In this document: positions 1-64,000 of the stretch, one piece after another | Layout: each line of letters opens with the position of its first letter | Position numbering within the stretch: position 1 is the stretch's first letter | NCBI GenBank assembly: GCA_944362615.1 | Contig: CALVTM010000002.1 | Span: 62,001-126,000 of the forward strand | Length of the DNA stretch: 64,000 nt | Reading direction: 5' to 3' | Origin: an uncultured Clostridia bacterium | Lineage (GTDB): Bacteria; Bacillota; Clostridia; Christensenellales; Pumilibacteraceae | Notes under the pieces: model-generated | The model's database searches: none | The model's input: only the letters and a program-made list of their open reading frames with translations | What the model was told of the DNA's origin: nothing | Program-made: the position numbers and the translations under genes

Positions 1-85
1 CTATTATCAGTTCAACGTGTCCGACCTTCTTCAGCTTATTGAAAGTTTCAACCGCTTTACTTTTTATTTCATTCCAAATAGACAT
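1..85 (-). CDS. spoIIIAG: Stage III sporulation protein AG (N-terminal fragment, cut by window edge)
   Basis: Only the first 28 codons are inside the window. The call rests on position: it follows spoIIIAF and overlaps its 3' end by 17 nt, as expected for the spoIIIA operon. The visible residues are a charged, Lys-rich cytoplasmic N-terminus (starts MSIWNEIKSK) that would precede the single membrane helix of SpoIIIAG. In the family, SpoIIIAG forms a ring in the channel joining mother cell and forespore. The membrane helix and ring-building domain cannot be seen here. Confidence 0.7.
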   Translation of the reverse strand, partial: MSIWNEIKSKAVETFNKLKKVGHVELII

Positions 86-536
86 AAATCAGCTCCGCAC
101 TCGTATCAAGATATTCGGACGCAAGTTTTTTAATGCGCAATATTTCGGACGAACTGTCCGCAAATTCTCCGTATAAAAAAATATTTACCCGGGTCAATGT
201 GACAGTCGAAGAATATATAGTGCCTTCCGCTTCACTCTTTGTGTCATATCCGTTATTTTTCAGCTCGGTGTCCAACGCCTCCGAAACAAGCGAAAAATAT
301 GCATCGTCGGTTATATCCGCTATCTGATCGTCATAAACAACGTCCCCGTCAAAATTACAGGAAAGCGATTCAAAATTGCCTGATATAATCATAGGCACGG
401 GAAATATCACGGCGAGCACAAACGCATATATACAGGCTGTTTTTACGGCTTTATGCGCTTTGGTACCGGACGTAAGGTGATCTATCAACGCGCCTATAAC
501 GCCTGTGCCGAGTATACTCAATATCCAAGCCGTCAT
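69..536 (-). CDS. spoIIIAF: Stage III sporulation protein AF
   Basis: Membrane component of the SpoIIIA-SpoIIQ feeding channel made in the mother cell after engulfment. The 155-residue product has two hydrophobic helices (about 1-20 and 33-52), then a soluble C-terminal domain, which is the family layout; it is somewhat shorter than usual. Its start overlaps the spoIIIAE stop by 4 nt and its end overlaps spoIIIAG, so translation is probably coupled. The sequence is poorly conserved and the call leans on operon order (AA-AB-AC-AD-AE-AF). Confidence 0.85.
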   Translation of the reverse strand: MTAWILSILGTGVIGALIDHLTSGTKAHKAVKTACIYAFVLAVIFPVPMIISGNFESLSCNFDGDVVYDDQIADITDDAYFSLVSEALDTELKNNGYDTKSEAEGTIYSSTVTLTRVNIFLYGEFADSSSEILRIKKLASEYLDTSAELIYVYLE

Positions 537-1630
537 ACAAAAACATTCCCTGCTGCCATAAGGATCAGCACAAAAACAAAATATAAAAATCCAGCACCGA
601 ACATCAGCCCTCCGGCAAGTGATACTGTACTGCTCATGCTGCTTAGCATTCCGCTCATTTTACTGTCGCCTAACGGCTCTACGATCGCAGCAGCCAGCTT
701 CAGACATAAAGATAAGATCGCTATCTGAAGCACTGCCGGCAATACGGTAAGAATGATAAGCACCAGAGCCGTATAGCCGAGAGTGTTTTTGACGGCTATA
801 CTGCCTGAAACTATCAGATTAAACCCTTCAGACATGTAACCGCCTATGACAGGTACATATTTTCCTATTGTGAATTTAGCACCTCTGACGCCTAAATTAT
901 CGAATACAGATGCTGTTATCCCCTGTAAGCTCATGACGGCGGTAAGCAGAAAAAATCCAGTTCCGAACAGCCATTTTACCGTGCTATGCAAGAATGCCGA
1001 CATCTTTCCCATACCGCTTTCAGAAGACATATTACCTATTATCCCGAATACGAAAGCGGCAATAAGCATCGGCACCAGCACGGATGAAATAAGATTGAAC
1101 AGGCCTCCGGTTATGACAGCTACCGTAGTGCTGAATACAGCGGCTGTGCCTGTTCCGCCGACACCGGCGATAAGCGTAAGTATCAAAGGCGCGATCACAT
1201 TTATTTGCGTTGCCATTGATGACAATGTTTCCGCGCACATCGCAAACATGGCGGTAACCGAAACTCCCGCAACTGCGGTAATACATCCGACAGAGGCGAA
1301 ATGTACAGCCTTGACAACGCCCTCGCTATGTCTGCCTCCGCTGACGGCTCCTACCACCGAATAAATAACCGAAATCGCTATTATTGTCCCGAGAAGCGCA
1401 GTCAAAGCCGCCAGACTGCTGCCCACCACACTGAGCACGAATGACAGCAGATCTGAAAAGTTCAATGTGAGTTCTCCGGAAAGTATGCCTTTGACTACCG
1501 ATATGAAATCTCTTCCGCCAAAAAGTTCGGATTGTTTGTCCGTCAAACCGGCAAGGAGTCCGTTTAAAGCATCTGTGTCCAGTGCGCCTATAAGATCATC
1601 TGTATAACTTGTACCATCAGTGATTGCCAT
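533..1630 (-). CDS. spoIIIAE: Stage III sporulation protein AE
   Basis: Polytopic membrane protein of the SpoIIIA complex, 365 residues with about seven to eight hydrophobic segments, Gly/Ser/Ala-rich and ending in a strongly hydrophobic helix. It lies 23 nt after spoIIIAD and overlaps spoIIIAF by 4 nt. Family members usually begin with a cleavable signal sequence. Here the chosen ATG opens directly with a polar stretch (MAITDGTSYTDD), so either the N-terminus is shorter in this lineage or insertion relies on the later helices. The gap to spoIIIAD leaves little room for an upstream start. Confidence 0.92.
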   Translation of the reverse strand: MAITDGTSYTDDLIGALDTDALNGLLAGLTDKQSELFGGRDFISVVKGILSGELTLNFSDLLSFVLSVVGSSLAALTALLGTIIAISVIYSVVGAVSGGRHSEGVVKAVHFASVGCITAVAGVSVTAMFAMCAETLSSMATQINVIAPLILTLIAGVGGTGTAAVFSTTVAVITGGLFNLISSVLVPMLIAAFVFGIIGNMSSESGMGKMSAFLHSTVKWLFGTGFFLLTAVMSLQGITASVFDNLGVRGAKFTIGKYVPVIGGYMSEGFNLIVSGSIAVKNTLGYTALVLIILTVLPAVLQIAILSLCLKLAAAIVEPLGDSKMSGMLSSMSSTVSLAGGLMFGAGFLYFVFVLILMAAGNVFV

Positions 1631-1653
1631 TTTACAGCCCTTTGCAGTTCCGC

Positions 1654-2043
1654 TCAGGTTTGAGAAAGCAGCTTCAGTATCACATCGATAATCTCCGCTA
1701 AAAGAGGAATAGTCATGACAATTAGTAAAAGTTTCCCGGCTAAGGACAAACTGCCGGATAACGACGGCATCTTTGCTTCTTCGGCCGCTCCGCAGGCAAA
1801 TTCTATTATATATCCGGCTCCCGCTATTTTCATCAGATAAACTATTAGCTCTCCTCCTACGCCTGTTTTTTCCGCAAGCTCCATCAGCATAGTCGTCAGA
1901 TCAGTTACGCCGTCTATAACGGAAAGCAAAATTGCCGCACCGCCGGCTATTCCTATGGCTACAGCTATATCGGGACGCTCTCCTCTCACGATCAGCGCTG
2001 AAATTACCGCAACCATACCTATAGCAACGATCTTGATTACCAT
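1654..2043 (-). CDS. spoIIIAD: Stage III sporulation protein AD
   Basis: Small integral membrane protein (129 residues, about four hydrophobic helices) of the sporulation channel operon. Length and hydropathy fit SpoIIIAD: an N-terminal helix, a short positively charged loop (RGERPD), and a Gly/Ala-rich second helix. Its first base coincides with the last base of the spoIIIAC stop codon, and it is followed by spoIIIAE, the standard order. No catalytic residues are expected in this family. Confidence 0.92.
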   Translation of the reverse strand: MVIKIVAIGMVAVISALIVRGERPDIAVAIGIAGGAAILLSVIDGVTDLTTMLMELAEKTGVGGELIVYLMKIAGAGYIIEFACGAAEEAKMPSLSGSLSLAGKLLLIVMTIPLLAEIIDVILKLLSQT

Positions 2044-2240
2044 CAGAACGCGCCAAATACCGATTGCAAAGCTATAAATAATTGCGAAAGCATATCGATA
2101 ACAAGCAGTAACACTATCACAAGTCCGACAAGTGTAACAAGCGTCGCTATCTCATCTTTGTCTGACTTTTTTAAAATCGTACCCACCATTGCCGTGATCA
2201 GACCTACGGCAGCTATTTTGAAGATTATCTCTATGCCCAT
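2043..2240 (-). CDS. spoIIIAC: Stage III sporulation protein AC
   Basis: A 65-residue protein with two transmembrane helices joined by a short polar turn (KKSDKDE), the typical size and layout of SpoIIIAC. It lies between spoIIIAB and spoIIIAD with almost no spacing. In the family it is required for forespore development as part of the SpoIIIA complex. Confidence 0.92.
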   Translation of the reverse strand: MGIEIIFKIAAVGLITAMVGTILKKSDKDEIATLVTLVGLVIVLLLVIDMLSQLFIALQSVFGAF

Positions 2241-2246
2241 ACATCC

Positions 2247-2729
2247 CTACCAACATAATACCGCCGTAAGCATACCGGCGAGAAATCCCAGTTTTACAGC
2301 GACTTTGCCGGATCTTTCATAAGAGTTTTTCGCTTTGACAGCATAACCATCCAATCTCTGCCGATAATTTGCGACCGCGCTGCGCTCACTCGGAACCGAG
2401 CGTGACCCGAGGTCACACAATAAACGACTCACAAAAGTGTATTCTTCCCGAGATAGACTGCCTGACGGTAAATCCGCTTTTTCTCCGGAATTTATTGCAT
2501 CGGCGCAGGCTTCAAGCTGCTTTTGCAAAAGCCGGGTGTGCGTAGCGTAATTTTTCATTATACCCGGAACAGTGTCCAGCGTAAATGCAAGCGAGTCGGA
2601 AAATACAGAAAGAAACCCGTCAAGATCAGCGAAATATTCCGCGCGCCGTTTCATACGAGAACATATTGCAAAACCTATAAGCGCGCCCAAGCAACCCAAG
2701 CACACAGTTATAAGAAGTCTGTCCGTCAT
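2247..2729 (-). CDS. spoIIIAB: Stage III sporulation protein AB
   Basis: A 160-residue protein with one hydrophobic helix at each end (about 6-24 and 145-160) and a mostly helical charged middle, the layout of SpoIIIAB. Its start overlaps the last base of the spoIIIAA stop, and six bases separate it from spoIIIAC. Function within the channel complex is inferred from the family. Sequence conservation is low in the middle part, so operon position carries much of the call. Confidence 0.9.
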   Translation of the reverse strand: MTDRLLITVCLGCLGALIGFAICSRMKRRAEYFADLDGFLSVFSDSLAFTLDTVPGIMKNYATHTRLLQKQLEACADAINSGEKADLPSGSLSREEYTFVSRLLCDLGSRSVPSERSAVANYRQRLDGYAVKAKNSYERSGKVAVKLGFLAGMLTAVLCW

Positions 2730-3634
2730 TATCCGTCACTACGATAATTTATTTCAGTGACTGTCATTTTTCCTGACTTTCCTGTTATGAAGCATTGCCT
2801 GTCCATAACCCCTGACAGTGCGCCGCAGATTTCTCTTTGAGCGAAAGACTCCGGAGATGACGCATGCGCTGACGCAACTACAGCAACTCCGCATCCAATT
2901 GCCTCCTTCACTATTTTTGCGTCGGCGGCTCCGAAAAGTTCGTCAGTAATAATGACATCCGGTCGCACGGAACGCATGGCACATTCAAAGGCATGAGTCT
3001 TATTGCTTCCGGTTATAACGTCAGTATGTACTCCGACATCCATTCCGGGCACACCTCCTTTACAACACGCTATTTCCGCTCTCTCATCCGCTATCAGTAC
3101 ATTATATCCGCCCTCATCCGACAATCTGCGCGACAGATCTCTCAGTAATGTGGTTTTTCCGCCGCCCGGAGGAGATAATATAAGGATATTTTGCAAATTT
3201 GATACTATGCCAGGTATAATACATTTTGAAATACCGGGAATTTCATGAGGAAATCTTATATTTATCGAAGAATAATTTTTTACTGTCAATATTTTTCCGT
3301 CATCTGTGACTACTTCTCCGCAAATACCCAGCCTGATGCCGCCCTGAAGAGTGATAAATCCTCTGTTTATATCATCGTTATATGCGTATACCGAATGTTC
3401 CGATGCCCCTATCACACATGATCTTATATCCTCTGCGCCGCATAAAATTGCAGCGCCTGCGTCATCAGATAAACCGCTTCGAGTAAGAAAATATCCCTTA
3501 CCGGCATACCAGACGGTTACGGGACGCCCAGCCCTCATACGCACTTCCCAAAGCTTTTCCGAATCGAGATTTTCGGATAACGACATGAGTACCTGCGCCG
3601 GAAAAATTGATTTTAGTTCCTGAAATTCGATCAT
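2729..3634 (-). CDS. spoIIIAA: Stage III sporulation protein AA (secretion-type ATPase)
   Basis: Cytoplasmic ATPase related to type II/IV secretion motor proteins, thought to power the SpoIIIA channel. The 301-residue product carries a P-loop at about 154-161 (SPPGGGKT), a following arginine (LLRDLSRR), an acidic stretch LIADERAE and a second acidic motif VIITDEL near 230, then a Gly/Ser/His-rich segment (ASAHAS). It is the first gene of the operon. No Shine-Dalgarno sequence is visible before the ATG; a TATAAT hexamer ends only 5 nt upstream of it. The gene is divergent from the amidase at 3712. Confidence 0.95.
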   Translation of the reverse strand: MIEFQELKSIFPAQVLMSLSENLDSEKLWEVRMRAGRPVTVWYAGKGYFLTRSGLSDDAGAAILCGAEDIRSCVIGASEHSVYAYNDDINRGFITLQGGIRLGICGEVVTDDGKILTVKNYSSINIRFPHEIPGISKCIIPGIVSNLQNILILSPPGGGKTTLLRDLSRRLSDEGGYNVLIADERAEIACCKGGVPGMDVGVHTDVITGSNKTHAFECAMRSVRPDVIITDELFGAADAKIVKEAIGCGVAVVASAHASSPESFAQREICGALSGVMDRQCFITGKSGKMTVTEINYRSDG

Positions 3635-3711
3635 ACCGAATTATATTAGCCCCGGACGAACCGTATGATAAAAACGTAACACATCGATCGCTTTCGACAT
3701 AAAAAGTAATT

Positions 3712-4776
3712 ATGAGCGCATCTGAATATCTTATTGGAGTCAATGACGAACATGGACTGGATCCACCCACAAACGGGAAACGCACGCCCATAATGCCCTA
3801 TCTTGACAAAAGCATTTATGAAAATGAATTCAATCGTCCGGCAAAAATATACTGTGCTATAGCGTTACTGCGCAGCGGATTCCGGACTTTCGATTTGCAT
3901 CCGGAAATACAGGATATTTCTGTATCGGTCCGCGTAAATCGTGCAAATTTCGCACGCTGTGACCTTCTCGTCACATTTGCATACAATGCCTTTGGCAGCG
4001 GACATTCTTTCAACTCAGTCAGCGGTGTTCTTACATATTTTTCAGATAAATCATATTTTGCAGAAAATTCGCAAACTTTATCTGAGGATGTATACTCTGC
4101 TATTATTGAAAAGTCATTGCAAACAAACGGACGCGGCGTAGGCGTACTTTCTGATGTCGGAGTATTACGTTCCGTCAGGTGTCCGTCTACCCTGATCGAG
4201 GCTGGCTTTATGACAAACCTGCGCGAAGCCAGGCTGATGCTTGACCCGGACTGGCAAAAATCCATAGCATATGCAGCGGCAGCCGGTATTTGCGATTATA
4301 CAGACAAAGCATATACAGGTGAAGGAAATCCGGCCGATTATCCGACAATAATGCGCGGCAGCGAAAACTTTTACGTTAAAATCGCGCAATATTTATTGAA
4401 TTTACGCGGATATCCACTGGATACTGACGGAGTCTTCGGAAGTAACACTCAAGCCGCAACTATAGAATTCCAAAAGTTCAACGGTCTGACTGCCGACGGA
4501 ATTATCGGTAAACAGTCATGGAGCAAACTCGTGCTTCAATCACCTTCCATCTACATTCTGAAAAAAGGCAGCACGGGTAGCGCCGTTCAATATCTGCAAT
4601 ATAAACTGCTCAGCAAGCTGTATCCGCTTGACGCAGATGGAATTTTCGGATCTGAAACTGAAAATGCCGTAAAACTTTTTCAAACGGAATCGGGACTCGT
4701 ACCTGACGGTATTGTCGGACCGATCACCTTTTCCGCGCTGCTTCCGTTGTCCTCACCCAGAGACCCGGAACAATAA
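3712..4776 (+). CDS. N-acetylmuramoyl-L-alanine amidase-like protein (Amidase_3) with two PG-binding domains
   Basis: Peptidoglycan-targeting protein of 354 residues. An Amidase_3-like domain (about 1-195) is followed by two tandem PG_binding_1 repeats (about 215-275 and 285-345), each with the DGxFGxxT and xGLxxDGIxG signatures. Candidate zinc ligands His14 (NDEHG) and a Glu near 37-39, and the catalytic Glu163 (STLIEAGF), are present. The position that is normally the second His of the SIHxN motif reads TFAYNA, so that His is Ala90. It may be inactive or use another ligand such as His98. There is no signal peptide, suggesting a cytoplasmic, lytic or mother-cell role. The start has no clear ribosome-binding site. 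It neighbours spoIIIAA divergently and is followed by a strong terminator. Confidence 0.85.
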   Translation: MSASEYLIGVNDEHGLDPPTNGKRTPIMPYLDKSIYENEFNRPAKIYCAIALLRSGFRTFDLHPEIQDISVSVRVNRANFARCDLLVTFAYNAFGSGHSFNSVSGVLTYFSDKSYFAENSQTLSEDVYSAIIEKSLQTNGRGVGVLSDVGVLRSVRCPSTLIEAGFMTNLREARLMLDPDWQKSIAYAAAAGICDYTDKAYTGEGNPADYPTIMRGSENFYVKIAQYLLNLRGYPLDTDGVFGSNTQAATIEFQKFNGLTADGIIGKQSWSKLVLQSPSIYILKKGSTGSAVQYLQYKLLSKLYPLDADGIFGSETENAVKLFQTESGLVPDGIVGPITFSALLPLSSPRDPEQ

Positions 4777-4782
4777 ACTTAA

Positions 4783-4812
4783 ATGGCGGCAAGTATATGC
4801 CGCCATTTTTTA
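4783..4812 (+). terminator. Rho-independent terminator after the amidase gene
   Basis: Perfect 9-bp stem ATGGCGGCA/TGCCGCCAT with a 6-nt loop, followed by a run of Ts. It lies 7 nt after the amidase stop. Confidence 0.92.
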
Positions 4813-4906
4813 AAAAAGCATATTGACATACCGTTATTTTCATGTATAATAAAATATATAATTCATCTTACTATCGCGATTCAGAATGACACACAGGAGG
4901 ATCATC

Positions 4907-5386
4907 ATGGCAAACAATATATTGGTCGTATACTTTTCATGCAGCGGAATAACTGCAAATGCCGCAAAAACTCTTGCAAAGGTAACGGGCGGAGAACTGA
5001 AAGAAATTATTCCCGCCGTTCCTTACACAAAAGACGATCTCAATTGGATGGACAAGAACAGTCGTTCCACGATCGAATGCCGTGACCAGGCATGCAGACC
5101 CGAAATAGCTGAAAAAATCGACATAAATGGATATGACGTCATTTATGTAGGTTTCCCTATATGGTGGTATAGGGAGCCGAATATCATCGATACTTTCCTT
5201 GAAAGCAACAATTTCAGCGGAAAAACCATAGTGCCTTTTGCAACATCCGGTAGCAGCGGACTTGGAAAATCAGCCGCGAATATTCGCAAATTGTGCCCCA
5301 GATCAACGGTAAAAGAAGGATTTATGCTTAATCACAATCCATCGACGGAAGACGTTAAAAACATACTGATTAAATTTGATTTATAA
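4907..5386 (+). CDS. Flavodoxin family protein
   Basis: A 159-residue FMN-binding electron carrier or NAD(P)H-dependent quinone reductase-type flavodoxin. The N-terminal beta strand and phosphate-binding loop (VVYFSCSGITANAAK, about 6-20) fit flavodoxin, as do the Trp-rich loop YVGFPIWWYREP near 80-92 and a second loop ATSGSSGLG. The ATG at 4907 is chosen because an AGGAGG sits 6 nt upstream; the in-frame ATG at 4886 has none. It is a single gene between two hairpin terminators. The physiological partner cannot be told from the sequence. Confidence 0.88.
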   Translation: MANNILVVYFSCSGITANAAKTLAKVTGGELKEIIPAVPYTKDDLNWMDKNSRSTIECRDQACRPEIAEKIDINGYDVIYVGFPIWWYREPNIIDTFLESNNFSGKTIVPFATSGSSGLGKSAANIRKLCPRSTVKEGFMLNHNPSTEDVKNILIKFDL

Positions 5387-5389
5387 ATG

Positions 5390-5425
5390 AAAAAACGCCG
5401 GCATGCCATATCTTGCCAGCTTTTT
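5390..5425 (-). terminator. Bidirectional terminator between flavodoxin and Cdd1-like genes
   Basis: Stem GCCGGCA (5397-5403) with TGCCAGC (5414-5420), flanked by six As on the left and five Ts on the right. Read on the minus strand the one mismatch becomes a G-U wobble, so it is better as a terminator of the minus-strand gene, but it can serve both convergent genes. Confidence 0.75.
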
Positions 5426-5464
5426 ATATATGTTCAATAATCAAAGGGATATCAAAGTAAATTT

Positions 5465-5749
5465 TCAAAAAAACTGATCGGCTTTACCTCGTAACCTGAC
5501 CCGTTCATCGGTAAAATTGCTCCAATGCCATCCGTTTTCAGGCTCAGGTTCACCATTTATATAACTTAAGACGGCGCGATATAAATACAACTGACAGCGA
5601 TCGACCGTACAACCGCGCAATTCGCATTCACGGGCATAAAGCTCCTCCGCACTTTTTCCCATAATATCATCAGCAGTATAGTAACCCATTTTATTTAAAT
5701 TACTTTCCGTCACTTTACCTATATTAGGAATTTTTATCAGTTCGCCCAT
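5465..5749 (-). CDS. Cdd1-like helix-hairpin-helix protein
   Basis: Small 94-residue protein resembling the Cdd1 (pathogenicity locus) family. It has an N-terminal helix-hairpin-helix-like segment (IPNIGKVTESNLNKMGY), the motif ADDIMGKSAEELY, and the characteristic Cys-containing block around CELRGCTVDRCQLYLYRAV. The Trp-rich C-terminus (GWHWSNF) also fits. The HhH part suggests nucleic acid or protein contact, but no function is established. A GGAGAG ribosome-binding site precedes the ATG. A terminator lies on each side, so it is probably expressed alone or by read-through from efp. Confidence 0.78.
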   Translation of the reverse strand: MGELIKIPNIGKVTESNLNKMGYYTADDIMGKSAEELYARECELRGCTVDRCQLYLYRAVLSYINGEPEPENGWHWSNFTDERVRLRGKADQFF

Positions 5750-5763
5750 ATCTCTCCAAATGT

Positions 5764-5792
5764 AAAAAGAGCCGCCGTTGACGGCTCTTTTT
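5764..5792 (-). terminator. Terminator after efp
   Basis: Eleven-base-pair stem AAAAAGAGCCG/CGGCTCTTTTT with a 7-nt loop, immediately downstream of the efp stop codon on the minus strand. It also carries Ts on the plus strand. Confidence 0.92.
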
Positions 5793-5794
5793 AA

Positions 5795-6352
5795 TTATTT
5801 TATTCTGGACATATACTCGCCTGTTCTTGTATCAACTCGGATCTTGTCGCCGATATTGATGAACAGAGGAACCTGTATTGCAGCGCCCGTCTCAAGCGTA
5901 GCGGGTTTGTTTCCTGCTTTTGAAGTATCTCCCTGAATGCCGGGCTCCGTCTCGGCAATGGTAAGCTCTACAAAGTTAGGAGGATCTACACTGAAAGGAA
6001 CGTCTTTGTACGACTGAATGGATACCATCATCTCAGGTATTATATACTTGAGAGCATCACGACAATCTTCAATATTTATATTGATCTGATCGAACGTTTC
6101 CGGATCCATAAAATAACAGAAATCATCATCAGCATAAAGAAACTGATAAGACTTCGTATCTATCCTCGCGTCAAGGAATTTTTCCGTCGGGCTGAATGAC
6201 TCCTCAAGTACCTGTCCGGTCACAACGTTCTTATACTTGGTTCTGACGAACGCTGATCCTTTGCCGGGCTTAACGTGCTGAAAGTCCACAACGCGGAAAA
6301 CCTTGCCATCCTTTTCAAATGTAGTGCCTTTTCTGAAATCGCCTGCTACCAT
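5795..6352 (-). CDS. efp: Translation elongation factor P
   Basis: Relieves ribosome stalling at polyproline stretches. The 185-residue length and three-domain beta architecture are standard. The N-terminal KOW-like domain has the exposed loop KPGKGSAF with Lys31 at the position modified in some bacteria. The C-terminal OB domain ends with [16 protein letters not shown], the family signature. It has its own promoter inside the 3' end of the upstream peptidase gene, a leader of about 69 nt containing a very GC-rich hairpin, and an AAGGAG ribosome-binding site. The M24 peptidase-efp pair is a common Firmicutes arrangement. Confidence 0.97.
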
Positions 6353-6395
6353 AAAAATCTCCTTAATTTTGGTCTTTTCGCTCGGGGCAACCGCA

Positions 6396-6408
6396 CGCGC
6401 TCGGCGCG
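6396..6408 (-). promoter_or_regulatory. GC-rich hairpin in the efp leader
   Basis: Perfect 5-bp all-GC stem CGCGC/GCGCG with a 3-nt loop in the efp 5' untranslated region, about 40 nt before the start codon. It is set within a wider pair of inverted GGTCT/AGACC segments (about 6371-6418). No T-run follows it, so it is not a terminator. A regulatory role is a guess. Confidence 0.35.
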
Positions 6409-6423
6409 CTCTTAGACCGCCGA

Positions 6424-7464
6424 TTATATAATAATACTTTTAGCAAAATTTGTCAAGTTCTCTATGCCGTCTTTTTTAATAACGACCATATCCTCTATAC
6501 GGACACCGAACTTTTCAAGGTATAAGCCCGGCTCTACCGTTACTACACAGTTCTCCGGCAATTCGTCATAGTTGCTCGCAGAAAGTCTCGGATTTTCATG
6601 TATATCTATTCCGACACTGTGTCCCAAAGAATGACCGAATTCACGATCATAACCATTAGCTCTGAAAAGTTCACGTGCTATGCTGTCCGCTTCCCTGCCG
6701 CTCATGCCGGCTTTAAGAAATTTCAGTACATTCTGTTGTGCATTAAGCACAAGTTCGTAAATCTCACTGAATTTCCCGGACGGTTCTCCGAATACAAACG
6801 TACGCGTCATATCCGAGCAATATCCGTTCGCTTTCGCACCTATATCAAAAAGTATTACATCACCCTTTTCAAGCTTTCTGTCGCCCGCTATATGATGACA
6901 GTCAGATGAATTTTCTCCGAACGCAACAATATTATCAAAAGCAAGTCCGTCCGCGCCGAATTTAAGAAATCTGTACGTTAATTCCGCACTTATATCTTTT
7001 TCAGTCACACCCGGCTTAAGCAACGATAATACGGCGGAAAGCGCTTTTTCGGTTATTGATTGAGCCTTTTTTATATGTTCTATTTCAATGTCAGATTTGA
7101 CTGCTCTTAACTCAGCTATTTCGTTCGCAACAGAATGGAAAGTATAGTCTTTAAGATGCTTTTTTATTTCTTTAAAGCCTGCTACAGTTACATAGTTATC
7201 ATCAAAACCTACGTTTACAGCTCCCGCCTCGCGCAATCTGTCGTCAATCAGCTCATATAACTTTTCTGGCGTTGTAATAACGAGCTCATATCCTTCCCTG
7301 ATATTGCGTGCGGCCAGTTCATACCGGAAGTCAGTGTAAAAAAACTTCCGATCCGGCATGATAAGTACACAGCCGAAAGAAGTTTCCAGCCCCGTAAAAT
7401 AAAATCTGTTTGATGATCCGAATACAATTACGGCATCATTGTTTTCAAATAGTTTTTCGTACAT
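6424..7464 (-). CDS. Aminopeptidase P family (M24B) Xaa-Pro peptidase
   Basis: Cytoplasmic metallopeptidase that removes N-terminal residues before proline. The 346-residue product has the creatinase N-terminal domain and a pita-bread catalytic domain. All five metal ligands are visible: the two Asp in [16 protein letters not shown], the His in [10 protein letters not shown], and the Glu residues in TVEPGLYL and VRIEDMV. It precedes efp, which fits a role in proline-related peptide handling. A strong promoter ends only 13 nt upstream of the ATG, so its mRNA leader would be about 6 nt with no ribosome-binding site. Confidence 0.93.
6428..6456 (-). promoter_or_regulatory. Sigma-A-type promoter for efp
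   Basis: TTGACA, 17-nt spacer, TATTAT on the minus strand. It overlaps the last codons of the M24 peptidase gene. Predicted start near 6421, giving a leader of about 69 nt. Confidence 0.75.
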
Positions 7465-7477
7465 ACTCTTTTAATAT

Positions 7478-7506
7478 ATTATATCACCATCAATACGAAG
7501 TGTAAA
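7478..7506 (-). promoter_or_regulatory. Sigma-A-type promoter for the M24 peptidase
   Basis: TTTACA, 17-nt spacer, TATAAT on the minus strand. The -10 box ends 13 nt before the ATG at 7464, leaving a leader of only about 6 nt. Confidence 0.8.
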
Positions 7507-7520
7507 GCATATGCGACATA

Positions 7521-8369
7521 TTATACCGCATATGCAGAATGCATCCTTTTCATACGAAGCGCATCTTCCGCCTGCGTTCCGTCTGATTCGCAAATAATAT
7601 AAGGCGATATGCGGTATTCATCAATAACCCGCGCTAATCCCTCGTATTCGGGTCCGTATTTTTCGTCTTCAAAAGTCAGGTGCTTGAGCTCCCCTTTATC
7701 TCCGTACATGATCTTGGAAAAATGTACGTGGAATGCAGACGCCTTTTTATCACCCAGCTTATCAGCCGTCTTGTCTATTATCCGCTTATAATCGTCGTAT
7801 CCTTTGATCCCGCCTTTAGTGTAGCTGTTTATATGACCAAAGTCAAAACAAGGATACAATCTGTCATCCAATGTACAGAAATCCAGAATTTCATCCACAG
7901 TACCTATCTGGTTCAATTTACCCATGGTCTCCGGGCAAAGTATAAAATCAAAACCGATATCGGACAACGATTCTATCAGCTTACCTATATTTGCTTTCGC
8001 TCTGCCAACAGCTTCTCTTCTGTCCGCCTTTCCGCATGATGCAGGATGAAAAACCGTGCGTAATCCGCCGAATGCATTTTCGGCAATTATGGTCTGCCTT
8101 ACATAATCTATTGACTTGGCTATCATCTCATCATCCGGATTAGCAAAATTGGTATAATAAGGAGCGTGTGAGCTTATCTCAATTCCGTATTTTTTAAATT
8201 CCGAAGCTATCTCTGCCGCTGCTTCCGCACCTATACGCACACCACGCCCGAATGAATACTCATAAGCATTGAGCCCCATGCCATTCAGCCATTCAGCAGC
8301 TTCCTTAGTGTGCTTATGCCCCTGGTCGTAAAATGAATTTGAATTGCCGCTCGGACCTATTCTCAGCAT
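7521..8369 (-). CDS. Endonuclease IV-like TIM-barrel protein
   Basis: A 282-residue AP-endonuclease/xylose-isomerase-type TIM barrel most like deoxyribonuclease IV, which cuts DNA at abasic sites. Metal-binding motifs appear in order: SSHAPYYTN, TVFHPAS, CPETMGK, CFDFGHINS and FHVHFSK, followed by a late ICESDG. This His/Glu/Asp set fits the three-metal site of the Nfo family, although the protein diverges from classical Nfo. It overlaps the end of ribF by 7 nt and is read from the same transcript. DNA repair is inferred; a sugar-isomerase-like role is less likely. Confidence 0.82.
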   Translation of the reverse strand: MLRIGPSGNSNSFYDQGHKHTKEAAEWLNGMGLNAYEYSFGRGVRIGAEAAAEIASEFKKYGIEISSHAPYYTNFANPDDEMIAKSIDYVRQTIIAENAFGGLRTVFHPASCGKADRREAVGRAKANIGKLIESLSDIGFDFILCPETMGKLNQIGTVDEILDFCTLDDRLYPCFDFGHINSYTKGGIKGYDDYKRIIDKTADKLGDKKASAFHVHFSKIMYGDKGELKHLTFEDEKYGPEYEGLARVIDEYRISPYIICESDGTQAEDALRMKRMHSAYAV

Positions 8370-9244
8370 AGATCAGTCCACTCCTTATCCTTTTGTATGC
8401 GAGCTACAAGCTCTTCAGCATTAGCATATTTTCTTATCGGGCGCAGGTATCTGTAAAAATACACTGTTGCAAACTCATGTAATAAACTGCCGCCATCATA
8501 GTCAATTAAATTTGTTTCTACAGCCGGCTTATTCTGGTAAAACGTCGGGCGCGGACCAACATTCGTTACAGACCGATACAGCTTGTCCCCGATTTTCGTA
8601 TATGTACCGTAAACACCATTTTTTATTTGGGTAATTCCGATCGGAAAGCGGAGATTGATTGTAGGTATACCTATATTTCTGCCTCTTCCGTCACCGCTAA
8701 CTATATCTCCCTGAACATGATACGGCACAACCAGCATTTTGCGCGCAGCATCAACGTCACCCGATATCAGGAAATTTCTGACTGCCGTACTTGATACTTT
8801 CACTCCGCAATACAATACTTCGGGCACTACGGTAAGCCCTACAGCATATTGATCACATAAAGCGGAAAGATCGGCAACTTTAAGTCTGTCGCTCCCGAAT
8901 GTATAATCGTCGCCGCATACCACATGCTTTGGAGCGTATAATTGCATAAGTTTTTCAAAAAACGCTTTGCCTGTCATATGACATATAGCTGAGTAATATA
9001 AGGTCAGGCAAACTTCGGCACCGCACTGCTCGTACAGTTCCTTTCTGTCATGATAAGCGTATATCGGAGTTTTTTCACCCGGGCTATCAGCAAAAGTAGA
9101 AATTGAGGGTATACAACCGAGCTCTTTTGCTTTGTCTAAAGTTGCCTGCATTATTTTGCGGTGTCCCAAATGCATTCCGTCAAAATACCCCAGAGCAAGG
9201 CATATCTGTCCGCTAAAAGATTTTCCGAATTCAACAACCGTCAT
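8363..9244 (-). CDS. ribF: Bifunctional riboflavin kinase / FAD synthetase
   Basis: Makes FMN and FAD from riboflavin and ATP. The N-terminal nucleotidyltransferase domain shows GYFDGMHLGHRKIM (about 18-31) and CGDDYTFG. The C-terminal kinase domain shows GDIVSGDGRGRNIGIPT and the later VTNVGPRPTF and ETNLIDYDG blocks. The 293-residue length is normal. It sits 1 nt after truB, the standard Firmicutes pairing, and its stop overlaps the endonuclease IV-like gene. Confidence 0.97.
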   Translation of the reverse strand: MTVVEFGKSFSGQICLALGYFDGMHLGHRKIMQATLDKAKELGCIPSISTFADSPGEKTPIYAYHDRKELYEQCGAEVCLTLYYSAICHMTGKAFFEKLMQLYAPKHVVCGDDYTFGSDRLKVADLSALCDQYAVGLTVVPEVLYCGVKVSSTAVRNFLISGDVDAARKMLVVPYHVQGDIVSGDGRGRNIGIPTINLRFPIGITQIKNGVYGTYTKIGDKLYRSVTNVGPRPTFYQNKPAVETNLIDYDGGSLLHEFATVYFYRYLRPIRKYANAEELVARIQKDKEWTDLC

Positions 9245-9245
9245 T

Positions 9246-10097
9246 TCAGTCCTCTTTAAGATAAGTGATAATTTTTACACCACGATCCTCAAGTCCGGCA
9301 ATGCCAAGCAACTCTCCGGCACAGTAAAGAACGAATTTACCTGTCGGTGCGTTATCTATCATTACGGGAACACCGTTAGTCAGTTTACCATAAAAAGCCT
9401 CAGGTGCCTCAAACTCAGTCATCCCTGCCAATGCCTCTTTCGGGGATTTAACGTCACTTGCTGTGACCGCTTCCGGACTTACCGAATCTTCGATAAAAAA
9501 ATTACCGCATCTTGTGCGCTTTATCGAAGTCATTGTCGCAAGCGAACCGAGAGCAGTCGCAAGATCACGGCATAATGACCGTATATATGTACCGGACGAA
9601 CAGTCTATTCTGAATAAGTACTCATTTTCGTCCGTTTTTTTCAGAAGATCAAATGAATTCACTTCAATCTGCGAAGCTTTAAGCTCTGCTGTCACACCTT
9701 TTCTTGCAAGATCATATGCCCGTTGCCCGCCTACGGATTTAGCACTGTACTGCGGCGGCATCTGCATTTGTACGCCGATAAACTCTGGAATTCGCTGTAC
9801 TATGTCTGTCATAGTAGGTATATCGATCGTTTGCGCTATTGTTTTACCCGTTATATCAAGCGTGTCTGTCGAAAAGCCGAAACGAAATGCCGCTTCATAG
9901 GTCTTAGTTTTTCCCAAAAAATAATCAAACAGCCTAGTGCATTTACCGACCCCCATGAGAAGCACTCCTTCACCCATGGGATCAAGCGTTCCCATATGCC
10001 CTATTTTGCGTTCACCAAGCGCCCGCCTGACTTTACTGACTGCCAGAGAGCTTGATATGCCGGAGGGCTTATTTATGTTCACAATGCCGTTTATCAA
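9246..10097 (-). CDS. truB: tRNA pseudouridine(55) synthase
   Basis: Converts U55 of tRNAs to pseudouridine. The 283-residue protein has the NINKPSGISS start block, the catalytic Asp in GTLDPMGEGVL (about 37-47), and the YSAKSVGGQRAYDLARKG and GTYIRSLCRDL motifs. The C-terminus is a reduced PUA-like domain. It is tightly packed between nrnA-like and ribF genes in the infB operon. Confidence 0.97.
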   Translation of the reverse strand: MINGIVNINKPSGISSSLAVSKVRRALGERKIGHMGTLDPMGEGVLLMGVGKCTRLFDYFLGKTKTYEAAFRFGFSTDTLDITGKTIAQTIDIPTMTDIVQRIPEFIGVQMQMPPQYSAKSVGGQRAYDLARKGVTAELKASQIEVNSFDLLKKTDENEYLFRIDCSSGTYIRSLCRDLATALGSLATMTSIKRTRCGNFFIEDSVSPEAVTASDVKSPKEALAGMTEFEAPEAFYGKLTNGVPVMIDNAPTGKFVLYCAGELLGIAGLEDRGVKIITYLKED

Positions 10098-10099
10098 AT

Positions 10100-11038
10100 T
10101 TATTCGGTGTCCCTTATAGCTTTCAATAATTTATCGATAACGTCTTCCGTCTTTCCACATATACGGCATCCGGCAGCATAAATATGTCCGCCTCCGCCAA
10201 AAACTGCGGCTATTTCATTTACATGTCTTGTGCGCGATCTGAAGCTTACTTTATATTCATTTTCCTTTTCCGCGCACATGCTTATACCTATCTCTACCCC
10301 ATTGATCGAGATAGCATAATCTATTATTCCTTCCGTATCATTAGAGCTGATGTTGCATTCATCGAGCAGTTCCTGAGTCATGGGAATAATACATACCGTA
10401 TCGTTCATAAAAAACCGCATGGCTTCAATGGATTTTGCTATCAGCATGGTTTTATTGCGGCTTCGACTGCGATAAAGCTCAGTAGCAATATTATGACATT
10501 CGGCTCCCAGACAAGACAATCTATACGCTGTATACATTACTTTTGAATCCGTATTGCTATGCATAAAATGCCCTGTGTCGGTAGACAAACCGATGTAAAG
10601 ATAATTAGCTATTTCCCGTGTAATTTTACCTGTAGGTTCGAGCAGATCAAAAACTATTTCGCATGTACTTGAGGCATAATTTTTTACGAGATTGACATCC
10701 GCAAATCCTTCATGCCCCTCATGATGATCTATGCAGACAGTACGCGGCGCCGAACGGAAAAAGCCTTCCATTTTTCCTATCCGATCCTGGGTCGCACAAT
10801 CTACCGCTATAAATAAATCGTATGTTTTTCGCGATAATACATTGAACTTTTCGCTCTGTCGCATAAACTTATACGATTCAGGTATCGGCGACGGGCTGCA
10901 AACATCGGCGCTTTTACCCAACCCGAGGCAATACTCTCTCAATGCGAAAGCAGACCCAAGGCAATCGCCGTCGGGTCTGACATGTCCGCATATCAGAATA
11001 GTCTGTGCGTGTTCGATTTCTTCAAGAATGGCATTCAT
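10100..11038 (-). CDS. nrnA: DHH family phosphoesterase, NrnA-like (nanoRNase / pAp phosphatase)
   Basis: Degrades short oligoribonucleotides and/or 3',5'-bisphosphate nucleotides. The 312-residue protein has the DHH-domain motifs GHVRPDGDCLGSA, AVDCATQDRIG, the eponymous DHH in CIDHHEGHEGFAD, and a DHHA1 domain with GGGGHIYAAG near the C-terminus. It overlaps rbfA by 17 nt and lies 2 nt before truB, the usual rbfA-nrnA-truB order. Confidence 0.93.
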   Translation of the reverse strand: MNAILEEIEHAQTILICGHVRPDGDCLGSAFALREYCLGLGKSADVCSPSPIPESYKFMRQSEKFNVLSRKTYDLFIAVDCATQDRIGKMEGFFRSAPRTVCIDHHEGHEGFADVNLVKNYASSTCEIVFDLLEPTGKITREIANYLYIGLSTDTGHFMHSNTDSKVMYTAYRLSCLGAECHNIATELYRSRSRNKTMLIAKSIEAMRFFMNDTVCIIPMTQELLDECNISSNDTEGIIDYAISINGVEIGISMCAEKENEYKVSFRSRTRHVNEIAAVFGGGGHIYAAGCRICGKTEDVIDKLLKAIRDTE

Positions 11039-11372
11039 TTTCGGATATTTCCTTTAAAATCGAGTCGATTTTTCTTCCGTATTCACCGGATGAATCAATT
11101 TTAAATGTAAGTGCAGGTATTACGCGCATATTGCGTAAACTTGACGCTAATTCATGACGAATAAAGCCAGCAGATGAGTTAAGCGCAGATACAGCTTCTT
11201 CATTGTCCCCTATCACACTGACATAAATCGTCGCATATTTAAGATCCTTTGAGACTTCTGCGGAAGTTACAGTAGTCATAACCGGAATTTTGGGATTATG
11301 AACCTTATCCCGTATAATTCTTGATACTTCTCTTACAATTTCGCCCGCTACTCTATCCGGTCTGTAACTCAT
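11022..11372 (-). CDS. rbfA: Ribosome-binding factor A
   Basis: Assists late maturation of the 30S subunit at the 5' end of 16S rRNA. At 116 residues it is a single KH-like domain, with the family opening RPDRVAGEIVREVSRII and the segment SKDLKYATIYVSV. It overlaps infB by 4 nt at its start and nrnA at its end. Confidence 0.96.
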   Translation of the reverse strand: MSYRPDRVAGEIVREVSRIIRDKVHNPKIPVMTTVTSAEVSKDLKYATIYVSVIGDNEEAVSALNSSAGFIRHELASSLRNMRVIPALTFKIDSSGEYGRKIDSILKEISENECHS

Positions 11373-13903
11373 TTTATGCGCTCCAATACATATGCTTCGA
11401 TCTCATCGCCTTCCATGAAATCCGAGTAACCGTCGATAAGTATACCGCATTCATAACCAGCCGCAACTTCCTTAACATCGTCTTTAAAACGTTTAAGTCC
11501 GCTGAGCTTACCTTCATAAATAACCTTTCCGCCGCGCTTTACAATAACTTTTGAGCCACGCTGTATCTTTCCGTCAAGCACATAAGAACCCGCTACGGTA
11601 CCCACACTGGAAATCTTGAAAATATTCCTGACTTCCACTTTACCAGTGTACTTCTCTTCATACTTAGGCTCTGTCATTCCGTTCATGGCAGCTTCTATCG
11701 CATCTATCGCATCATAAATAACGCTGAATGTGCCGTTTCTTATTCCGGAATGCTCAGCTATTATACGTGCCTCCGCATCCGGTTTCACGTTAAATCCGAT
11801 CACATATGCGCCTGTAACTTCTGCGAGCATCATATCGGACTTATTGATCGCGCCTACGCCGCAATGAACTATATTAACCTTAACTTCCTCATTGGCAAGT
11901 TTGGATATGGATGACTTTAATGCCTCTGCGCTACCCTGAACATCCGCCTTAATTATTACGTTCAGATCCTTAAGGGTATTTGTTTCAAAGCTCTTGATGG
12001 CTCTGTCTGCGGCATGTGCAATCTTATCTTTCTCTATTCTGCCGTCAACTATTTCTTTTGCCGTCTTTTCATCATCAACGACCCACATATCGTCACCGGC
12101 ATTCGGCACTCCGGAAAGTCCCATTACGGATACAGCGGTTGAAGGAAGTGCGGCATTAACCGTCTTACCGCTTGCGTCAACCATACTTCTGATTTTACCA
12201 TAGGTCAAACCGCACACAACAGCGTCACCACTGTGGAGAGTACCGTTCTGGACAAGTATGGTAGCTATAGGACCCTTGCCTTTATCAAGTCTCGCTTCAA
12301 TGATCGCGCCCTTTGCCTTACGGTTTGGATTAGCGCGGTAATTATTACAGTCTGCAAGGAAAAGTATCTCTTCAAGCAGAGTATCTATGCCTATATTTTT
12401 CTTGGCGGATATAGGCACCATCTTTGTCTCGCCGCCCCATTCATCAGTAATAACTCCGTAATTGGAAAGCTCTTCCTTGATCTTTTCAGGATTTGCCGTG
12501 GGTTTATCGATTTTATTTATAGCGACTATCATTGGAACTTTTGCCGCTTTTACATGATTTATCGCTTCAATGGTCTGAGGCTGAACGCCGTCATCAGCAG
12601 CAACTACAAGGATAACAATATCCGTTATTCTCGTTCCACGCGCACGCATTTCAGTGAATGCTTCATGACCGGGCGTATCAAGGAATGTGATTTGACGCTT
12701 CTTATTCTCATATTCCCATGTGACGGAGTATGCACCGATATGCTGGGTTATTCCACCAGCCTCTCCGCTGACCACATTCGTCTTACGGATTGCATCAAGC
12801 AAGCTCGTCTTACCATGGTCGACATGACCCATGACGGTGATAACCGGCGGTCTGGGAAGAAGATCCTTTTCGTCATCAGCCTCTTCATGGAGTGCCTCGG
12901 CAAGCTCTTCTTGAGACTGTGCGACCTTCTGGTTAAGCGTTACTCCGAAAGAATCAGCAACAAGGAACAAAGTGTCAAAATCCACAACATCATTTATTGA
13001 CGTTACCGGAGTTCCGCCCATCATGAGCATCTTTTTCATTATTTCCTGGGCAGGTACACCTATAAGTTCGCTGAGCATTCTGACCGTAACCTGATTTGAA
13101 GTTATGGTTACGTTTTCAATTACTTTGGGCGAAGCTATGGGCTGATCGTTCTTTTTCTTATTCTTAAGCTTACGTATTCTTACTCTGTCGTCATCCAGTT
13201 CATCCTGAATGAATCCTTTTCTTATAAGAGTACGTTTGGTCATTGCCTTCTTTTCTTCAAAAGGCTTTACCGCATCCTTTTTCTTCTCGCCTGTCTTTCT
13301 CGGCTTTGTCGCACTTATCTGTGACGGCGGAGGCGTTGTCAAACGCACGGAAGACGCAGGTCTTTCCGCAGGCGCTTTTGTATCCGGACGATAAGGCGGT
13401 TTCCCCTGCTGCGCAGCAGGCTTTTTACGAGGCTCCGGACGTAACGGAACGTTCGCCATACCACGCACATAATTTGGAACCGGCTTTGTTTTCTGTCCGG
13501 TCGCCGCAGGCGTCGCTGCAGGCGTGTATTTTTTAGTTTCTTTAACAACCGGGGGCTTCGTCGCGGGAGTCGGCTGAGCCGCCTGTGCTGGCTTTACCGG
13601 TTGCGATGGCTGGGCTGCCTGAACCGGAGGAGCGGGTTTCACCGCAGGCTTCTGCTCTTCAGAATTTACCGGTTTTACGGGAGCAGCTTCCGGAGCCGCA
13701 ACTATCGGCTTTTCGGGCTTTGGCGCCATTGTCTTTTCCACTCCGCGAGCAACTTCTCTGCATGCTCCGAGCAACGCGCTCATTCTGCTCTGCAGTTTTT
13801 CAATCTCAGAACGGTAAACATAAAAATCGCCCTTGTCGTCTGTTTGAGCATAAAGTTTTCTCAGTACGTCAGCGGTTGTTATCTGTTTTTGTTCCTGTTC
13901 CAT
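11369..13903 (-). CDS. infB: Translation initiation factor IF-2
   Basis: GTPase that places initiator tRNA on the 30S subunit. The start at 13903 is chosen because a GGGAGG lies 5 nt upstream. The resulting protein has 844 residues: a short helical N-terminus, a long Pro/Ala/Lys-rich linker (about 45-215), a Lys-rich IF2_N domain, then the G domain ([24 protein letters not shown]), and domains II to IV. The linker is low-complexity and built of PVKPA-like units, a variable region in the family. Complete, and in the nusA operon. Confidence 0.97.
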
Positions 13904-13904
13904 A

Positions 13905-14192
13905 CTACCTCCCGATAGCTTCCGTAACCGCCTTTGCAAGATTTTCATCAAGCAAGGCGAGCGCTTTACAATTACGCTTATATATCATATCCTCAAGCGG
14001 CTCTTTTGTCACGATAAGCGGCAATCTTCTTTTCTCGGCAAATCTTTTCACCTTTTCGGAAAGATTTACCGCCGCCGTCGGACAGAGCACTAACGCATAT
14101 ATGCGCTTTCTGCATTTTTCTATGTTGTCTATGCCGTATACTACTTTCATAGCCTTGACGGCGAAACCGAGGTATACCGATGCGTCAGCCAT
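13905..14192 (-). CDS. ylxQ: L7Ae-family RNA-binding protein YlxQ
   Basis: A 95-residue protein with the L7Ae/L30e/S12e/Gadd45 fold, known in Firmicutes as a putative ribosome-associated RNA-binding protein between ylxR and infB. The ATG at 14192 is chosen: it overlaps the rnpM stop by 8 nt and removes a basic extension that would lie deep within rnpM. The stretch LGFAVKAMKVVYGID is family-like, although the usual Gly-rich kink-turn signature is weak. Confidence 0.87.
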   Translation of the reverse strand: MADASVYLGFAVKAMKVVYGIDNIEKCRKRIYALVLCPTAAVNLSEKVKRFAEKRRLPLIVTKEPLEDMIYKRNCKALALLDENLAKAVTEAIGR

Positions 14193-14442
14193 TGTTTTCA
14201 AATGCGGCATCAAGCGCGTCATAAACCTCAGGCGCAACTTTCACCCCGAGTGCCTTGGAAAGTAAATCAGCTTTTCGTGCCTTTTTATGGCACTCCGGCG
14301 ATGAACATATATATGCTCCTCTGCCGCTTTTCTTCCCTGTCAAGTCTATTTCCACGGTATTTTCAGGCGTCACTCTGCATCTTACAAGCTCTCGCTTATC
14401 TTTCATCTGACGACACGCGACGCACATCCTTTGCGGGGTCAT
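14185..14442 (-). CDS. rnpM: YlxR family RNase P modulator (RnpM)
   Basis: An 85-residue YlxR/DUF448 protein. It has the CVACRQMKDKRELVR motif near the N-terminus and the GRGAYIC..C block (about 41-50), with paired Cys residues that could bind metal. YlxR proteins bind RNA and have been linked to RNase P. The gene has its usual place between nusA and ylxQ. Confidence 0.94.
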   Translation of the reverse strand: MTPQRMCVACRQMKDKRELVRCRVTPENTVEIDLTGKKSGRGAYICSSPECHKKARKADLLSKALGVKVAPEVYDALDAAFENNG

Positions 14443-14467
14443 TTGTTACTTTATTCTCCTTAGATAA

Positions 14468-15601
14468 TTAATTATCCTGATTCTCATTCCGGGAAACGGT
14501 TTCCGCTTCCGACGCATTGTCTTCTGTACCTGCCGCAGCAGAAGCATCTTCCTCCTCTTTCTGCTTCATATATGCAGAGTAAGGACGGACATCTATTTTC
14601 CAACCGGTAAGACGTGCGGCAAGTCTTGCATTCTGACCGTCTTTGCCTATCGCAAGGCTGAGCATATCGTCCTTGACAATAACTTTTGCATTGCGCTCTT
14701 CTTCACTGGCTTCTACCATTATTACCTTTGCAGGAGACAGAGCACGTGCGATGAACTCAAGTATGTCTTCACACCAAGGTATGATCTCTATTTTTTCTCC
14801 GCCAAGCTCAGCAACAATGCTGCTTACACGCAAGCCCCTGTTACCGACGCACGCTCCGACAGCATCTATATTGGGATCCTCGCTGTATACCGCCATTTTC
14901 GTGCGATAACCAGGCTCTCTGACAAGTCCCTTAATAACGACCTGACCGGTCTTTATCTCAGGCACTTCCATCTCAAACAGTTTACGTACAAAACCGGGCG
15001 CGGTACGCGAAACCTGTATCATAGGACCGCGGCTGCCCTGACGGATCTTTTTGACGTATACCTTTATTCGCTCGCCAACGTAAAACTTATCTCCGGGCAA
15101 CTGATCGTTAGGTGCAAGTACGGCTTCCAGCTTTTTGATCTCCACATATACGTATTTACCGTCAATACGCCTTACAACGCATGTAAGAAGATCTTCTTCT
15201 TTTTCCGCAAGTTCTTCATATGCGACGCTGTTCTCTACATCACGGAGCTTCTGCATTATAACCTGCTTAGCATTCTGAGCAACTATTCTGCCAAATTCCT
15301 TACTGTCGATTTCCTCGGTGATCCTGTCGCCCACCTTGTATTTACGATCGATAAGCTTGGCGTCTTCCAGACTGATCTGAGTATCTTTATCCTCCACCTC
15401 TTCCACTACGGTAAGATATGCATTTATTTTAAAAGCATTCTTTTCCGGCAGAAGCAGCACTTCTATAGCTTTAGAAGTACCGTATTGCTTTTTATACGCA
15501 AGAGCAAGCGCATTTTCCAGCGTTTCGATAAATACCGACTTGGGTATTTTCTTCTCTGTTTCAAGCAGGTCGAGTGCTGCAAAAAACTCCTTGTTGATCA
15601 T
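14468..15601 (-). CDS. nusA: Transcription termination/antitermination factor NusA
   Basis: RNA polymerase-associated factor for pausing, termination and antitermination. The 377 residues comprise the N-terminal polymerase-binding domain (1-120), an S1 domain, and two KH domains including VGACVGNRGLRVSSIV and LAIGKDGQNARLAARLTGWKI. It ends in a short acidic, Ser/Ala-rich tail and lacks the C-terminal acidic repeats of proteobacterial NusA, as expected for Firmicutes. It follows rimP closely. Confidence 0.97.
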   Translation of the reverse strand: MINKEFFAALDLLETEKKIPKSVFIETLENALALAYKKQYGTSKAIEVLLLPEKNAFKINAYLTVVEEVEDKDTQISLEDAKLIDRKYKVGDRITEEIDSKEFGRIVAQNAKQVIMQKLRDVENSVAYEELAEKEEDLLTCVVRRIDGKYVYVEIKKLEAVLAPNDQLPGDKFYVGERIKVYVKKIRQGSRGPMIQVSRTAPGFVRKLFEMEVPEIKTGQVVIKGLVREPGYRTKMAVYSEDPNIDAVGACVGNRGLRVSSIVAELGGEKIEIIPWCEDILEFIARALSPAKVIMVEASEEERNAKVIVKDDMLSLAIGKDGQNARLAARLTGWKIDVRPYSAYMKQKEEEDASAAAGTEDNASEAETVSRNENQDN

Positions 15602-15618
15602 TATATATTCCTCCGGAA

Positions 15619-16080
15619 TTAATCGAATTTAACCAGCGGTCTTACCGCAGCGATTCGCGTGTTTTCTATTTTTACTTCCTTACCGTCACATTCTATCAGC
15701 GTGTAGCCGTCCGTATGTTCCTTAAGGACACCCTCATAAGTCTTTACTCCTTTTATAGGAGCATAAAGTTTTATTTCAGCCTCTTTACCGTAATTGCGCT
15801 CATAGTCTCTCTGAGTTTTGAACGGTCTGTCCAGCCCGGGCGAAGAAACTTCAAGTACATACGGTTTTCCGCCAGTAGGATCCAACTCATCAAGTAACGG
15901 TTCTATTTCATAGTGGATGCGTTCACAGTCATCCAGGCTGATACCGTCCGGCACCTTATCTACATATATCGTTATATGCAGTTCGCCATATTCGTTACGG
16001 CGTTCCACATCTACAGTTTCATAACCAAGCTCACGGATCTTTGCATCCACCGCATCAAACACAACGTCTTTTTTTATCAT
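15619..16080 (-). CDS. rimP: Ribosome maturation factor RimP
   Basis: Assembly factor for the 30S subunit. The 153 residues have the N-terminal alpha/beta domain with DDCERIHYEIEPLLD and the motif YVLEVSSPGLDRPFK (about 86-100), and a C-terminal SH3-like domain. It is the first gene after a clear promoter and a conserved-looking hairpin leader, and heads rimP-nusA-rnpM-ylxQ-infB. Confidence 0.96.
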   Translation of the reverse strand: MIKKDVVFDAVDAKIRELGYETVDVERRNEYGELHITIYVDKVPDGISLDDCERIHYEIEPLLDELDPTGGKPYVLEVSSPGLDRPFKTQRDYERNYGKEAEIKLYAPIKGVKTYEGVLKEHTDGYTLIECDGKEVKIENTRIAAVRPLVKFD

Positions 16081-16099
16081 GGTGTCACCTATAAAAGTT

Positions 16100-16124
16100 A
16101 AGAGCGGGATTTCAGCCCACTCTT
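16100..16124 (-). promoter_or_regulatory. Hairpin leader upstream of rimP
   Basis: On the minus strand AAGAGTGGG and CCCGCTCTT form a 9-bp stem (one G-U) with a 7-nt loop, about 20 nt before the rimP ATG and inside its transcript. Similar GAGTGGG/CCCACTC hairpins precede rimP in other Firmicutes to my recollection, so it is more likely a leader element than a terminator. No T-run follows. Confidence 0.55.
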
Positions 16125-16150
16125 ATAGTCCATACTATTCAAGTAATATT

Positions 16151-16179
16151 ATTTTACCATATTTGCAGGACGTTTGCAA
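16151..16179 (-). promoter_or_regulatory. Sigma-A-type promoter for the rimP-nusA-infB operon
   Basis: TTGCAA, 17-nt spacer, TAAAAT on the minus strand. Predicted start near 16144, giving a leader of about 64 nt with the hairpin at 16100-16124. Confidence 0.7.
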
Positions 16180-16183
16180 GCGT

Positions 16184-17680
16184 TTAATGCTGTTTTGTTA
16201 AAAATTTTGCATATGCCAGCGCGTTCGGCAACGCTCTGCGAGTATTTTTAGCGCCGTTTTTGCGCAATTCTTTTGCATCGGCAAATGTGGTCATGTCCAC
16301 AGTTTCCGGTAAAGGGATATGCAGCTTTTCGAGATAGCTTTTAAGGATATTCATATTAAAATCGTGCGGGAAAGCAGTTACCGTCCTGCCGCTCCAGAAC
16401 CGATAGAAATCAGGCAGAATCTGCTCAAAATACGGCTTACCCTTGAGATCGGAGGAAACTAACCCCACATCCCCGCGCTCCGCGTCCGTCATATTTCCGT
16501 GCGGGCATATCAGCGATGACATAGTTTCGCAAATCTTGCCGTCTTCTATGCGCACAGCAGCAATTTCAATGAGTTCACCGGGACGATATTTATTATCCGA
16601 AACCGTCATCAATGAAATTATTATGAGAGGTTCATCAGTAAGCGGTTGATCATTTTCCCCGTATAATGATGACTGTTCCAGCGATACATACTCTTTCGGA
16701 TGCACGTATCTGTATTCGGGGTCCGGAAGGCGTACGACTTTATTTATTTCAAACTCGGCTTTTTCGCAACCGGTAAAACGTCTTACGGACATCTGAAGAC
16801 TCCCGTCATTCATTCTGGAATCATAATCAGTTCTGCCTGACATTATAAAATACGAGCCGTTTTGCAAATATTTTATTGCATCTTTATTATCACTTGTCGG
16901 AAACCATACGCATCTTATTTTTCCCGTACCGTCATCCAATGTAAATGACGCATACTTACGCGTAGTTTCTCCCTTTTTTGGCCTTCGCGGTGCATATTCT
17001 CTCTCATGCAGATCAGAAAGTGAGCCGTATACGACAACATATTCAGGTTCTATACAGTCGCATATATATTTTGCCGTGCCGTCTATCTGAGCACCGCACA
17101 TCGGAGTTCTGCCCGTCGGATTTATAGCTCTTCCCTCGTTCGGCCGCTCATACGCGAATGTAGGACGATAAATACGCTCGTTAAGTGTACGCCTTATGGC
17201 ATTAAAATCCTCTTCACGCAGTTTTATATTTATGCGCACGTCTATAAACATACGCGCGTCTATATATTCTTTTAGTCTTTCGCAAAGTTTTTCCCGCTCC
17301 GCATATTCACGCACGGCAGGAGTGAACGTAAAAGTTACGGAAGGAGGATCCCCCATAAGAACGGATATATTATCACCGTCAGATGCAGACGCAACGTATG
17401 CGCTTTCCTTAAGCAGAAAATCCCTCGCACAATGAAGAAGTTCTCTGCTGCCCGTCCGCGCAGCAGAAGCATTGATATTTACATCGGCGTAAGGCGGAAA
17501 AAGAGATGCCGCCGCCTCACGAATACGTTCACGGGACTTTTCGTATTCTGCCTCGCAAGTCCTCTCATATACGGCATACAATGTCACTCTTTCGTTATCC
17601 GCATCTATTTTTGCAGATAAAAAATGAATATAATCGAACTCAGGTGCAGCTTCTGTGAATTTTTTGTTGAAATCATTCAA
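16184..17680 (-). CDS. PolC-like N-terminal protein: OB fold plus degenerate exonuclease, no polymerase domain
   Basis: A 498-residue protein at the place where Firmicutes carry full-length polC (about 1440 residues) between ispG and rimP. Residues 1-205 resemble PolC N-terminal domains. About 215-310 is an OB fold (ASFTLDDGTGKIRCVWF). About 352-498 aligns by eye with the PolC proofreading exonuclease. ExoI reads ISLMTV where DVETT is expected, so Asp is Ser356 and Glu is Met358. ExoII reads FPHDFN, with Asp replaced by Asn442. The protein ends before ExoIII. PHP, palm, fingers and C-terminal domains are absent. The start is TTG at 17680, with GGAGGAG 8 nt upstream, overlapping the ispG stop by 8 nt. 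The frame is intact and ordinary in composition, so it looks maintained rather than a decaying remnant. It may bind DNA or be a replisome accessory; this is inference. Confidence 0.75.
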   Translation of the reverse strand: MNDFNKKFTEAAPEFDYIHFLSAKIDADNERVTLYAVYERTCEAEYEKSRERIREAAASLFPPYADVNINASAARTGSRELLHCARDFLLKESAYVASASDGDNISVLMGDPPSVTFTFTPAVREYAEREKLCERLKEYIDARMFIDVRINIKLREEDFNAIRRTLNERIYRPTFAYERPNEGRAINPTGRTPMCGAQIDGTAKYICDCIEPEYVVVYGSLSDLHEREYAPRRPKKGETTRKYASFTLDDGTGKIRCVWFPTSDNKDAIKYLQNGSYFIMSGRTDYDSRMNDGSLQMSVRRFTGCEKAEFEINKVVRLPDPEYRYVHPKEYVSLEQSSLYGENDQPLTDEPLIIISLMTVSDNKYRPGELIEIAAVRIEDGKICETMSSLICPHGNMTDAERGDVGLVSSDLKGKPYFEQILPDFYRFWSGRTVTAFPHDFNMNILKSYLEKLHIPLPETVDMTTFADAKELRKNGAKNTRRALPNALAYAKFLTKQH

Positions 17681-18719
17681 CTATAAGCTCCTCCACTAAC
17701 TTTAAAAAAGTTTCTTCGGCTTCCTTTACCGGCATAGTCCTGATGACGCTTCCCTTGCGGAAGAGCACCGCTTTATCCTTTCCTCCGGCAATTCCGACAT
17801 CTGCATCCGATGCTTCTCCGGGTCCGTTCACGACACAGCCCATAATTGCTATTTTCAACGGTTTTCTTACATTTTCGGTTATCGCCCTACACCGTGTTAC
17901 AAGACTTTCAAGATCATAAAAACAACGCGCACACGTGGGGCACGAAACAACTTCCACATAGTTTTTATCCAACCCTACAGCGTGCAATATACTGCGCCCG
18001 ACTTCCACCTCACGGACGGGATCACCAGTCAAAGAAACTCTTATGGTATCGCCTATACCGTCAAGCAGTAAACTTCCTATGCCGGCGGCGGATTTTACGA
18101 TAGCGTCCTGTCCTGCACCGCTTTCAGTTATTCCGAGATGCAGCGGGTATCCGCACAGCTTGTCCAGTTTTGTATAAGCATCTACGGTAAGCCTCACATC
18201 GCTGGCTTTAACAGAAATAACGATATCAGAGAAACTTTCACGTTCAAGCAGACGTATGGTCCTTATTGCGCTTTCGGCAAGCCCGTCTGCAGTTATACCG
18301 CCGTACTTTGCCTTAATGTCTTTTTCAAGTGATCCGCCGTTTATTCCTATACGTACCGGACAGCCGTTTGCTTTGCATGCGGCGACAAGTTCCCGCACTC
18401 CTGACGATGAAGTATTTCCGGGATTAAAACGCACTTTTGCAAAACCTATATCTGCACATGCAACGGCAAGCCGATAATCAAACTGTATATCAGCTACGAG
18501 CGGCATATCGAATTTATCTATATAAGTCTTGCATGCTTCGACATCGACGGCATCGCGCACTGCTATACGTGCTATGTCACAACCGGCGTTTTTAAGCGCA
18601 TTAAGTTGCTTTATCGTCGAATTAATGTCCGCAGTATCCGTATTCGTCATAGACTGTACGGAAATCGCACTACCGCCGCCTATAGTTATATTACCTGCTC
18701 TTACTGCTCTTTTTATCAT
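17673..18719 (-). CDS. ispG: 4-hydroxy-3-methylbut-2-enyl diphosphate synthase (flavodoxin)
   Basis: Penultimate enzyme of the MEP isoprenoid pathway, a [4Fe-4S] protein. The start at 18719 gives 348 residues, has GGCGAGG upstream, and overlaps the rseP stop as ATGA. The TIM-barrel part includes SVQSMTNTDT, and the C-terminal iron-sulfur part has CPTCARC and GCVVNGPGEA with the three cluster cysteines. It is translationally coupled to rseP and to the PolC-like gene. With dxr and uppS in the same run it feeds undecaprenyl phosphate synthesis. Confidence 0.97.
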   Translation of the reverse strand: MIKRAVRAGNITIGGGSAISVQSMTNTDTADINSTIKQLNALKNAGCDIARIAVRDAVDVEACKTYIDKFDMPLVADIQFDYRLAVACADIGFAKVRFNPGNTSSSGVRELVAACKANGCPVRIGINGGSLEKDIKAKYGGITADGLAESAIRTIRLLERESFSDIVISVKASDVRLTVDAYTKLDKLCGYPLHLGITESGAGQDAIVKSAAGIGSLLLDGIGDTIRVSLTGDPVREVEVGRSILHAVGLDKNYVEVVSCPTCARCFYDLESLVTRCRAITENVRKPLKIAIMGCVVNGPGEASDADVGIAGGKDKAVLFRKGSVIRTMPVKEAEETFLKLVEELIVE

Positions 18720-19876
18720 AATATATACCTCGCCGCCATACCTATAATATCTATAACTATAACACATACAATAAGGACTATCAGTCCTATCGCATGTATC
18801 ATGCCCTCCACCTTTTTATTGATTGGTTTCCCTCTTACCCACTCTATAGCGGTAAAAACGATCCTTGCTCCGTCCAGAGCAGGAAAAGGCAACAAATTGA
18901 ATATTGCAAGATTGCTCGCTATCAGTGGCAAAAACAACAGGAAATATCTCGGGTCGCTCTGTGCATATGTCGCAATCGTTGCCACAGTTCCTACGGGTCC
19001 GGTCACATCCGTAACGGACACACCGCCCGTAAGCAGCATTCCGAAAGAACGCAGTATCAGCCATGAAAGTTCAAAAGTATACGGAAAGCTGTAACCAACC
19101 GCCTCAACAACGTTGACGCTTCTGCTTTCATAGGACAGAGTAAATCCGAATTTTTTATCTTCGCCTATCTGATGCTTGGATGAAACGATATCCAGCTCTT
19201 TTCCATCACGCTCGATCGTAAAAATATTGGCGTCATCGTTTGTTTCGGAAAATAACTCGTTTGATGACTTCAAAAAAGTTATCTTCTCTCCGTTTATCGC
19301 CGTAATCACATCCCCCACTTCAAACATGACCGCATACGGCTCTCCCGTGACAGGATCAACTGAAAGATCTGTAATAACTGGTACCGCATACCCTACAGCC
19401 AGAATATATATGAACGAAAATACAAACGCCGACAGCAGATTGAATAACGGTCCCATCAGAAGCACGATTATGCGCTTCCATGGTTTCTGTTCAAAAAACA
19501 AATGCCTGCCGGAATCAATACTTACGCTGTCTTGTTTATCCGTCTTTTCACCGGAGTTTTGTTCGTTCGAACAGGATTTTTCTGTTTTGTCAATGTCTGA
19601 TCTGCGGTTATCAAAGCTCAGACTATCATCATTTTCTTTTGCTTCCGCACCGTCATCTTCTCCGGAAAACGCACAGTATCCGCCAAGCGGCAATGCGCGC
19701 AAGGATACTTCTTCACCGGTTTTTAATCGTTTGGAAATGATTTTAGGACCAAGCCCTACGGAAAATTCATTTATACCGAATCCCAACAATTTTCCTGCCG
19801 TATAATGTCCGAGCTCGTGGATAGTTATCATCAACAGCAGAATTAAAACAGCCAGAATTATATAAAGAATTATCAT
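18716..19876 (-). CDS. rseP: Site-2 metalloprotease RseP
   Basis: Membrane zinc protease that cleaves membrane-embedded anti-sigma factors or signal peptides. The 386 residues carry HELGH (His20, Glu21, His24) in the first helix, a PDZ domain (about 165-260), and the distal LLPFPALDGARI motif completing the active site. An extra acidic, Ser/Asp/Lys-rich insert of roughly 50 residues (about 71-122), predicted disordered, lies between the first helix region and the second helix. It sits between dxr and ispG as in most Firmicutes. Confidence 0.95.
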   Translation of the reverse strand: MIILYIILAVLILLLMITIHELGHYTAGKLLGFGINEFSVGLGPKIISKRLKTGEEVSLRALPLGGYCAFSGEDDGAEAKENDDSLSFDNRRSDIDKTEKSCSNEQNSGEKTDKQDSVSIDSGRHLFFEQKPWKRIIVLLMGPLFNLLSAFVFSFIYILAVGYAVPVITDLSVDPVTGEPYAVMFEVGDVITAINGEKITFLKSSNELFSETNDDANIFTIERDGKELDIVSSKHQIGEDKKFGFTLSYESRSVNVVEAVGYSFPYTFELSWLILRSFGMLLTGGVSVTDVTGPVGTVATIATYAQSDPRYFLLFLPLIASNLAIFNLLPFPALDGARIVFTAIEWVRGKPINKKVEGMIHAIGLIVLIVCVIVIDIIGMAARYIL

Positions 19877-19885
19877 TTACAGACT

Positions 19886-20986
19886 TTAAACTCCAAAATG
19901 TCTTTTTATGGAATCGGATAATTCGTATAACTGGTTTGCCGACTCCACCTTTTCTATTTCATTTATGCACAAAGCCTCTTCAATTATTCCCGTAATATCA
20001 GTAAAACTGATCAGTTTTTTCATAAACAGAGAAACGGCGACTTCATCCGCTATACTGTAAATCGCCGGCGCAGTTCCCCCTTCTTTCAGACATCTCCTGG
20101 CAATAGCCGGCGCAGGAAACCGCGTCTCATCGCTGGGGATAAACGTCAGGGGACGTCTGAAATCAAACGGTCTCACTCCGTCGTTTTCCGCTCTGCGCGG
20201 ATAAGTCATGGCGTATTGTATGGCAAGTTCCATATTCGGATACGACATCAGTGCAAGCGTTGAGTTATCGGTAAATTCCACCATTGAATGGATTATACTT
20301 TCAGGATGTATGACATAGTCCACATTCGTTATTCCGAACAGTCTTCCGGCTTCTATGATTTCCAGTCCCTTATTGACCATAGTCGCACTGTCTACGGAGA
20401 TTTTTGCCCCCATATTCCATGTAGGATGCCTGACGGCGCGTTCAGGCGTAACAAGCGAAAGATCTTCGGATGAAGTGTAAAACGGCCCGCCGCTTGCCGT
20501 CAGAATTATACGCCTTACATCTCTCCGGTCTTCATTTTTCAAACATTGGAATACAGCCGAGTGTTCACTGTCTACAGGGATTATCTCCGCTCCGTTTTTC
20601 TTCGCTTCGGAAAGGACTATATCACCGGCACACACGATTGCCTCTTTGTTCGCAAGCGCTATCCTTTTACATCCGGTTATCATAACGAGCAAAGGAGCTA
20701 ACGCAGCAAGTCCGGATATCGCCATTACCGTAATATCAGCCTCAGTTTCTTTTGCAAGGCTGACGCATGCATTTTTTCCGACAAACTTTTTTGCGTTTCC
20801 TCCGTCAAAGTCCGTATTTGCAGCAACATAATCAGGCTTGAATTCCGCAACCTGACGCTCAAGCAAATCTGTATTGTTTCCACCCGTAAGAGCAACTACA
20901 TTGTACTCATTGGAAAATCGGCGCACAACATTTAATGTCTGTACGCCGATGCTGCCGGTACTTCCGAAAATAGCTATTCTCTTCAT
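19886..20986 (-). CDS. dxr: 1-deoxy-D-xylulose 5-phosphate reductoisomerase
   Basis: Second enzyme of the MEP pathway (NADPH-dependent). The start at 20986 is chosen because the protein then begins MKRIAIFGSTGSIGVQTL, the NADPH-binding motif, with a GAGGT site upstream; longer readings intrude into cdsA. The 366 residues include IALANKEAIVCAG, PVDSEHSAVFQCL, LTASGGPF and HPTWNMGAKISVDSATM, so it is complete. It follows cdsA by 11 nt. Confidence 0.97.
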   Translation of the reverse strand: MKRIAIFGSTGSIGVQTLNVVRRFSNEYNVVALTGGNNTDLLERQVAEFKPDYVAANTDFDGGNAKKFVGKNACVSLAKETEADITVMAISGLAALAPLLVMITGCKRIALANKEAIVCAGDIVLSEAKKNGAEIIPVDSEHSAVFQCLKNEDRRDVRRIILTASGGPFYTSSEDLSLVTPERAVRHPTWNMGAKISVDSATMVNKGLEIIEAGRLFGITNVDYVIHPESIIHSMVEFTDNSTLALMSYPNMELAIQYAMTYPRRAENDGVRPFDFRRPLTFIPSDETRFPAPAIARRCLKEGGTAPAIYSIADEVAVSLFMKKLISFTDITGIIEEALCINEIEKVESANQLYELSDSIKRHFGV

Positions 20987-20997
20987 AAAATCTGACC

Positions 20998-21936
20998 TCA
21001 GCTTGTTACATATACGAGCACTGCCATGTAAATGTAAGTTACAAATGCCGCAATCATCATGCCGTCTATCCGGTCCATTATACCGCCGTGACCTGGTATC
21101 AAAGTACTGTAATCCTTTACTCCGCAATAACGCTTGATATACGATGCCATCAGGTCTCCGACCTCTGTAGCAACACCTATACAAAGCCCCAGGGAAAGAT
21201 ACAGCACGAGGCTGATCCATACGTCATTATGCAAACCGGTAAGACCACCTACGCCCGTAAAAGAAATTCCGAATACTATTGCACCGCCTATGATTCCGCC
21301 AAGAAATCCTCCCATGGCTCCCGCTATCGTCTTCTTTGGACTTATCATGGGAGCAAATTTAGGACCTTTTAACGTGCATCCGAAGGCAAACGCAAATATA
21401 TCACTTGAAGAAGCGGCAACAAATACCATTATTATCGAAATTGCTCTGAAATTGGGAGTACTTGATTCATATACCCAATCAGTAAAAGCAAGACCCTTTT
21501 CTGCTCCCGGAAGATGATTGATCGCGATCAGGAAAAACATTATCATGACCGGATATATCATGCAGAAAATTGAAGCTATAACACTTTCGCCAGTCCTTCT
21601 CGATGACGCCATATTGGCTACGAATATTATGATCGCCATACTGACCAAAGCAATAAAATATGCCATTATCGCATGAAAGCCATATGGATCATTGTTGAAA
21701 GTTAATACGCTTACCGTTTTAAACAATGCATAACTAACCAGTATGGTTATCACCTGCATGAGGAATCCCGGCTTATCAAACTTATATGCAAGTGCATTTG
21801 TCATTTCATGTGCGGCAAGTATCATGAGAATAAGTATGAAGATATCATATACCAGCCCGGATACATAAAATGTAAGAATCAGTACACTTGCGCATATGAT
21901 GAACATTACTGTTCCATATAATAGTCTGTTTTTCAT
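20998..21936 (-). CDS. cdsA: Phosphatidate cytidylyltransferase
   Basis: Makes CDP-diacylglycerol, the precursor of acidic phospholipids. The start at 21936 (MKNRLLYG) falls 4 nt after the uppS stop; a longer reading would overlap uppS. The 312 residues form about eight membrane helices and carry the family signature near the C-terminus: APMISPKKTIAGAMGG, and then VGDLMASYIKRYCGVKD followed by IPGHGGIMDRID. Confidence 0.96.
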   Translation of the reverse strand: MKNRLLYGTVMFIICASVLILTFYVSGLVYDIFILILMILAAHEMTNALAYKFDKPGFLMQVITILVSYALFKTVSVLTFNNDPYGFHAIMAYFIALVSMAIIIFVANMASSRRTGESVIASIFCMIYPVMIMFFLIAINHLPGAEKGLAFTDWVYESSTPNFRAISIIMVFVAASSSDIFAFAFGCTLKGPKFAPMISPKKTIAGAMGGFLGGIIGGAIVFGISFTGVGGLTGLHNDVWISLVLYLSLGLCIGVATEVGDLMASYIKRYCGVKDYSTLIPGHGGIMDRIDGMMIAAFVTYIYMAVLVYVTS

Positions 21937-21940
21937 AACT

Positions 21941-22639
21941 TCAGTTTTTACCGATCCCGCCAAACCGTCTGTCCGTACGCGCGTACGCAGCAAGGATCTC
22001 ATCTAACTCCTTTTCCGAAAAATCTGGCCAAAGAGTATCCGAAAAATATAATTCGGAGTATGCCATTTGATATAATAAGAAATTACTTATACGATGCTCA
22101 CCGCCTGTACGCACAACTATATCCGGATCGGGTAAGTCAGCCGTCTGCAAATATCCTGCAAATTCCTCTTCGTTAACCTTCTTACCTTCCTCGACACATT
22201 TGTTTACAGCCTCTACTATATCAGCTCTGCCGCCGTAATCAAAACATACCGTAAGATTACCTTTATCCCCTCTCTTAGTTTTTTCATACGCGTCGCGGAT
22301 GAGCTCTTTCAGTTCATCACTCAGACCTCGGGCTGAACCTATAATACGAAGTACTATACCATTCTTGACAAACTTCGGAATTTTTTTGACCAGATAATTG
22401 GAAAGTAGCGAAAGCAGCCCGGAAACCTCGTCTGCCGGGCGCTTCCAGTTTTCAGTTGAAAACGCAAATAAAGTAAGATATTTTATTCCTCGGTCAAAAA
22501 CACAGTCGGCTATGCGGTCAATGGTAACCACCCCTTCTCTGTGTCCGAGTTTACGCGGAAGCAGACGCTTTTTCGCCCACCTCCCGTTGCCGTCCATTAT
22601 GAACGCGATATGATTTGGTAAACCGGTATCAGATCTCAA
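21941..22639 (-). CDS. uppS: Isoprenyl transferase (undecaprenyl diphosphate synthase)
   Basis: Builds the C55 lipid carrier for cell-wall synthesis. It has HIAFIMDGNGRWAKKR with the catalytic Asp, TLFAFSTENWKRP, and the C-terminal DIVVRTGGEHRISNFLLYQ and FSDTLWPDF blocks. The start is uncertain. A TTG at 22639 has AGGAG 4 nt upstream and gives a normal-length protein. The next in-frame ATG, at 22678, would overlap frr by 50 nt. The TTG overlaps the frr stop region by 11 nt. Confidence 0.95.
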   Translation of the reverse strand: MRSDTGLPNHIAFIMDGNGRWAKKRLLPRKLGHREGVVTIDRIADCVFDRGIKYLTLFAFSTENWKRPADEVSGLLSLLSNYLVKKIPKFVKNGIVLRIIGSARGLSDELKELIRDAYEKTKRGDKGNLTVCFDYGGRADIVEAVNKCVEEGKKVNEEEFAGYLQTADLPDPDIVVRTGGEHRISNFLLYQMAYSELYFSDTLWPDFSEKELDEILAAYARTDRRFGGIGKN

Positions 22640-23195
22640 GGATCTCCTTTTCCTTAGCTTTATAAAGCTCGTCTGCACTCTCTATATACTTGTCAAGAGA
22701 TTTCTGAACTTCTTTCTCAAAAGATGCAAGCTCATCCTCAGAGAAGTTCATATCCTTTTTCATTTTTTTTGCTTTATCAAGTATATCTCTGCGCTCATTG
22801 CGAAGGGCTACTTTGCTGTCCTCAGACATTTTTTTCGCTTGCTTAACGAGCTCTTTTCTGCGCTCTTCGGTAAGCTGCGGAAAAACAAGTCTTATGACTT
22901 TTCCGTCATCAGTAGGATTTATTCCTATATCGGATGCGGCTATCGCTTTCACCGTTTCCTTAGTCGCGCTTTTATCAAACAAATTTATTACAAGCATACG
23001 CGCTTCCGGGACGGTTATGTTTGCCATTTGTCTTAATGGCGTCGGCGTTCCGTAATAATCGACAAATATGTTATCGAGTACTTTGGGGTTAGCACGTCCG
23101 GCACGAACTGCAGCATATTCGACCGAAAGATGGTTTATAGCTTTTTCAAGGTTTTCCTCAAGCACAAGAAGTTCTTCTTCAAGTTCGGGTAACAT
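22629..23195 (-). CDS. frr: Ribosome recycling factor
   Basis: Splits post-termination ribosomes with EF-G. The 188 residues have the diagnostic blocks VRAGRANPKVLDNI, YYGTPTPLRQMANI and the coiled-coil helices ending with KAKEKEILEI. A GGAGGG ribosome-binding site precedes the ATG. The gene has its own promoter in the gap after pyrH, as well as possible read-through from pyrH. Confidence 0.97.
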   Translation of the reverse strand: MLPELEEELLVLEENLEKAINHLSVEYAAVRAGRANPKVLDNIFVDYYGTPTPLRQMANITVPEARMLVINLFDKSATKETVKAIAASDIGINPTDDGKVIRLVFPQLTEERRKELVKQAKKMSEDSKVALRNERRDILDKAKKMKKDMNFSEDELASFEKEVQKSLDKYIESADELYKAKEKEILEI

Positions 23196-23226
23196 AATAA
23201 TATTCCCTCCGTTATTTTATACAGTG

Positions 23227-23256
23227 ATTATAACACATAATCCGTGTCCGATACAA
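23227..23256 (-). promoter_or_regulatory. Promoter for frr-uppS-cdsA-dxr-rseP-ispG
   Basis: TTGTAT, 18-nt spacer, TATAAT on the minus strand, with an extended TGT before the -10. Predicted start lies about 24 nt before the frr ATG. Confidence 0.72.
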
Positions 23257-23271
23257 ATGTTTTTTAGCAAA

Positions 23272-23967
23272 TTAACCTATATATGTTCCTATTTTCTCCC
23301 CCATCGCAGCTTTTATAATGTTTCCTTCTCCGGCAAGATCAAAAGTTATGATGGGAATATTATTTTCCATGCAGGTCGTTATTGCCGTTGTGTCCATATG
23401 CGCCAGACGAAGATTTATAACATCCAGATAGGAAATTCTGTCAAACTTGCGTGCATTCGGATTTTTCTTCGGATCACTGTCATATACCGCATCCACATTC
23501 TTTGCCATCAGAAGAACGTCTGCGCCTATCTCCGCCGCACGAAGCGCCGCGCCGGTATCCGTAGAGAAATAAGGATTTCCCGTACCGCATGCAAGCAGTA
23601 CAATACGACCCATTTCAAAATGTCTCAGCGCTTTTCTGAGAATAAACGGTTCTGCAACAGACGGTATGGAAAGCGCCGTCTGTAATCTTGACGGTACATT
23701 CTTTTTCTCTATCGCATCCTGAAGCGCAAGACCGTTCATTATCGTAGCGAGCATTCCCATGTGGTCAGCAGTGACTCTTTCCATGTTAATACCTTGCCTT
23801 CCTCTCCAGAAATTGCCTCCGCCCATGACAACGGCTACTTCTATTCCTCTGTTATGGATCTCGATTATCTGATCAACTACGTGATTCACCATCTTCGGAT
23901 CGATTCCTATTCCATTCTCACCGCCGAGGGCTTCTCCGCTTATTTTCAAAAGCACTCTTTTATACAT
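23272..23967 (-). CDS. pyrH: UMP kinase
   Basis: Phosphorylates UMP to UDP. The 231 residues have the amino-acid-kinase opening LLKISGEALGG, the segment VAVVMGGGNFWRG, LLACGTGNPYFSTDTGAALRAAE and DAVYDSDPKKNPNARKFD. It lies between tsf and frr in the standard order, downstream of a strong terminator that separates it from tsf. Confidence 0.97.
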   Translation of the reverse strand: MYKRVLLKISGEALGGENGIGIDPKMVNHVVDQIIEIHNRGIEVAVVMGGGNFWRGRQGINMERVTADHMGMLATIMNGLALQDAIEKKNVPSRLQTALSIPSVAEPFILRKALRHFEMGRIVLLACGTGNPYFSTDTGAALRAAEIGADVLLMAKNVDAVYDSDPKKNPNARKFDRISYLDVINLRLAHMDTTAITTCMENNIPIITFDLAGEGNIIKAAMGEKIGTYIG

Positions 23968-23999
23968 TCTGTTACTCCCTTTGATGTTCTTCTTTTAAG

Positions 24000-24027
24000 A
24001 AAAAGGAACACCGAAGCGTTCCTTTTT
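24000..24027 (-). terminator. Terminator between tsf and pyrH
   Basis: Ten-base-pair stem AAAAAGGAAC/GTTCCTTTTT with an 8-nt loop just after the tsf stop codon. pyrH begins 33 nt further on, so some read-through is likely. Confidence 0.9.
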
Positions 24028-24032
24028 AATTC

Positions 24033-24956
24033 TTATTTACCGGACATTTTAGCAACTTCTTCAGCTAAGTTATCCGTCTTCTTTTCAAGACCTTCGCCCA
24101 TAACAAGTCGAACGAATTTTACTATCTTTATATTCATTCCCGTGGACTTGGATACGTTTGCTACAAGCTGAGCAACGGTGATTGAAGAATCTTTCGCAAA
24201 TGCCTGCTCTACAAGGCATATCTCTTTCAGACTCTTCTGAAGTCTTCCGACAAGCATCTTTTCAAGAATTGCATCCGGCTTGCTTGCGTTCTTTGGATCG
24301 TTCTTTGCCTGAGCAAGAAGGATAGCCTTCTCTTTTGCAATATAATCCTCAGGTACTTCGCTCTCATAAACGTAAGCAGGAGAGAATGCTGCAATGTGCA
24401 TAGCTATGTCATGCGCCATGGCCTTTACTTCATCGTTAGCGGGCTTATCGGTTTCTATTTCGATCATAACGCCGATCTTACCGCCGTTATGAAGGTATAT
24501 CTCCTCAACACCTTCACCTGCAAGCGTAAACTTTTCAAAACGACGAGCGGTGATCTTCTCTCCGCACTTGGAAGTTTCGGAGTTCATAAGTTCGGTAAGA
24601 GTCGTACCGTCAATATTGCACTCCTGCCATGCAGCTACGTCCGCAGGATCATTATCAGCTACAGCCTTTGCTGCCTTGGAAACAAGTGCGCGGAAACCAT
24701 CGGTGTTTGCGACAAAGTCCGTTTCGCAGTTAAGCTCTGCAAGTACTCCCGTCTTGTCATCGGTATAACCGCCGATAAGACCTTCGCTTGCAATGCGGCT
24801 TGCTTTCTTTGCAGCTATACTTACACCTATCTCTCTGAGGTATTCGATAGCTTTTTCCTTGTCACCCTCTGTATGAGTAAGCGCCTTTTTGCAATCCATC
24901 ATGCCGGCGCCGGTAATTTCACGAAGTTCTGCAACATCTTTAGCCGTAAAACTCAT
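24033..24956 (-). CDS. tsf: Translation elongation factor Ts
   Basis: Nucleotide exchange factor for EF-Tu. The 307 residues start with the UBA-like domain (AKDVAELREITGAGMMDCKKAL), followed by the signature ELNCETDFVANTDGF and a C-terminal dimerisation domain (MGEGLEKKTDNLAEEV). It is preceded by GGAGG and follows rpsB in a two-gene operon. Confidence 0.97.
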   Translation of the reverse strand: MSFTAKDVAELREITGAGMMDCKKALTHTEGDKEKAIEYLREIGVSIAAKKASRIASEGLIGGYTDDKTGVLAELNCETDFVANTDGFRALVSKAAKAVADNDPADVAAWQECNIDGTTLTELMNSETSKCGEKITARRFEKFTLAGEGVEEIYLHNGGKIGVMIEIETDKPANDEVKAMAHDIAMHIAAFSPAYVYESEVPEDYIAKEKAILLAQAKNDPKNASKPDAILEKMLVGRLQKSLKEICLVEQAFAKDSSITVAQLVANVSKSTGMNIKIVKFVRLVMGEGLEKKTDNLAEEVAKMSGK

Positions 24957-24974
24957 TATTTATAAATCCTCCAA

Positions 24975-25730
24975 TTATTCGGTAACTTCAGCTTCGGCTT
25001 CTTCCGCTTTAGCTGCCGCTGCACGCTTCTCAGCAAGCGCTTCCTCGCCTTCTCTTGCTTCGATAACTGCATCTGCTATAGCGCTTGCAATAAGCTTGAT
25101 TGCGCGGATAGCATCATCGTTGCTCGGAATAACATAATCAACTACATCGGGGTCGCAGTTGGTGTCCACCATACTTACGATGGGAATACCGAGCGAACGT
25201 GCCTCGCTGATAGCAATATGCTCTTTCTTGGGGTCTACAACGAAAAGCGCACCGGGAAGCGAACGCATCTCTTTGATACCACCGAGATTTGCTTCAAGCT
25301 TATCTCTCGTCTGGATGAGTTTAAGAACCTCTTTCTTGGGCAGAAGAGAAAACTCATTCATGCTTTCCATCTGATTGATGTGATTAAGCTTGTCGATGCT
25401 CTGACGGATCGTTGTAAAGTTAGTAAGTGTACCGCCAAGCCAACGCTCGGTAATGTAATACATACCGCAACGCTGTGCCTCACTTGCGATGGCGTCCTGA
25501 GCCTGTTTTTTCGTACCAACGAAAAGTACAGACTTACCACTTGCAACAACGCTCTTTATGAAGGTGTACGCCTCGTCAATGAGACCTACGGTCTTTTCAA
25601 GATTGATGATATGAATATCATTTCTTGCCGTGTAGATGTACTTCTTCATTTTGGGATTCCACTTTCTCGTCGCGTGACCGAAGTGGACGCCCGCTTCCAG
25701 CAGCTGTTTCATAGAAACAACATTAGCCAT
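24975..25730 (-). CDS. rpsB: 30S ribosomal protein S2
   Basis: Ribosomal protein S2, 251 residues from the ATG at 25730, which has GGAGG 5 nt upstream. Motifs include [29 protein letters not shown] and [19 protein letters not shown]. The C-terminus ends in an Ala/Glu-rich tail. It has a strong promoter and a leader of about 90 nt with a small CGCAC/GTGCG hairpin. Confidence 0.97.
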
Positions 25731-25829
25731 TTTATCCTCCTGTTTTCCTCCCCGCACGATTGGTTTTACCCGGATAACGGATCTCTCCGCACAGTATGGG
25801 TGCGTACGGGTGTGTATTCAAACGTATGA

Positions 25830-25858
25830 ATTATATCACAACGCAACGCGAAAATCAA
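25830..25858 (-). promoter_or_regulatory. Sigma-A-type promoter for rpsB-tsf
   Basis: TTGATT, 17-nt spacer, TATAAT on the minus strand. Predicted start near 25822; the leader to the rpsB ATG is about 90 nt. Confidence 0.85.
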
Positions 25859-25911
25859 TCGAATTACATGATTTTTTTTCGTGTACGCCATTTTTCTTAC
25901 GCATTTGCGTA

Positions 25912-26262
25912 TCAGTTTCCTTCTTTATCTTCACAAGGCGCATCGCAACCGGAGCAATCACCGTCGCATCCGTCTGCCGTTGCACGAAGATATTCCTCGA
26001 AAACCGCTTCCTGAACAGCTTCGTCTTCTACAGGATAGAAGAAATCCTCTTCCTCATCTCCTTCAGCATCACTGTCGATGCGGAAAATAAGTACTTCGTC
26101 TTCTGCAATACCCTCTATCTCCTCTGCAGGCTGAAGTAATGCATAAAGCTCTCCTTCATACTCGACAACCGCTACTTCATAGAAGTCCATGGGATTGTCA
26201 TCTTCGTCAAAAAGCGTGATGATCTCCTCATCATCGATAAGTTGAACTTTTTCGTCTGCCAT
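25912..26262 (-). CDS. DUF1292 family protein with a C-terminal four-cysteine tail
   Basis: A 116-residue, very acidic protein. The first 85 residues fit DUF1292 (opening IITLFDEDDNPMDFYEVAVVEY, and YALLQPAE), which in Firmicutes lies beside ruvX/yqgF as it does here. The C-terminus adds Cys99, Cys103, Cys106 and Cys110, spaced C-x3-C-x2-C-x3-C, a symmetrical arrangement that could hold a metal ion. Such a tail is not a general feature of the family as I know it. The ATG is 2 nt after the ruvX stop. Function unknown. Confidence 0.85.
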   Translation of the reverse strand: MADEKVQLIDDEEIITLFDEDDNPMDFYEVAVVEYEGELYALLQPAEEIEGIAEDEVLIFRIDSDAEGDEEEDFFYPVEDEAVQEAVFEEYLRATADGCDGDCSGCDAPCEDKEGN

Positions 26263-26264
26263 GA

Positions 26265-26687
26265 TTATCTTCTCCTCGCCTTTGCGGCGTTCATATAGTC
26301 TGTAAGTATTATCTGCGCGGACAGTTTGTCCGTGTACTTTTTCATATCCTTCTTCTTTACGCCGCCTTCAGACAGATATTCTTCCGCCTGTACAGTCGTA
26401 AGACGCTCATCATAATATTCAACAGGAATGCCCGTCACGCCGGAAAGGACCCTGCCGAAAGCGCGCGTTTTGCTCGCTCTTTCGCCCTCAGTTCCGTCCG
26501 GCATCAAAGGCAAACCTATAACCAGCAGTTTAACGCCATCCCGCACGGCTATCTTTTCTGCCGCGGATATTGCTTCACGCATACTTTTTACACGCACGGA
26601 TTCAAGCGGATATGCGAGTATCTCTTCATCATCGCACTCCGAAAAACCTACATACCTGTCTCCGTAATCTATGCCGAGCATTTTCAT
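26265..26687 (-). CDS. ruvX: YqgF/RuvX family Holliday-junction resolvase-like nuclease
   Basis: RNase H-fold protein implicated in pre-16S rRNA 5' processing and, by homology, in resolvase activity. The 140 residues have LGIDYGDRYVGFS with the catalytic Asp, the strand VKLLVIGLPLMPDGTEG, and the block VEYYDERLTTVQAE. The promoter -10 box ends 7 nt before the ATG and no ribosome-binding site is visible, so the mRNA would start at or next to the ATG. Confidence 0.93.
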   Translation of the reverse strand: MKMLGIDYGDRYVGFSECDDEEILAYPLESVRVKSMREAISAAEKIAVRDGVKLLVIGLPLMPDGTEGERASKTRAFGRVLSGVTGIPVEYYDERLTTVQAEEYLSEGGVKKKDMKKYTDKLSAQIILTDYMNAAKARRR

Positions 26688-26694
26688 CTTTTAT

Positions 26695-26723
26695 ATAATA
26701 TCATACATTGAACTCCTTGTAAA
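26695..26723 (-). promoter_or_regulatory. Sigma-A-type promoter for ruvX, implying a leaderless mRNA
   Basis: TTTACA, 17-nt spacer, TATTAT on the minus strand. The -10 ends 7 nt upstream of the ruvX ATG (26687). Confidence 0.75.
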
Positions 26724-26734
26724 TCAAATTGACA

Positions 26735-26769
26735 TTAAAAAAGCGGAAAACGCCTTTGCGTCTTCCGCT
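26735..26769 (-). terminator. Terminator after the CxC-tail protein gene
   Basis: On the minus strand AGCGGAAGACGC pairs with GCGTTTTCCGCT (one mismatch), 4-nt loop, followed by six Ts. It closes the transcript from the gene at 26821. Confidence 0.85.
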
Positions 26770-26773
26770 CAAG

Positions 26774-26802
26774 TGTGCAACGGCGAAAAACGCCTTTGCA
26801 CA
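26774..26802. repeat. Second hairpin sharing sequence with the adjacent terminator
   Basis: TGTGCAA-C-GGCG and CGCC-T-TTGCACA form an 11-bp stem with one mismatch and a 5-nt A loop, followed on the plus strand by five Ts. It shares the string AACGCCTTTGC with the neighbouring terminator, so the two hairpins could pair with each other in an alternative fold. Confidence 0.5.
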
Positions 26803-26820
26803 TTTTTCCGATGTTATTAG

Positions 26821-27051
26821 TTATCCGCAATCTTCGCTGTCATCACAGTTACATTGCATCCCGCATCCGCAGTCCTCGCCGCATTCGCATTCTGAATGCC
26901 CGGAGCTTTCGCCTGACGCATTTTGTTTTTCATGCTTTATACCGACAGCCTCGCCGGCTTTCTTGGCAAGTTTGCGCACTTCGGAAAAGTTCGCTGAAAT
27001 AAATGCTCCTGCCGCCATTCCCGCGGCAAGCCCGATCACAAGTCCTTTCAT
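26821..27051 (-). CDS. YtxH-like small membrane protein with a CxC-repeat, metallothionein-like tail
   Basis: A 76-residue protein. Residues 1-22 are a Gly/Ala-rich hydrophobic helix, and 23-50 an amphipathic Lys-rich segment, the layout of YtxH-type proteins. The tail (53-76) has seven cysteines at 55, 57, 61, 63, 67, 69 and 75: three CxC pairs spaced by three residues, rich in Glu, Asp and Gly. Such a pattern suggests soft-metal or Fe-S binding at the inner membrane face. A GGAGG site precedes the ATG. It directly follows the cysteine desulfurase gene (60 nt gap, same strand) and is closed by a terminator. Function unknown; metal binding is inferred. Confidence 0.72.
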   Translation of the reverse strand: MKGLVIGLAAGMAAGAFISANFSEVRKLAKKAGEAVGIKHEKQNASGESSGHSECECGEDCGCGMQCNCDDSEDCG

Positions 27052-27111
27052 AAGACACCTCCGTGCTTATTTTCCGCATGACCGCCGGCAAATATTCCAT
27101 ATTTTATTTAC

Positions 27112-28266
27112 TTATTTTTCCTTAGCTTTTGACCTTGCTTCGCATATCGCACGTATAAATATTTCAGCAGCTTCCGTTATTTCCACTTCCGAAGTGTATC
27201 TGCCGAAAGACACCCTGACACTTGCCCGCGCTTCTTTCTCCGCAAGTCCCATTGCAAGAAGCACATGCGACGGCTCAGTCGAGCCGGAAGAACATGCCGC
27301 ACCTGCGCTGCATGCAACTCCGCCAAGATCCAGTAAATGAAGCAAGGACGCATCGTAAATGCCGTCTGCGCGTATATTTATGATCCCGGGCAGGCGCGGC
27401 GTGCCGCCGTTTACTGTAATTCCTCCAGCCTGTTCAGTTTTCCGCAGAAATTTATCAGACAGATCCAGAAGTCTTTCATTTTCCTTATCTCTGAGCTGTA
27501 AGGTGATCTCAAGCGCACGCGCGGCACCGACTATCCCGGGGACATTCACGGTACCGCCGCGCATTGTACGCTCCTGCTCTCCGCCCTCTATAAGTCTTCC
27601 GGGTTTGACTCCTTTCCTGATAAATAATATTCCCGTTCCTTTAGGACCGTAAAATTTATGAGCGGATAAGCTCATCATATCAGACAAACCGGCAAGTGTC
27701 TTAAGATCGAGCGAGCATGCCGCCTGTACCGCATCTGTATGAAATAATGCCCCATACTTATGCGCTATCACGGATAATTCTTTTGTCTGTTGTATACATC
27801 CTGTTTCATTGTTTGCCGACATTACAGATACAAGGACAACGTCACTGCCCATGACCCGATCAAGCTCTTCCGGCAATATCATTCCGCATTTGTCTACGGG
27901 CAAATATGTGACGGATGCGCCGTATGATCGGGCATGCTCAACAGCCGCAAGTACTGATGCATGTTCTATGACAGACGTAACAATTCTGTTTTTTGCGGGA
28001 TTTTCGCTTATTTTTTCCAAAATACCTTTTATTGCCCAGTTGTTGGCTTCCGTTCCACCGGATGTAAAATATATCTCAGACTGCTTTACACCGAGAAGTC
28101 CCGCAATCCCGCGCCTCGCTCCGTCCACAGCGGCAGCCGCTTCCCTGCCAAATGAATGCACCGAATCCGCATTACCGAACATTTTTCCGTAATACGGCAG
28201 CATTTCAGATAATACACGTTCATCTACAGGTGATGTTGCTGCATAGTCAAGATATATATGCTTCAT
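27112..28266 (-). CDS. Cysteine desulfurase (NifS/IscS family)
   Basis: PLP enzyme that moves sulfur from cysteine to Fe-S scaffolds or thiolation pathways. The 384 residues show YLDYAATSPVD, FTSGGTEANNWAI, the PLP Lys in SLSAHKFYGPKG, and the flexible active-site loop with Cys in AGAACSSGSTEPSHVLLAMG. No iscU, nifU, mnmA or thiI gene is adjacent, so the acceptor is unknown. The next gene encodes the CxC-tail protein. A GGAG site precedes the ATG. Confidence 0.95.
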   Translation of the reverse strand: MKHIYLDYAATSPVDERVLSEMLPYYGKMFGNADSVHSFGREAAAAVDGARRGIAGLLGVKQSEIYFTSGGTEANNWAIKGILEKISENPAKNRIVTSVIEHASVLAAVEHARSYGASVTYLPVDKCGMILPEELDRVMGSDVVLVSVMSANNETGCIQQTKELSVIAHKYGALFHTDAVQAACSLDLKTLAGLSDMMSLSAHKFYGPKGTGILFIRKGVKPGRLIEGGEQERTMRGGTVNVPGIVGAARALEITLQLRDKENERLLDLSDKFLRKTEQAGGITVNGGTPRLPGIINIRADGIYDASLLHLLDLGGVACSAGAACSSGSTEPSHVLLAMGLAEKEARASVRVSFGRYTSEVEITEAAEIFIRAICEARSKAKEK

Positions 28267-28280
28267 AATTCACTCCGAAT

Positions 28281-28315
28281 AAAAATATCGCCTGCCGCTT
28301 CTCTTGCGGCGGGCG
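28281..28315 (-). terminator. Terminator after glyA
   Basis: Ten-base stem CGCCTGCCGC/GCGGCGGGCG with one internal mismatch (wobble on the minus strand) and a 7-nt loop, then ATATTTTTA on the minus strand. Lies between the glyA stop and the desulfurase start. Confidence 0.85.
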
Positions 28316-28326
28316 CATCTATTTAT

Positions 28327-29577
28327 TTAACCAAGATCGGGATAAAGCGGGAATCTGCTGCAGAGTTCCGCTACCTGCGCGGACACATACTCAAGTGCCG
28401 CTTCCTTTTCTTTGATCACTTTGCTTATAAGCTGTGCGATCTTTTTCATCTCAGGTTCTTTCATTCCGCGTGTCGTTGCCGCAGGCACTCCAACACGAAT
28501 ACCGCTCGTAACAAACGGCTTCTGAGGATCGTTGGGGATCGCGTTCTTGTTCACGGTTATATGACATTCATCCAGAAGATGCTCAAGTTCTTTACCGGTA
28601 ACATTATTCTTAACAAGCTTGATAAGCATAAGATGATTATCAGTACCTCCGGATACCATATCAATATCCTGCGCCCTGAACTCTTCAGCCATAGCACGCG
28701 CGTTCTTTATCACCTGCTTCTGGTACTCTTTGAATTCATCGGACAGCGCCTCTTTGAATGCTACAGCTTTGCCGGCTATAACGTGCATAAGCGGACCGCC
28801 CTGCGTACCGGGGAAAATCGCTTTATTGATCTTCTTGGCAAGTTCCTCGTCATTCGTAAGTATAAGACCGCCGCGGGGTCCGCGAAGCGTTTTATGCGTG
28901 GTAGTCGTAACAACGTCCGCATACGGGAACGGAGACGGATGCTCTCCTGCAACTATCAGACCTGCAATGTGAGCAACGTCCACCATGAAATATGCACCTA
29001 CTTTGTCGCATATTTCACGGAAACGCTTGAAGTCAATAACACGGGGATATGCACTTGCACCTGCAAGTATGAGCTTAGGCTTACACTCAAGGGCAAGGCG
29101 CTCCACTTCATCATAATCTATTGTCTCCGTTACGGGGTCAAGACCGTAAGGCACTACGTTATACTGTTTACCGCTGTAATTTACGGGGCTGCCGTGCGTA
29201 AGGTGTCCGCCGCACGCAAGGCTCATTCCCATATAGGTATCGCCCGTTTCCAGAAGAGCAAAGAATGCCGCATGGTTCGCATTTGCACCGCTGTGAGGCT
29301 GTACGTTTGCATAGTTGCACCCAAAAAGCTGTTTTGCGCGCTCTATTGCAAGATTCTCCACTTCGTCCACATATACGCATCCGCCGTAATAGCGCTTGCC
29401 GGGATAACCCTCTGCGTACTTGTTCGTAAGATGAGAGCCGACCGCTTCCATAACAGCGCGCGAAACAAAATTCTCACTTGCTATAAGTTCAATGTTGCCC
29501 TGCTGACGTCTGAGCTCACGAAGCATTGAATCAGCAACTTCTTTGTCTGTTTTCTCGATTAGTTTAAGATCCATCAT
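28327..29577 (-). CDS. glyA: Serine hydroxymethyltransferase
   Basis: Interconverts serine and glycine and supplies one-carbon units. The 416 residues include [31 protein letters not shown], the PLP-Lys motif [16 protein letters not shown] and a complete C-terminal domain. The start is ATG at 29577 or the next codon, both within reach of an AGGAG. It lies 10 nt downstream of aspS, probably cotranscribed. Confidence 0.98.
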
Positions 29578-29587
29578 TTATCTCCTG

Positions 29588-31399
29588 TTATGCTTGCGGT
29601 GTATCTATTTTAAGAGCAAGCTCTTTTAACTGTTTTGCTTCTACGGGCGAAGGCGATTCACTCATAAGATCAGAAGCGTTCTGAACTTTAGGGAAAGCTA
29701 TAACGTCTTTTATATCCTCTGTTCCGGCAAGAAGCATTACCAGTCTGTCAAGACCGAATGCAAGTCCGCCGTGAGGAGGCGTACCATATTTAAGCGCAGT
29801 CACGAAGAAACCGAACTTTGCCTGCTGCTCTTCCTCGCTGAAGCCGAGCAGATCGAATACCTTGCTCTGTATTTCCTGAGAGTGAATTCTCACACTGCCG
29901 CCGCCTGCTTCATAACCGTTGATTATGAAGTCATATGCCTGCGACCGCACTTTGGAAGGATCGGTGTCGAGCAAAGGAAGATCCTCTTCCATGGGCATCG
30001 TGAACGGATGATGCTCTGCCACATATCTCTTCTCCGTTTCATCATAATGGAACATCGGGAACTCAGTTACCCAAAGGAAATCGTAAGAGTTCTCGGGGAT
30101 GAGGTTGCCGATTTTCGCAAGTCTGAGACGAAGAGCTCCGAGTGAAGCGAATACTATTTCGTCAGTATCGGCGCCGAAGAATATTATATCGCCTACTTCA
30201 GCATTAGCACGCTCAAGTATTTTTTTGGTTATATCGTCACCGAGGAATTTGATTATAGGCGACTGAAGTCCGTCCTCTTTTACGGCTATCCATGCAAGAC
30301 CCTTTGCACGATAAGTCTTTACAAACGGCAGCAGCGCATCAACATCCTTACGGGAAAGTATTGCCTGATCGCCGCCCTTGTAAAAGCCCTTTGCGTTTAT
30401 AAGGCGTACACTGCCGCCGCGTTCAATAGCGCCGGAGAATACCTGGAAGCCGCATCCTTTTACTATATCAGTAACATCAACGATCTCAAGACCGAAACGC
30501 GTATCGGGTTTATCCGAACCGAAGCGTTCCATCGCTTCCTTATATGTCATACGGCGTATCTTTTCAGGAAGGATTATTCCCTTTGTTTCCTTGAATACAC
30601 GGCGCATCATACCTTCCGCTATTCCCATAACATCTTCCTGATCCGCAACAAACGACATCTCCATATCAATCTGTGTGAACTCAGGCTGGCGGTCGGCACG
30701 AAGGTCCTCGTCTCTGAAGCACTTCGCTACCTGATAGTACTTGTCCATACCGCTTATCATCAATATCTGCTTATACAGCTGAGGAGACTGAGGAAGCGCG
30801 TAGAACTCGCCTTTATGAACACGGCTGGGAACAAGATAGTCTCTTGCGCCCTCAGGAGTCGAACGGCACAGGAAGGGAGTTTCTATTTCTATAAAACCGT
30901 TCTCATCCATGTAGTTTCTTGCCGCGTGACAAATCTTGCTGCGAAGCATGAGGATCTCCTGTAAACGAGGAGTGCGCAATTCAAGGTATCTGTACTTGAG
31001 TCTTGTAGCATCGTTAACCGTTGCTGCTTCAGATATACCGAAAGGCAGGTTTTCCGCTTCGGAAAGTATTTTAAGCTCACTTGCAAGAATCTCTATATTT
31101 CCCGTCTTAAGGCGAGGATTTATTCTCTCGTCGTCACGCATTCTTACGGTACCGCTGACTGCAATAACGTATTCCGTACGAATAGCCTCTGCTTTTTCAA
31201 AGCCCTTTTCTCCTATAGCCGAAAGATCGAATACCACCTGCATGATACCGCTTCTGTCACGAAGATCGATGAATATAAGTCCGCCGTGATTACGCCAGCT
31301 GTCAGCCCAGCCCGTTACGGTAACTTTTTTACCTACATCTTCCGCAGTAAATTCCGTGCAATATGCGGTTCTCTTCATACCGCTCATCAGTTCTGCCAT
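29588..31399 (-). CDS. aspS: Aspartyl-tRNA synthetase
   Basis: Class II synthetase of 603 residues: an OB anticodon-binding domain (VTGWADSWRNHGGLIFIDLRD), catalytic domain with motif 2 around FRDEDLRADRQPEFTQIDMEMSF (split here: FRDEDLRAD and EFTQIDMEM), the bacterial GAD insert, and motif 3 in GLAFGLDRLVMLLAG. An AGGAG lies 8 nt before the ATG. It lies 2 nt after hisS, a frequent hisS-aspS pairing. Whether it is discriminating or also charges tRNA-Asn cannot be decided by eye. Confidence 0.97.
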   Translation of the reverse strand: MAELMSGMKRTAYCTEFTAEDVGKKVTVTGWADSWRNHGGLIFIDLRDRSGIMQVVFDLSAIGEKGFEKAEAIRTEYVIAVSGTVRMRDDERINPRLKTGNIEILASELKILSEAENLPFGISEAATVNDATRLKYRYLELRTPRLQEILMLRSKICHAARNYMDENGFIEIETPFLCRSTPEGARDYLVPSRVHKGEFYALPQSPQLYKQILMISGMDKYYQVAKCFRDEDLRADRQPEFTQIDMEMSFVADQEDVMGIAEGMMRRVFKETKGIILPEKIRRMTYKEAMERFGSDKPDTRFGLEIVDVTDIVKGCGFQVFSGAIERGGSVRLINAKGFYKGGDQAILSRKDVDALLPFVKTYRAKGLAWIAVKEDGLQSPIIKFLGDDITKKILERANAEVGDIIFFGADTDEIVFASLGALRLRLAKIGNLIPENSYDFLWVTEFPMFHYDETEKRYVAEHHPFTMPMEEDLPLLDTDPSKVRSQAYDFIINGYEAGGGSVRIHSQEIQSKVFDLLGFSEEEQQAKFGFFVTALKYGTPPHGGLAFGLDRLVMLLAGTEDIKDVIAFPKVQNASDLMSESPSPVEAKQLKELALKIDTPQA

Positions 31400-31401
31400 T
31401 G

Positions 31402-32652
31402 TTAGTTCTCCTTTATTCGTGCGGCGATCTCATTCATTCCGCACTCTTCTTCCTTACCGTCCGAAAGTCTTTTTATTTTAACTCTTTGAGTTTCCAGTTC
31501 ATTACCGCCGATAACTACAGCATATGCGGCGTTCTGTTTATCGGCGTACTTAAACTGCGCCTTCATGCTTCTGCCTGTCATTTCGGTATCCGCGCTTATT
31601 CCCTCTTTTCTGAGGTCAGACACTATAGCCATACATGCTCCTTCAAGCTCTGGCGACTGGCTGATTACAAATACGTCTATACCCGTTCTGCCAAAGTCCA
31701 CGCCATGCTTCTCCATAAGCATCAGAGCTCGCTCCATTCCCATGGCAAATCCGACACAACCGGTCGGTTTTCCTCCTATCGACTGCACAAGATCGTCATA
31801 ACGTCCGCCGCCGAGTACAGTTCCCTGTGCTCCGAGCTCATCGGTAACAAATTCAAATACAGTCCGAGTGTAATAATCCAGTCCGCGGACTATACCTGCA
31901 TCAACCTCATACGGTATGCCGCTCGCGTCCAGGAGCCCGCAAAGCTTTTCATGATGCGCCTTGCAATCGTCGCAAAGATAATCAAGTATAACAGGTGCAC
32001 CTTCAGCTATTTTTTTACACTCCGGATTCTTACAATCAAGTAATCGGAGGGCGTTCCTTCCATAACGCTCTTTACATGTGCCGCACATGTCTTCAAGGTG
32101 ATCAGCAAAGTATGTGCGCAAAGCTTCCACGTATTTTTTACGGCAGTCGCTGCAACCTATAGAGTTAAGTTTGAGCCGCACGTTGTCCAGTCCGAGTGCA
32201 CGCAACGCATCATATGCGAACGAAATGCAATCCAGATCAAGATACGGGCTTGTCGCACCGTAAATCTCCACACCGAACTGATGAAACTCACGCAAACGCC
32301 CTGCCTGAGGACGCTCATAACGGAAAGCAGATATTAAATAGTACGTTTTGAGAGGAAGCGACAGCGAGTCCAGCGCATTTTCCACATAGCTGCGGGCTAC
32401 CGGTGCCGTGCCTTCCGGACGCAAAGTAATGGATCTTCCGCCCTTATCCTCAAAAGTATACATCTCCTTGGAAACAACGTCCGTTTCATCGCCTATCGAA
32501 CGCACAAACAATTCGGTGTGCTCGAAAGTAGGAGTTCTTATCTCTCTGGCGTTATATAACGCCGCGACTTTACGCAGCTTCCCTTCGGCATACTGCCATT
32601 TATGACTTTCTCCGGGAAGTACGTCTTTTGTGCCTTTGGGTATGTTTATCAT
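31402..32652 (-). CDS. hisS: Histidyl-tRNA synthetase
   Basis: Class II synthetase, 416 residues. It has the opening PKGTKDVLPGE, motif 1 region, LRPEGTAPVARSYVEN, FRYERPQAGRLREFHQFGVE, and the histidine-specific motifs RGLDYYTRTVFEF and GGRYDDLVQSIGG. The C-terminal anticodon-binding domain is complete. It begins 1 nt after hslU, in the same run. Confidence 0.97.
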   Translation of the reverse strand: MINIPKGTKDVLPGESHKWQYAEGKLRKVAALYNAREIRTPTFEHTELFVRSIGDETDVVSKEMYTFEDKGGRSITLRPEGTAPVARSYVENALDSLSLPLKTYYLISAFRYERPQAGRLREFHQFGVEIYGATSPYLDLDCISFAYDALRALGLDNVRLKLNSIGCSDCRKKYVEALRTYFADHLEDMCGTCKERYGRNALRLLDCKNPECKKIAEGAPVILDYLCDDCKAHHEKLCGLLDASGIPYEVDAGIVRGLDYYTRTVFEFVTDELGAQGTVLGGGRYDDLVQSIGGKPTGCVGFAMGMERALMLMEKHGVDFGRTGIDVFVISQSPELEGACMAIVSDLRKEGISADTEMTGRSMKAQFKYADKQNAAYAVVIGGNELETQRVKIKRLSDGKEEECGMNEIAARIKEN

Positions 32653-32653
32653 A

Positions 32654-33967
32654 TCAAATTATATATCTCTTCAGATTAAGAATTTTTGCTTCTTTACCAA
32701 GATGCTCAAGTACATAGTTTTTATCTATTTTGACTTCAACCATAGGATGATCGCCGCTCGCATTGAATGATATATCATCAAGCAGACTTTCCATTACAGT
32801 GTGAAGTCTGCGGGCGCCTATATCTTCCATAGTCTCGTTTTCCGCTACGGTTATGCGCGCTATCTCTTCAATTGCGTCATCGGTAAAAGACAGATTAACA
32901 TTATCTACCTTGAGCAATTCCGCATACTGTTTTGTTATGGCGTTTTCGGGTATGGTCAGTATCCGGACAAAATCGTCAAATGTCAGACTTCCGAGTTCCA
33001 CTCTGATCGGGAATCTTCCCTGAAGCTCTGGAATGAGATCCTCCACTTTCGCAAGCATAAACGCACCGGAAGCTATGAATAATATGAAGTCCGTTCTTAT
33101 ACTGCCGTATTTAGTCTGTACAGTCGAACCTTCCACGATAGGAAGTATATCACGCTGTACACCTTCGCGGCTGACATCCGCACCGGAAGAGACATTCCCT
33201 TTGGAAGTTATCTTATCTATTTCATCAATAAATATGATGCCTTCCTGTTCTGCACGGCGCAGAGCTTCCGTGTTTATAGCCTCCTGATCAAGACGTTTTT
33301 CACTCTCTTCTATCGTAAAAAAGTGTAATGCTTCTTTTACGGTTATTTTATGCGGCTTCTTACGCTTGGGCATAAACCCGCTCAGCATTTCGCTGAGGTT
33401 TATTTCCATACCCATACCGCCCGGCATTTCTATGGGCTTCGGAGCCTCTGAGATCTCTACTTCTATAATAGTGTCGTCTTCGCGCCCTTCCCTGATTGAT
33501 TTGAGGAGTGTATCGCGCATCACCACTGAAGAGCCGTCCGTATTATTGCGCTTTCTCTCAGCATAAAGCACGTCAAGAACGCGCTTTTCCGCCTCAGCCT
33601 TGGCAACCGTCTCCACTTCCGCCATCTTTTCATCTTTAACAAGATGTACGGACGTTTCCACAAGGTCGCGTATCATGGACTCCACATCTCTGCCGACATA
33701 TCCGACTTCGGTAAACTTCGTGGCTTCCACTTTTATAAACGGTGCCTTGACCAGTTTCGCAAGACGGCGTGCTATCTCCGTCTTACCTACGCCGGTAGGA
33801 CCCTTCATGATAATATTTTTAGGGGTTATTTCCTGTCGGAGCTCTTCGGTAAGCTTACTTCTGCGGTAACGGTTACGCAAAGCAATCGCGACTGCGCGCT
33901 TCGCCTCAGACTGACCTATAATGTATCTGTCAAGTTCCGCGACTATCTGTTTGGGAGACATGCTCAT
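32654..33967 (-). CDS. hslU: ATP-dependent protease ATPase subunit HslU (ClpY)
   Basis: AAA+ unfoldase that feeds HslV. The 437 residues have the N-terminal LDRYIIGQSEAKRAVAIALRN, Walker A MKGPTGVGKTEIARRLA, the I domain (about 110-240), Walker B GIIFIDEIDKIT and the C-terminal GARRLHTVMESLLDD sensor region. It sits next to hslV in the topA-trmFO-hslV-hslU series, where many Firmicutes next carry codY; here hisS follows. Confidence 0.97.
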   Translation of the reverse strand: MSMSPKQIVAELDRYIIGQSEAKRAVAIALRNRYRRSKLTEELRQEITPKNIIMKGPTGVGKTEIARRLAKLVKAPFIKVEATKFTEVGYVGRDVESMIRDLVETSVHLVKDEKMAEVETVAKAEAEKRVLDVLYAERKRNNTDGSSVVMRDTLLKSIREGREDDTIIEVEISEAPKPIEMPGGMGMEINLSEMLSGFMPKRKKPHKITVKEALHFFTIEESEKRLDQEAINTEALRRAEQEGIIFIDEIDKITSKGNVSSGADVSREGVQRDILPIVEGSTVQTKYGSIRTDFILFIASGAFMLAKVEDLIPELQGRFPIRVELGSLTFDDFVRILTIPENAITKQYAELLKVDNVNLSFTDDAIEEIARITVAENETMEDIGARRLHTVMESLLDDISFNASGDHPMVEVKIDKNYVLEHLGKEAKILNLKRYII

Positions 33968-33971
33968 CGCT

Positions 33972-34502
33972 TTATACCTCCTCTACCGTTATGTGATCGT
34001 TCGTGAAAATACAGATCTCACCTGCTATTTTCAGACTCTCTTCCGCTATCTGCTTAGCAGTCATATCGGTATTACGCATCAGAGCGCGTGCGGACGCAAG
34101 AGCATAATTTCCGCCGCTGCCTATAGCGCATACGTTTTCAGGTTCTATTACATTTCCCGTTCCGTCCACAAGGAACATGGACTCTGCATCCGCGACTATC
34201 ATCATTGCTTCAAGCTTGCGCATGATCTTATCGCTTCTCCAGAGCTGGGCAAGCTCTACAGCGCTTCTCATGAGGTTACCTGCGTACTTGCGCAACATTT
34301 CTTCAAACCGTTCGCACAGCGTGAACGCATCCGCTACCGAACCGGCAAAGCCTACGACTACTTTGTCATCATAGAGTCTGCGGACTTTGACTGCATTGCT
34401 TTTCATGATCGTCGTCTGTCCGGCGGTCACCTGTCCGTCTCCGGCAATTGCCGTCTTACCGTCCTTACGAACGGCTACTATAGTTGTTCCTCTTATTTCC
34501 AT
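33972..34502 (-). CDS. hslV: ATP-dependent protease subunit HslV (ClpQ)
   Basis: Proteasome-beta-like peptidase. The 176 residues contain the Thr nucleophile region [20 protein letters not shown]. The catalytic Thr is expected at position 6 or 7, so a short propeptide (MEIRG) must be removed, unlike enterobacterial HslV, where Thr follows Met directly. The Gly-rich [14 protein letters not shown] block is present. It overlaps the end of trmFO by 10 nt and is followed 4 nt later by hslU. Confidence 0.96.
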
Positions 34503-35797
34503 AAATAACTCTCCGTATACTTTTTCATATCTTCGAGCGAACGTCTGCCGTACGCCTCTTTCCTCATGCGTTTATCCCGCGGCAGCTCTTTGAGCGGAGG
34601 AAGTAGTCCGTAATTCGCGTTCATTGGTTGAAATTCCGGATTGGGCGTTGAAATGTATGCCGACAACGCACCCATAACGGTAGTCTCCGGCAAAGGCATC
34701 GGCTCTTTGCCTTCAAGCATTCTCAAAGTATGTATGGCAGCCATTTTTCCGGAAGCAATGCTTTCTACATACCCTTCCACTCCGGATAACTGACCTGCTA
34801 TCATCAGTTTTTCATTCCTCTTGGAACGAAAAAATCTGTCTATTGACGATGGCGCATCTATATATGAATTGCGGTGCATAACACCGTAACGCATATACTC
34901 TGCATTTTTCAGCGCCGGTATTATACCGAATACGCGCTTTTGTTCACCGAATTTCAGATTGGTCTGAAATCCCACAAGATTATACATATCGCCTGCAGCA
35001 TTCTCTTTACGAAGCTGCAAAACAGCGTATGCCCGTTTCCCCGTGACCGGATCGGTAAGCCCTACCGGTTTCATCGGTCCGAAACGAAGCGCATCCTTTC
35101 CGCGGGCAGCCATTACCTCGACAGGCATACAACCCTCGAAAATCTCGCCTTTTTCAAACTCATGGGCATCTGCACGCTCAGCGTTTATCAAAGCATTGTA
35201 AAACGATTCATATTCTTCCCTGTCCATAGGACAGTTGAGGTAATCCGTATCGTCGCCTTTGCCGTACCTTGCCGCAAAAAACGCTTTGCTCATATCTATG
35301 CTTTCGGCGCTTACTATAGGCGCCTCCGCATCATAAAAATGCAATCTTCCGAAGTTTTCTGAAATGAAGACATCCATAGGAGGAAGCGTCAAAGGACCGG
35401 TAGCTATTATCGTATATCCGTCATCGGCTTCACCCGCAAGTTCGCATCTGATGTCACCGATACAATTCTTAAGCCGCTGTGTAACACGGCGAGCGAACAT
35501 ATTGCGATCTACTGCAAGTGCAGACCCGGCAGGAACGGCGCTTTTCTCCGCTTCTTCGAGTACTTTACTGCCGAGCATACGCAGCTCCGCTTTTAACAGA
35601 CCGTGAGCGGTACATTCGTCGGTACTTTTAAGAGAATTGCTGCAAACCAGCTCGCAAAAATCTGTATTTACGTTCGCCGGACCGAGTTTGCCGGGCTTAC
35701 AGTCTATAAGAGTAACATCAACGCCGTTTTCGGCAAGCGTAAGCGCAGCTTCGCTTCCCGCAAGACCTGCTCCTATGACGGTCACTTTATTCGGCAT
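34493..35797 (-). CDS. trmFO: Methylenetetrahydrofolate-tRNA-(uracil(54)-C5)-methyltransferase
   Basis: Folate/FAD-dependent enzyme that makes ribothymidine 54 in tRNA. The 434 residues begin with the FAD-binding motif [19 protein letters not shown] and include [15 protein letters not shown], and the [23 protein letters not shown] region. It overlaps topA by 11 nt and hslV by 10 nt. Confidence 0.97.
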
Positions 35798-38030
35798 TCT
35801 TTTCCTCCTCGGTCTTTTTTGCCGAGTAATTGCAATCCTTATCCGAGCATCTGTAATATATGCCGTCTTTTTTTACTTTTTCAAGAAGCATGCTTCCGCA
35901 TTCGGGACACTTTTTATCCGTCGGTTTATCAGTAACCGAGAACGTACATTCAGGATATCCCGTGCAACCGTAAAATACACTCTTCCGGTAATTTATACGG
36001 CGCAGAGGTTTTCCACACAACGGACAAGGAGGAAGAGGCTCTTCCTCTCCGTATTCCTTAGTATTCTTACACTTGGGGTAGTTCGGGCAGGCAAGGAATT
36101 TACCGCGCGCACCCGTCTTTACCACCATTCGTGCTCCGCACTTTTCACAGATCACGTCCGTCTCAACGACGGGCTCTTCCGCTTTAACTTTTATATTACC
36201 GTTTTCGTCCAGCTGCTTGGTATTTTTGCACTTCGGATATGCGGAGCAAGCAAGGAACTTTCCGTAACGTCCTTCCCTGATGACCATATCCGCACCGCAT
36301 TTATCACACTTATACTCAGTAACCTGAGCAGGCGCCTTCATCTTATATCCATCCCCCATTGCTTTTTCCAGCTCTTTTTCAAAGCCGTTATAAAACTCAC
36401 CTATCAGCTGCTGCCATACCTTTCCGCCTTCCTCAATCGTATCCAATTTGGATTCCATATCGGCAGTGAATTTGACATCCATTATATCCGGAAAGTACAT
36501 AAGCAGCATGTCGCACACCTTGCACCCAAGTTCGGTGGGTTTTATCGACTTACCGTCACGCTCGGTATATGCCCTCTTCTCTATCAACGATACCGTAGGC
36601 TGATATGTCGCAGGACGACCTATGCCCTTTTCTTCCATTGCTTTTATCAGCGTAGCTTCGGTATACCTTGCCGGAGGCTTTGTGAATTTCTGCTCATATG
36701 AGTATTCCACAAAATCCGGTCGGTCTCCTTCGCAAAGATCAGGCAGTTTCTTCATGTCGTCATCGTCTTTTTCCTTGTCCTCATACACTTTCGTATATCC
36801 GGGGAAAAGAGGCGTCCTGCCCGTTACTCTGAATCCGTAGTCTCCGCAATCTATCTCAGCCGCCAGTGAATTATACTTAGCTTCACTCATCTGGCTCGCA
36901 AGAAATCTTTCATATATCAGTTTATATAACCTGTAATGGTTGCGCTGAAGCACATCTTTAAGACTGTCCGGCGTGCGATCCACGGATATAGGTCGTATCG
37001 CCTCATGCGCATCCTGCACATTACCTTTACTTGCATAAACATTCGGCTTTTCGGGAATGTAATCAGCTCCGTAGTTTTCAACAATATATTCCCTGGCAGC
37101 CGTCTGCGCTTCCGGTGATACGCGCGTAGAGTCCGTTCTTATATAAGTTATCAGTGCAACTTTGCCTTCACCGGGTATATCGACACCCTCATAAAGCGAC
37201 TGTGCCGCAAGCGACACCTGATTAAGGCTCATGCCGAGTTTATTTATCGCATCCTGCTGCATCGTACTCGTTCTGAACGGAGCGGGTGCATGGGCTTTTG
37301 TGACCGTCTTTTTTACACTGCTTACAATGTACGGTTTTCCGTCCAGTCCGCGTATAGCGTTTTCTACTTCTTCCTTGCTGCTGAGTTTGCACTTCTCACC
37401 CTTGTATGTCGCAAGAGCCGCTTTGATCTTACCGCCGCGCTGCGTAAGGATCGAGTAGAACGGCCAGTATTCCTCGGGTACAAAACTCTGGATCTCACGC
37501 TCACGTTCAACCACAAGCCTGAGAGTAACGCTCTGAACACGACCGGCAGACAGTTTACTCTGTATCTTTCTGCAAAGTATAGGAGATAACTTATAGCCCA
37601 CAAGACGGTCAAGCACTCTGCGTGCCTGCTGTGCGTCTACCAGATTTTTATCAATGACCCTCGGATTTTCAAGCGCTTTTGTTATAGCTTTCTTGGATAT
37701 TTCATTAAACGTGATCCGCGCTTTTTCGGATTCGGGTATTCCGAGAATGTTTGCTATATGCCATGAAATAGCTTCGCCTTCACGATCCGGGTCGGTCGCA
37801 AGGTAAACTTGCTCGGCAGCTTGCGCCGCTTTTTTCAGTTCGGAGACGATCTCCTTTTTATTCGGCATTATAACATAAGTGGGCTTAAAGTTATGCTCCA
37901 CGTCCACGGAAAGCGTCTTTTCGGGCAGATCGCGTACATGACCCATCGTCGCAAACACCTTGAAGTCTTTTCCGAGATATTTCTGTATTGCAGGGCGCTT
38001 GCCCACACCTTCGATAACTAAGAGTTTCAA
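35787..38030 (-). CDS. topA: DNA topoisomerase I (type IA)
   Basis: Relaxes negative supercoils. The 747 residues comprise the TOPRIM domain (ATDPDREGEAISWHI), the active-site Tyr region ALITYIRTDSTRVS, and four C-terminal zinc-binding Topo_C modules (about 585-745; paired CxxC and CxxYPxC-type motifs). The opening reads LLVIEGVGKRPAIQKYLG, where the family has VESPGKAKTI, a mild divergence. The start is TTG at 38030, with TGAGGT 6 nt upstream overlapping the dprA stop. Confidence 0.96.
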   Translation of the reverse strand: MKLLVIEGVGKRPAIQKYLGKDFKVFATMGHVRDLPEKTLSVDVEHNFKPTYVIMPNKKEIVSELKKAAQAAEQVYLATDPDREGEAISWHIANILGIPESEKARITFNEISKKAITKALENPRVIDKNLVDAQQARRVLDRLVGYKLSPILCRKIQSKLSAGRVQSVTLRLVVEREREIQSFVPEEYWPFYSILTQRGGKIKAALATYKGEKCKLSSKEEVENAIRGLDGKPYIVSSVKKTVTKAHAPAPFRTSTMQQDAINKLGMSLNQVSLAAQSLYEGVDIPGEGKVALITYIRTDSTRVSPEAQTAAREYIVENYGADYIPEKPNVYASKGNVQDAHEAIRPISVDRTPDSLKDVLQRNHYRLYKLIYERFLASQMSEAKYNSLAAEIDCGDYGFRVTGRTPLFPGYTKVYEDKEKDDDDMKKLPDLCEGDRPDFVEYSYEQKFTKPPARYTEATLIKAMEEKGIGRPATYQPTVSLIEKRAYTERDGKSIKPTELGCKVCDMLLMYFPDIMDVKFTADMESKLDTIEEGGKVWQQLIGEFYNGFEKELEKAMGDGYKMKAPAQVTEYKCDKCGADMVIREGRYGKFLACSAYPKCKNTKQLDENGNIKVKAEEPVVETDVICEKCGARMVVKTGARGKFLACPNYPKCKNTKEYGEEEPLPPCPLCGKPLRRINYRKSVFYGCTGYPECTFSVTDKPTDKKCPECGSMLLEKVKKDGIYYRCSDKDCNYSAKKTEEEKNAE

Positions 38031-38032
38031 AC

Positions 38033-39094
38033 TTACCTCACGAGCAATGAATAATAATTCATCATTTTTCGTTCAATCAGACCTTCCATTTCCATATCGC
38101 CGAGTAATTCTGCGGTCTCTCCCGCACTCTTCCCGAGCATTGCGGAAATATCATCAAAATGTATATCGCCGTCTCTCAATATTTCTGCAACTGCCGCACG
38201 CTCACCTGTAAGATTCACTGAGTGTGCTGTCAATCTGCTTTCGTATCCCATATCTTCCAGTATGTCGTAAGGCGATGTTGCCGCCGTAGCTCCGCTGCGA
38301 AGCAATCCGTTGGTACCGGCAGACCGCGTGGAATTGACACTGCCCGGAACGGAAAAAACCTGTTTACCCTGCTCGGCTGCAGCGCGGGCGGTTATCAGAG
38401 CGCCGCTCTTTGCTCCCGCTTCCACAACAAGTACTCCGTCCGATATACCGCTCATCAGTCTGTTACGCTCGAAATACACATATTTATTCGCACGCGCGTC
38501 CGGTCTGTACGCACTTATGATCAACAGCCTGTCGCCGGCATCTTTCATATAATCGGGAAGTTCGAATTTATCATGCCCGCAAGCCAGCACGCATATCGCA
38601 TTCCCGCCGGCAGTCAATGCCGATTTAAGCGCATAACTGTCTATTCCGGTGGCATGACCGCTTACTATTACAAATGTTTTTGCCAGTTCTTCCGTCCATT
38701 CAGTCGCAACACGCTTCCCATAATCAGTGGAAGCCCGACTGCCGACTATAGCAAGCGCCGGTTTTGAAAGTAATTCACAATTCCCCTTTACATAAAGTAT
38801 AAACGGAAAATACTTTTCACACTCCGTCAATTTTGCCGGATAACCGTCGTTTCCCGCAACAAGCAGACGCAACTTCTTTCTGCTGACAGAATACAGCTCA
38901 TTATTTATAAGCTCTTCGTCCGCTCTTTGAGCCATACGCTCGTATGCGTTACCGCAAAATTCTCGGAGCTTATCTGACGAAAGATCGGAAATTATATCAC
39001 ACGGAGCACCGTATATATCATGCAAGACATGCTGGCGGCGCAGAGATAACCCACTCGTATGCAACCAATAATATGCCTTGCGTTCATCCTTCAT
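38033..39094 (-). CDS. dprA: DNA-processing protein DprA
   Basis: Loads RecA on incoming single-stranded DNA during transformation. The 353 residues have an N-terminal helical domain, a Rossmann core (ALAIVGSRASTDYGKRVA, SGHATGIDSYALKSAL, VLACG), the ERNRLMSGISDGVLVVEAG block, and a C-terminal winged-helix domain. The family motif GxARGID appears as GHATGID. It overlaps the ComM-like gene by 4 nt. With comEB in the window it hints at competence, but no comE or comG genes are present here. Confidence 0.95.
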   Translation of the reverse strand: MKDERKAYYWLHTSGLSLRRQHVLHDIYGAPCDIISDLSSDKLREFCGNAYERMAQRADEELINNELYSVSRKKLRLLVAGNDGYPAKLTECEKYFPFILYVKGNCELLSKPALAIVGSRASTDYGKRVATEWTEELAKTFVIVSGHATGIDSYALKSALTAGGNAICVLACGHDKFELPDYMKDAGDRLLIISAYRPDARANKYVYFERNRLMSGISDGVLVVEAGAKSGALITARAAAEQGKQVFSVPGSVNSTRSAGTNGLLRSGATAATSPYDILEDMGYESRLTAHSVNLTGERAAVAEILRDGDIHFDDISAMLGKSAGETAELLGDMEMEGLIERKMMNYYSLLVR

Positions 39095-40617
39095 ATTATA
39101 CGACTCCTGTCAAGACTCCGATACTGCACGGCTTCAGCTATGTGTTTCTTAAATATACGATCGGAATGATCAAGATCAGCTATAGTACGCGCAACTTTTA
39201 ATATACGGGTGTAAGCACGTGCGGAAAGCCCCAATCTCGTAAAAGCCGAACGAAGCAGTTTTTCACTGTCTTCGTCTATCGTACAATATTTCTGCACTTC
39301 GGCATTCGTCATCTGAGCGTTACAATGTATCCCGTTGCCCGCAAAACGCACTTGCTGGATCCTGCGCGCTTCATCCACGCGAGCTTTTACGTCTGACGAG
39401 CATTCTCCGTAATCGGAGGATGAAAGTTCGTCGTATGTGACACCGCCTACTTCTATATGCAGATCTATTCTGTCAAGCAGGGGTCCGGAAATGCGTGACA
39501 TATATTTATTTATCTGTGTCGGTGTACAGGTACATTCAGCGTTTTTATTGCCGTAATTGCCGCAAGGACACGGGTTCATACTCGCAACAAGCATGAAGCG
39601 CGCCGGATAATCCACCGAACGCGCGGCACGTGATACCGTTATCCTGCCGTCTTCGACCGGCTGGCGAAGGATCTCCAGAGTCGAACGCGGATATTCGGGG
39701 AGTTCATCAAGAAAAAGTACTCCGTTATGAGCAAGAGATATCTCTCCCGGCCTTGCATTTGCTCCGCCACCGGTGAGCGCTATCCTCGATGCTGTATGAT
39801 GCGGCGATCTGAACGGACGGTAATAAACTATACCATCCCCGTCCAGCATACCCGCTACGCTGTGTATTTTCGTGGTTTCAAGCATTTCTTCCGCACTCAT
39901 GTCCGGAAGTATGGACGGCAGGCATTTGGCAAGCATGGTTTTTCCGCCGCCCGGCGGTCCGATCATAAGCATATTATGACCGCCCGCTGCCGCTATTTCC
40001 ATTGCACGCCGAGCCGCATACTGACCTTTGACGTATCTCAGGTCTTCGCTCTTACGCTTGAGCCCTATGACTTGCGCGGGATCCCGGAACGATACCGGTG
40101 AGGCTTCTGCGCCTTCAAGGTACGCCGCAACATCCCGCAGGTTATTGAACGCATAAACATCTATGCCGGATACGTATGATGCTTCATCCGCGTTGGCGGA
40201 CGGTATTACCGCCCGCCTGTATCCGCGTTCTTTTGCTGCTAATATGATCGGAAGTATTCCGGTTACTTTTCCTATATCGCCGTTAAGCGACAGTTCGCCT
40301 ACGAATATAACATCTTCCGTTCTTTTACACGAAAGCTGCTCAGTTGCACAAAGAATGCCCAGCGCTATCGGAAGATCAAATGCCGACCCTTCTTTACGCA
40401 TATCGGCGGGCGCAAGATTTACGGTTATACGCTGAGGAGAAAGTCTGAAGCCGCTGTTTTTCAGCGCACTCCTTACCCGCTCTTTAGACTCTTTAGTAGC
40501 GGTGTCGGGCAGACCCACAATGTCCATCCCGGGCAATCCGCTCCCGATGTCTATCTCTACGGAAATAACATAACCGTCAATGCCGCTTAACCCGAAACTG
40601 TTTATTTTCGCAAGCAT
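39091..40617 (-). CDS. YifB/ComM family Mg-chelatase-like AAA+ ATPase
   Basis: A 508-residue protein with an N-terminal ChlI-like domain (GLPGMDIVGLPDTATKESKE), a central AAA+ domain with Walker A IGPPGGGKTMLAKCLP and Walker B GVLFLDELPEY, and a C-terminal Mg_chelatase_C domain. The family includes ComM, a branch-migration helicase in natural transformation. It is translationally coupled to dprA, the usual partner. An AAGGGG site lies upstream of the ATG. Confidence 0.95.
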   Translation of the reverse strand: MLAKINSFGLSGIDGYVISVEIDIGSGLPGMDIVGLPDTATKESKERVRSALKNSGFRLSPQRITVNLAPADMRKEGSAFDLPIALGILCATEQLSCKRTEDVIFVGELSLNGDIGKVTGILPIILAAKERGYRRAVIPSANADEASYVSGIDVYAFNNLRDVAAYLEGAEASPVSFRDPAQVIGLKRKSEDLRYVKGQYAARRAMEIAAAGGHNMLMIGPPGGGKTMLAKCLPSILPDMSAEEMLETTKIHSVAGMLDGDGIVYYRPFRSPHHTASRIALTGGGANARPGEISLAHNGVLFLDELPEYPRSTLEILRQPVEDGRITVSRAARSVDYPARFMLVASMNPCPCGNYGNKNAECTCTPTQINKYMSRISGPLLDRIDLHIEVGGVTYDELSSSDYGECSSDVKARVDEARRIQQVRFAGNGIHCNAQMTNAEVQKYCTIDEDSEKLLRSAFTRLGLSARAYTRILKVARTIADLDHSDRIFKKHIAEAVQYRSLDRSRII

Positions 40618-40655
40618 TATTTCCCCTTATCTTATAGTTATTCCGAAGATCGGCT

Positions 40656-42200
40656 TCAGCTTCTTACCCAGTTGCCCATGCACTCGCCGAAACTTGCCGT
40701 ACGGTCCGTTATAAATTCCTTTCTGCGCTTTGCTACCGTGATATCAAGAACTGCTACCGCGTAGTAAATATGCACGAGAACGGTAAATACGGAAAGCAAT
40801 ATGGAGAATACTCCTACGGCTCCGCCTGCAACCGCCATGTTATTTGCATCGGCATCCGTTATAAGATCGCCGGATATCATTCCGCCGCAATACAACGAAA
40901 GCAAAGCGTTGATGACTACAAACAACGATGTTGCCGCAAATACCTTGAGTATGCGTCTGTCTTTTGTCGCAATGTATGCAGGCAAAGTAAGTACAAGCGC
41001 AGGTACAAGAGACCACTCATTTGAGCCCATCATATATACGGCAGCAGTAAATGCCATAAACGAAGCAATGAGAACGAGATTTGCACGGTTGTGCTTCATC
41101 AGATAGAACACTATCGTAAATACAGCCGTCATTGCCGAGAATATTACCGCAAACAGAACAAGGTTGAACTGAGGTCCGAGCGATGCAAAGTTATTGGTTA
41201 TTACAGTATAAATGCTGAGTCCGTTAGTAGTGTAGTGAGATATAGCAGAGCTGTCCGACGTGAAAGGCATTACGAAAAGTCTGTTGTATACTTCCGCAAG
41301 ACCTACGCTGCCATCCGCATAGTACGCCGGCAAGCTGAGCAGATACATAAGAGCAAAACCTATTATAATACACAGCGGAGCGTAAAATACGTTGGAATAT
41401 GCGGAATCACGCATTACCGAGTCGAAAGAGGGCTTTGCCTTTACGATATTAATTACGGATTTTACTATGGAGTATACCGCATAGAAGCCTACTACCGGAA
41501 CCACGAATACCGCATACGAGCTGACAAGACAACTTACACTTGCAGCCACGCACATTCCGAACATGTTCTTGGAAAGCACAAACCAGAACGTAACGACAAG
41601 CGCAAGCGCAAGTATGATCATTTCCGATCCCCATACAGACGACATTACAAAAGTAAGCGGGTTAAGGAAATAAAGTACGGAAACGGCAATTGCAACATAA
41701 CGGTTGCAATACTTTACCGCAAGCGCATATATGACTCCGGCAAGGGCTATATCCGCAAGAAGGAAGGGCAACTTCATGAAAAGCTGCATCGCAATATCCG
41801 CCTGTACAAGACCCATGGATCTTCCCCATCCCACGAATAATGCGTAAAGATATCCGATTATCGGAGATAAGGAACGATAAGAAGTGAATCCGGTAAAACC
41901 GTCGCCATCCACTACTCTACCCGCAATGTCGTATGCCGTCTCATAATTCGGACCGTAACCTTTTATCGTAAAAGTCAGAATGAGTCTGACAACGATACCG
42001 ACCGCGAGTATTATAAAGAAAACGTGTATGGGCTTGATACTGCCGACAGACTCGGTTTCTTCGTTTTTAAGTGCGTGATACTTACCGATAAGAAATACGG
42101 AAACAAGTGAGATCGCTGCAGTCAAAATGACAAAAAGCACGATCAGCACTATGTTCGCCGCCATTATATCGGTGTTAATTTCTGAGATGTTGCTGAACAA
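40656..42200 (-). CDS. Multi-spanning membrane protein, probable GT-C-type glycosyltransferase
   Basis: Integral membrane protein of 514 residues with about 12 hydrophobic helices. The start is taken as TTG at 42200 because GGAGG lies 5 nt upstream; a GTG at 42221 has no such site. After two helices comes a loop (GYGPNYETAYDIAGRVVDG) with acidic residues, then YRSLSPIIGYLYALFVGWG, a layout like polyprenyl-phosphate-dependent GT-C mannosyltransferases, although the acidic active-site motif is not classical. It sits alone between rplS and the ComM-like gene. Glycosyl transfer is inference; a flippase-like or unknown role is possible. Confidence 0.55.
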   Translation of the reverse strand: MFSNISEINTDIMAANIVLIVLFVILTAAISLVSVFLIGKYHALKNEETESVGSIKPIHVFFIILAVGIVVRLILTFTIKGYGPNYETAYDIAGRVVDGDGFTGFTSYRSLSPIIGYLYALFVGWGRSMGLVQADIAMQLFMKLPFLLADIALAGVIYALAVKYCNRYVAIAVSVLYFLNPLTFVMSSVWGSEMIILALALVVTFWFVLSKNMFGMCVAASVSCLVSSYAVFVVPVVGFYAVYSIVKSVINIVKAKPSFDSVMRDSAYSNVFYAPLCIIIGFALMYLLSLPAYYADGSVGLAEVYNRLFVMPFTSDSSAISHYTTNGLSIYTVITNNFASLGPQFNLVLFAVIFSAMTAVFTIVFYLMKHNRANLVLIASFMAFTAAVYMMGSNEWSLVPALVLTLPAYIATKDRRILKVFAATSLFVVINALLSLYCGGMISGDLITDADANNMAVAGGAVGVFSILLSVFTVLVHIYYAVAVLDITVAKRRKEFITDRTASFGECMGNWVRS

Positions 42201-42223
42201 ATCAACCTCCGGAAAAAGCACGA

Positions 42224-42250
42224 AAAGAGTTTGGGGAGCCCAAACTCTTT
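42224..42250 (-). terminator. Terminator after rplS
   Basis: Perfect 12-bp stem AAAGAGTTTGGG/CCCAAACTCTTT with a 3-nt loop, directly after the rplS stop on the minus strand. The T-run after it is broken (TTTTCGTGC), so read-through into the membrane protein gene is plausible. Confidence 0.82.
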
Positions 42251-42257
42251 CGTACCT

Positions 42258-42602
42258 TTATTTTGCTTCTTTGAGCTTCGCGGCTTTGCCGGAAAGCTTT
42301 CTAAGGTAATAAAGTTTAGCCCTGCGTACCCTGCCCTTTCTTACAACTTCAACTTTCTCGATACGAGGCGAGTGAATGGGGAAAGAACGCTCGATACCTA
42401 CGCCGAAAGACACTCTTCTTACGATGAACGTCTCTCTGAGACCGCCGTTTTTACGTGCGATTACCGTACCTTCGAACGCCTGCAGACGCTCTCTGTTACC
42501 CTCGACGACCTTAACGTATACTTTTACGACGTCGCCCACTTCGAACTGAGGTACATTTTCTTTCATGTACTCTTTTTCGATTTCATTGATCAAATTACTC
42601 AT
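42258..42602 (-). CDS. rplS: 50S ribosomal protein L19
   Basis: Ribosomal protein L19, 114 residues, at the interface of the two subunits. Motifs include [22 protein letters not shown] (split: [12 protein letters not shown]), [30 protein letters not shown] and [25 protein letters not shown] (shown in part as RRAKLYYLR). It is detached from its usual trmD partner and has its own promoter and a structured leader. Confidence 0.97.
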
Positions 42603-42623
42603 GACCTACTCCTATAATTTCAT

Positions 42624-42663
42624 ATGTGTTCACGATGCAATCTCCTGCATCGGCGGACCACAT
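42624..42663 (-). promoter_or_regulatory. Structured leader of rplS (candidate L19 autoregulatory leader)
   Basis: A nested hairpin in the rplS 5' untranslated region: outer ATGTG/CACAT (42624-42628 with 42659-42663) and inner perfect 7-bp CGATGCA/TGCATCG with a 6-nt loop (42633-42652). L19 leaders are known in low-GC Gram-positives. The match to that motif is by position and general shape only. Confidence 0.5.
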
Positions 42664-42678
42664 AAGTCACTAACGGAA

Positions 42679-42707
42679 AGTTTATCATAAATAATTGCTG
42701 TTAGCAA
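42679..42707 (-). promoter_or_regulatory. Sigma-A-type promoter for rplS
   Basis: TTGCTA, 17-nt spacer, TAAACT on the minus strand, placing the start near 42672, just before the leader hairpin. The rest of 42708-42851 is AT-rich with no gene seen. Confidence 0.6.
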
Positions 42708-42851
42708 GCGATTTTAACTCACTTTCGGCAAAATTTATCATTAAAATTTCCCATTATATATAATTGCATTTATACCGGACATATAAACGCAAACCGAAGT
42801 GCGCATCACATAAAAACCAAATTACACAAAACCGACAGCTTATCCGGTTTT

Positions 42852-45464
42852 TTAGGATAAAAACGTTTTTTCCAAAGCGGCAGGAATCGCAATGCCGTTA
42901 CAAATGATCAGCTCTTTATCGTCCAGCCCGTAAACGAATTTATCCGCTCCCGAAACCGCTGTTGCATCCGCATCAGATGAACCGGGCATGCCGTTGATTA
43001 CCGAATTCTCTCCGTAACTGTTTTCCGTAACGGTACCGCTTACAAGCGCAAAAACATCTTTTTGCACTGTATCCGGATCTGTTTCTTCAGTTATAACAAT
43101 GCCGGTTTCCGAATAACAGTTCGAAATATAAGAACTATGCAAATCAACCGCAAATCCGGCAACTTTGACAGCTTCTCCGCTTACGCTTATGTCTGAGTAT
43201 GAACAGCATTTATTTATGTTCCCATAGTAGCATCCGCCTGCAAAACCTCCGGCATTCAGAACTGAAGCCGCAGTTACTGTTATTTGCACGTCCGATACGC
43301 AATTTACCATACTGCCGTATAAATTGCTGTCGCCTATCGTTCCTGCGACTCCGCCGGCATTCACTTCGCCTGCAGACCTTATCGTCACGGTACCCGTTAC
43401 CATACATCCGCTGATCGCTGTTTTCTTTACGGTACCCGCAAGTATTCCGGCGGATAATGCCGAAGTATCATCGGTTAAGGAAATTGTGATCCTGCAATCA
43501 CGGATATAAAGGTTTTTGACTGCGGCGACAAGATCTCCGCCGCCTGTTCCGGCTATCGCTCCGAACAGTCCTGCCGATACATGATTTTTTCTGGTCACCG
43601 AATCAAATTCTTTTTCTGCTGAGTCAATATAAAGTCCGGTTATTTTATGACCATTGCCGTCAAAATTTCCTGCAAACGCATACTTATCGTCGGTCCCGTC
43701 GGATGAATAATGCCCTGTCCCTATCGGAGTCCACGGAATGCCGTTCAGATCGATATCTTCAGCTAAAATAAAATATCTTCCCGCATATCTCTCACCGGAA
43801 TTAACCGATGCTGAAAGATAAGCAAGCTCAGACGCATCGGTTATCACATAAGGATCCTCTGCCGTTCCGGTACCTGCGCTGAATCCGTCCGAAACGCTTC
43901 CGTCCCATGCGTTCGTCAATGTTTTGCCACACACTATACATGATCCGTCAATAAACTCATGCTCCGTCGTTTTATACGGCATTCCGCACACCGTACAGAT
44001 ATGGTCATAACCGTAAGTATGTCCGGTATGTTCATAATCGCAGATATCGCACACATGCTCACTGCCGTAAATATGCTCTTTCGATCCGTATTCATATCCG
44101 CATATTATGCAAGTGTGCGTTTCATCAAAAACATGTTCGGCTGAAGATGCACTGTTCCCACAGATCATACATATATGGCTCTCATCATATTCATGCGCGC
44201 ATATCTGTCCGCACATTATACATTCTCCGTCTACAAAATCATGCTCAGTTTCCTCATGACCGCACACTGTGCATATATGACTGCCGGAATAAGTATGGCC
44301 TTTAATCGGACTATGTGCACCGCAGATCCGGCATAAATGATCTTCACCATACTGATGTGACGGATCTGACCATTTTGCATACAGATCAGTATTTCCGTTA
44401 TCCGGAGAAAGAGATATTACCCTTTCGGAATATCCGGGATCGGTATACCACCCTTCAAACGTATAACAGTCACGATGAGGATCGCTTAAAATAATCTGCG
44501 ACATATCCGCATTAAATACTTCCGGATTATACGATGAATTCAATCCGCCGTTCAGATGATATGTTATCGTATAATTCACCGCCATATATGTGGCGACAAA
44601 TACGGTATCTCCATACAAAGTGTACGGCATCGTCACGGCAGCACCGTCAACACTCCAACCTGTAAACACATAATGCTTCCTGCCCACCTCAGGTGCATTC
44701 ACTTCGCTGAGAGCTTCAGCACTGCCCGAAGAGATCGTTACACCATCAGAAACAAATGAATACGTATATGTCATTTTTTCATATATCGCCGTAAATTCAA
44801 CGTCTTTTATCAGAGTATACGGAAATTCAGCTATACCTTCTCCGTCATACCATCCTATAAATCTGTAATGCTCAATTACGGAAGGTTCAGGCGCCGTTAT
44901 TTCCGTCAATGCATTTTCCGCGCCTATGACCGGCAATGCGGATACTCCGTCCGAAAATGAATAGGAATATACATTTATATCATACTCGGATATAAACCTT
45001 ATATCACTTTCCGGCGTATATGGAAATTCAACATAAAAGCCGTCTGCCGACCAGCCCGTAAATTCATAATGCTCGTGCTCTGAGTGATCAGGTGCACTTT
45101 TAATGCTGTCACCTTCCTCTATCTCTCCGCTCCATAAGATCTTCTCTGTCACTCCGTCCACAAACTCCACAGTAAAAAATTCCGGCTCCGGCTCATCATC
45201 AGGCTCAGGTTCAGGCTCAGGCTCAGGTTCAGGTTCAGGTTCGGGTTCAGGTTCGGGCTCGGGTTCGGGTTCGGGCTCGGGTTCGGGCTCAGGCTCGGGT
45301 TCGGGCTCAGGCTCGTCATTATCTCCGGGCTGCTCAAGCGGAGTTTCGATAACCGGATCTTGACCGCTGTCTTTTGTTAGAATAAAAAAGACCATTATCG
45401 CCGCAAGAGCTATAATTATGATCGCTTCAATTGCTGCAATAATGATCACTGCTTTGTTCTTCAT
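42852..45464 (-). CDS. Large surface/membrane-anchored protein: EP-rich stalk, InlB-like repeats, CxxC repeats, GLUG-like domain
   Basis: An 870-residue protein. Residues about 5-29 are a single hydrophobic anchor without an evident cleavage site. About 50-90 is a Glu-Pro dipeptide stalk. About 96-370 holds four InlB/Listeria-Bacteroides-type beta repeats (HYEFTGWSADG, HYRFIGWYDGEG, HYVFTGWSVDG, CYTFEGWYTDPG). About 372-510 holds eight consecutive CxxC units, mostly of the form H-x-C-x2-C-G. About 515-850 is a beta-helix-like region with FAGNFDGNGHKITGLYI and repeated AGGxAG blocks, like GLUG adhesin repeats. There is no LPxTG motif. It is probably exported and displayed for adhesion. A GGGAG site precedes the ATG. 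Low-complexity repeats suggest rapid length variation. Confidence 0.8.
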   Translation of the reverse strand: MKNKAVIIIAAIEAIIIIALAAIMVFFILTKDSGQDPVIETPLEQPGDNDEPEPEPEPEPEPEPEPEPEPEPEPEPEPEPEPEPEPEPDDEPEPEFFTVEFVDGVTEKILWSGEIEEGDSIKSAPDHSEHEHYEFTGWSADGFYVEFPYTPESDIRFISEYDINVYSYSFSDGVSALPVIGAENALTEITAPEPSVIEHYRFIGWYDGEGIAEFPYTLIKDVEFTAIYEKMTYTYSFVSDGVTISSGSAEALSEVNAPEVGRKHYVFTGWSVDGAAVTMPYTLYGDTVFVATYMAVNYTITYHLNGGLNSSYNPEVFNADMSQIILSDPHRDCYTFEGWYTDPGYSERVISLSPDNGNTDLYAKWSDPSHQYGEDHLCRICGAHSPIKGHTYSGSHICTVCGHEETEHDFVDGECIMCGQICAHEYDESHICMICGNSASSAEHVFDETHTCIICGYEYGSKEHIYGSEHVCDICDYEHTGHTYGYDHICTVCGMPYKTTEHEFIDGSCIVCGKTLTNAWDGSVSDGFSAGTGTAEDPYVITDASELAYLSASVNSGERYAGRYFILAEDIDLNGIPWTPIGTGHYSSDGTDDKYAFAGNFDGNGHKITGLYIDSAEKEFDSVTRKNHVSAGLFGAIAGTGGGDLVAAVKNLYIRDCRITISLTDDTSALSAGILAGTVKKTAISGCMVTGTVTIRSAGEVNAGGVAGTIGDSNLYGSMVNCVSDVQITVTAASVLNAGGFAGGCYYGNINKCCSYSDISVSGEAVKVAGFAVDLHSSYISNCYSETGIVITEETDPDTVQKDVFALVSGTVTENSYGENSVINGMPGSSDADATAVSGADKFVYGLDDKELIICNGIAIPAALEKTFLS
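45202..45315 (-). repeat. Hexanucleotide tandem repeat (19 units) coding the Glu-Pro stalk
   Basis: Nineteen uninterrupted hexamers, consensus GARCCY on the coding (minus) strand, within the 870-residue surface protein gene. Units vary only at two synonymous positions, so every unit encodes Glu-Pro. Length change by slippage would keep the frame. Confidence 0.92.
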
Positions 45465-45580
45465 CTTTTCTCCCGGATAGATTTTCTTTTGTATGTAATC
45501 TGACGCATGTATGTAGCATTTATATTGAACTTGTCGTTAAATTAATAAAGTCGCACAGCTGACGCAATGCGACCCGTATA

Positions 45581-46042
45581 TTAATCCATTCTGTCCAGCT
45601 GTATTCCCGCTTCCCTAAAAAGAGTGAGCGCAAAATCATCCGGGTAGCCGTATTTATATACCACTCGCTTAATTCCGGCATTGATGATTATTTTAGTACA
45701 GATTATGCAAGGCTGATGCGTGCAGTATAACGTAGCTCCGGAAATGTTGATTCCCATTCGCGCCGCCTGCGTGACCGCGTTCTGTTCTGCATGCACTGCA
45801 TAGCATAACTCGTGCCTCATTCCGCTCGGTATATTCATCTCTCTGCGCATACATACTCTTTTTTCAGCACAGCTCTTTATTCCTTCCGGCGCTCCGTTAT
45901 AACCCGTTGTCATTATACGCTTATCTTTGACTATAACAGCTCCGACATGTCTGTTCTCCTGCCAGCAACTGCTCCAAGAACCTACCGTTTCGGCAAGCTG
46001 CATAAATCGTTTATCCCATTTATCAAAATCCATGCCTTCCAT
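45581..46042 (-). CDS. comEB: dCMP/cytidine deaminase family protein, ComEB-like
   Basis: Zinc deaminase of 153 residues, probably dCMP deaminase giving dUMP. The zinc site is HAEQNAV with a downstream CTHQPCIICTKIIINAGI, and an upstream GYNGAPEGIKSC block typical of dCMP deaminases. The start is the ATG at 46042, with AGGAG 9 nt upstream; an in-frame TTG at 46051 abuts the ribosome-binding site and is unlikely. It has its own promoter and is divergent from groES. Confidence 0.93.
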   Translation of the reverse strand: MEGMDFDKWDKRFMQLAETVGSWSSCWQENRHVGAVIVKDKRIMTTGYNGAPEGIKSCAEKRVCMRREMNIPSGMRHELCYAVHAEQNAVTQAARMGINISGATLYCTHQPCIICTKIIINAGIKRVVYKYGYPDDFALTLFREAGIQLDRMD

Positions 46043-46063
46043 ATAATGCAACTCCTTTTTGTT

Positions 46064-46092
46064 ATTGTATCATAAATACATACAATCGTCAA
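46064..46092 (-). promoter_or_regulatory. Sigma-A-type promoter for comEB
   Basis: TTGACG, 17-nt spacer, TACAAT on the minus strand; the leader is about 14 nt and contains the AGGAG site. Confidence 0.8.
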
Positions 46093-46225
46093 CAGATTAA
46101 CCGAATTTTTTGTCGAAATTACCCGAATTATCTTTTTTAGTATCTCCTTTCACAGCACGGAGAGTTCCCGAACTTTCTTATAAAAAAATATTTTACTTTT
46201 TTTTTGAAAATTTCAGGCAAAAAAC

Positions 46226-46254
46226 TTGACATTGCTATTATTCAGCGTTATAAT
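46226..46254 (+). promoter_or_regulatory. groESL promoter P1
   Basis: Consensus sigma-A promoter: TTGACA, 17-nt spacer, TATAAT. Predicted start near 46261, at the edge of the CtsR-type box. Upstream, 46093-46225 is AT-rich and holds no gene I can support. Confidence 0.9.
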
Positions 46255-46263
46255 ACGCTTGAA

Positions 46264-46280
46264 AGTCAAAGATAGTCAAA
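46264..46280 (+). promoter_or_regulatory. CtsR operator overlapping the groESL P1 start site
   Basis: AGTCAAA-GAT-AGTCAAA matches the published CtsR heptad direct repeat (A/GGTCAAANANA/GGTCAAA) at every defined position. It lies 10 nt after the -10 box, where a bound repressor would block initiation. No CIRCE element (TTAGCACTC-N9-GAGTGCTAA) was found upstream of groES. Confidence 0.88.
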
Positions 46281-46416
46281 AATGTTTAGCTTTCAACTTT
46301 TCGGCTTAAGCAATATGAAAATTTGCATAAGAATTAAATTTTAAGGAAATAAATTAATTGCAAACGGCATTATAACATTAAAATAAGCATAAAATGAAGA
46401 AAACGCGCTTCCCCGC

Positions 46417-46445
46417 TTGACAAACATTTTTATACATATTAAAAT
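46417..46445 (+). promoter_or_regulatory. groESL promoter P2
   Basis: TTGACA, 17-nt spacer, TAAAAT. Predicted start near 46452, about 46 nt before the groES ATG and downstream of the CtsR box, so it would escape CtsR control. Confidence 0.78.
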
Positions 46446-46456
46446 GATTGCCGTAA

Positions 46457-46473
46457 GTAATTAAAGTAATTAC
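46457..46473 (+). repeat. Dyad symmetry just after groESL P2
   Basis: GTAATT-AAAGT-AATTAC is a perfect 6-bp inverted repeat; the same bases also form a direct repeat of AGTAATTA separated by one base. It sits at about +5 to +20 of P2. A candidate protein-binding site; the regulator is unknown. Confidence 0.45.
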
Positions 46474-46497
46474 ATAGAAAAAATTCAGGAGGCATAT

Positions 46498-46782
46498 ATG
46501 ACTATTAAACCTTTGTTTGACAGAGTTGTCGTCGAGCAGATCGACACTGAAGAAACGACGAAGAGCGGCATTGTTCTTCTCGCAAAGGATCAGGAAAAGC
46601 CCCAGATGGCTAAAGTTCTTGCTGTAGGTCCCGGAGGCGTGATCGACGGCAAAGAAGTTGTAATGAACGTAAAGGTCGGAGATAAAGTTCTCTGCTCCAA
46701 ATATGCGGGCAGCGAATTCAAAATTGACGGAAAAGAAGTTACCATTCTTCGTCAGAGCGATATACTCGCTATCGTAGAATAA
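46498..46782 (+). CDS. groES: Co-chaperonin GroES
   Basis: Cap of the GroEL chamber, 94 residues. It has the opening IKPLFDRVVVEQIDTEE, the mobile loop (TTKSGIVLLAKDQEKPQ, about 20-36) with the GroEL-contact hydrophobics, and VKVGDKVLCSKYAGSEF. AGGAGG lies 8 nt before the ATG. The leader is long (about 235 nt from P1, about 46 nt from P2). Confidence 0.98.
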   Translation: MTIKPLFDRVVVEQIDTEETTKSGIVLLAKDQEKPQMAKVLAVGPGGVIDGKEVVMNVKVGDKVLCSKYAGSEFKIDGKEVTILRQSDILAIVE

Positions 46783-46797
46783 TTTCGGGAGGCTTAA

Positions 46798-48432
<1,635 letters not shown>

Positions 48433-48471
48433 AATACCTGTCCGGCATTGTTAAATTAATGCCGATAAATC

Positions 48472-48506
48472 AAAACCCGTTTCGAATTTCTCGAAACGGG
48501 TTTTTT
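48472..48506 (+). terminator. Terminator after groEL
   Basis: Fourteen-base stem AAAACCCGTTTCGA/TCGAAACGGGTTTT with a short loop and a T-run. A smaller hairpin (CGGCATT/AATGCCG, 48443-48464) precedes it. Between 48507 and 48651 no gene or structure is seen. Confidence 0.93.
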
Positions 48507-48651
48507 ATAGCTTGGTTTATAACTTGAAACAAATAATTTTCAATTTTTCTACACGCTATATATTTTATATGTATATTAGTTAAGACTTATTGCCGGGTTT
48601 AAAGCAGAATTTTGATAAATGCAATCAAATCTAATTGATACGATCAGAAAC

Positions 48652-48683
48652 AATGGCGGGTCCGTTTATACGAACCCGCCATT
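48652..48683 (-). terminator. Terminator after rng
   Basis: Stem AATGGCGGGT(C)CG paired with CG(A)ACCCGCCATT, one mismatch, 5-7-nt loop, 25 nt after the rng stop. The T-run on the minus strand is weak, so efficiency is uncertain. Confidence 0.65.
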
Positions 48684-48707
48684 TATATACTAAGGCTATA
48701 TTTATCG

Positions 48708-50216
48708 TTAAGTGAGCAGCACTGCTCCGGAAGGTACTCCGCCCATGCCGGACATTACCCTGAAACCCGAGAAGTCCAGACTTTCATCCGGTATTACATA
48801 AATTCTTTTATGCAACCAAATTCCTGACGAACACTCCTGCGAAAAAGCTTTATGCTCTATCATATGGTCTGCAAGTACAGGATGAGCGTATATCAATGCA
48901 ATGTACACCGCATGATTCATGAATAACTTTTTAAGATTGTATTTAATGCGGCGGGATATGTACGCATCTACAAGCAGAAATCCGGTACCGCCGCAGTATG
49001 GACATTTATCCTGACTGACAGAGCCCAGCTCCTTGCCTACTTTTTTGCGCGTTATCTCTACAAGCCCAAGCCCGGACATATCAAGTACCCTTGTTTTTAC
49101 ACGGTCAAAAAACAATTCGTTTTTCATTGCCTCAACTACAGATACTTTGTGCTCGGGATCTGTCATGTCGATGAAATCAACGACTATAATGCCGCCTATA
49201 TTCCGTAAACGCAACTGACGGGCTATTTCTTTTACCGCTTCCAGGTTAGTACTGTATACAGTATCCTCACGATTGTCTGTACCTACATACTTACCTGTGT
49301 TGACATCTATTGCCGTGAGCGCTTCCGTCTTTTCAATAACTAAAAAGCCTCCGCTCGCAAGCTCTACGCGCGGCGAATATATGGCAGCCATATCTTCGCC
49401 TATGCCGTAATAATCATAGATGTCCTCTTCGTTATCATAATATTCTACAGTACCGCGAAAATACGGGCAAAAGACCTCGACCATCTGACGTATGTCATTT
49501 GCCATAACTTCATTGTTGCACACGATACTCTCTGTCATATCGGTCAACATATCGCGTATAGTCCGGTACAGTATATTGCCCTCATTATGTATAAGAGCAA
49601 CACCATCTGTTTCTTCCCAACGCTTCTGTATGCGTTCGCCGGCTTTTATCAGAAATTCAGCTTCCTGAACTATTTCATCATGCGTAGCCGTCAAACAGTT
49701 GGTTCTGGCAATAAATCCGCCTCCTTCGGGGGCTAAGCTTTTAAGCAGCTCAGTAAGTTTGTCTCTCATCGTCGGACTGGTTATTTTGTTGGAAACTCCG
49801 ACGAAAGGCAGATTATAAAGATATACGACAAAATGTCCGGGTATCGATATGTTAGACGAAAGCTTCGGCCCTTTCAGATCGGTACCTTCCTTGATCGCCT
49901 GTACCATTACATAATCGCCTTTTTTTGCAGATATTTTATGGGGCAATGCATTCTGCTCGCCAAGTACTGATTTATGATCGAGCGTTTCGTCTATATACCA
50001 AAACCCGGTACGGCTCAGACCTATATCGACAAATGCACTCTGCAATCCATCGACAACATCCGTTACCCTACCTTTATAAATATTCCCGGAAATCTGACGT
50101 TCTTCAGCTGACTCACTGTATAGCTCACTGAGTCGCCCGTTTTCTATTAAACCTACTGTAGTATAAATTTTCTCGCTATCGACTAAAATAATGTTCTTCA
50201 TATTCTTTGTCTGCAT
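48708..50216 (-). CDS. rng: Ribonuclease E/G family endoribonuclease
   Basis: Endonuclease for rRNA/mRNA processing, related to RNase G. It has an S1 domain (YKGRVTDVVDGLQSAFVDIG), RNase H-like core, the catalytic Asp in ALTAIDVNTGKYVG and VVDFIDMTDPEHK, and the zinc-link CPYCGGTG. Two ATGs are possible: 50216 (502 residues) and 50201 (497 residues, family-like opening MKNIILVD). Neither has a clear ribosome-binding site. The promoter -10 box ends 10 nt before the first one, so the mRNA leader is only about 4 or 19 nt. It follows spoIVFB, a common Firmicutes order. Confidence 0.93.
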   Translation of the reverse strand: MQTKNMKNIILVDSEKIYTTVGLIENGRLSELYSESAEERQISGNIYKGRVTDVVDGLQSAFVDIGLSRTGFWYIDETLDHKSVLGEQNALPHKISAKKGDYVMVQAIKEGTDLKGPKLSSNISIPGHFVVYLYNLPFVGVSNKITSPTMRDKLTELLKSLAPEGGGFIARTNCLTATHDEIVQEAEFLIKAGERIQKRWEETDGVALIHNEGNILYRTIRDMLTDMTESIVCNNEVMANDIRQMVEVFCPYFRGTVEYYDNEEDIYDYYGIGEDMAAIYSPRVELASGGFLVIEKTEALTAIDVNTGKYVGTDNREDTVYSTNLEAVKEIARQLRLRNIGGIIVVDFIDMTDPEHKVSVVEAMKNELFFDRVKTRVLDMSGLGLVEITRKKVGKELGSVSQDKCPYCGGTGFLLVDAYISRRIKYNLKKLFMNHAVYIALIYAHPVLADHMIEHKAFSQECSSGIWLHKRIYVIPDESLDFSGFRVMSGMGGVPSGAVLLT

Positions 50217-50226
50217 AACGAGGAAA

Positions 50227-50255
50227 AGTATAACATATTTATTAAAATTTTGCAA
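50227..50255 (-). promoter_or_regulatory. Sigma-A-type promoter for rng inside the spoIVFB 3' end
   Basis: TTGCAA, 17-nt spacer, TATACT on the minus strand. It overlaps the last codons of spoIVFB, and its -10 box ends 10 nt before the first possible ATG of rng. Confidence 0.75.
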
Positions 50256-51114
50256 CAGAAATTACCGCATCGGAACAATTAAATTGAGCAATAAGTCTTT
50301 CAAGACGGCTTTCATCTATAGAAAAAACAGGTCTCCCGTTCTTGTCACATACGATAAATTTTGTATATCTGTCTGGTCTCAGCATGGAAAAAAGTTCGGT
50401 AAGCGTACAATCACCGTCTACCATTATCTCGCATACTTTCAGTCCGCCGTGCAATCTTAAACGCATATTTTCCATGCCATATATCCTCCCGTAAGTATCG
50501 GTTTCGTTGTATGAAAAAAGCGATGTCAAAATAAAGATGCCGAGAGTTGCAAATGTATAACTTGCCCCAGTAAGAAGCATTGCAAATGCGACTACAATAG
50601 CTGCGACACCGGTGACAATCCCCACAGTACGTATCACAGCTTTTACTTTTCGCAAAGATAATCTGCTTCTGAGAAACCCCCGAAGCACTCTTCCTCCATC
50701 CATAGGAAATATCGGAAGCATGTTCAGGATCGCTGTAAACAATGATGCTTCCGCTATGCCTTTTGTCGCAGAATAAGTTATCGGAAAGAACCACCACAGC
50801 GAAGCACACAGTAAAAAAAACAAAAAATTGACCGCCGGTCCCATGACAGCGATCCTGATCTCATCTGCAGGTTTTATATACTCATAATCTCCGGATAAAG
50901 CAATACCATAAGGCATTATACGCAGACGTTTTACTCTGTACCCGAGTTTTTCTCCGACAAACGCATGGGCAAACTCGTGAGGTATCAGCACGGCAGCATA
51001 CGAAAGAACAGTTATTCCATAGCCAAGTAAAACAAGCGCAATTAAAGTTATCAATGTGAATGGGGAGATTGATATCCCGTCAGTATCAGCCTTCAAAATT
51101 TTCGGCATTTTCAC
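50242..51114 (-). CDS. spoIVFB: SpoIVFB-type site-2 protease (M50) with C-terminal CBS-like domain
   Basis: Intramembrane zinc protease; in the family SpoIVFB activates pro-sigma-K in the mother cell. The 290 residues show the HEFAH motif (His46, Glu47, His50), the second active-site motif FPMDGGR, about six membrane helices, and a C-terminal CBS-like part (about 225-290). The minD-...-rng position fits. No spoIVFA gene is adjacent. The start is GTG at 51114 or ATG at 51108; no ribosome-binding site is visible. Upstream, AATATG and CATAATAC could be a sigma-E-like promoter, but this is weak. Confidence 0.85.
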   Translation of the reverse strand: MKMPKILKADTDGISISPFTLITLIALVLLGYGITVLSYAAVLIPHEFAHAFVGEKLGYRVKRLRIMPYGIALSGDYEYIKPADEIRIAVMGPAVNFLFFLLCASLWWFFPITYSATKGIAEASLFTAILNMLPIFPMDGGRVLRGFLRSRLSLRKVKAVIRTVGIVTGVAAIVVAFAMLLTGASYTFATLGIFILTSLFSYNETDTYGRIYGMENMRLRLHGGLKVCEIMVDGDCTLTELFSMLRPDRYTKFIVCDKNGRPVFSIDESRLERLIAQFNCSDAVISVAKF

Positions 51115-51158
51115 AGTAAATTTTATGTGTATTATGTCTGTAATAGTACATATTATTT

Positions 51159-51407
51159 TTATTTTACGGAAGTTTCAAGCAATTCTCCCGCGTCATAAAC
51201 CTCGTCTGCTTTAAAATCCACATGAAACAGCACTTCATTCCCCATCTCATCTATATCGGCGACTATATGCATTTCCCCGGTAAGTTCCATGTATTCAGAC
51301 AATAATTTGCGCAGATCTGATTTCATTGCGGCAATAACAGAAGTCATTGATTTTACTTTCATCCCAAGCAAATAATTTTTAAGTTTTTCCGATACGTCAG
51401 TACTCAT
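51159..51407 (-). CDS. minE: MinE-like cell division topological factor (divergent)
   Basis: An 82-residue protein that overlaps the minD stop by 4 nt. The stretch SMTSVIAAMKSDLRKLLSEYMELTGEMHI resembles, by eye, the MinE helix plus strand (family: LLEMLKEDLLEVISKYVEID), followed by two beta strands. The N-terminal membrane-binding/contact helix is short. It could set the position of MinD by stimulating its ATPase. Sequence identity is low and position beside minD carries much of the call. Confidence 0.65.
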   Translation of the reverse strand: MSTDVSEKLKNYLLGMKVKSMTSVIAAMKSDLRKLLSEYMELTGEMHIVADIDEMGNEVLFHVDFKADEVYDAGELLETSVK

Positions 51408-52192
51408 GTATTTCTTTTCATCCTCCTCTTTATACCACCGAAAATTCCGCGATACTTTTTCGTAAGGTCATAAACTTCAGGAACACCTGATAATATTCCC
51501 CTGGCCAATGCCCTGCACGCGGCAAAACCGGAACTTAATCCGTAATTGAACGCGTTACTTAAAAGATTTATTCCGTCATCCTCAGGAATCATTCCATACA
51601 CTTCAGTGCCAAGTAATCTTTCAACATCGTTTCTTGATAGCATTTCGCCGGAAAGCACAAGATCACCGCGAACACGATTCACAACGGTGTAAATATTATT
51701 TATACCACTTTTTTTCAATAACGTAAGCACGGTCTCGGCATCTCTTACGCTGCTTATGTGCGGCGTCGTCACAAGTATCGCCTCATCACATGAGCTTACT
51801 GCACGCCGGAATCCGGCTTCAATCCCTGCAGGACAATCAACTAAGACTATATCGAAACTACGTGAAAGCCTGGAGACTATTTCACGCATGCTCTGCGGAT
51901 CTATTGCCGATTTGTCATAGCTGTGTGCTCCAGGCAAAATATACAGCTCAGGCTCGTCAGTATCGCGGATCAATGCTTGCCGCATACGGCACTTCCCTTC
52001 CGCAACATCCACAACGTCATAAACTATACGTGAATCGGCTCCGAGCAAAACATCAAGATTGTTAAGCCCGAGATCTGCATCAAGGGCAACCGTGCGTTCT
52101 CCCATCGACGCAAATATGCGCCCTATGCACGCCGTAACGGTCGTTTTGCCAACCCCGCCTTTTCCGCTTGTTACAACAAATGTCCTCGCCAT
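51404..52192 (-). CDS. minD: Septum site-determining ATPase MinD
   Basis: Deviant Walker ATPase of 262 residues that binds membrane when ATP-bound. It has SGKGGVGKTT (about 10-18), ALDADLGLNNLDVLLG, DIVLVDCPAGIE, and a C-terminal basic amphipathic helix (IFGGIKRRMKRN) for membrane targeting. It follows mreB after a terminator and precedes the MinE-like gene. No minC is present beside it. An extended -10 promoter ends 10 nt before the ATG with no ribosome-binding site, so the mRNA is nearly leaderless. Confidence 0.96.
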   Translation of the reverse strand: MARTFVVTSGKGGVGKTTVTACIGRIFASMGERTVALDADLGLNNLDVLLGADSRIVYDVVDVAEGKCRMRQALIRDTDEPELYILPGAHSYDKSAIDPQSMREIVSRLSRSFDIVLVDCPAGIEAGFRRAVSSCDEAILVTTPHISSVRDAETVLTLLKKSGINNIYTVVNRVRGDLVLSGEMLSRNDVERLLGTEVYGMIPEDDGINLLSNAFNYGLSSGFAACRALARGILSGVPEVYDLTKKYRGIFGGIKRRMKRNT

Positions 52193-52202
52193 ATCTTTTG
52201 CA

Positions 52203-52211
52203 ATTATAACA
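52203..52211 (-). promoter_or_regulatory. Extended -10 promoter for minD
   Basis: TGT-TATAAT on the minus strand; the -35 region is poor. The -10 ends 10 nt before the minD ATG. Upstream, 52212-52315 shows no other feature. Confidence 0.65.
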
Positions 52212-52315
52212 AATTACGTCTGGTGAATAATCGCAATTTCCGTCCTTTTACGTCGTTTACTGAAGATTTGCAATCCCTTGTCTTTCCATTAGCATCATCA
52301 TGATTTTACAAAAAG

Positions 52316-52340
52316 AAAAAGGCGCGATACGCGCCTTTTT
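52316..52340 (-). terminator. Terminator after the mreB-like gene
   Basis: Perfect 11-bp stem AAAAAGGCGCG/CGCGCCTTTTT with a 3-nt loop, 23 nt after the mreB-like stop. It separates the ppx-maf-mreB unit from minD. Confidence 0.92.
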
Positions 52341-52363
52341 AAATCAATGCAATTATTTATAAT

Positions 52364-53371
52364 TTATCTTTTTCCTATTATTTCACCCAATAATACTGAG
52401 TTCTCAAGCAACTTTCCGCCTCCGAGCACAGTAGCGTACTCAGCATCGTCATGTATTATTATCGGAAGGTTCAGTTTGCCGAACAGCAGTTTATCCAGCC
52501 CGAGTATCTTACTTGCACCGCCGGTCACATGTATGCCGTCCTCACTTATGTCTGCTGCCGTTTCAGGCGGAAGCACTTGTAATATACTGTCAATGGCATC
52601 CGCTATGCGAAGATAATACGGCATAAGCGCTTCCATTACGTCAGTTGCCTTGACTCTGAAATTTGCCGGAGCACGCGCCGCTATATCTGTTCCGGAGACA
52701 AGAAGCCCGGTCATATCGTTTGAATACAGACTTCCTATCCGACTTTTTATCCGTTTGATCGTTTCGGCTCCGACATTCAGACTGTATTTTCCCATAATAA
52801 AGTCGCGCAGCGCCTTATCCATCATATCACCGCCGACGTTTATCGAGCAGCCGTTTATTATAGCGCCCAAAGATACAACGGCTATTTCCGTCATGCCGCC
52901 GCCTATATCAACAATCAATCCGCTTTTGTGAGTATGTATCGGCATGCCGGCGCCTATAGCTGCAAGCAAGGCATTCTCTATCATAATAACCTGACTGCAT
53001 CCGACCTTTGCAAAGACGTCGTCATAAATGCGGCGCTCTTCCATCGCAAGCCCGACCGGTATTCCGACTATCGCACGGATGCGTGGTCCGAAAATACCCG
53101 GACGGACGACTTTCAATAAAAATGCCGCAAGCATATCTCTGCATGCATCGGCGTTCGCAATAAGTCCGTCTTCCAGCGGATGGACTATCGTTATACTGTC
53201 CGGAGTACGTCCTTCCATTGCGGCGGCTTCCTTACCAACCGCTTTTATGCGATGCGAATCAGCCCCTCCATGATACGCTATTACAGTAGGCTCGCTGAGC
53301 ACTATCCCGTTTCCGGGCATAAAAATAGACGTATTTGATGTACCGAGCGATATGGCAAGCTCTTCAGTCAT
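52364..53371 (-). CDS. MreB/Mbl-like actin homologue with an altered phosphate-1 motif
   Basis: Bacterial actin-family protein, 335 residues. It has GNGIVLSEPTVIAY, IENALLAAIGAGMP, VDIGGGMTEIAVVSLG, GGDMMDKALRDFI and a C-terminal VTGGASKILGLD. The first phosphate loop reads ISLGTSNT, where MreB proteins have IDLGTANT, so the metal/ATP-binding Asp is Ser8; IEEP is IENA. It overlaps maf by 4 nt, but mreC and mreD, its normal partners downstream, are missing and minD follows. It may be a slow or non-polymerising variant. Confidence 0.88.
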   Translation of the reverse strand: MTEELAISLGTSNTSIFMPGNGIVLSEPTVIAYHGGADSHRIKAVGKEAAAMEGRTPDSITIVHPLEDGLIANADACRDMLAAFLLKVVRPGIFGPRIRAIVGIPVGLAMEERRIYDDVFAKVGCSQVIMIENALLAAIGAGMPIHTHKSGLIVDIGGGMTEIAVVSLGAIINGCSINVGGDMMDKALRDFIMGKYSLNVGAETIKRIKSRIGSLYSNDMTGLLVSGTDIAARAPANFRVKATDVMEALMPYYLRIADAIDSILQVLPPETAADISEDGIHVTGGASKILGLDKLLFGKLNLPIIIHDDAEYATVLGGGKLLENSVLLGEIIGKR

Positions 53372-53922
53372 AAAAAATTCTCCCTGAGCAACTCATCGAC
53401 CAGTTTTACCGGTAAGCCGACTACGTTGTCGTAATCTCCTGTAACTTTTGCCACAATATCTGCAAGCTCCTTATCCTGCACCCCATATCCGCCAGCTTTA
53501 TCAAAAGGCTTGCCTGTGGCTATATATGCACGCACAATGTCTTCATTGAACGGATTAAAAGTCACTTGCGTTTTTTCCACTGCTTCTGCGACTTTGTTCC
53601 CGTCAGTCAGACATACGGCAGTAATAACTTCATGCGTCCTGCCGCAAAGTTCCCTTAACATGGCAAAAGCCTCCTCTTCCGAGTGCGGCTTACCAATGGG
53701 TTTATTATCCATGGATGAAACTACGGTATCTGCTCCAAGTACGATGCAGCCTTCAGGCTTTACAGACAGCGCTTTCAATCTGGCATTCGCAACAGCCGTC
53801 TGCTCAGCATCGGATAACGTCACTTCCTCAGCGGATGTCGGATGTATTTCAAAATCAATACCGAGTTTCTGCACCAGTTCCGCTCTTCGCGGAGATGCGG
53901 AAGCAAGCAAAAGTTTCATCAA
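53368..53922 (-). CDS. maf: Maf family nucleotide pyrophosphatase
   Basis: House-cleaning pyrophosphatase for non-canonical or pyrimidine nucleotides, linked with septum formation in Bacillus. The 184 residues open LLLASASPRRAELVQKLGI and contain the motifs VLGADTVVS and GKPHSEEEAFAMLREL. It overlaps ppx/gppA at its start and the mreB-like gene at its end (4 nt each), the usual maf-mreB neighbourhood. Confidence 0.96.
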   Translation of the reverse strand: MMKLLLASASPRRAELVQKLGIDFEIHPTSAEEVTLSDAEQTAVANARLKALSVKPEGCIVLGADTVVSSMDNKPIGKPHSEEEAFAMLRELCGRTHEVITAVCLTDGNKVAEAVEKTQVTFNPFNEDIVRAYIATGKPFDKAGGYGVQDKELADIVAKVTGDYDNVVGLPVKLVDELLRENFL

Positions 53923-55445
53923 AGTATATCGAGATTCTTCTTATACGCTTTTGCAAATTCTGCACGCGCAGTAAGCGCATCCTTTATTTCAAGAGAGCAA
54001 TCCCCTTCGGCTTCCGTTTTCATGATAACGGAATCACCGAGCACGTCACAATTTATGGATTTTATTCCGCCACTCATGGAACGGTCAAGCGATTCTGCTA
54101 TGCGAAGGATAACGGAAAGCTTCATAACTGCCGCAAGATCTTCTTCCTGAACTATATCTTTATACTTATTCCATTCCTGAATATTGAACTCAGCCGGATG
54201 ATGCCCGTATGCAACGAACGCGGCAAGTACCATATCCCTGTGCGAAAGTCCGTATAACGTGGAATTGAGTATAAAATAGAACGAATGCTTGTTATGCGCA
54301 TAATATTTGAGACGTACGCCTATGTCATGCATAAGCGCCGCGACCCTGAGCACTTTCACATACATTCTGGGCAGTTTGTGCAGAACGCGCAGCTGCTTAT
54401 ATAACATTATCGACAAGTTGCATACCTGCTCGCAGTGCTTGATATTCTGATCACAATAATAAAGCTGCGTATATACTGAATGCGCAACTATATCACTTAT
54501 CGGCTTTTCAAGGGTAGTCGGGACCGCATGATTGAACATGATTCCTTCTCTGATACCGGAAGCAGATACAACAACACCGTCAAAATTGGTGTTATCAAAG
54601 AACGATTTCATTCCGGCAAGAGCCGAAACAAATATATCCGCCCTCTCCTCATTAAGCCCTTTGATCTTCGCACGCTTGTCTACAGGCAGAACACGTATCG
54701 TATCGTAAATATTCAGAAACTCTTCTTTGCTTATCGAATAGTTATGGATCGCCGATATAGGATAACGACGGAGTCTCTGGCTTATGGCAGCAAGATTACG
54801 GAAAGAACCGCCGACTCCGATAAGCTGAACGTCAGACTCGATTTCCCTGAGCCAAGGTATCTCCGCAAGCTGGTTTCCGATGTATTCTTCAATCAGTTCG
54901 GAAACACGCTCCGGCGAATTAGTGCCGTCATTAAACAGATCACTGAGCGTTATCGCGCCAAACGGCAACGTCGTACGGTTCAATATATTACGTCTGTTAT
55001 ACTGCACCAGCTGGAAACTGCTTCCGCTGATATCAATTATAACTCCCTTTGGTATATCTAACGAATTTATGACACCATGATAAATAAGCTGAGTTTCTTC
55101 CTCCTCGGAAAGCACTCTCAGCTTGAACCCGCATGTGGCGTTTACTTCTTCAAGAAAGCTCTTCTGGTTCTTTGCTCGACGAACAGCATTAGTAGCAATG
55201 GCATATACCTTGTCCACATTATTCGTATCGCACAATTTTTTGAACATTTTAAGCGTCTTTACCGCCTGCGCGATGCGAGATGGCTTTATGTATCCGTCGC
55301 GCTCCATATCCTGTCCGAGCCTTACCGTTTCCTGTAATTCATCGAACACAACGAAGTGCCCGTCATTATGACCATCCTCGAGCACATATGCAAGTATAAG
55401 TTTAGCAAGGTTGCTGCCCATGTCTATTACGGCAATTTTTTCCAT
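53919..55445 (-). CDS. Ppx/GppA family phosphatase with C-terminal HD domain
   Basis: Exopolyphosphatase or (p)ppGpp-phosphatase-type enzyme, 508 residues. The N-terminal ASKHA part shows AVIDMGSNLAKLILAYV and VIIDISGSSFQLVQY, where the canonical DGGGS/E motif reads DISGSSF. The C-terminal part (about 310-500) is an HD-type domain with ALMHDIGVRLKYYAHNKH. An AAGGAG site precedes the ATG. It heads the ppx-maf-mreB operon from a strong promoter. Substrate cannot be decided by eye. Confidence 0.88.
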   Translation of the reverse strand: MEKIAVIDMGSNLAKLILAYVLEDGHNDGHFVVFDELQETVRLGQDMERDGYIKPSRIAQAVKTLKMFKKLCDTNNVDKVYAIATNAVRRAKNQKSFLEEVNATCGFKLRVLSEEEETQLIYHGVINSLDIPKGVIIDISGSSFQLVQYNRRNILNRTTLPFGAITLSDLFNDGTNSPERVSELIEEYIGNQLAEIPWLREIESDVQLIGVGGSFRNLAAISQRLRRYPISAIHNYSISKEEFLNIYDTIRVLPVDKRAKIKGLNEERADIFVSALAGMKSFFDNTNFDGVVVSASGIREGIMFNHAVPTTLEKPISDIVAHSVYTQLYYCDQNIKHCEQVCNLSIMLYKQLRVLHKLPRMYVKVLRVAALMHDIGVRLKYYAHNKHSFYFILNSTLYGLSHRDMVLAAFVAYGHHPAEFNIQEWNKYKDIVQEEDLAAVMKLSVILRIAESLDRSMSGGIKSINCDVLGDSVIMKTEAEGDCSLEIKDALTARAEFAKAYKKNLDIL

Positions 55446-55501
55446 ATAGCTCCTTTTTTTCCTCTATTTTGCCTGATTCTACCACCACATTTACCGATAT
55501 C

Positions 55502-55530
55502 ATTATATCATACAAGTTATCATTTGTAAA
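55502..55530 (-). promoter_or_regulatory. Sigma-A-type promoter for ppx-maf-mreB
   Basis: TTTACA, 17-nt spacer, TATAAT on the minus strand. Leader of about 50 nt with a normal ribosome-binding site. Confidence 0.85.
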
Positions 55531-55571
55531 TACCTTTTTGAAAAATAATTTATATAATATTTGCGAAATCG

Positions 55572-55601
55572 TTTACAATCGCCAGCTATTAGTGTTATAA
55601 T
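55572..55601 (+). promoter_or_regulatory. Promoter giving a leaderless mRNA for the 807-residue membrane protein
   Basis: TTTACA, 18-nt spacer, TATAAT with an upstream TGT. The -10 ends 8 nt before the ATG at 55610; no ribosome-binding site is present. Confidence 0.78.
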
Positions 55602-55609
55602 TTACAAAT

Positions 55610-58033
55610 ATGAGAAATGCAGAAAAAACCTTTATGTCCGTACTCGCCATACTTATTACCGTCATGGCGTTTTTTGCAATGTTTGCTTATCCGGACGGAT
55701 TTTCCGCACAAGCCGATTCATCCGAAACATCCTCAAAACCGCTTTCTTACAGCTATATCATGGGAGCGCCAGTCTCAACAGCAAGTTCGGATGAAGGGAT
55801 ATATATTCTTGATGAGGACGGTTGCGTTTCTCTCGTTTCAAGCTCAGGCGATCTGTCCCAGATCGACTCCTCCGGCATAAATTATGTCGGCAATATAAGC
55901 CAGTCCGAAGCAAAAAGACTTGCTGTATGGAATGATCAGATATTCTTATACGGCTCGGACTATGCCGCGGTCACGACCGGTAATGCGGGCATATACGAAG
56001 TCACTTCCGACTCTATATACCTCCGCACAAGTATCGATGAGCGCGCCGCCGTTTCTTTGTACGGAATAGATGGCGATATGGTAACAGCAGCCGCTGACGG
56101 CGATATATTGTATGTGATCTCCGCTATCGGCGAAAGATATTCGCTGTATTCGATAAAAGCCGGTATTATAACTACTTTAGTTTACGATCTTTCAGCCGAC
56201 GGTACAATAAATTCTGCGGCTGTCGCAAACGGCACAATCTATTATTCCACGAATTATTCGCTCTATTCGGCATTCAACTCCGACGGTTATGTAACTAAAG
56301 GCGGAATAATCAGCATGACGTCTTTTGATGGCAAACTGATATTTGCCGTTAAATCAGGCGGGATATATTCGTTTGACGGAACGGATACACTAAGAATAAC
56401 CGGAAGCTCGGAAAAAATCTCAGTAGCAACCAGACACGACAAAGCGGCAATCTCCGACTACGGCAACAATATAGTTACAGTCTTTACCGATGGAGAAACG
56501 CGCACCTACCCCATTGAAAAGCCGAGCGCTGTAGCTATCAACATACAAGGTGACGTCTATGCCGCAACCGATAACAGAATAGTCAATATCGAAACCGGAG
56601 AAACTTTACTTTCCGCAAGCGGACCTATTATCGATTTCGATTTCACCAGAGAAAATTTTTCTGATCCGATCGTATATGCCGCCACTACCGGCGGTAAGCT
56701 TATCTCGTCGAAAACTTCAGGTATTCCCTCACTGTCAAATATAATCGCATTGACAAACTTTACAGAGTCAAGCATGCTTGCCCTCACCAATGACGGAAAC
56801 GTTTGCCTCATAAACGGCAGTGAGCTTAAAATAATGAGCATAGTTGAGCCCGAAGCATATGACATTGACGTCGACAGAGCCGGGAATATTTATCTGCTCT
56901 GCGAGGACGCCGTACATGTCTACAGAGCTTCAGACGGGTCTTATGAAAACTACGAAACCTTAAGCGGAACTGCAGGTATCGCATCGTTTGAAATAAGCGA
57001 AGTGGAATTCGGTACTGACGGTTATTGCGTAGATTTCGGTGATTTTATTGCAGTCAAAAGCGTTTCGGGCGTTCTGTCAATTATAAGTGATCCGGGTACA
57101 GAAATGCTCGACGACAGAGCTGATTACATCGCCTTTGAGTCACCTTTTATCGGAACGACACCCAACCCTTCATCTTATGCGGTCAATATTGCCGTCGTTT
57201 CAGTCGATACTGAAATTTATCCCTGCCCCGTTGAAATGCCGTCCGAATACGGCACGATAAAAGAAGGAACATTCGTTACCCTGATAGAAAAATACGGTGA
57301 TACGGACTACTGGTATGCAATAGCAGAATCAGAAAGCGAAGGTGGAACCATCGGATATATACACTCCGATACGGTGAATATATGCAAGTATATGACCGCA
57401 GATGAGATGACTGAGATATACGGAAGCGACCTGCGAAGATATGTGCGCGACGTCACCCCTGTCTACAAGTATCCGTCCACCAGTGCGCCTAAAGTCATAA
57501 ACAAGACTACCATAGACGTTGACGGCGAATATAATGAATTCTTTCTTGCGCCGTTTGTATCGGATTACACGGACGGACGCGGCAACGGCTGGTACAGAGT
57601 CATATGGTCACGGACGGACGATACAGGTGAAATCACCAGCTATGACGGTTATATCCCGGCATACGCTCTGTCCGACAGAAGCGGCAGCCAGACGCAACCC
57701 GATTATAACGGGGAAATTCGTACTTCAGAAAACAGCTATGCCGAATGCTATACGTTAAATAACGGCGTTTATACGTTGAACGGCAGAATAATTGCAAACG
57801 GTACGCGTATAGAAATTATAGGCAATTATACTAAGGCAGAAACGTATACTCACATACGTTATGTGGACGAATACGGCGCAGTAAGAGAGTGTTATGTACT
57901 TACTTCTCAGGTAAGATTGACTGAAGCAGGCTGGTATCAGGTGATCATGTTCGCGGTTGCGGCTTTCGTTACGATCTTCCTTGTCGTGCTCATTCTTATA
58001 TTCATAAAACGTAAAAAGCGTATAGAACAGTAG
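55610..58033 (+). CDS. Exported membrane-anchored protein with beta-propeller-like and SH3-like domains
   Basis: An 807-residue protein of unknown function. An N-terminal hydrophobic segment (about 8-27) looks like a signal or anchor. About 45-490 consists of repeated short strands with Asp/Gly/Tyr-rich turns (GIYILDEDG, GDILYVISA, GIYSFDG, GNIYLLCED), suggesting a propeller. About 525-590, 615-690 and 700-770 resemble SH3-type modules (EGTFVTLIEKYGDTDYWYAI, GWYRVIWSRTDD). A transmembrane helix (about 776-798) and basic tail (KRKKRIEQ) follow, so most of the protein is outside the cell. No LPxTG. It is divergent from ppx and closed by a terminator. Confidence 0.75.
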   Translation: MRNAEKTFMSVLAILITVMAFFAMFAYPDGFSAQADSSETSSKPLSYSYIMGAPVSTASSDEGIYILDEDGCVSLVSSSGDLSQIDSSGINYVGNISQSEAKRLAVWNDQIFLYGSDYAAVTTGNAGIYEVTSDSIYLRTSIDERAAVSLYGIDGDMVTAAADGDILYVISAIGERYSLYSIKAGIITTLVYDLSADGTINSAAVANGTIYYSTNYSLYSAFNSDGYVTKGGIISMTSFDGKLIFAVKSGGIYSFDGTDTLRITGSSEKISVATRHDKAAISDYGNNIVTVFTDGETRTYPIEKPSAVAINIQGDVYAATDNRIVNIETGETLLSASGPIIDFDFTRENFSDPIVYAATTGGKLISSKTSGIPSLSNIIALTNFTESSMLALTNDGNVCLINGSELKIMSIVEPEAYDIDVDRAGNIYLLCEDAVHVYRASDGSYENYETLSGTAGIASFEISEVEFGTDGYCVDFGDFIAVKSVSGVLSIISDPGTEMLDDRADYIAFESPFIGTTPNPSSYAVNIAVVSVDTEIYPCPVEMPSEYGTIKEGTFVTLIEKYGDTDYWYAIAESESEGGTIGYIHSDTVNICKYMTADEMTEIYGSDLRRYVRDVTPVYKYPSTSAPKVINKTTIDVDGEYNEFFLAPFVSDYTDGRGNGWYRVIWSRTDDTGEITSYDGYIPAYALSDRSGSQTQPDYNGEIRTSENSYAECYTLNNGVYTLNGRIIANGTRIEIIGNYTKAETYTHIRYVDEYGAVRECYVLTSQVRLTEAGWYQVIMFAVAAFVTIFLVVLILIFIKRKKRIEQ

Positions 58034-58068
58034 ATTATCAATCATCCGGACAGAAAGGTCATAAACGC

Positions 58069-58100
58069 AAAATGCGGCACAATACAAATGCCGCATTTTT
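58069..58100 (+). terminator. Bidirectional terminator between the 807-residue protein and the SSB-like gene
   Basis: Stem AAAATGCGGCA/TGCCGCATTTT with a 9-nt loop and T-run; also usable on the minus strand for the convergent SSB-like gene. Confidence 0.9.
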
Positions 58101-58147
58101 TATTTTTGCTGTCCTTCCGTTTTGCTGTACTGAAACGGAACGTCCCG

Positions 58148-58831
58148 TCACTCTTCCGGATCCTCATTATTTACAGTCGCAGCACAATCATTTACCGCAT
58201 GGAAATCAGACGGAAGCAGTTCTATTCTGCCTACTGAAATTTCATAGGCTGTCCTGGTCTCCGAAAGTTCATCACTCAATTTCTTCACATAATTGCGTGA
58301 TTGTATTCTTCCGGCTACACGCAATTTCGTCCCTACCGCGAGGGTCCGGCAATATCTTGCATTACGCCCCCATGAGATGCACGGTATGTAATCCGATTTA
58401 TTGAATGCACGATTTACCGCGATCAACAAATCACATATCTCACGACTGAGCGGCGTTGTACGGTATATCGGATCCTTACATACATATCCCGTCAGTTCTA
58501 CCGAATTCGGATTCACCGTTCCGTTATCATCATCGATAAATTCCTTAACGAATACGGTCAGCATGAGTTTCGATCTGCCTTCCACCATTTTATTATAGCT
58601 TCTGAACTGACCTTCAATGCAAATATTGTCCCCTACCTTTATCTGTCTGTCGCACAACAGTCTCTCTGCTGCCGTTACCGGTATAACGTCTCTCTGATCA
58701 CTCAGCCTTGGTACGCTTACGAAAAACTCGTAAAACCCTTCGCTGCATATCTCATGAGTAAGCTTCGGTTCAGTCACTATCTCACCGGCGAGATGGACCC
58801 TGTTCGTTATCGTCTGATCTTCACTTGTCAT
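58148..58831 (-). CDS. Two-OB-fold single-stranded DNA-binding protein-like
   Basis: A 227-residue protein of two SSB-type OB domains in tandem (about 8-100 and 108-210). Domain 1 has the motifs VHLAGEIVTEPKL and SEGFYEFFVSVPRLS; domain 2 has ELTGYVCKDPIYRTTP, ICDLLIAVNRAFNKSDYIPC and AGRIQSRNYVKK. The tail is acidic (NNEDPEE) but lacks the DDxPF tip of housekeeping SSB. It is a clostridial-type paralogue rather than the main SSB. AAGGAG precedes the ATG. It lies 2 nt after pdaB. Confidence 0.82.
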   Translation of the reverse strand: MTSEDQTITNRVHLAGEIVTEPKLTHEICSEGFYEFFVSVPRLSDQRDVIPVTAAERLLCDRQIKVGDNICIEGQFRSYNKMVEGRSKLMLTVFVKEFIDDDNGTVNPNSVELTGYVCKDPIYRTTPLSREICDLLIAVNRAFNKSDYIPCISWGRNARYCRTLAVGTKLRVAGRIQSRNYVKKLSDELSETRTAYEISVGRIELLPSDFHAVNDCAATVNNEDPEE

Positions 58832-58832
58832 A

Positions 58833-59603
58833 TCATACGCTCCTTATCTGTCTTCCTGTATGGTCTATCGAATAATTTTCTTTGAATATCATATCACCTA
58901 CGGTCATGCACTCATATCCCATCGCTTTAAGCCCCTCAAGTATAAGAGGCAGCGCTTCCACTGTATGCTCACCGTTGTTATGCATAAGCACGATACTTCC
59001 GTTACGCACCGACCCGAGTACCCTTTCGGCAATTTCTCCCGCGCTCAATCCTTTCCAGTCAAGAGTATCAACATCCCACTGAATAGTCGTCAAACCTAAA
59101 GATGACGCCGTATTTATCAGCACATCACTGTACGAACCGTAAGGCGGACGGAATAATTCAGGACGCTCACCGGTAACTTTTTCTATGATATCGCACGACA
59201 CGCCAAGTTCATTCCGTATATCCTGCGCGCTCATACCGCCCATATCCGGGTGAGTGTTACTGTGAGTTCCTATTTCAAACCTTCCGCTGTCATGAAGAGC
59301 TTTCAGCTGATCGGGATATTTTTCCGCCCACATCCCTACCGAAAAAAATGTGGCGCAAACGTCATACTCTTCTACGGTCTGCAGAATATCGGGCGTACGA
59401 TCAGCACCCCATGCGGCATCGAATGTCAGCGCTACGACTTTTTCCTCCCGGTCTACGGAATATATAGGGATAAGCCGCGGACTGTATCCGAGATATAAAC
59501 AGGCGCTGTCCGTTACCGTTACTGCCGCTATTGCCGCCGTTATTAGTATTACGGTAAGTACGACAGCGGCTACGGTTCTCTTGCTTGTTATCGCTAATTT
59601 CAA
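58833..59603 (-). CDS. pdaB: PdaB-like polysaccharide deacetylase (sporulation type)
   Basis: NodB-domain protein of 256 residues. One N-terminal membrane helix (about 10-30) anchors an external deacetylase domain with ALTFDAAWGADRT (in place of the FDDG motif, as in sporulation deacetylases), THSNTHPDMG (metal-binding His pair), RPPYGSYSD and VDTLDWKG. The start is TTG at 59603, with GGAGAG upstream; this gives the usual PdaB length, whereas the ATG 111 nt further upstream adds an unlikely tail that crosses a TATAAT box. In the family it is required for spore cortex integrity. Confidence 0.88.
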   Translation of the reverse strand: MKLAITSKRTVAAVVLTVILITAAIAAVTVTDSACLYLGYSPRLIPIYSVDREEKVVALTFDAAWGADRTPDILQTVEEYDVCATFFSVGMWAEKYPDQLKALHDSGRFEIGTHSNTHPDMGGMSAQDIRNELGVSCDIIEKVTGERPELFRPPYGSYSDVLINTASSLGLTTIQWDVDTLDWKGLSAGEIAERVLGSVRNGSIVLMHNNGEHTVEALPLILEGLKAMGYECMTVGDMIFKENYSIDHTGRQIRSV

Positions 59604-59615
59604 TTTACTCTCCGA

Positions 59616-59624
59616 ATTATACCA
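59616..59624 (-). promoter_or_regulatory. Extended -10 promoter for pdaB
   Basis: TGG-TATAAT on the minus strand, ending 12 nt before the TTG start codon. It would leave only part of the GGAGAG in the transcript. The -35 is weak. Upstream, 59625-59831 has no supported gene. Confidence 0.5.
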
Positions 59625-59831
59625 TACAGAAAGGGCGGATAACGACATGTTTTGCCGAAAATTGCCGTATACGGGCGCTTGATCAGAACATATCGCTCGC
59701 CTGCGGATATTCACAGATTCACTTTATCATCTTGCTCCTATCCTACTCTATGAACCTTTGCCGTATAATCTATGCCAGAGTCATTGCGTATATGCAAAAT
59801 GCTCTCCACAATTTCGGGAAAGCATTCTGCA

Positions 59832-60251
59832 TCAACACATTTTCCATTTATTCCGCCTGCGTTCAAATACAGGCAATTTATCTTTTTTCGAAGGACTGAA
59901 AATATTTATAAACTGATAAATCCCTATGATAATCAGAAAAACTCCGAAAGCGGTCCTGAGACATCCGCCGGCAAGGTTCACCGCTATCAATGAAGTGACC
60001 ACGCTCATAACGGCAGCCGGCAGAGCAATGGTTAGGAAATATGACGGACGTAAAAGTCCGTTTTTTGCATGTATGGCAAGACTTACCGCCGACATGGGTA
60101 TAAATGCGACAAGATTTACTCCTTGAGCAAAGTGCTGGGAAAATCCGCACAACATCGTAAGTATGGGAATCAGCAATGTTCCGCCTCCCATGCCCATGCC
60201 GCCAAGCGCGCCACCCGCTGCTCCCGCAAGAGCCGATATAATCATTTCCAT
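59832..60251 (-). CDS. TauE/SafE family half-size permease, second half
   Basis: A 139-residue membrane protein with four helices and the TauE/SafE signature GGALGGMGMGGGTLLIP near the N-terminus, ending in a basic tail (ERRRNKWKMC). Full-length family members have eight helices formed by two such repeats; here the two repeats are separate genes overlapping by 10 nt. The transported anion or sulfur compound is unknown. Pairing with the preceding gene as a heterodimer is inferred. Confidence 0.82.
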   Translation of the reverse strand: MEMIISALAGAAGGALGGMGMGGGTLLIPILTMLCGFSQHFAQGVNLVAFIPMSAVSLAIHAKNGLLRPSYFLTIALPAAVMSVVTSLIAVNLAGGCLRTAFGVFLIIIGIYQFINIFSPSKKDKLPVFERRRNKWKMC

Positions 60252-60613
60252 ATGCTTAAAACACCCGCAGCAACAACTATCAATGCAAATACTGCCGCTA
60301 CTGCTTTTTTTGGAGCCGCATTCAGGGCAAGCCCTCCCAAAAAACCGCCTAGCGACGTACCTGCCATTACAAAATAAATCGCCGGCGCTTCAGCTGCGCC
60401 TGAAAGTATATAAACAATCGAAGATGCTATACAGACCGGAAATATGACGAGAACAGTTGTTGCATGACTCACTTTTACTTCTTCGCCAAGTATATTTTCC
60501 AGAAACGGAACGCACAGCATCCCGCCGCCTCCGCCCAATAATCCGTTGATCGCACCTATCGTAAAACCCAATGTTACTTTAAGCACATTGTTTTTTATCT
60601 TTCCGCGCTTCAT
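60242..60613 (-). CDS. TauE/SafE family half-size permease, first half
   Basis: A 123-residue membrane protein with four helices and the repeat signature GAINGLLGGGGGMLCVPFLE. It is an intact frame with GGAGG before its ATG, so the split from the next gene is a true two-gene arrangement and not an obvious frameshift. A TATAAT at 60634-60639 (minus strand, weak -35) is a likely promoter. Together with the next gene it makes a complete eight-helix transporter. Confidence 0.82.
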   Translation of the reverse strand: MKRGKIKNNVLKVTLGFTIGAINGLLGGGGGMLCVPFLENILGEEVKVSHATTVLVIFPVCIASSIVYILSGAAEAPAIYFVMAGTSLGGFLGGLALNAAPKKAVAAVFALIVVAAGVLSIWK

Positions 60614-60687
60614 ACCTCCTCCTGTGCCGCGTTATTATATATTGCTCAAAAAGTCGGAAAAAATTTGCCGTTAGCCGATAAAAACGT

Positions 60688-60716
60688 TTGCATATTAATT
60701 ACGATTACGGTATAAT
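60688..60716 (+). promoter_or_regulatory. Sigma-A-type promoter for the large modular exported protein
   Basis: TTGCAT, 17-nt spacer, TATAAT. The leader to the ATG at 60776 is about 52 nt. Confidence 0.82.
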
Positions 60717-60775
60717 AGAGCAAGTATTATTATGATGAAACCTTATGCGGTTTTATATTCAAGGACGCTTAACAG

Positions 60776-63700
60776 ATGCAATCGAAAAACAATTCGTTAA
60801 GACACGGACTACTCGCGGTCATAGCCGCAGTAGTAGCAATCACCCTCGTGCTTTCACTGTTTACGTTCGTCGCTACAGGCGAGCGCGAACCTTTAAAAGC
60901 ACATGCAGCAAATTCGTCAATTTACAGCCCGTATACGGATCTAGAAATAGCCAACGACGAATTTGACGAAGTATCCGGCAGCGACACGCTGATGACTCCC
61001 TCCAGTTGGACGGGAAACGCTATATCGCAAGCTTCCGCTGAAAGCGTTATTTCCGGCACGGTTACCATAGGCTCGTTCACGGAGGATGACCTCGAAGAAC
61101 TTGGCATGGATAATCTCGGATATGTCATTCGTACTCCGTTCGGAAAAAGCGCTTCATCAGACCAGTTTGCAGGTTCTGACGCAAATGCGCTTCTCATCAA
61201 TTCCGACGGTACTACTACAGCCTACGGCTACGACTCAGCCAGCGTTGCGCTTGAAGCAAACTCCTATTATGAGATCAGCGTTTGGGTCAAGACAGGAGAT
61301 TTCGGTGAAGACGAAGGTGCAAGCATTAAAGTTACCGGTCTGGAGAACGATATAATAATAGAAGACATTGATACTGTCGACTACTATTATAACACCTATG
61401 GACTGAGCGAAAAAGAAGTCAGCAAAAGCGCTGAACATTATTTCGGATGGGCAGAATATAAGATTTATATCGCTACATCTACTATGGATGCTCCTTCCAT
61501 TACCCTCAGTCTTCAGCTCGGCAACAGTATCTCATACACCAATAACGCAAATGAGTCCATTACCGTCAGTGATGAAGCAAAAGGTTGGGTGCTTTTTGAC
61601 CACGTTACGGCAAAACAGTGCTCGTACAACATGTTCAATAATCTTATAAACGGCATTGATAATGAGAAAAAATTTATCAACGCTTTTGAAGACAGAACAT
61701 ATTACCTCTCTGATGACGGCAATTCACTTTATTACAGTGAAAATGATTCCAGTTTCCTTTCGTTTGATGAAAACGGCAATCTTCTCTTTGAAGGCGATGA
61801 AGGTTATGAAGCAAACGAAATAGGCAGCTTTGAAAACGGCGGCAAGGGCTGGGATGCAGCCATGGACTCGTATAGCAATGCCACTACAAATGTAGGTATT
61901 TACAGCGCATTGAATGAGGATATCGGCATCGAAGTTGAAAGTGATATTCCCTACTCTCCCGACGGCGAGGGCGGAAATATCCTCATGATCAATTCCTACA
62001 ACGGCAGAAAGTACAGCTCCACAAGAGCCGGATTAAAGAGCGGCGACTTCAAGATCGAACGTCGTAAGAATTACCGCATCAGCGTATGGGTAAAGACCGT
62101 AGGAGCTGACTGCGCGGGTATTGCCGTTGCCGGTACCGATTACCGCGGACCGCTTAATAATCCCGGCAATCCCAACCATGGCAAGGGTCAGCTTATCGTC
62201 AGTTCCACGGAACTCAGCGGCGAAAGTTCAGACACCGTACGTTACGGCTGGAGCGAAGCTACTTTCTTTGTTCAGGGTTCGGCATTCCGTGATTATGAAA
62301 TACATCTTGAGCTTTGGCTCGGTATGCGTGAGACCGAAGACAGCGCTGCCGTTAACGATAACGGTATAGCAATGTTCGACAGCATCCGCATAGAAGAGAT
62401 CTCATACACCGAATATACGACCAACAGCGCAAACAACTCTACTGTTACGTTTGATGGCGAAGGCAACAATACGGTTATAAGTAACGGCAGTTTTGACGAA
62501 ATCGAAGATATCAGTTATGACGGAAACGGAAATGCCATCACCCCGTATACACCTTCCGACTGGACACTTATGACAGCCGGTGAGGACGGAACTGACGGTA
62601 TGAGCACTCATATCTATGATGAGAATTATCGTGACTATGTCGTAAGCGGCACGATAAGCTCCGATATGACGTCTTACAACTATAAATTACCTGATACGAC
62701 GAACTCTTATATTACAGGCAAGATCGATGCAGCGGTTCCTTCAGATCCCCTGCCCGATAATCTGCTGATGATAAAAGCTGATGAAAGCACCGGACTTCCC
62801 AACGATAAGGCCGGCGTAGCAGTAGGATACCGTTCGCTCAGCTTCAGCGTTTCCACCGATACGATAGTAAGAGTCGATGTCGATATGCGCGTTGATAATA
62901 TAAAGGGTTACGGCGCAAACCTCGTTCTTAAGAGCGGAGAAAAGGAAGTCGCAACCATACAGCGCATTAAGGATACGTCTTCTTCCGGACTTCAGATGAA
63001 CGCCGGGGACGGTTATAATACTTATTCATTCTATATCCAGGCCGGTCAGAACAGCCTCAGTGAGCTGTATGTAGAAATCTGGCTCGGTATGTATGATGAC
63101 GAGCTCAATACCAGCAAACTTTCTACGGGTACCGTATACGTTCGCAGTGTGTCTATGACGATGCTTACCTCCACGACTACTGACGAGGACGGCACAACGG
63201 GTACCGACCAGACTTCGCTCAATGAACAACGTGCTGAGTTTGATAACCGTCATGCGGAATACAAGGCTTCAATTAAAAAAGGTATTATCCCCTATTTCGC
63301 TATGTATTCCACTTACGGAAGCACTATCGATTCGTATAATATGTACGACGATGAGTTCCTTAAAACTCCGTACAACTGGACGCGCACTTATGCGATATCC
63401 GACAGTACTGAAAACGAAGCTGTTTCTTACGGCGTTTACGACATGAAAACCGGCGGGGATTCCAGCGTCCTTCCCTCAAATTATACCACAAACGGTGCGG
63501 AAAAAGATGACTCGCTAGTAATCAAAAATAATGTAACGTCTTATTCCAGACTTACCAAAGATGTTTCTTATACGCTTGACAGCGGTTCATATTATCGGAT
63601 CACCGTTCTTATGCAGGTGTATATTCCTAATGTACAGGATTCGAATGACGCTCAGGGCGCATACTTCGGTATCGACGGTACGACATACATGCTCAGCAAT

Positions 63701-64000
63701 ATCCGCAGTACAACGGATAAGAACGGAAAAGGCGAATTCCAGGAATTCAATCTTTATATAAAAACAGACGGTACAGCTCCTTCTGAGTCTGAGGATGACA
63801 GCAGCACTACCGAAGAAAGCACGACAAAGACCATAAATCTTATATTCGGTATCGGCGATCAGAATGTAAGCGAACGAGCTATCGGCACGATGATAATCAA
63901 TAACATTGAGCTTGAAGCTATCGACAGCACTACTTTTGACGAAGCAAAAGATAAGATCGAAAACAGCGGCGCTATATCCGGAAGCCACGATGCTATCGCC
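60776..64000 (+). CDS. Very large exported protein of repeated carbohydrate-binding-like (jelly-roll) modules, 3' end outside window
   Basis: The frame is open from the ATG to the window edge (1075 codons, no stop). Residues about 10-33 are a hydrophobic signal/anchor (LLAVIAAVVAITLVLSLFTF) after a basic N-terminus. The rest is built of modules of 170-300 residues. Each has an opening NDEFDE or NGSFDE, a TPSSWT or TPSDWT turn, a central strand YYEISVWVKT, NYRISVWVKT or YYRITVLMQVY, and a closing strand with HLELWLGM, YVEIWLGM or LIFGIG. This resembles CBM4/9 or discoidin-like jelly rolls. Four or more modules are visible and no catalytic domain. AAGGA lies 11-12 nt upstream of the ATG. A glycan-binding surface role is inferred. 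Confidence 0.8.
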   Translation, partial: MQSKNNSLRHGLLAVIAAVVAITLVLSLFTFVATGEREPLKAHAANSSIYSPYTDLEIANDEFDEVSGSDTLMTPSSWTGNAISQASAESVISGTVTIGSFTEDDLEELGMDNLGYVIRTPFGKSASSDQFAGSDANALLINSDGTTTAYGYDSASVALEANSYYEISVWVKTGDFGEDEGASIKVTGLENDIIIEDIDTVDYYYNTYGLSEKEVSKSAEHYFGWAEYKIYIATSTMDAPSITLSLQLGNSISYTNNANESITVSDEAKGWVLFDHVTAKQCSYNMFNNLINGIDNEKKFINAFEDRTYYLSDDGNSLYYSENDSSFLSFDENGNLLFEGDEGYEANEIGSFENGGKGWDAAMDSYSNATTNVGIYSALNEDIGIEVESDIPYSPDGEGGNILMINSYNGRKYSSTRAGLKSGDFKIERRKNYRISVWVKTVGADCAGIAVAGTDYRGPLNNPGNPNHGKGQLIVSSTELSGESSDTVRYGWSEATFFVQGSAFRDYEIHLELWLGMRETEDSAAVNDNGIAMFDSIRIEEISYTEYTTNSANNSTVTFDGEGNNTVISNGSFDEIEDISYDGNGNAITPYTPSDWTLMTAGEDGTDGMSTHIYDENYRDYVVSGTISSDMTSYNYKLPDTTNSYITGKIDAAVPSDPLPDNLLMIKADESTGLPNDKAGVAVGYRSLSFSVSTDTIVRVDVDMRVDNIKGYGANLVLKSGEKEVATIQRIKDTSSSGLQMNAGDGYNTYSFYIQAGQNSLSELYVEIWLGMYDDELNTSKLSTGTVYVRSVSMTMLTSTTTDEDGTTGTDQTSLNEQRAEFDNRHAEYKASIKKGIIPYFAMYSTYGSTIDSYNMYDDEFLKTPYNWTRTYAISDSTENEAVSYGVYDMKTGGDSSVLPSNYTTNGAEKDDSLVIKNNVTSYSRLTKDVSYTLDSGSYYRITVLMQVYIPNVQDSNDAQGAYFGIDGTTYMLSNIRSTTDKNGKGEFQEFNLYIKTDGTAPSESEDDSSTTEESTTKTINLIFGIGDQNVSERAIGTMIINNIELEAIDSTTFDEAKDKIENSGAISGSHDAIA

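What the first reader, a model, noticed from the sequence alone, without database searches (positions are those of the whole stretch)
16184..17680. Stand-alone PolC N-terminal protein with an inactivated exonuclease at the polC locus
At the conserved ispG-polC-rimP position there is a 498-residue protein that keeps PolC-like N-terminal, OB and exonuclease regions but lacks PHP and all polymerase domains. The proofreading motifs are altered: Ser356/Met358 replace Asp/Glu of ExoI, Asn442 replaces the ExoII Asp, and the chain ends before ExoIII. The frame is intact, coupled to ispG and preceded by a good ribosome-binding site, so it appears maintained. It could be a replisome accessory derived from polC, perhaps binding DNA or the clamp loader.
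Basis: partly seen in the sequence, partly recalled or inferred. Interest (0 to 1): 0.8.

Follow-up and report, generated by a model that had tools for sequence, protein, structure and literature searches.

The report
Orphaned, catalytically dead PolC proofreading module
In a large group of gut Clostridia that lost the DNA polymerase PolC, a small piece of that polymerase lives on as a separate protein, normally an intact proofreading nuclease with a tag for binding the replication clamp, and in this genus the nuclease is dead yet still strongly conserved, which suggests that it has become a structural part of the replication machine.

Summary
The ORF is real: 498 aa, minus strand, 16184-17680, overlapping ispG by 8 nt, at the conserved rseP-ispG-[polC]-rimP-nusA position. 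It descends from PolC. Its NTD-OB half matches the NTD-OB of full PolCs of the same order (hhalign 99.6%), and the model's best PDB hit is E. faecium PolC. It is not one decayed gene. Of 139 sampled genomes from 16 families of the order that show no PolC polymerase, 138 keep a stand-alone NTD-OB-Exo protein, usually of about 500-560 aa. The full-PolC and stand-alone genomes fall on two sides of one branch of the DnaE tree. Most homologues have an intact DEDDh exonuclease, and a linker with a clamp-binding-type motif (QxxLF) sits where PolC's PHP half was. The motif is kept (QSSLY type, 12/12) and the dead domain evolves under purifying selection (dN/dS about 0.06-0.21). Catalysis was also lost in two other families and in some full PolCs. 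DnaE1 keeps an intact PHP site. Best reading: a PolC-derived, clamp-tethered trans proofreader that became a non-catalytic replisome accessory here. Function is inferred, not shown.

The parts
16184..17680 (-). stand-alone PolC-derived protein, 498 aa (PolC-N, pseudo-exonuclease), TTG start, stop included
17690..17694 (-). GGAGG ribosome-binding site, 9 nt before the TTG start, inside ispG
   Evidence: sequence
17111..17680 (-). PolC N-terminal domain (residues 1-190)
   Evidence: hhalign of the stand-alone family (A2) against full-PolC NTD-OB (A4): probability 99.6, E 1.9e-23; pLDDT mostly 74-96
16763..17107 (-). PolC OB domain (residues 192-306)
   Evidence: Pfam PF01336 E 6.6e-9; VIA-align Z 14.0, 98 aligned, rmsd 1.6 to G. 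kaustophilus PolC 3f2c
16661..16675 (-). clamp-binding-type motif QSSLY (residues 336-340) in a low-confidence linker that replaces the PHP-N half of PolC
   Evidence: Q..[LMIF][FLY] in 28/31 and 34/35 active-site-intact stand-alone homologues and 12/12 of the genus; lowest pLDDT at 331-350
16187..16645 (-). DnaQ/PolC-type exonuclease domain without catalytic residues (residues 346-498)
   Evidence: PF00929 E 8e-6; Z 15.7 to E. faecium PolC Exo 9qrn, residues 344-498
16607..16615 (-). dead ExoI: Ser356-Leu357-Met358 in place of D-x-E
16397..16411 (-). DFYRF (residues 424-428), signature of the stand-alone family: Asp conserved in active and dead members, absent in full PolC
   Evidence: Asp 30/31, 34/35, 12/12 (genus), 23/23 (other dead) against 0/11 in full PolC
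16355..16357 (-). dead ExoII: Asn442 in place of Asp
16223..16240 (-). dead ExoIII: Arg481 and Asn486 in place of His and Asp
17673..18767 (-). ispG, upstream neighbour, overlaps by 8 nt
15619..16080 (-). rimP, downstream neighbour

Best explanation
This is the remnant of a dismantled PolC. SHOWN: in the lineage leading to this family and its relatives, the polymerase, both PHP halves and the C-terminal clamp motif of PolC are gone, and the NTD, OB and exonuclease modules remain as one protein at the polC locus, with a linker carrying a QxxLF motif between OB and Exo. SHOWN: most descendants keep all five DEDDh residues; in the window's genus all five are lost, while the predicted fold, the motif and strong purifying selection remain. 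INFERRED: the ancestral protein is a sliding-clamp-tethered 3'-5' proofreading exonuclease acting in trans for DnaE1, much as epsilon does in E. coli. INFERRED: in this genus proofreading has passed to the intact PHP site of DnaE1 and/or a separate 200-aa DnaQ-like enzyme present in all 14 genus genomes, and the protein stays as a non-catalytic accessory that holds the clamp (QSSLY), single-stranded DNA (OB) and possibly the clamp loader (NTD), with the pseudo-exonuclease as a docking domain.
For: Synteny rseP-ispG-X-rimP-nusA shared by stand-alone, dead and full PolC forms. NTD-OB homology to PolC. Exo of active-site-intact homologues scores best with PolC models (6.7e-51, 1.9e-54). Best PDB hit of the model is PolC 9qpc, E 8.4e-12. 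In the 218-genome survey, 138 of 139 genomes from the 16 PolC-less families keep it, and none of the 138 shows the three-match PolC pattern of PF07733 (family totals counted by hand). One branch, 100/100, separates full-PolC from stand-alone genomes on the DnaE tree. DEDDh intact in most. Dead residues SMNRN in the window protein; dead-domain dN/dS about 0.06-0.21 where dS is measurable, and it is better conserved than the NTD, 0.55 against 0.42 identity. Motif 12/12 in the genus. PHP HHDHEHCDH in every DnaE where the region was present, 40 of 41 including the window genome. DnaQ-like exo of about 190-230 aa in 14/14 genus genomes and none of that kind listed in the sister G046.
Against: No experiment. 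Position 5 of the genus's motif is Tyr, not Phe/Leu, so clamp affinity is uncertain. In the other two dead families the canonical motif is lost as well (0/23), so clamp binding is not what all dead forms retain. DnaQ is not present in every genome with a dead module: no DnaQ of that size was listed for G078, G081, G113, G148, G210 and G220. The locus lies in a translation/transcription gene cluster, so a non-replication role is possible. The model used an alignment dominated by active-site-intact homologues.
Confidence: 0.66

Rival explanations
1. Scaffold for a replacement exonuclease: the DnaQ-like enzyme took over catalysis on the genus stem, and the dead PolC-derived protein anchors that DnaQ (or DnaE1) to the clamp, so the two form a split proofreader.
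For: All 14 genus genomes carry the about 200-aa DnaQ-like exo; the two read in full (G000, G003) have intact catalytic residues; the sister genus (G046) has an intact module and no such enzyme listed. On the DnaE tree trait changes go the same way in up to 4 of 4 independent pairs, 0 opposite. A family-specific patch DFYKF is kept in dead members.
Against: Only 4 pairs (p 0.125). Six dead-module genomes in other families have no such DnaQ listed. The DnaQs of the different lineages look like different types. No physical evidence.
Confidence: 0.25
2. It left replication and works as an OB-fold RNA- or ssDNA-binding protein in the ispG/rimP/nusA operon context.
For: OB domain; NTD of a type predicted KH-like in PolC (PMC3919608); co-location with rimP, nusA and other translation genes.
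Against: That gene order is simply the ancestral polC locus, shared with full PolCs; the clamp-type motif is kept in all 12 genus members read.
Confidence: 0.12
3. The gene is decaying: loss of exonuclease residues is the first step to loss of the gene.
For: Catalytic residues lost; gene not found in G011 of the genus (86% complete assembly).
Against: Intact frames in 12 other genus genomes, one split across two contigs; dN/dS well below 1 in the dead domain; 138/139 retention across the PolC-less families, including the dead families and genomes of about 0.9 Mb.
Confidence: 0.04
4. It is still an exonuclease using altered metal ligands.
For: The predicted fold is kept.
Against: Both ExoI carboxylates, ExoII Asp and ExoIII His and Asp are all replaced (SMNRN), and within the genus several of these positions vary (S/A, M/L, N/A).
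Confidence: 0.03

Closest known systems
PolC, Gram-positive replicative DNA polymerase III alpha
   Same: NTD, OB and DnaQ-type exonuclease in the same order, same genomic position, best structural and profile matches
   Different: no PHP, polymerase, HhH or C-terminal clamp motif; Exo follows OB through a short linker with its own QxxLF motif; exonuclease dead in this genus
E. coli DNA polymerase III epsilon (DnaQ)
   Same: separate proofreading subunit of a DnaE1-type polymerase, as inferred for the intact homologues; exonuclease fold (Z 16.0 to 2gui)
   Different: origin from PolC, extra NTD and OB ahead of the exonuclease; no catalytic residues here
Mycobacterial non-canonical DnaQ acting beside the DnaE1 PHP proofreader (PMC12926913)
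   Same: an accessory DnaQ next to a DnaE1 with intact PHP site, plausible analogue of the intact homologues
   Different: not PolC-derived, catalytically active
Inactivated polymerase-family proteins (ImuB, PolB2/G2; PMC12926913)
   Same: catalytically dead enzyme part retained, presumably for a structural role
   Different: other enzyme families; there linked to translesion synthesis
Clostridial PolC without exonuclease insertion (PMC3919608)
   Same: clostridial PolC that lost a module
   Different: the reverse case: exonuclease lost, polymerase kept

Membership tests
PolC DNA polymerase | C-family polymerase core (Pol3) | tested here: not met
   no PF07733 match at this locus; only DnaE in the genome
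PolC DNA polymerase | PHP domain split by the exonuclease | tested here: not met
   no PHP segment between OB and Exo or after Exo
PolC DNA polymerase | NTD followed by OB | tested here: met
   hhalign 99.6%, E 1.9e-23 for the family profile; OB Z 14.0, rmsd 1.6
PolC DNA polymerase | C-terminal clamp-binding motif after the polymerase | tested here: not met
   absent with the polymerase; a QxxLF-type motif lies in the linker instead
DEDDh (DnaQ) proofreading exonuclease | RNase H-like exonuclease fold | tested here: met
   PF00929 over cut-off; Z 15-17 to DnaQ-family structures
DEDDh (DnaQ) proofreading exonuclease | D-E-D-H-D catalytic residues | tested here: not met
   S-M-N-R-N in the window; intact in most other stand-alone homologues
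sliding-clamp-binding protein | QL[S/D]LF / QxxLF motif (PMC12309361) in an exposed segment | tested here: inconclusive
   QSSLY in a low-pLDDT linker, Q conserved; position 5 is Tyr
sliding-clamp-binding protein | physical binding to DnaN | not testable with these tools
   needs a binding assay or complex prediction
clamp-loader (tau) binding protein | interaction of the PolC NTD with DnaX | not testable with these tools
   only a literature proposal for PolC (PMC3919608)

The most novel reading that the evidence does not exclude
A replicative polymerase was taken apart once in evolution and its proofreading module became a free, clamp-tethered subunit for a different polymerase; in at least three lineages the module then lost catalysis yet stayed nearly universal, so it is a non-catalytic replisome subunit (a pseudo-proofreader) of a kind not described before.
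Probability: 0.5. Interest if true: 0.88.

Novelty: new variant of a known kind. Interest (0 to 1): 0.77.

Why it matters
[quoted passage not shown] Here a whole group of families that would be scored 'DnaE1 only' keeps PolC's NTD-OB-Exo part as a free protein, with repeated loss of its catalysis. This offers a natural experiment on how proofreading can be moved in trans, how a two-polymerase system collapses to one, and what non-catalytic role a proofreading module has in a replisome. Pumilibacter muris and Anaerocaecibacter muris, named strains with genomes on record, carry the intact form, so the question is testable.

Tried and rejected
DnaQ replacement as the general cause of exonuclease death: in the 39 genomes of the DnaE tree it looked striking (11/11 against 3/28, Fisher 2e-7, one of the 11 having only one residue changed), but there are only 4 independent pairs (p 0.125), and the wider survey found six dead-module genomes with no DnaQ of that size listed; kept only as a rival. 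Misassembly or split gene: PF07733 finds no PolC-type polymerase elsewhere in this genome or in the other genomes with the stand-alone form. Decay: rejected by dN/dS and retention. dN/dS: many pairs are saturated in dS, so only pairs with finite dS are used. Pfam did not recognise the NTD in the eight members scanned, nor NCBIfam in the three scanned; profile-profile comparison was needed. PF00929 over 218 genomes listed only the best 150 matches, so counts of dead modules come from a second, targeted search. VIA-align rows cover mainly the exonuclease; the NTD was not searched alone as a structure. Literature searches for truncated/split PolC and for PolC in Christensenellales found nothing relevant.

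Full report
OBSERVATION. The ORF is on the minus strand, 16184-17680, 498 codons with a TTG start preceded by GGAGG, overlapping the ispG stop by 8 nt; rimP, nusA and the infB cluster follow on the same strand. Pfam gives an OB fold at 239-302 and RNase_T at 363-497; there is no PHP or polymerase. The statement that the chain ends before ExoIII is wrong: the ExoIII helix is present as NTRRALPNALAYAKFL with Arg481 for His and Asn486 for Asp. The genome (1.62 Mb, 25 contigs) has one PF07733 match, a DnaE, with a complete PHP metal site HHDHEHCDH and its own QLSMF segment (seen).

IT IS A FAMILY, NOT AN ACCIDENT. Twelve of 13 other genomes of the genus have it at 39-71% identity, none with stops inside (one is split across two contigs), and 10 of 11 other genera of the family first sampled have a homologue. 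The loci L077 and L097 name two members: Pumilibacter muris and Anaerocaecibacter muris, both Pumilibacteraceae, Clostridia. In an evenly drawn sample of 218 genomes of the order, 140 match the NTD-OB profile at E <= 1e-20. Two of these are full PolCs (frames 1438 and 1449), which leaves 138 stand-alone forms, nearly all with frames of about 490-610 aa. Counting families by hand, 139 genomes belong to families with the stand-alone form; the one without it is G147 (88% complete). None of the 138 shows the three-match pattern that a full PolC gives with PF07733, and no full-PolC genome has a stand-alone copy by this search. The two states lie on two sides of a single 100/100 branch of the DnaE tree, consistent with one dismantling; the direction is inferred from the truncated architecture.

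DESCENT FROM POLC. The gene order rseP-ispG-X-rimP-nusA is shared by intact, dead and full forms, wherever contigs reach far enough and the neighbours are recognised. The NTD-OB profile of the stand-alone family matches that of full PolCs of the same order over 287 columns, 99.6%, E 1.9e-23. The exonuclease of two intact members scores best with a PolC model. The AlphaFold model of the window protein (mean pLDDT 88.9) has E. faecium PolC as best PDB match (E 8.4e-12); its OB aligns with G. kaustophilus PolC at rmsd 1.6 over 98 residues and its exonuclease with E. faecium PolC at Z 15.7.

WHAT CHANGED WHEN IT CAME LOOSE. The PHP half that lies between OB and Exo in PolC is gone. In its place is a short linker with the motif QxxLF: 28/31 and 34/35 intact members in two sets match Q..[LMIF][FLY]. 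QxxLF is the general clamp-binding motif (PMC12309361); full PolCs carry theirs at the C-terminus, which the stand-alone protein has lost. In the model the linker is the least confident part (331-350), as expected for a flexible tether. A second novelty is an Asp in the helix before ExoII (DFYKF): 30/31 and 34/35 intact, 12/12 genus, 23/23 other dead forms, 0/11 full PolCs. It is conserved without regard to catalysis, so I read it as a candidate docking surface (inference).

LOSS OF CATALYSIS. Most members keep DEDHD. All 12 full members of this genus that were aligned have lost it, while the sister genus on the DnaE tree (G046, Anaerocaecibacter muris; 98/97) keeps it. Independently, family f17 (all sampled) and most of f20 (not genus g95) have dead modules, and so do full PolCs of f13 genus g24, with strongly diverged exonuclease regions in several f11 PolCs. 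In this genus the dead domain is under purifying selection: dN/dS about 0.06-0.21 where dS is measurable, and its mean identity (0.55) exceeds that of the NTD (0.42). The motif remains as QSSLY, QSYLY, QTSFY and the like in 12/12, with Tyr throughout at position 5. In f17 and f20 the canonical motif has gone (0/23), mostly to QxNFV.

WHO PROOFREADS. The DnaE PHP site is intact in 40 of 41 DnaE sequences read here; the one exception is a sequence that lacked the region. All 14 genus genomes also carry a separate exonuclease of about 190-230 aa (G000: 200 aa, best NCBIfam match PRK06195) that is not listed in the sister G046. The association of such an enzyme with a dead module is suggestive but not secure (and the six exceptions). 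The PolC exonuclease of B. subtilis is reported to complement DnaE3 in trans (PMC12926913), which makes trans proofreading by the intact forms plausible.

MECHANISM. Shown: origin, architecture, retention, loss of active site, selection. Inferred: intact members are clamp-tethered trans proofreaders for DnaE1; in this genus the protein persists as a non-catalytic accessory that bridges clamp, ssDNA and perhaps clamp loader (the last rests on a proposal for PolC's NTD, PMC3919608). Against it: no experiment, an unusual Tyr in the motif, and loss of the motif in the other dead families, which implies that something other than canonical clamp binding is what those lineages retain.

NOVELTY. [quoted passage not shown] I found no paper describing a stand-alone PolC NTD-OB-Exo protein, though subscription papers were not searchable. 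I call it a new variant of a known kind: the parts are known, the free PolC-derived module and its dead form are not, as far as I could search.

Noticed in passing
L058:2964-7391 (+), genome G036; L221 (G074): Full-length PolC (1476 aa in G036) in family f13 genus g24 whose integral exonuclease has lost the catalytic residues (S-R-S-T-E, S-R-T-F-E), against the published statement that the DnaQ domain of Pol III alpha is not inactivated.
   Followed up: partly
L219 (G208), L220 (G134), L222 (G168); G145:C12:10469-10750: Full-length PolC frames of 1410-1460 aa in family f11 with a strongly diverged, apparently dead exonuclease region.
   Followed up: partly
L056:3768-7760 (+), genome G034: Full PolC with a single ExoI change, FYIETTG for FDIETTG, other catalytic residues intact, and a separate 185-aa DnaQ-like enzyme in the genome.
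   Followed up: no
family f28, e.g. G063, G085, G103, G140: Very small genomes (about 0.8-1.3 Mb, 98-100% complete) keep the stand-alone PolC-derived protein with an exonuclease that scores as intact, a hint that it is hard to lose.
   Followed up: no
L153-L192, L002 (DnaE regions): DnaE of PolC-less genomes scores lower with PF07733 over a longer stretch (about 790-860 nt against about 770 nt) than DnaE of genomes with full PolC, as if small insertions arose when it became the only replicase.
   Followed up: no
L052:4128-4730 (-): The genus's 200-aa DnaQ-like exonuclease, catalytic residues intact, no obvious clamp motif, next to no replication gene.
   Followed up: partly
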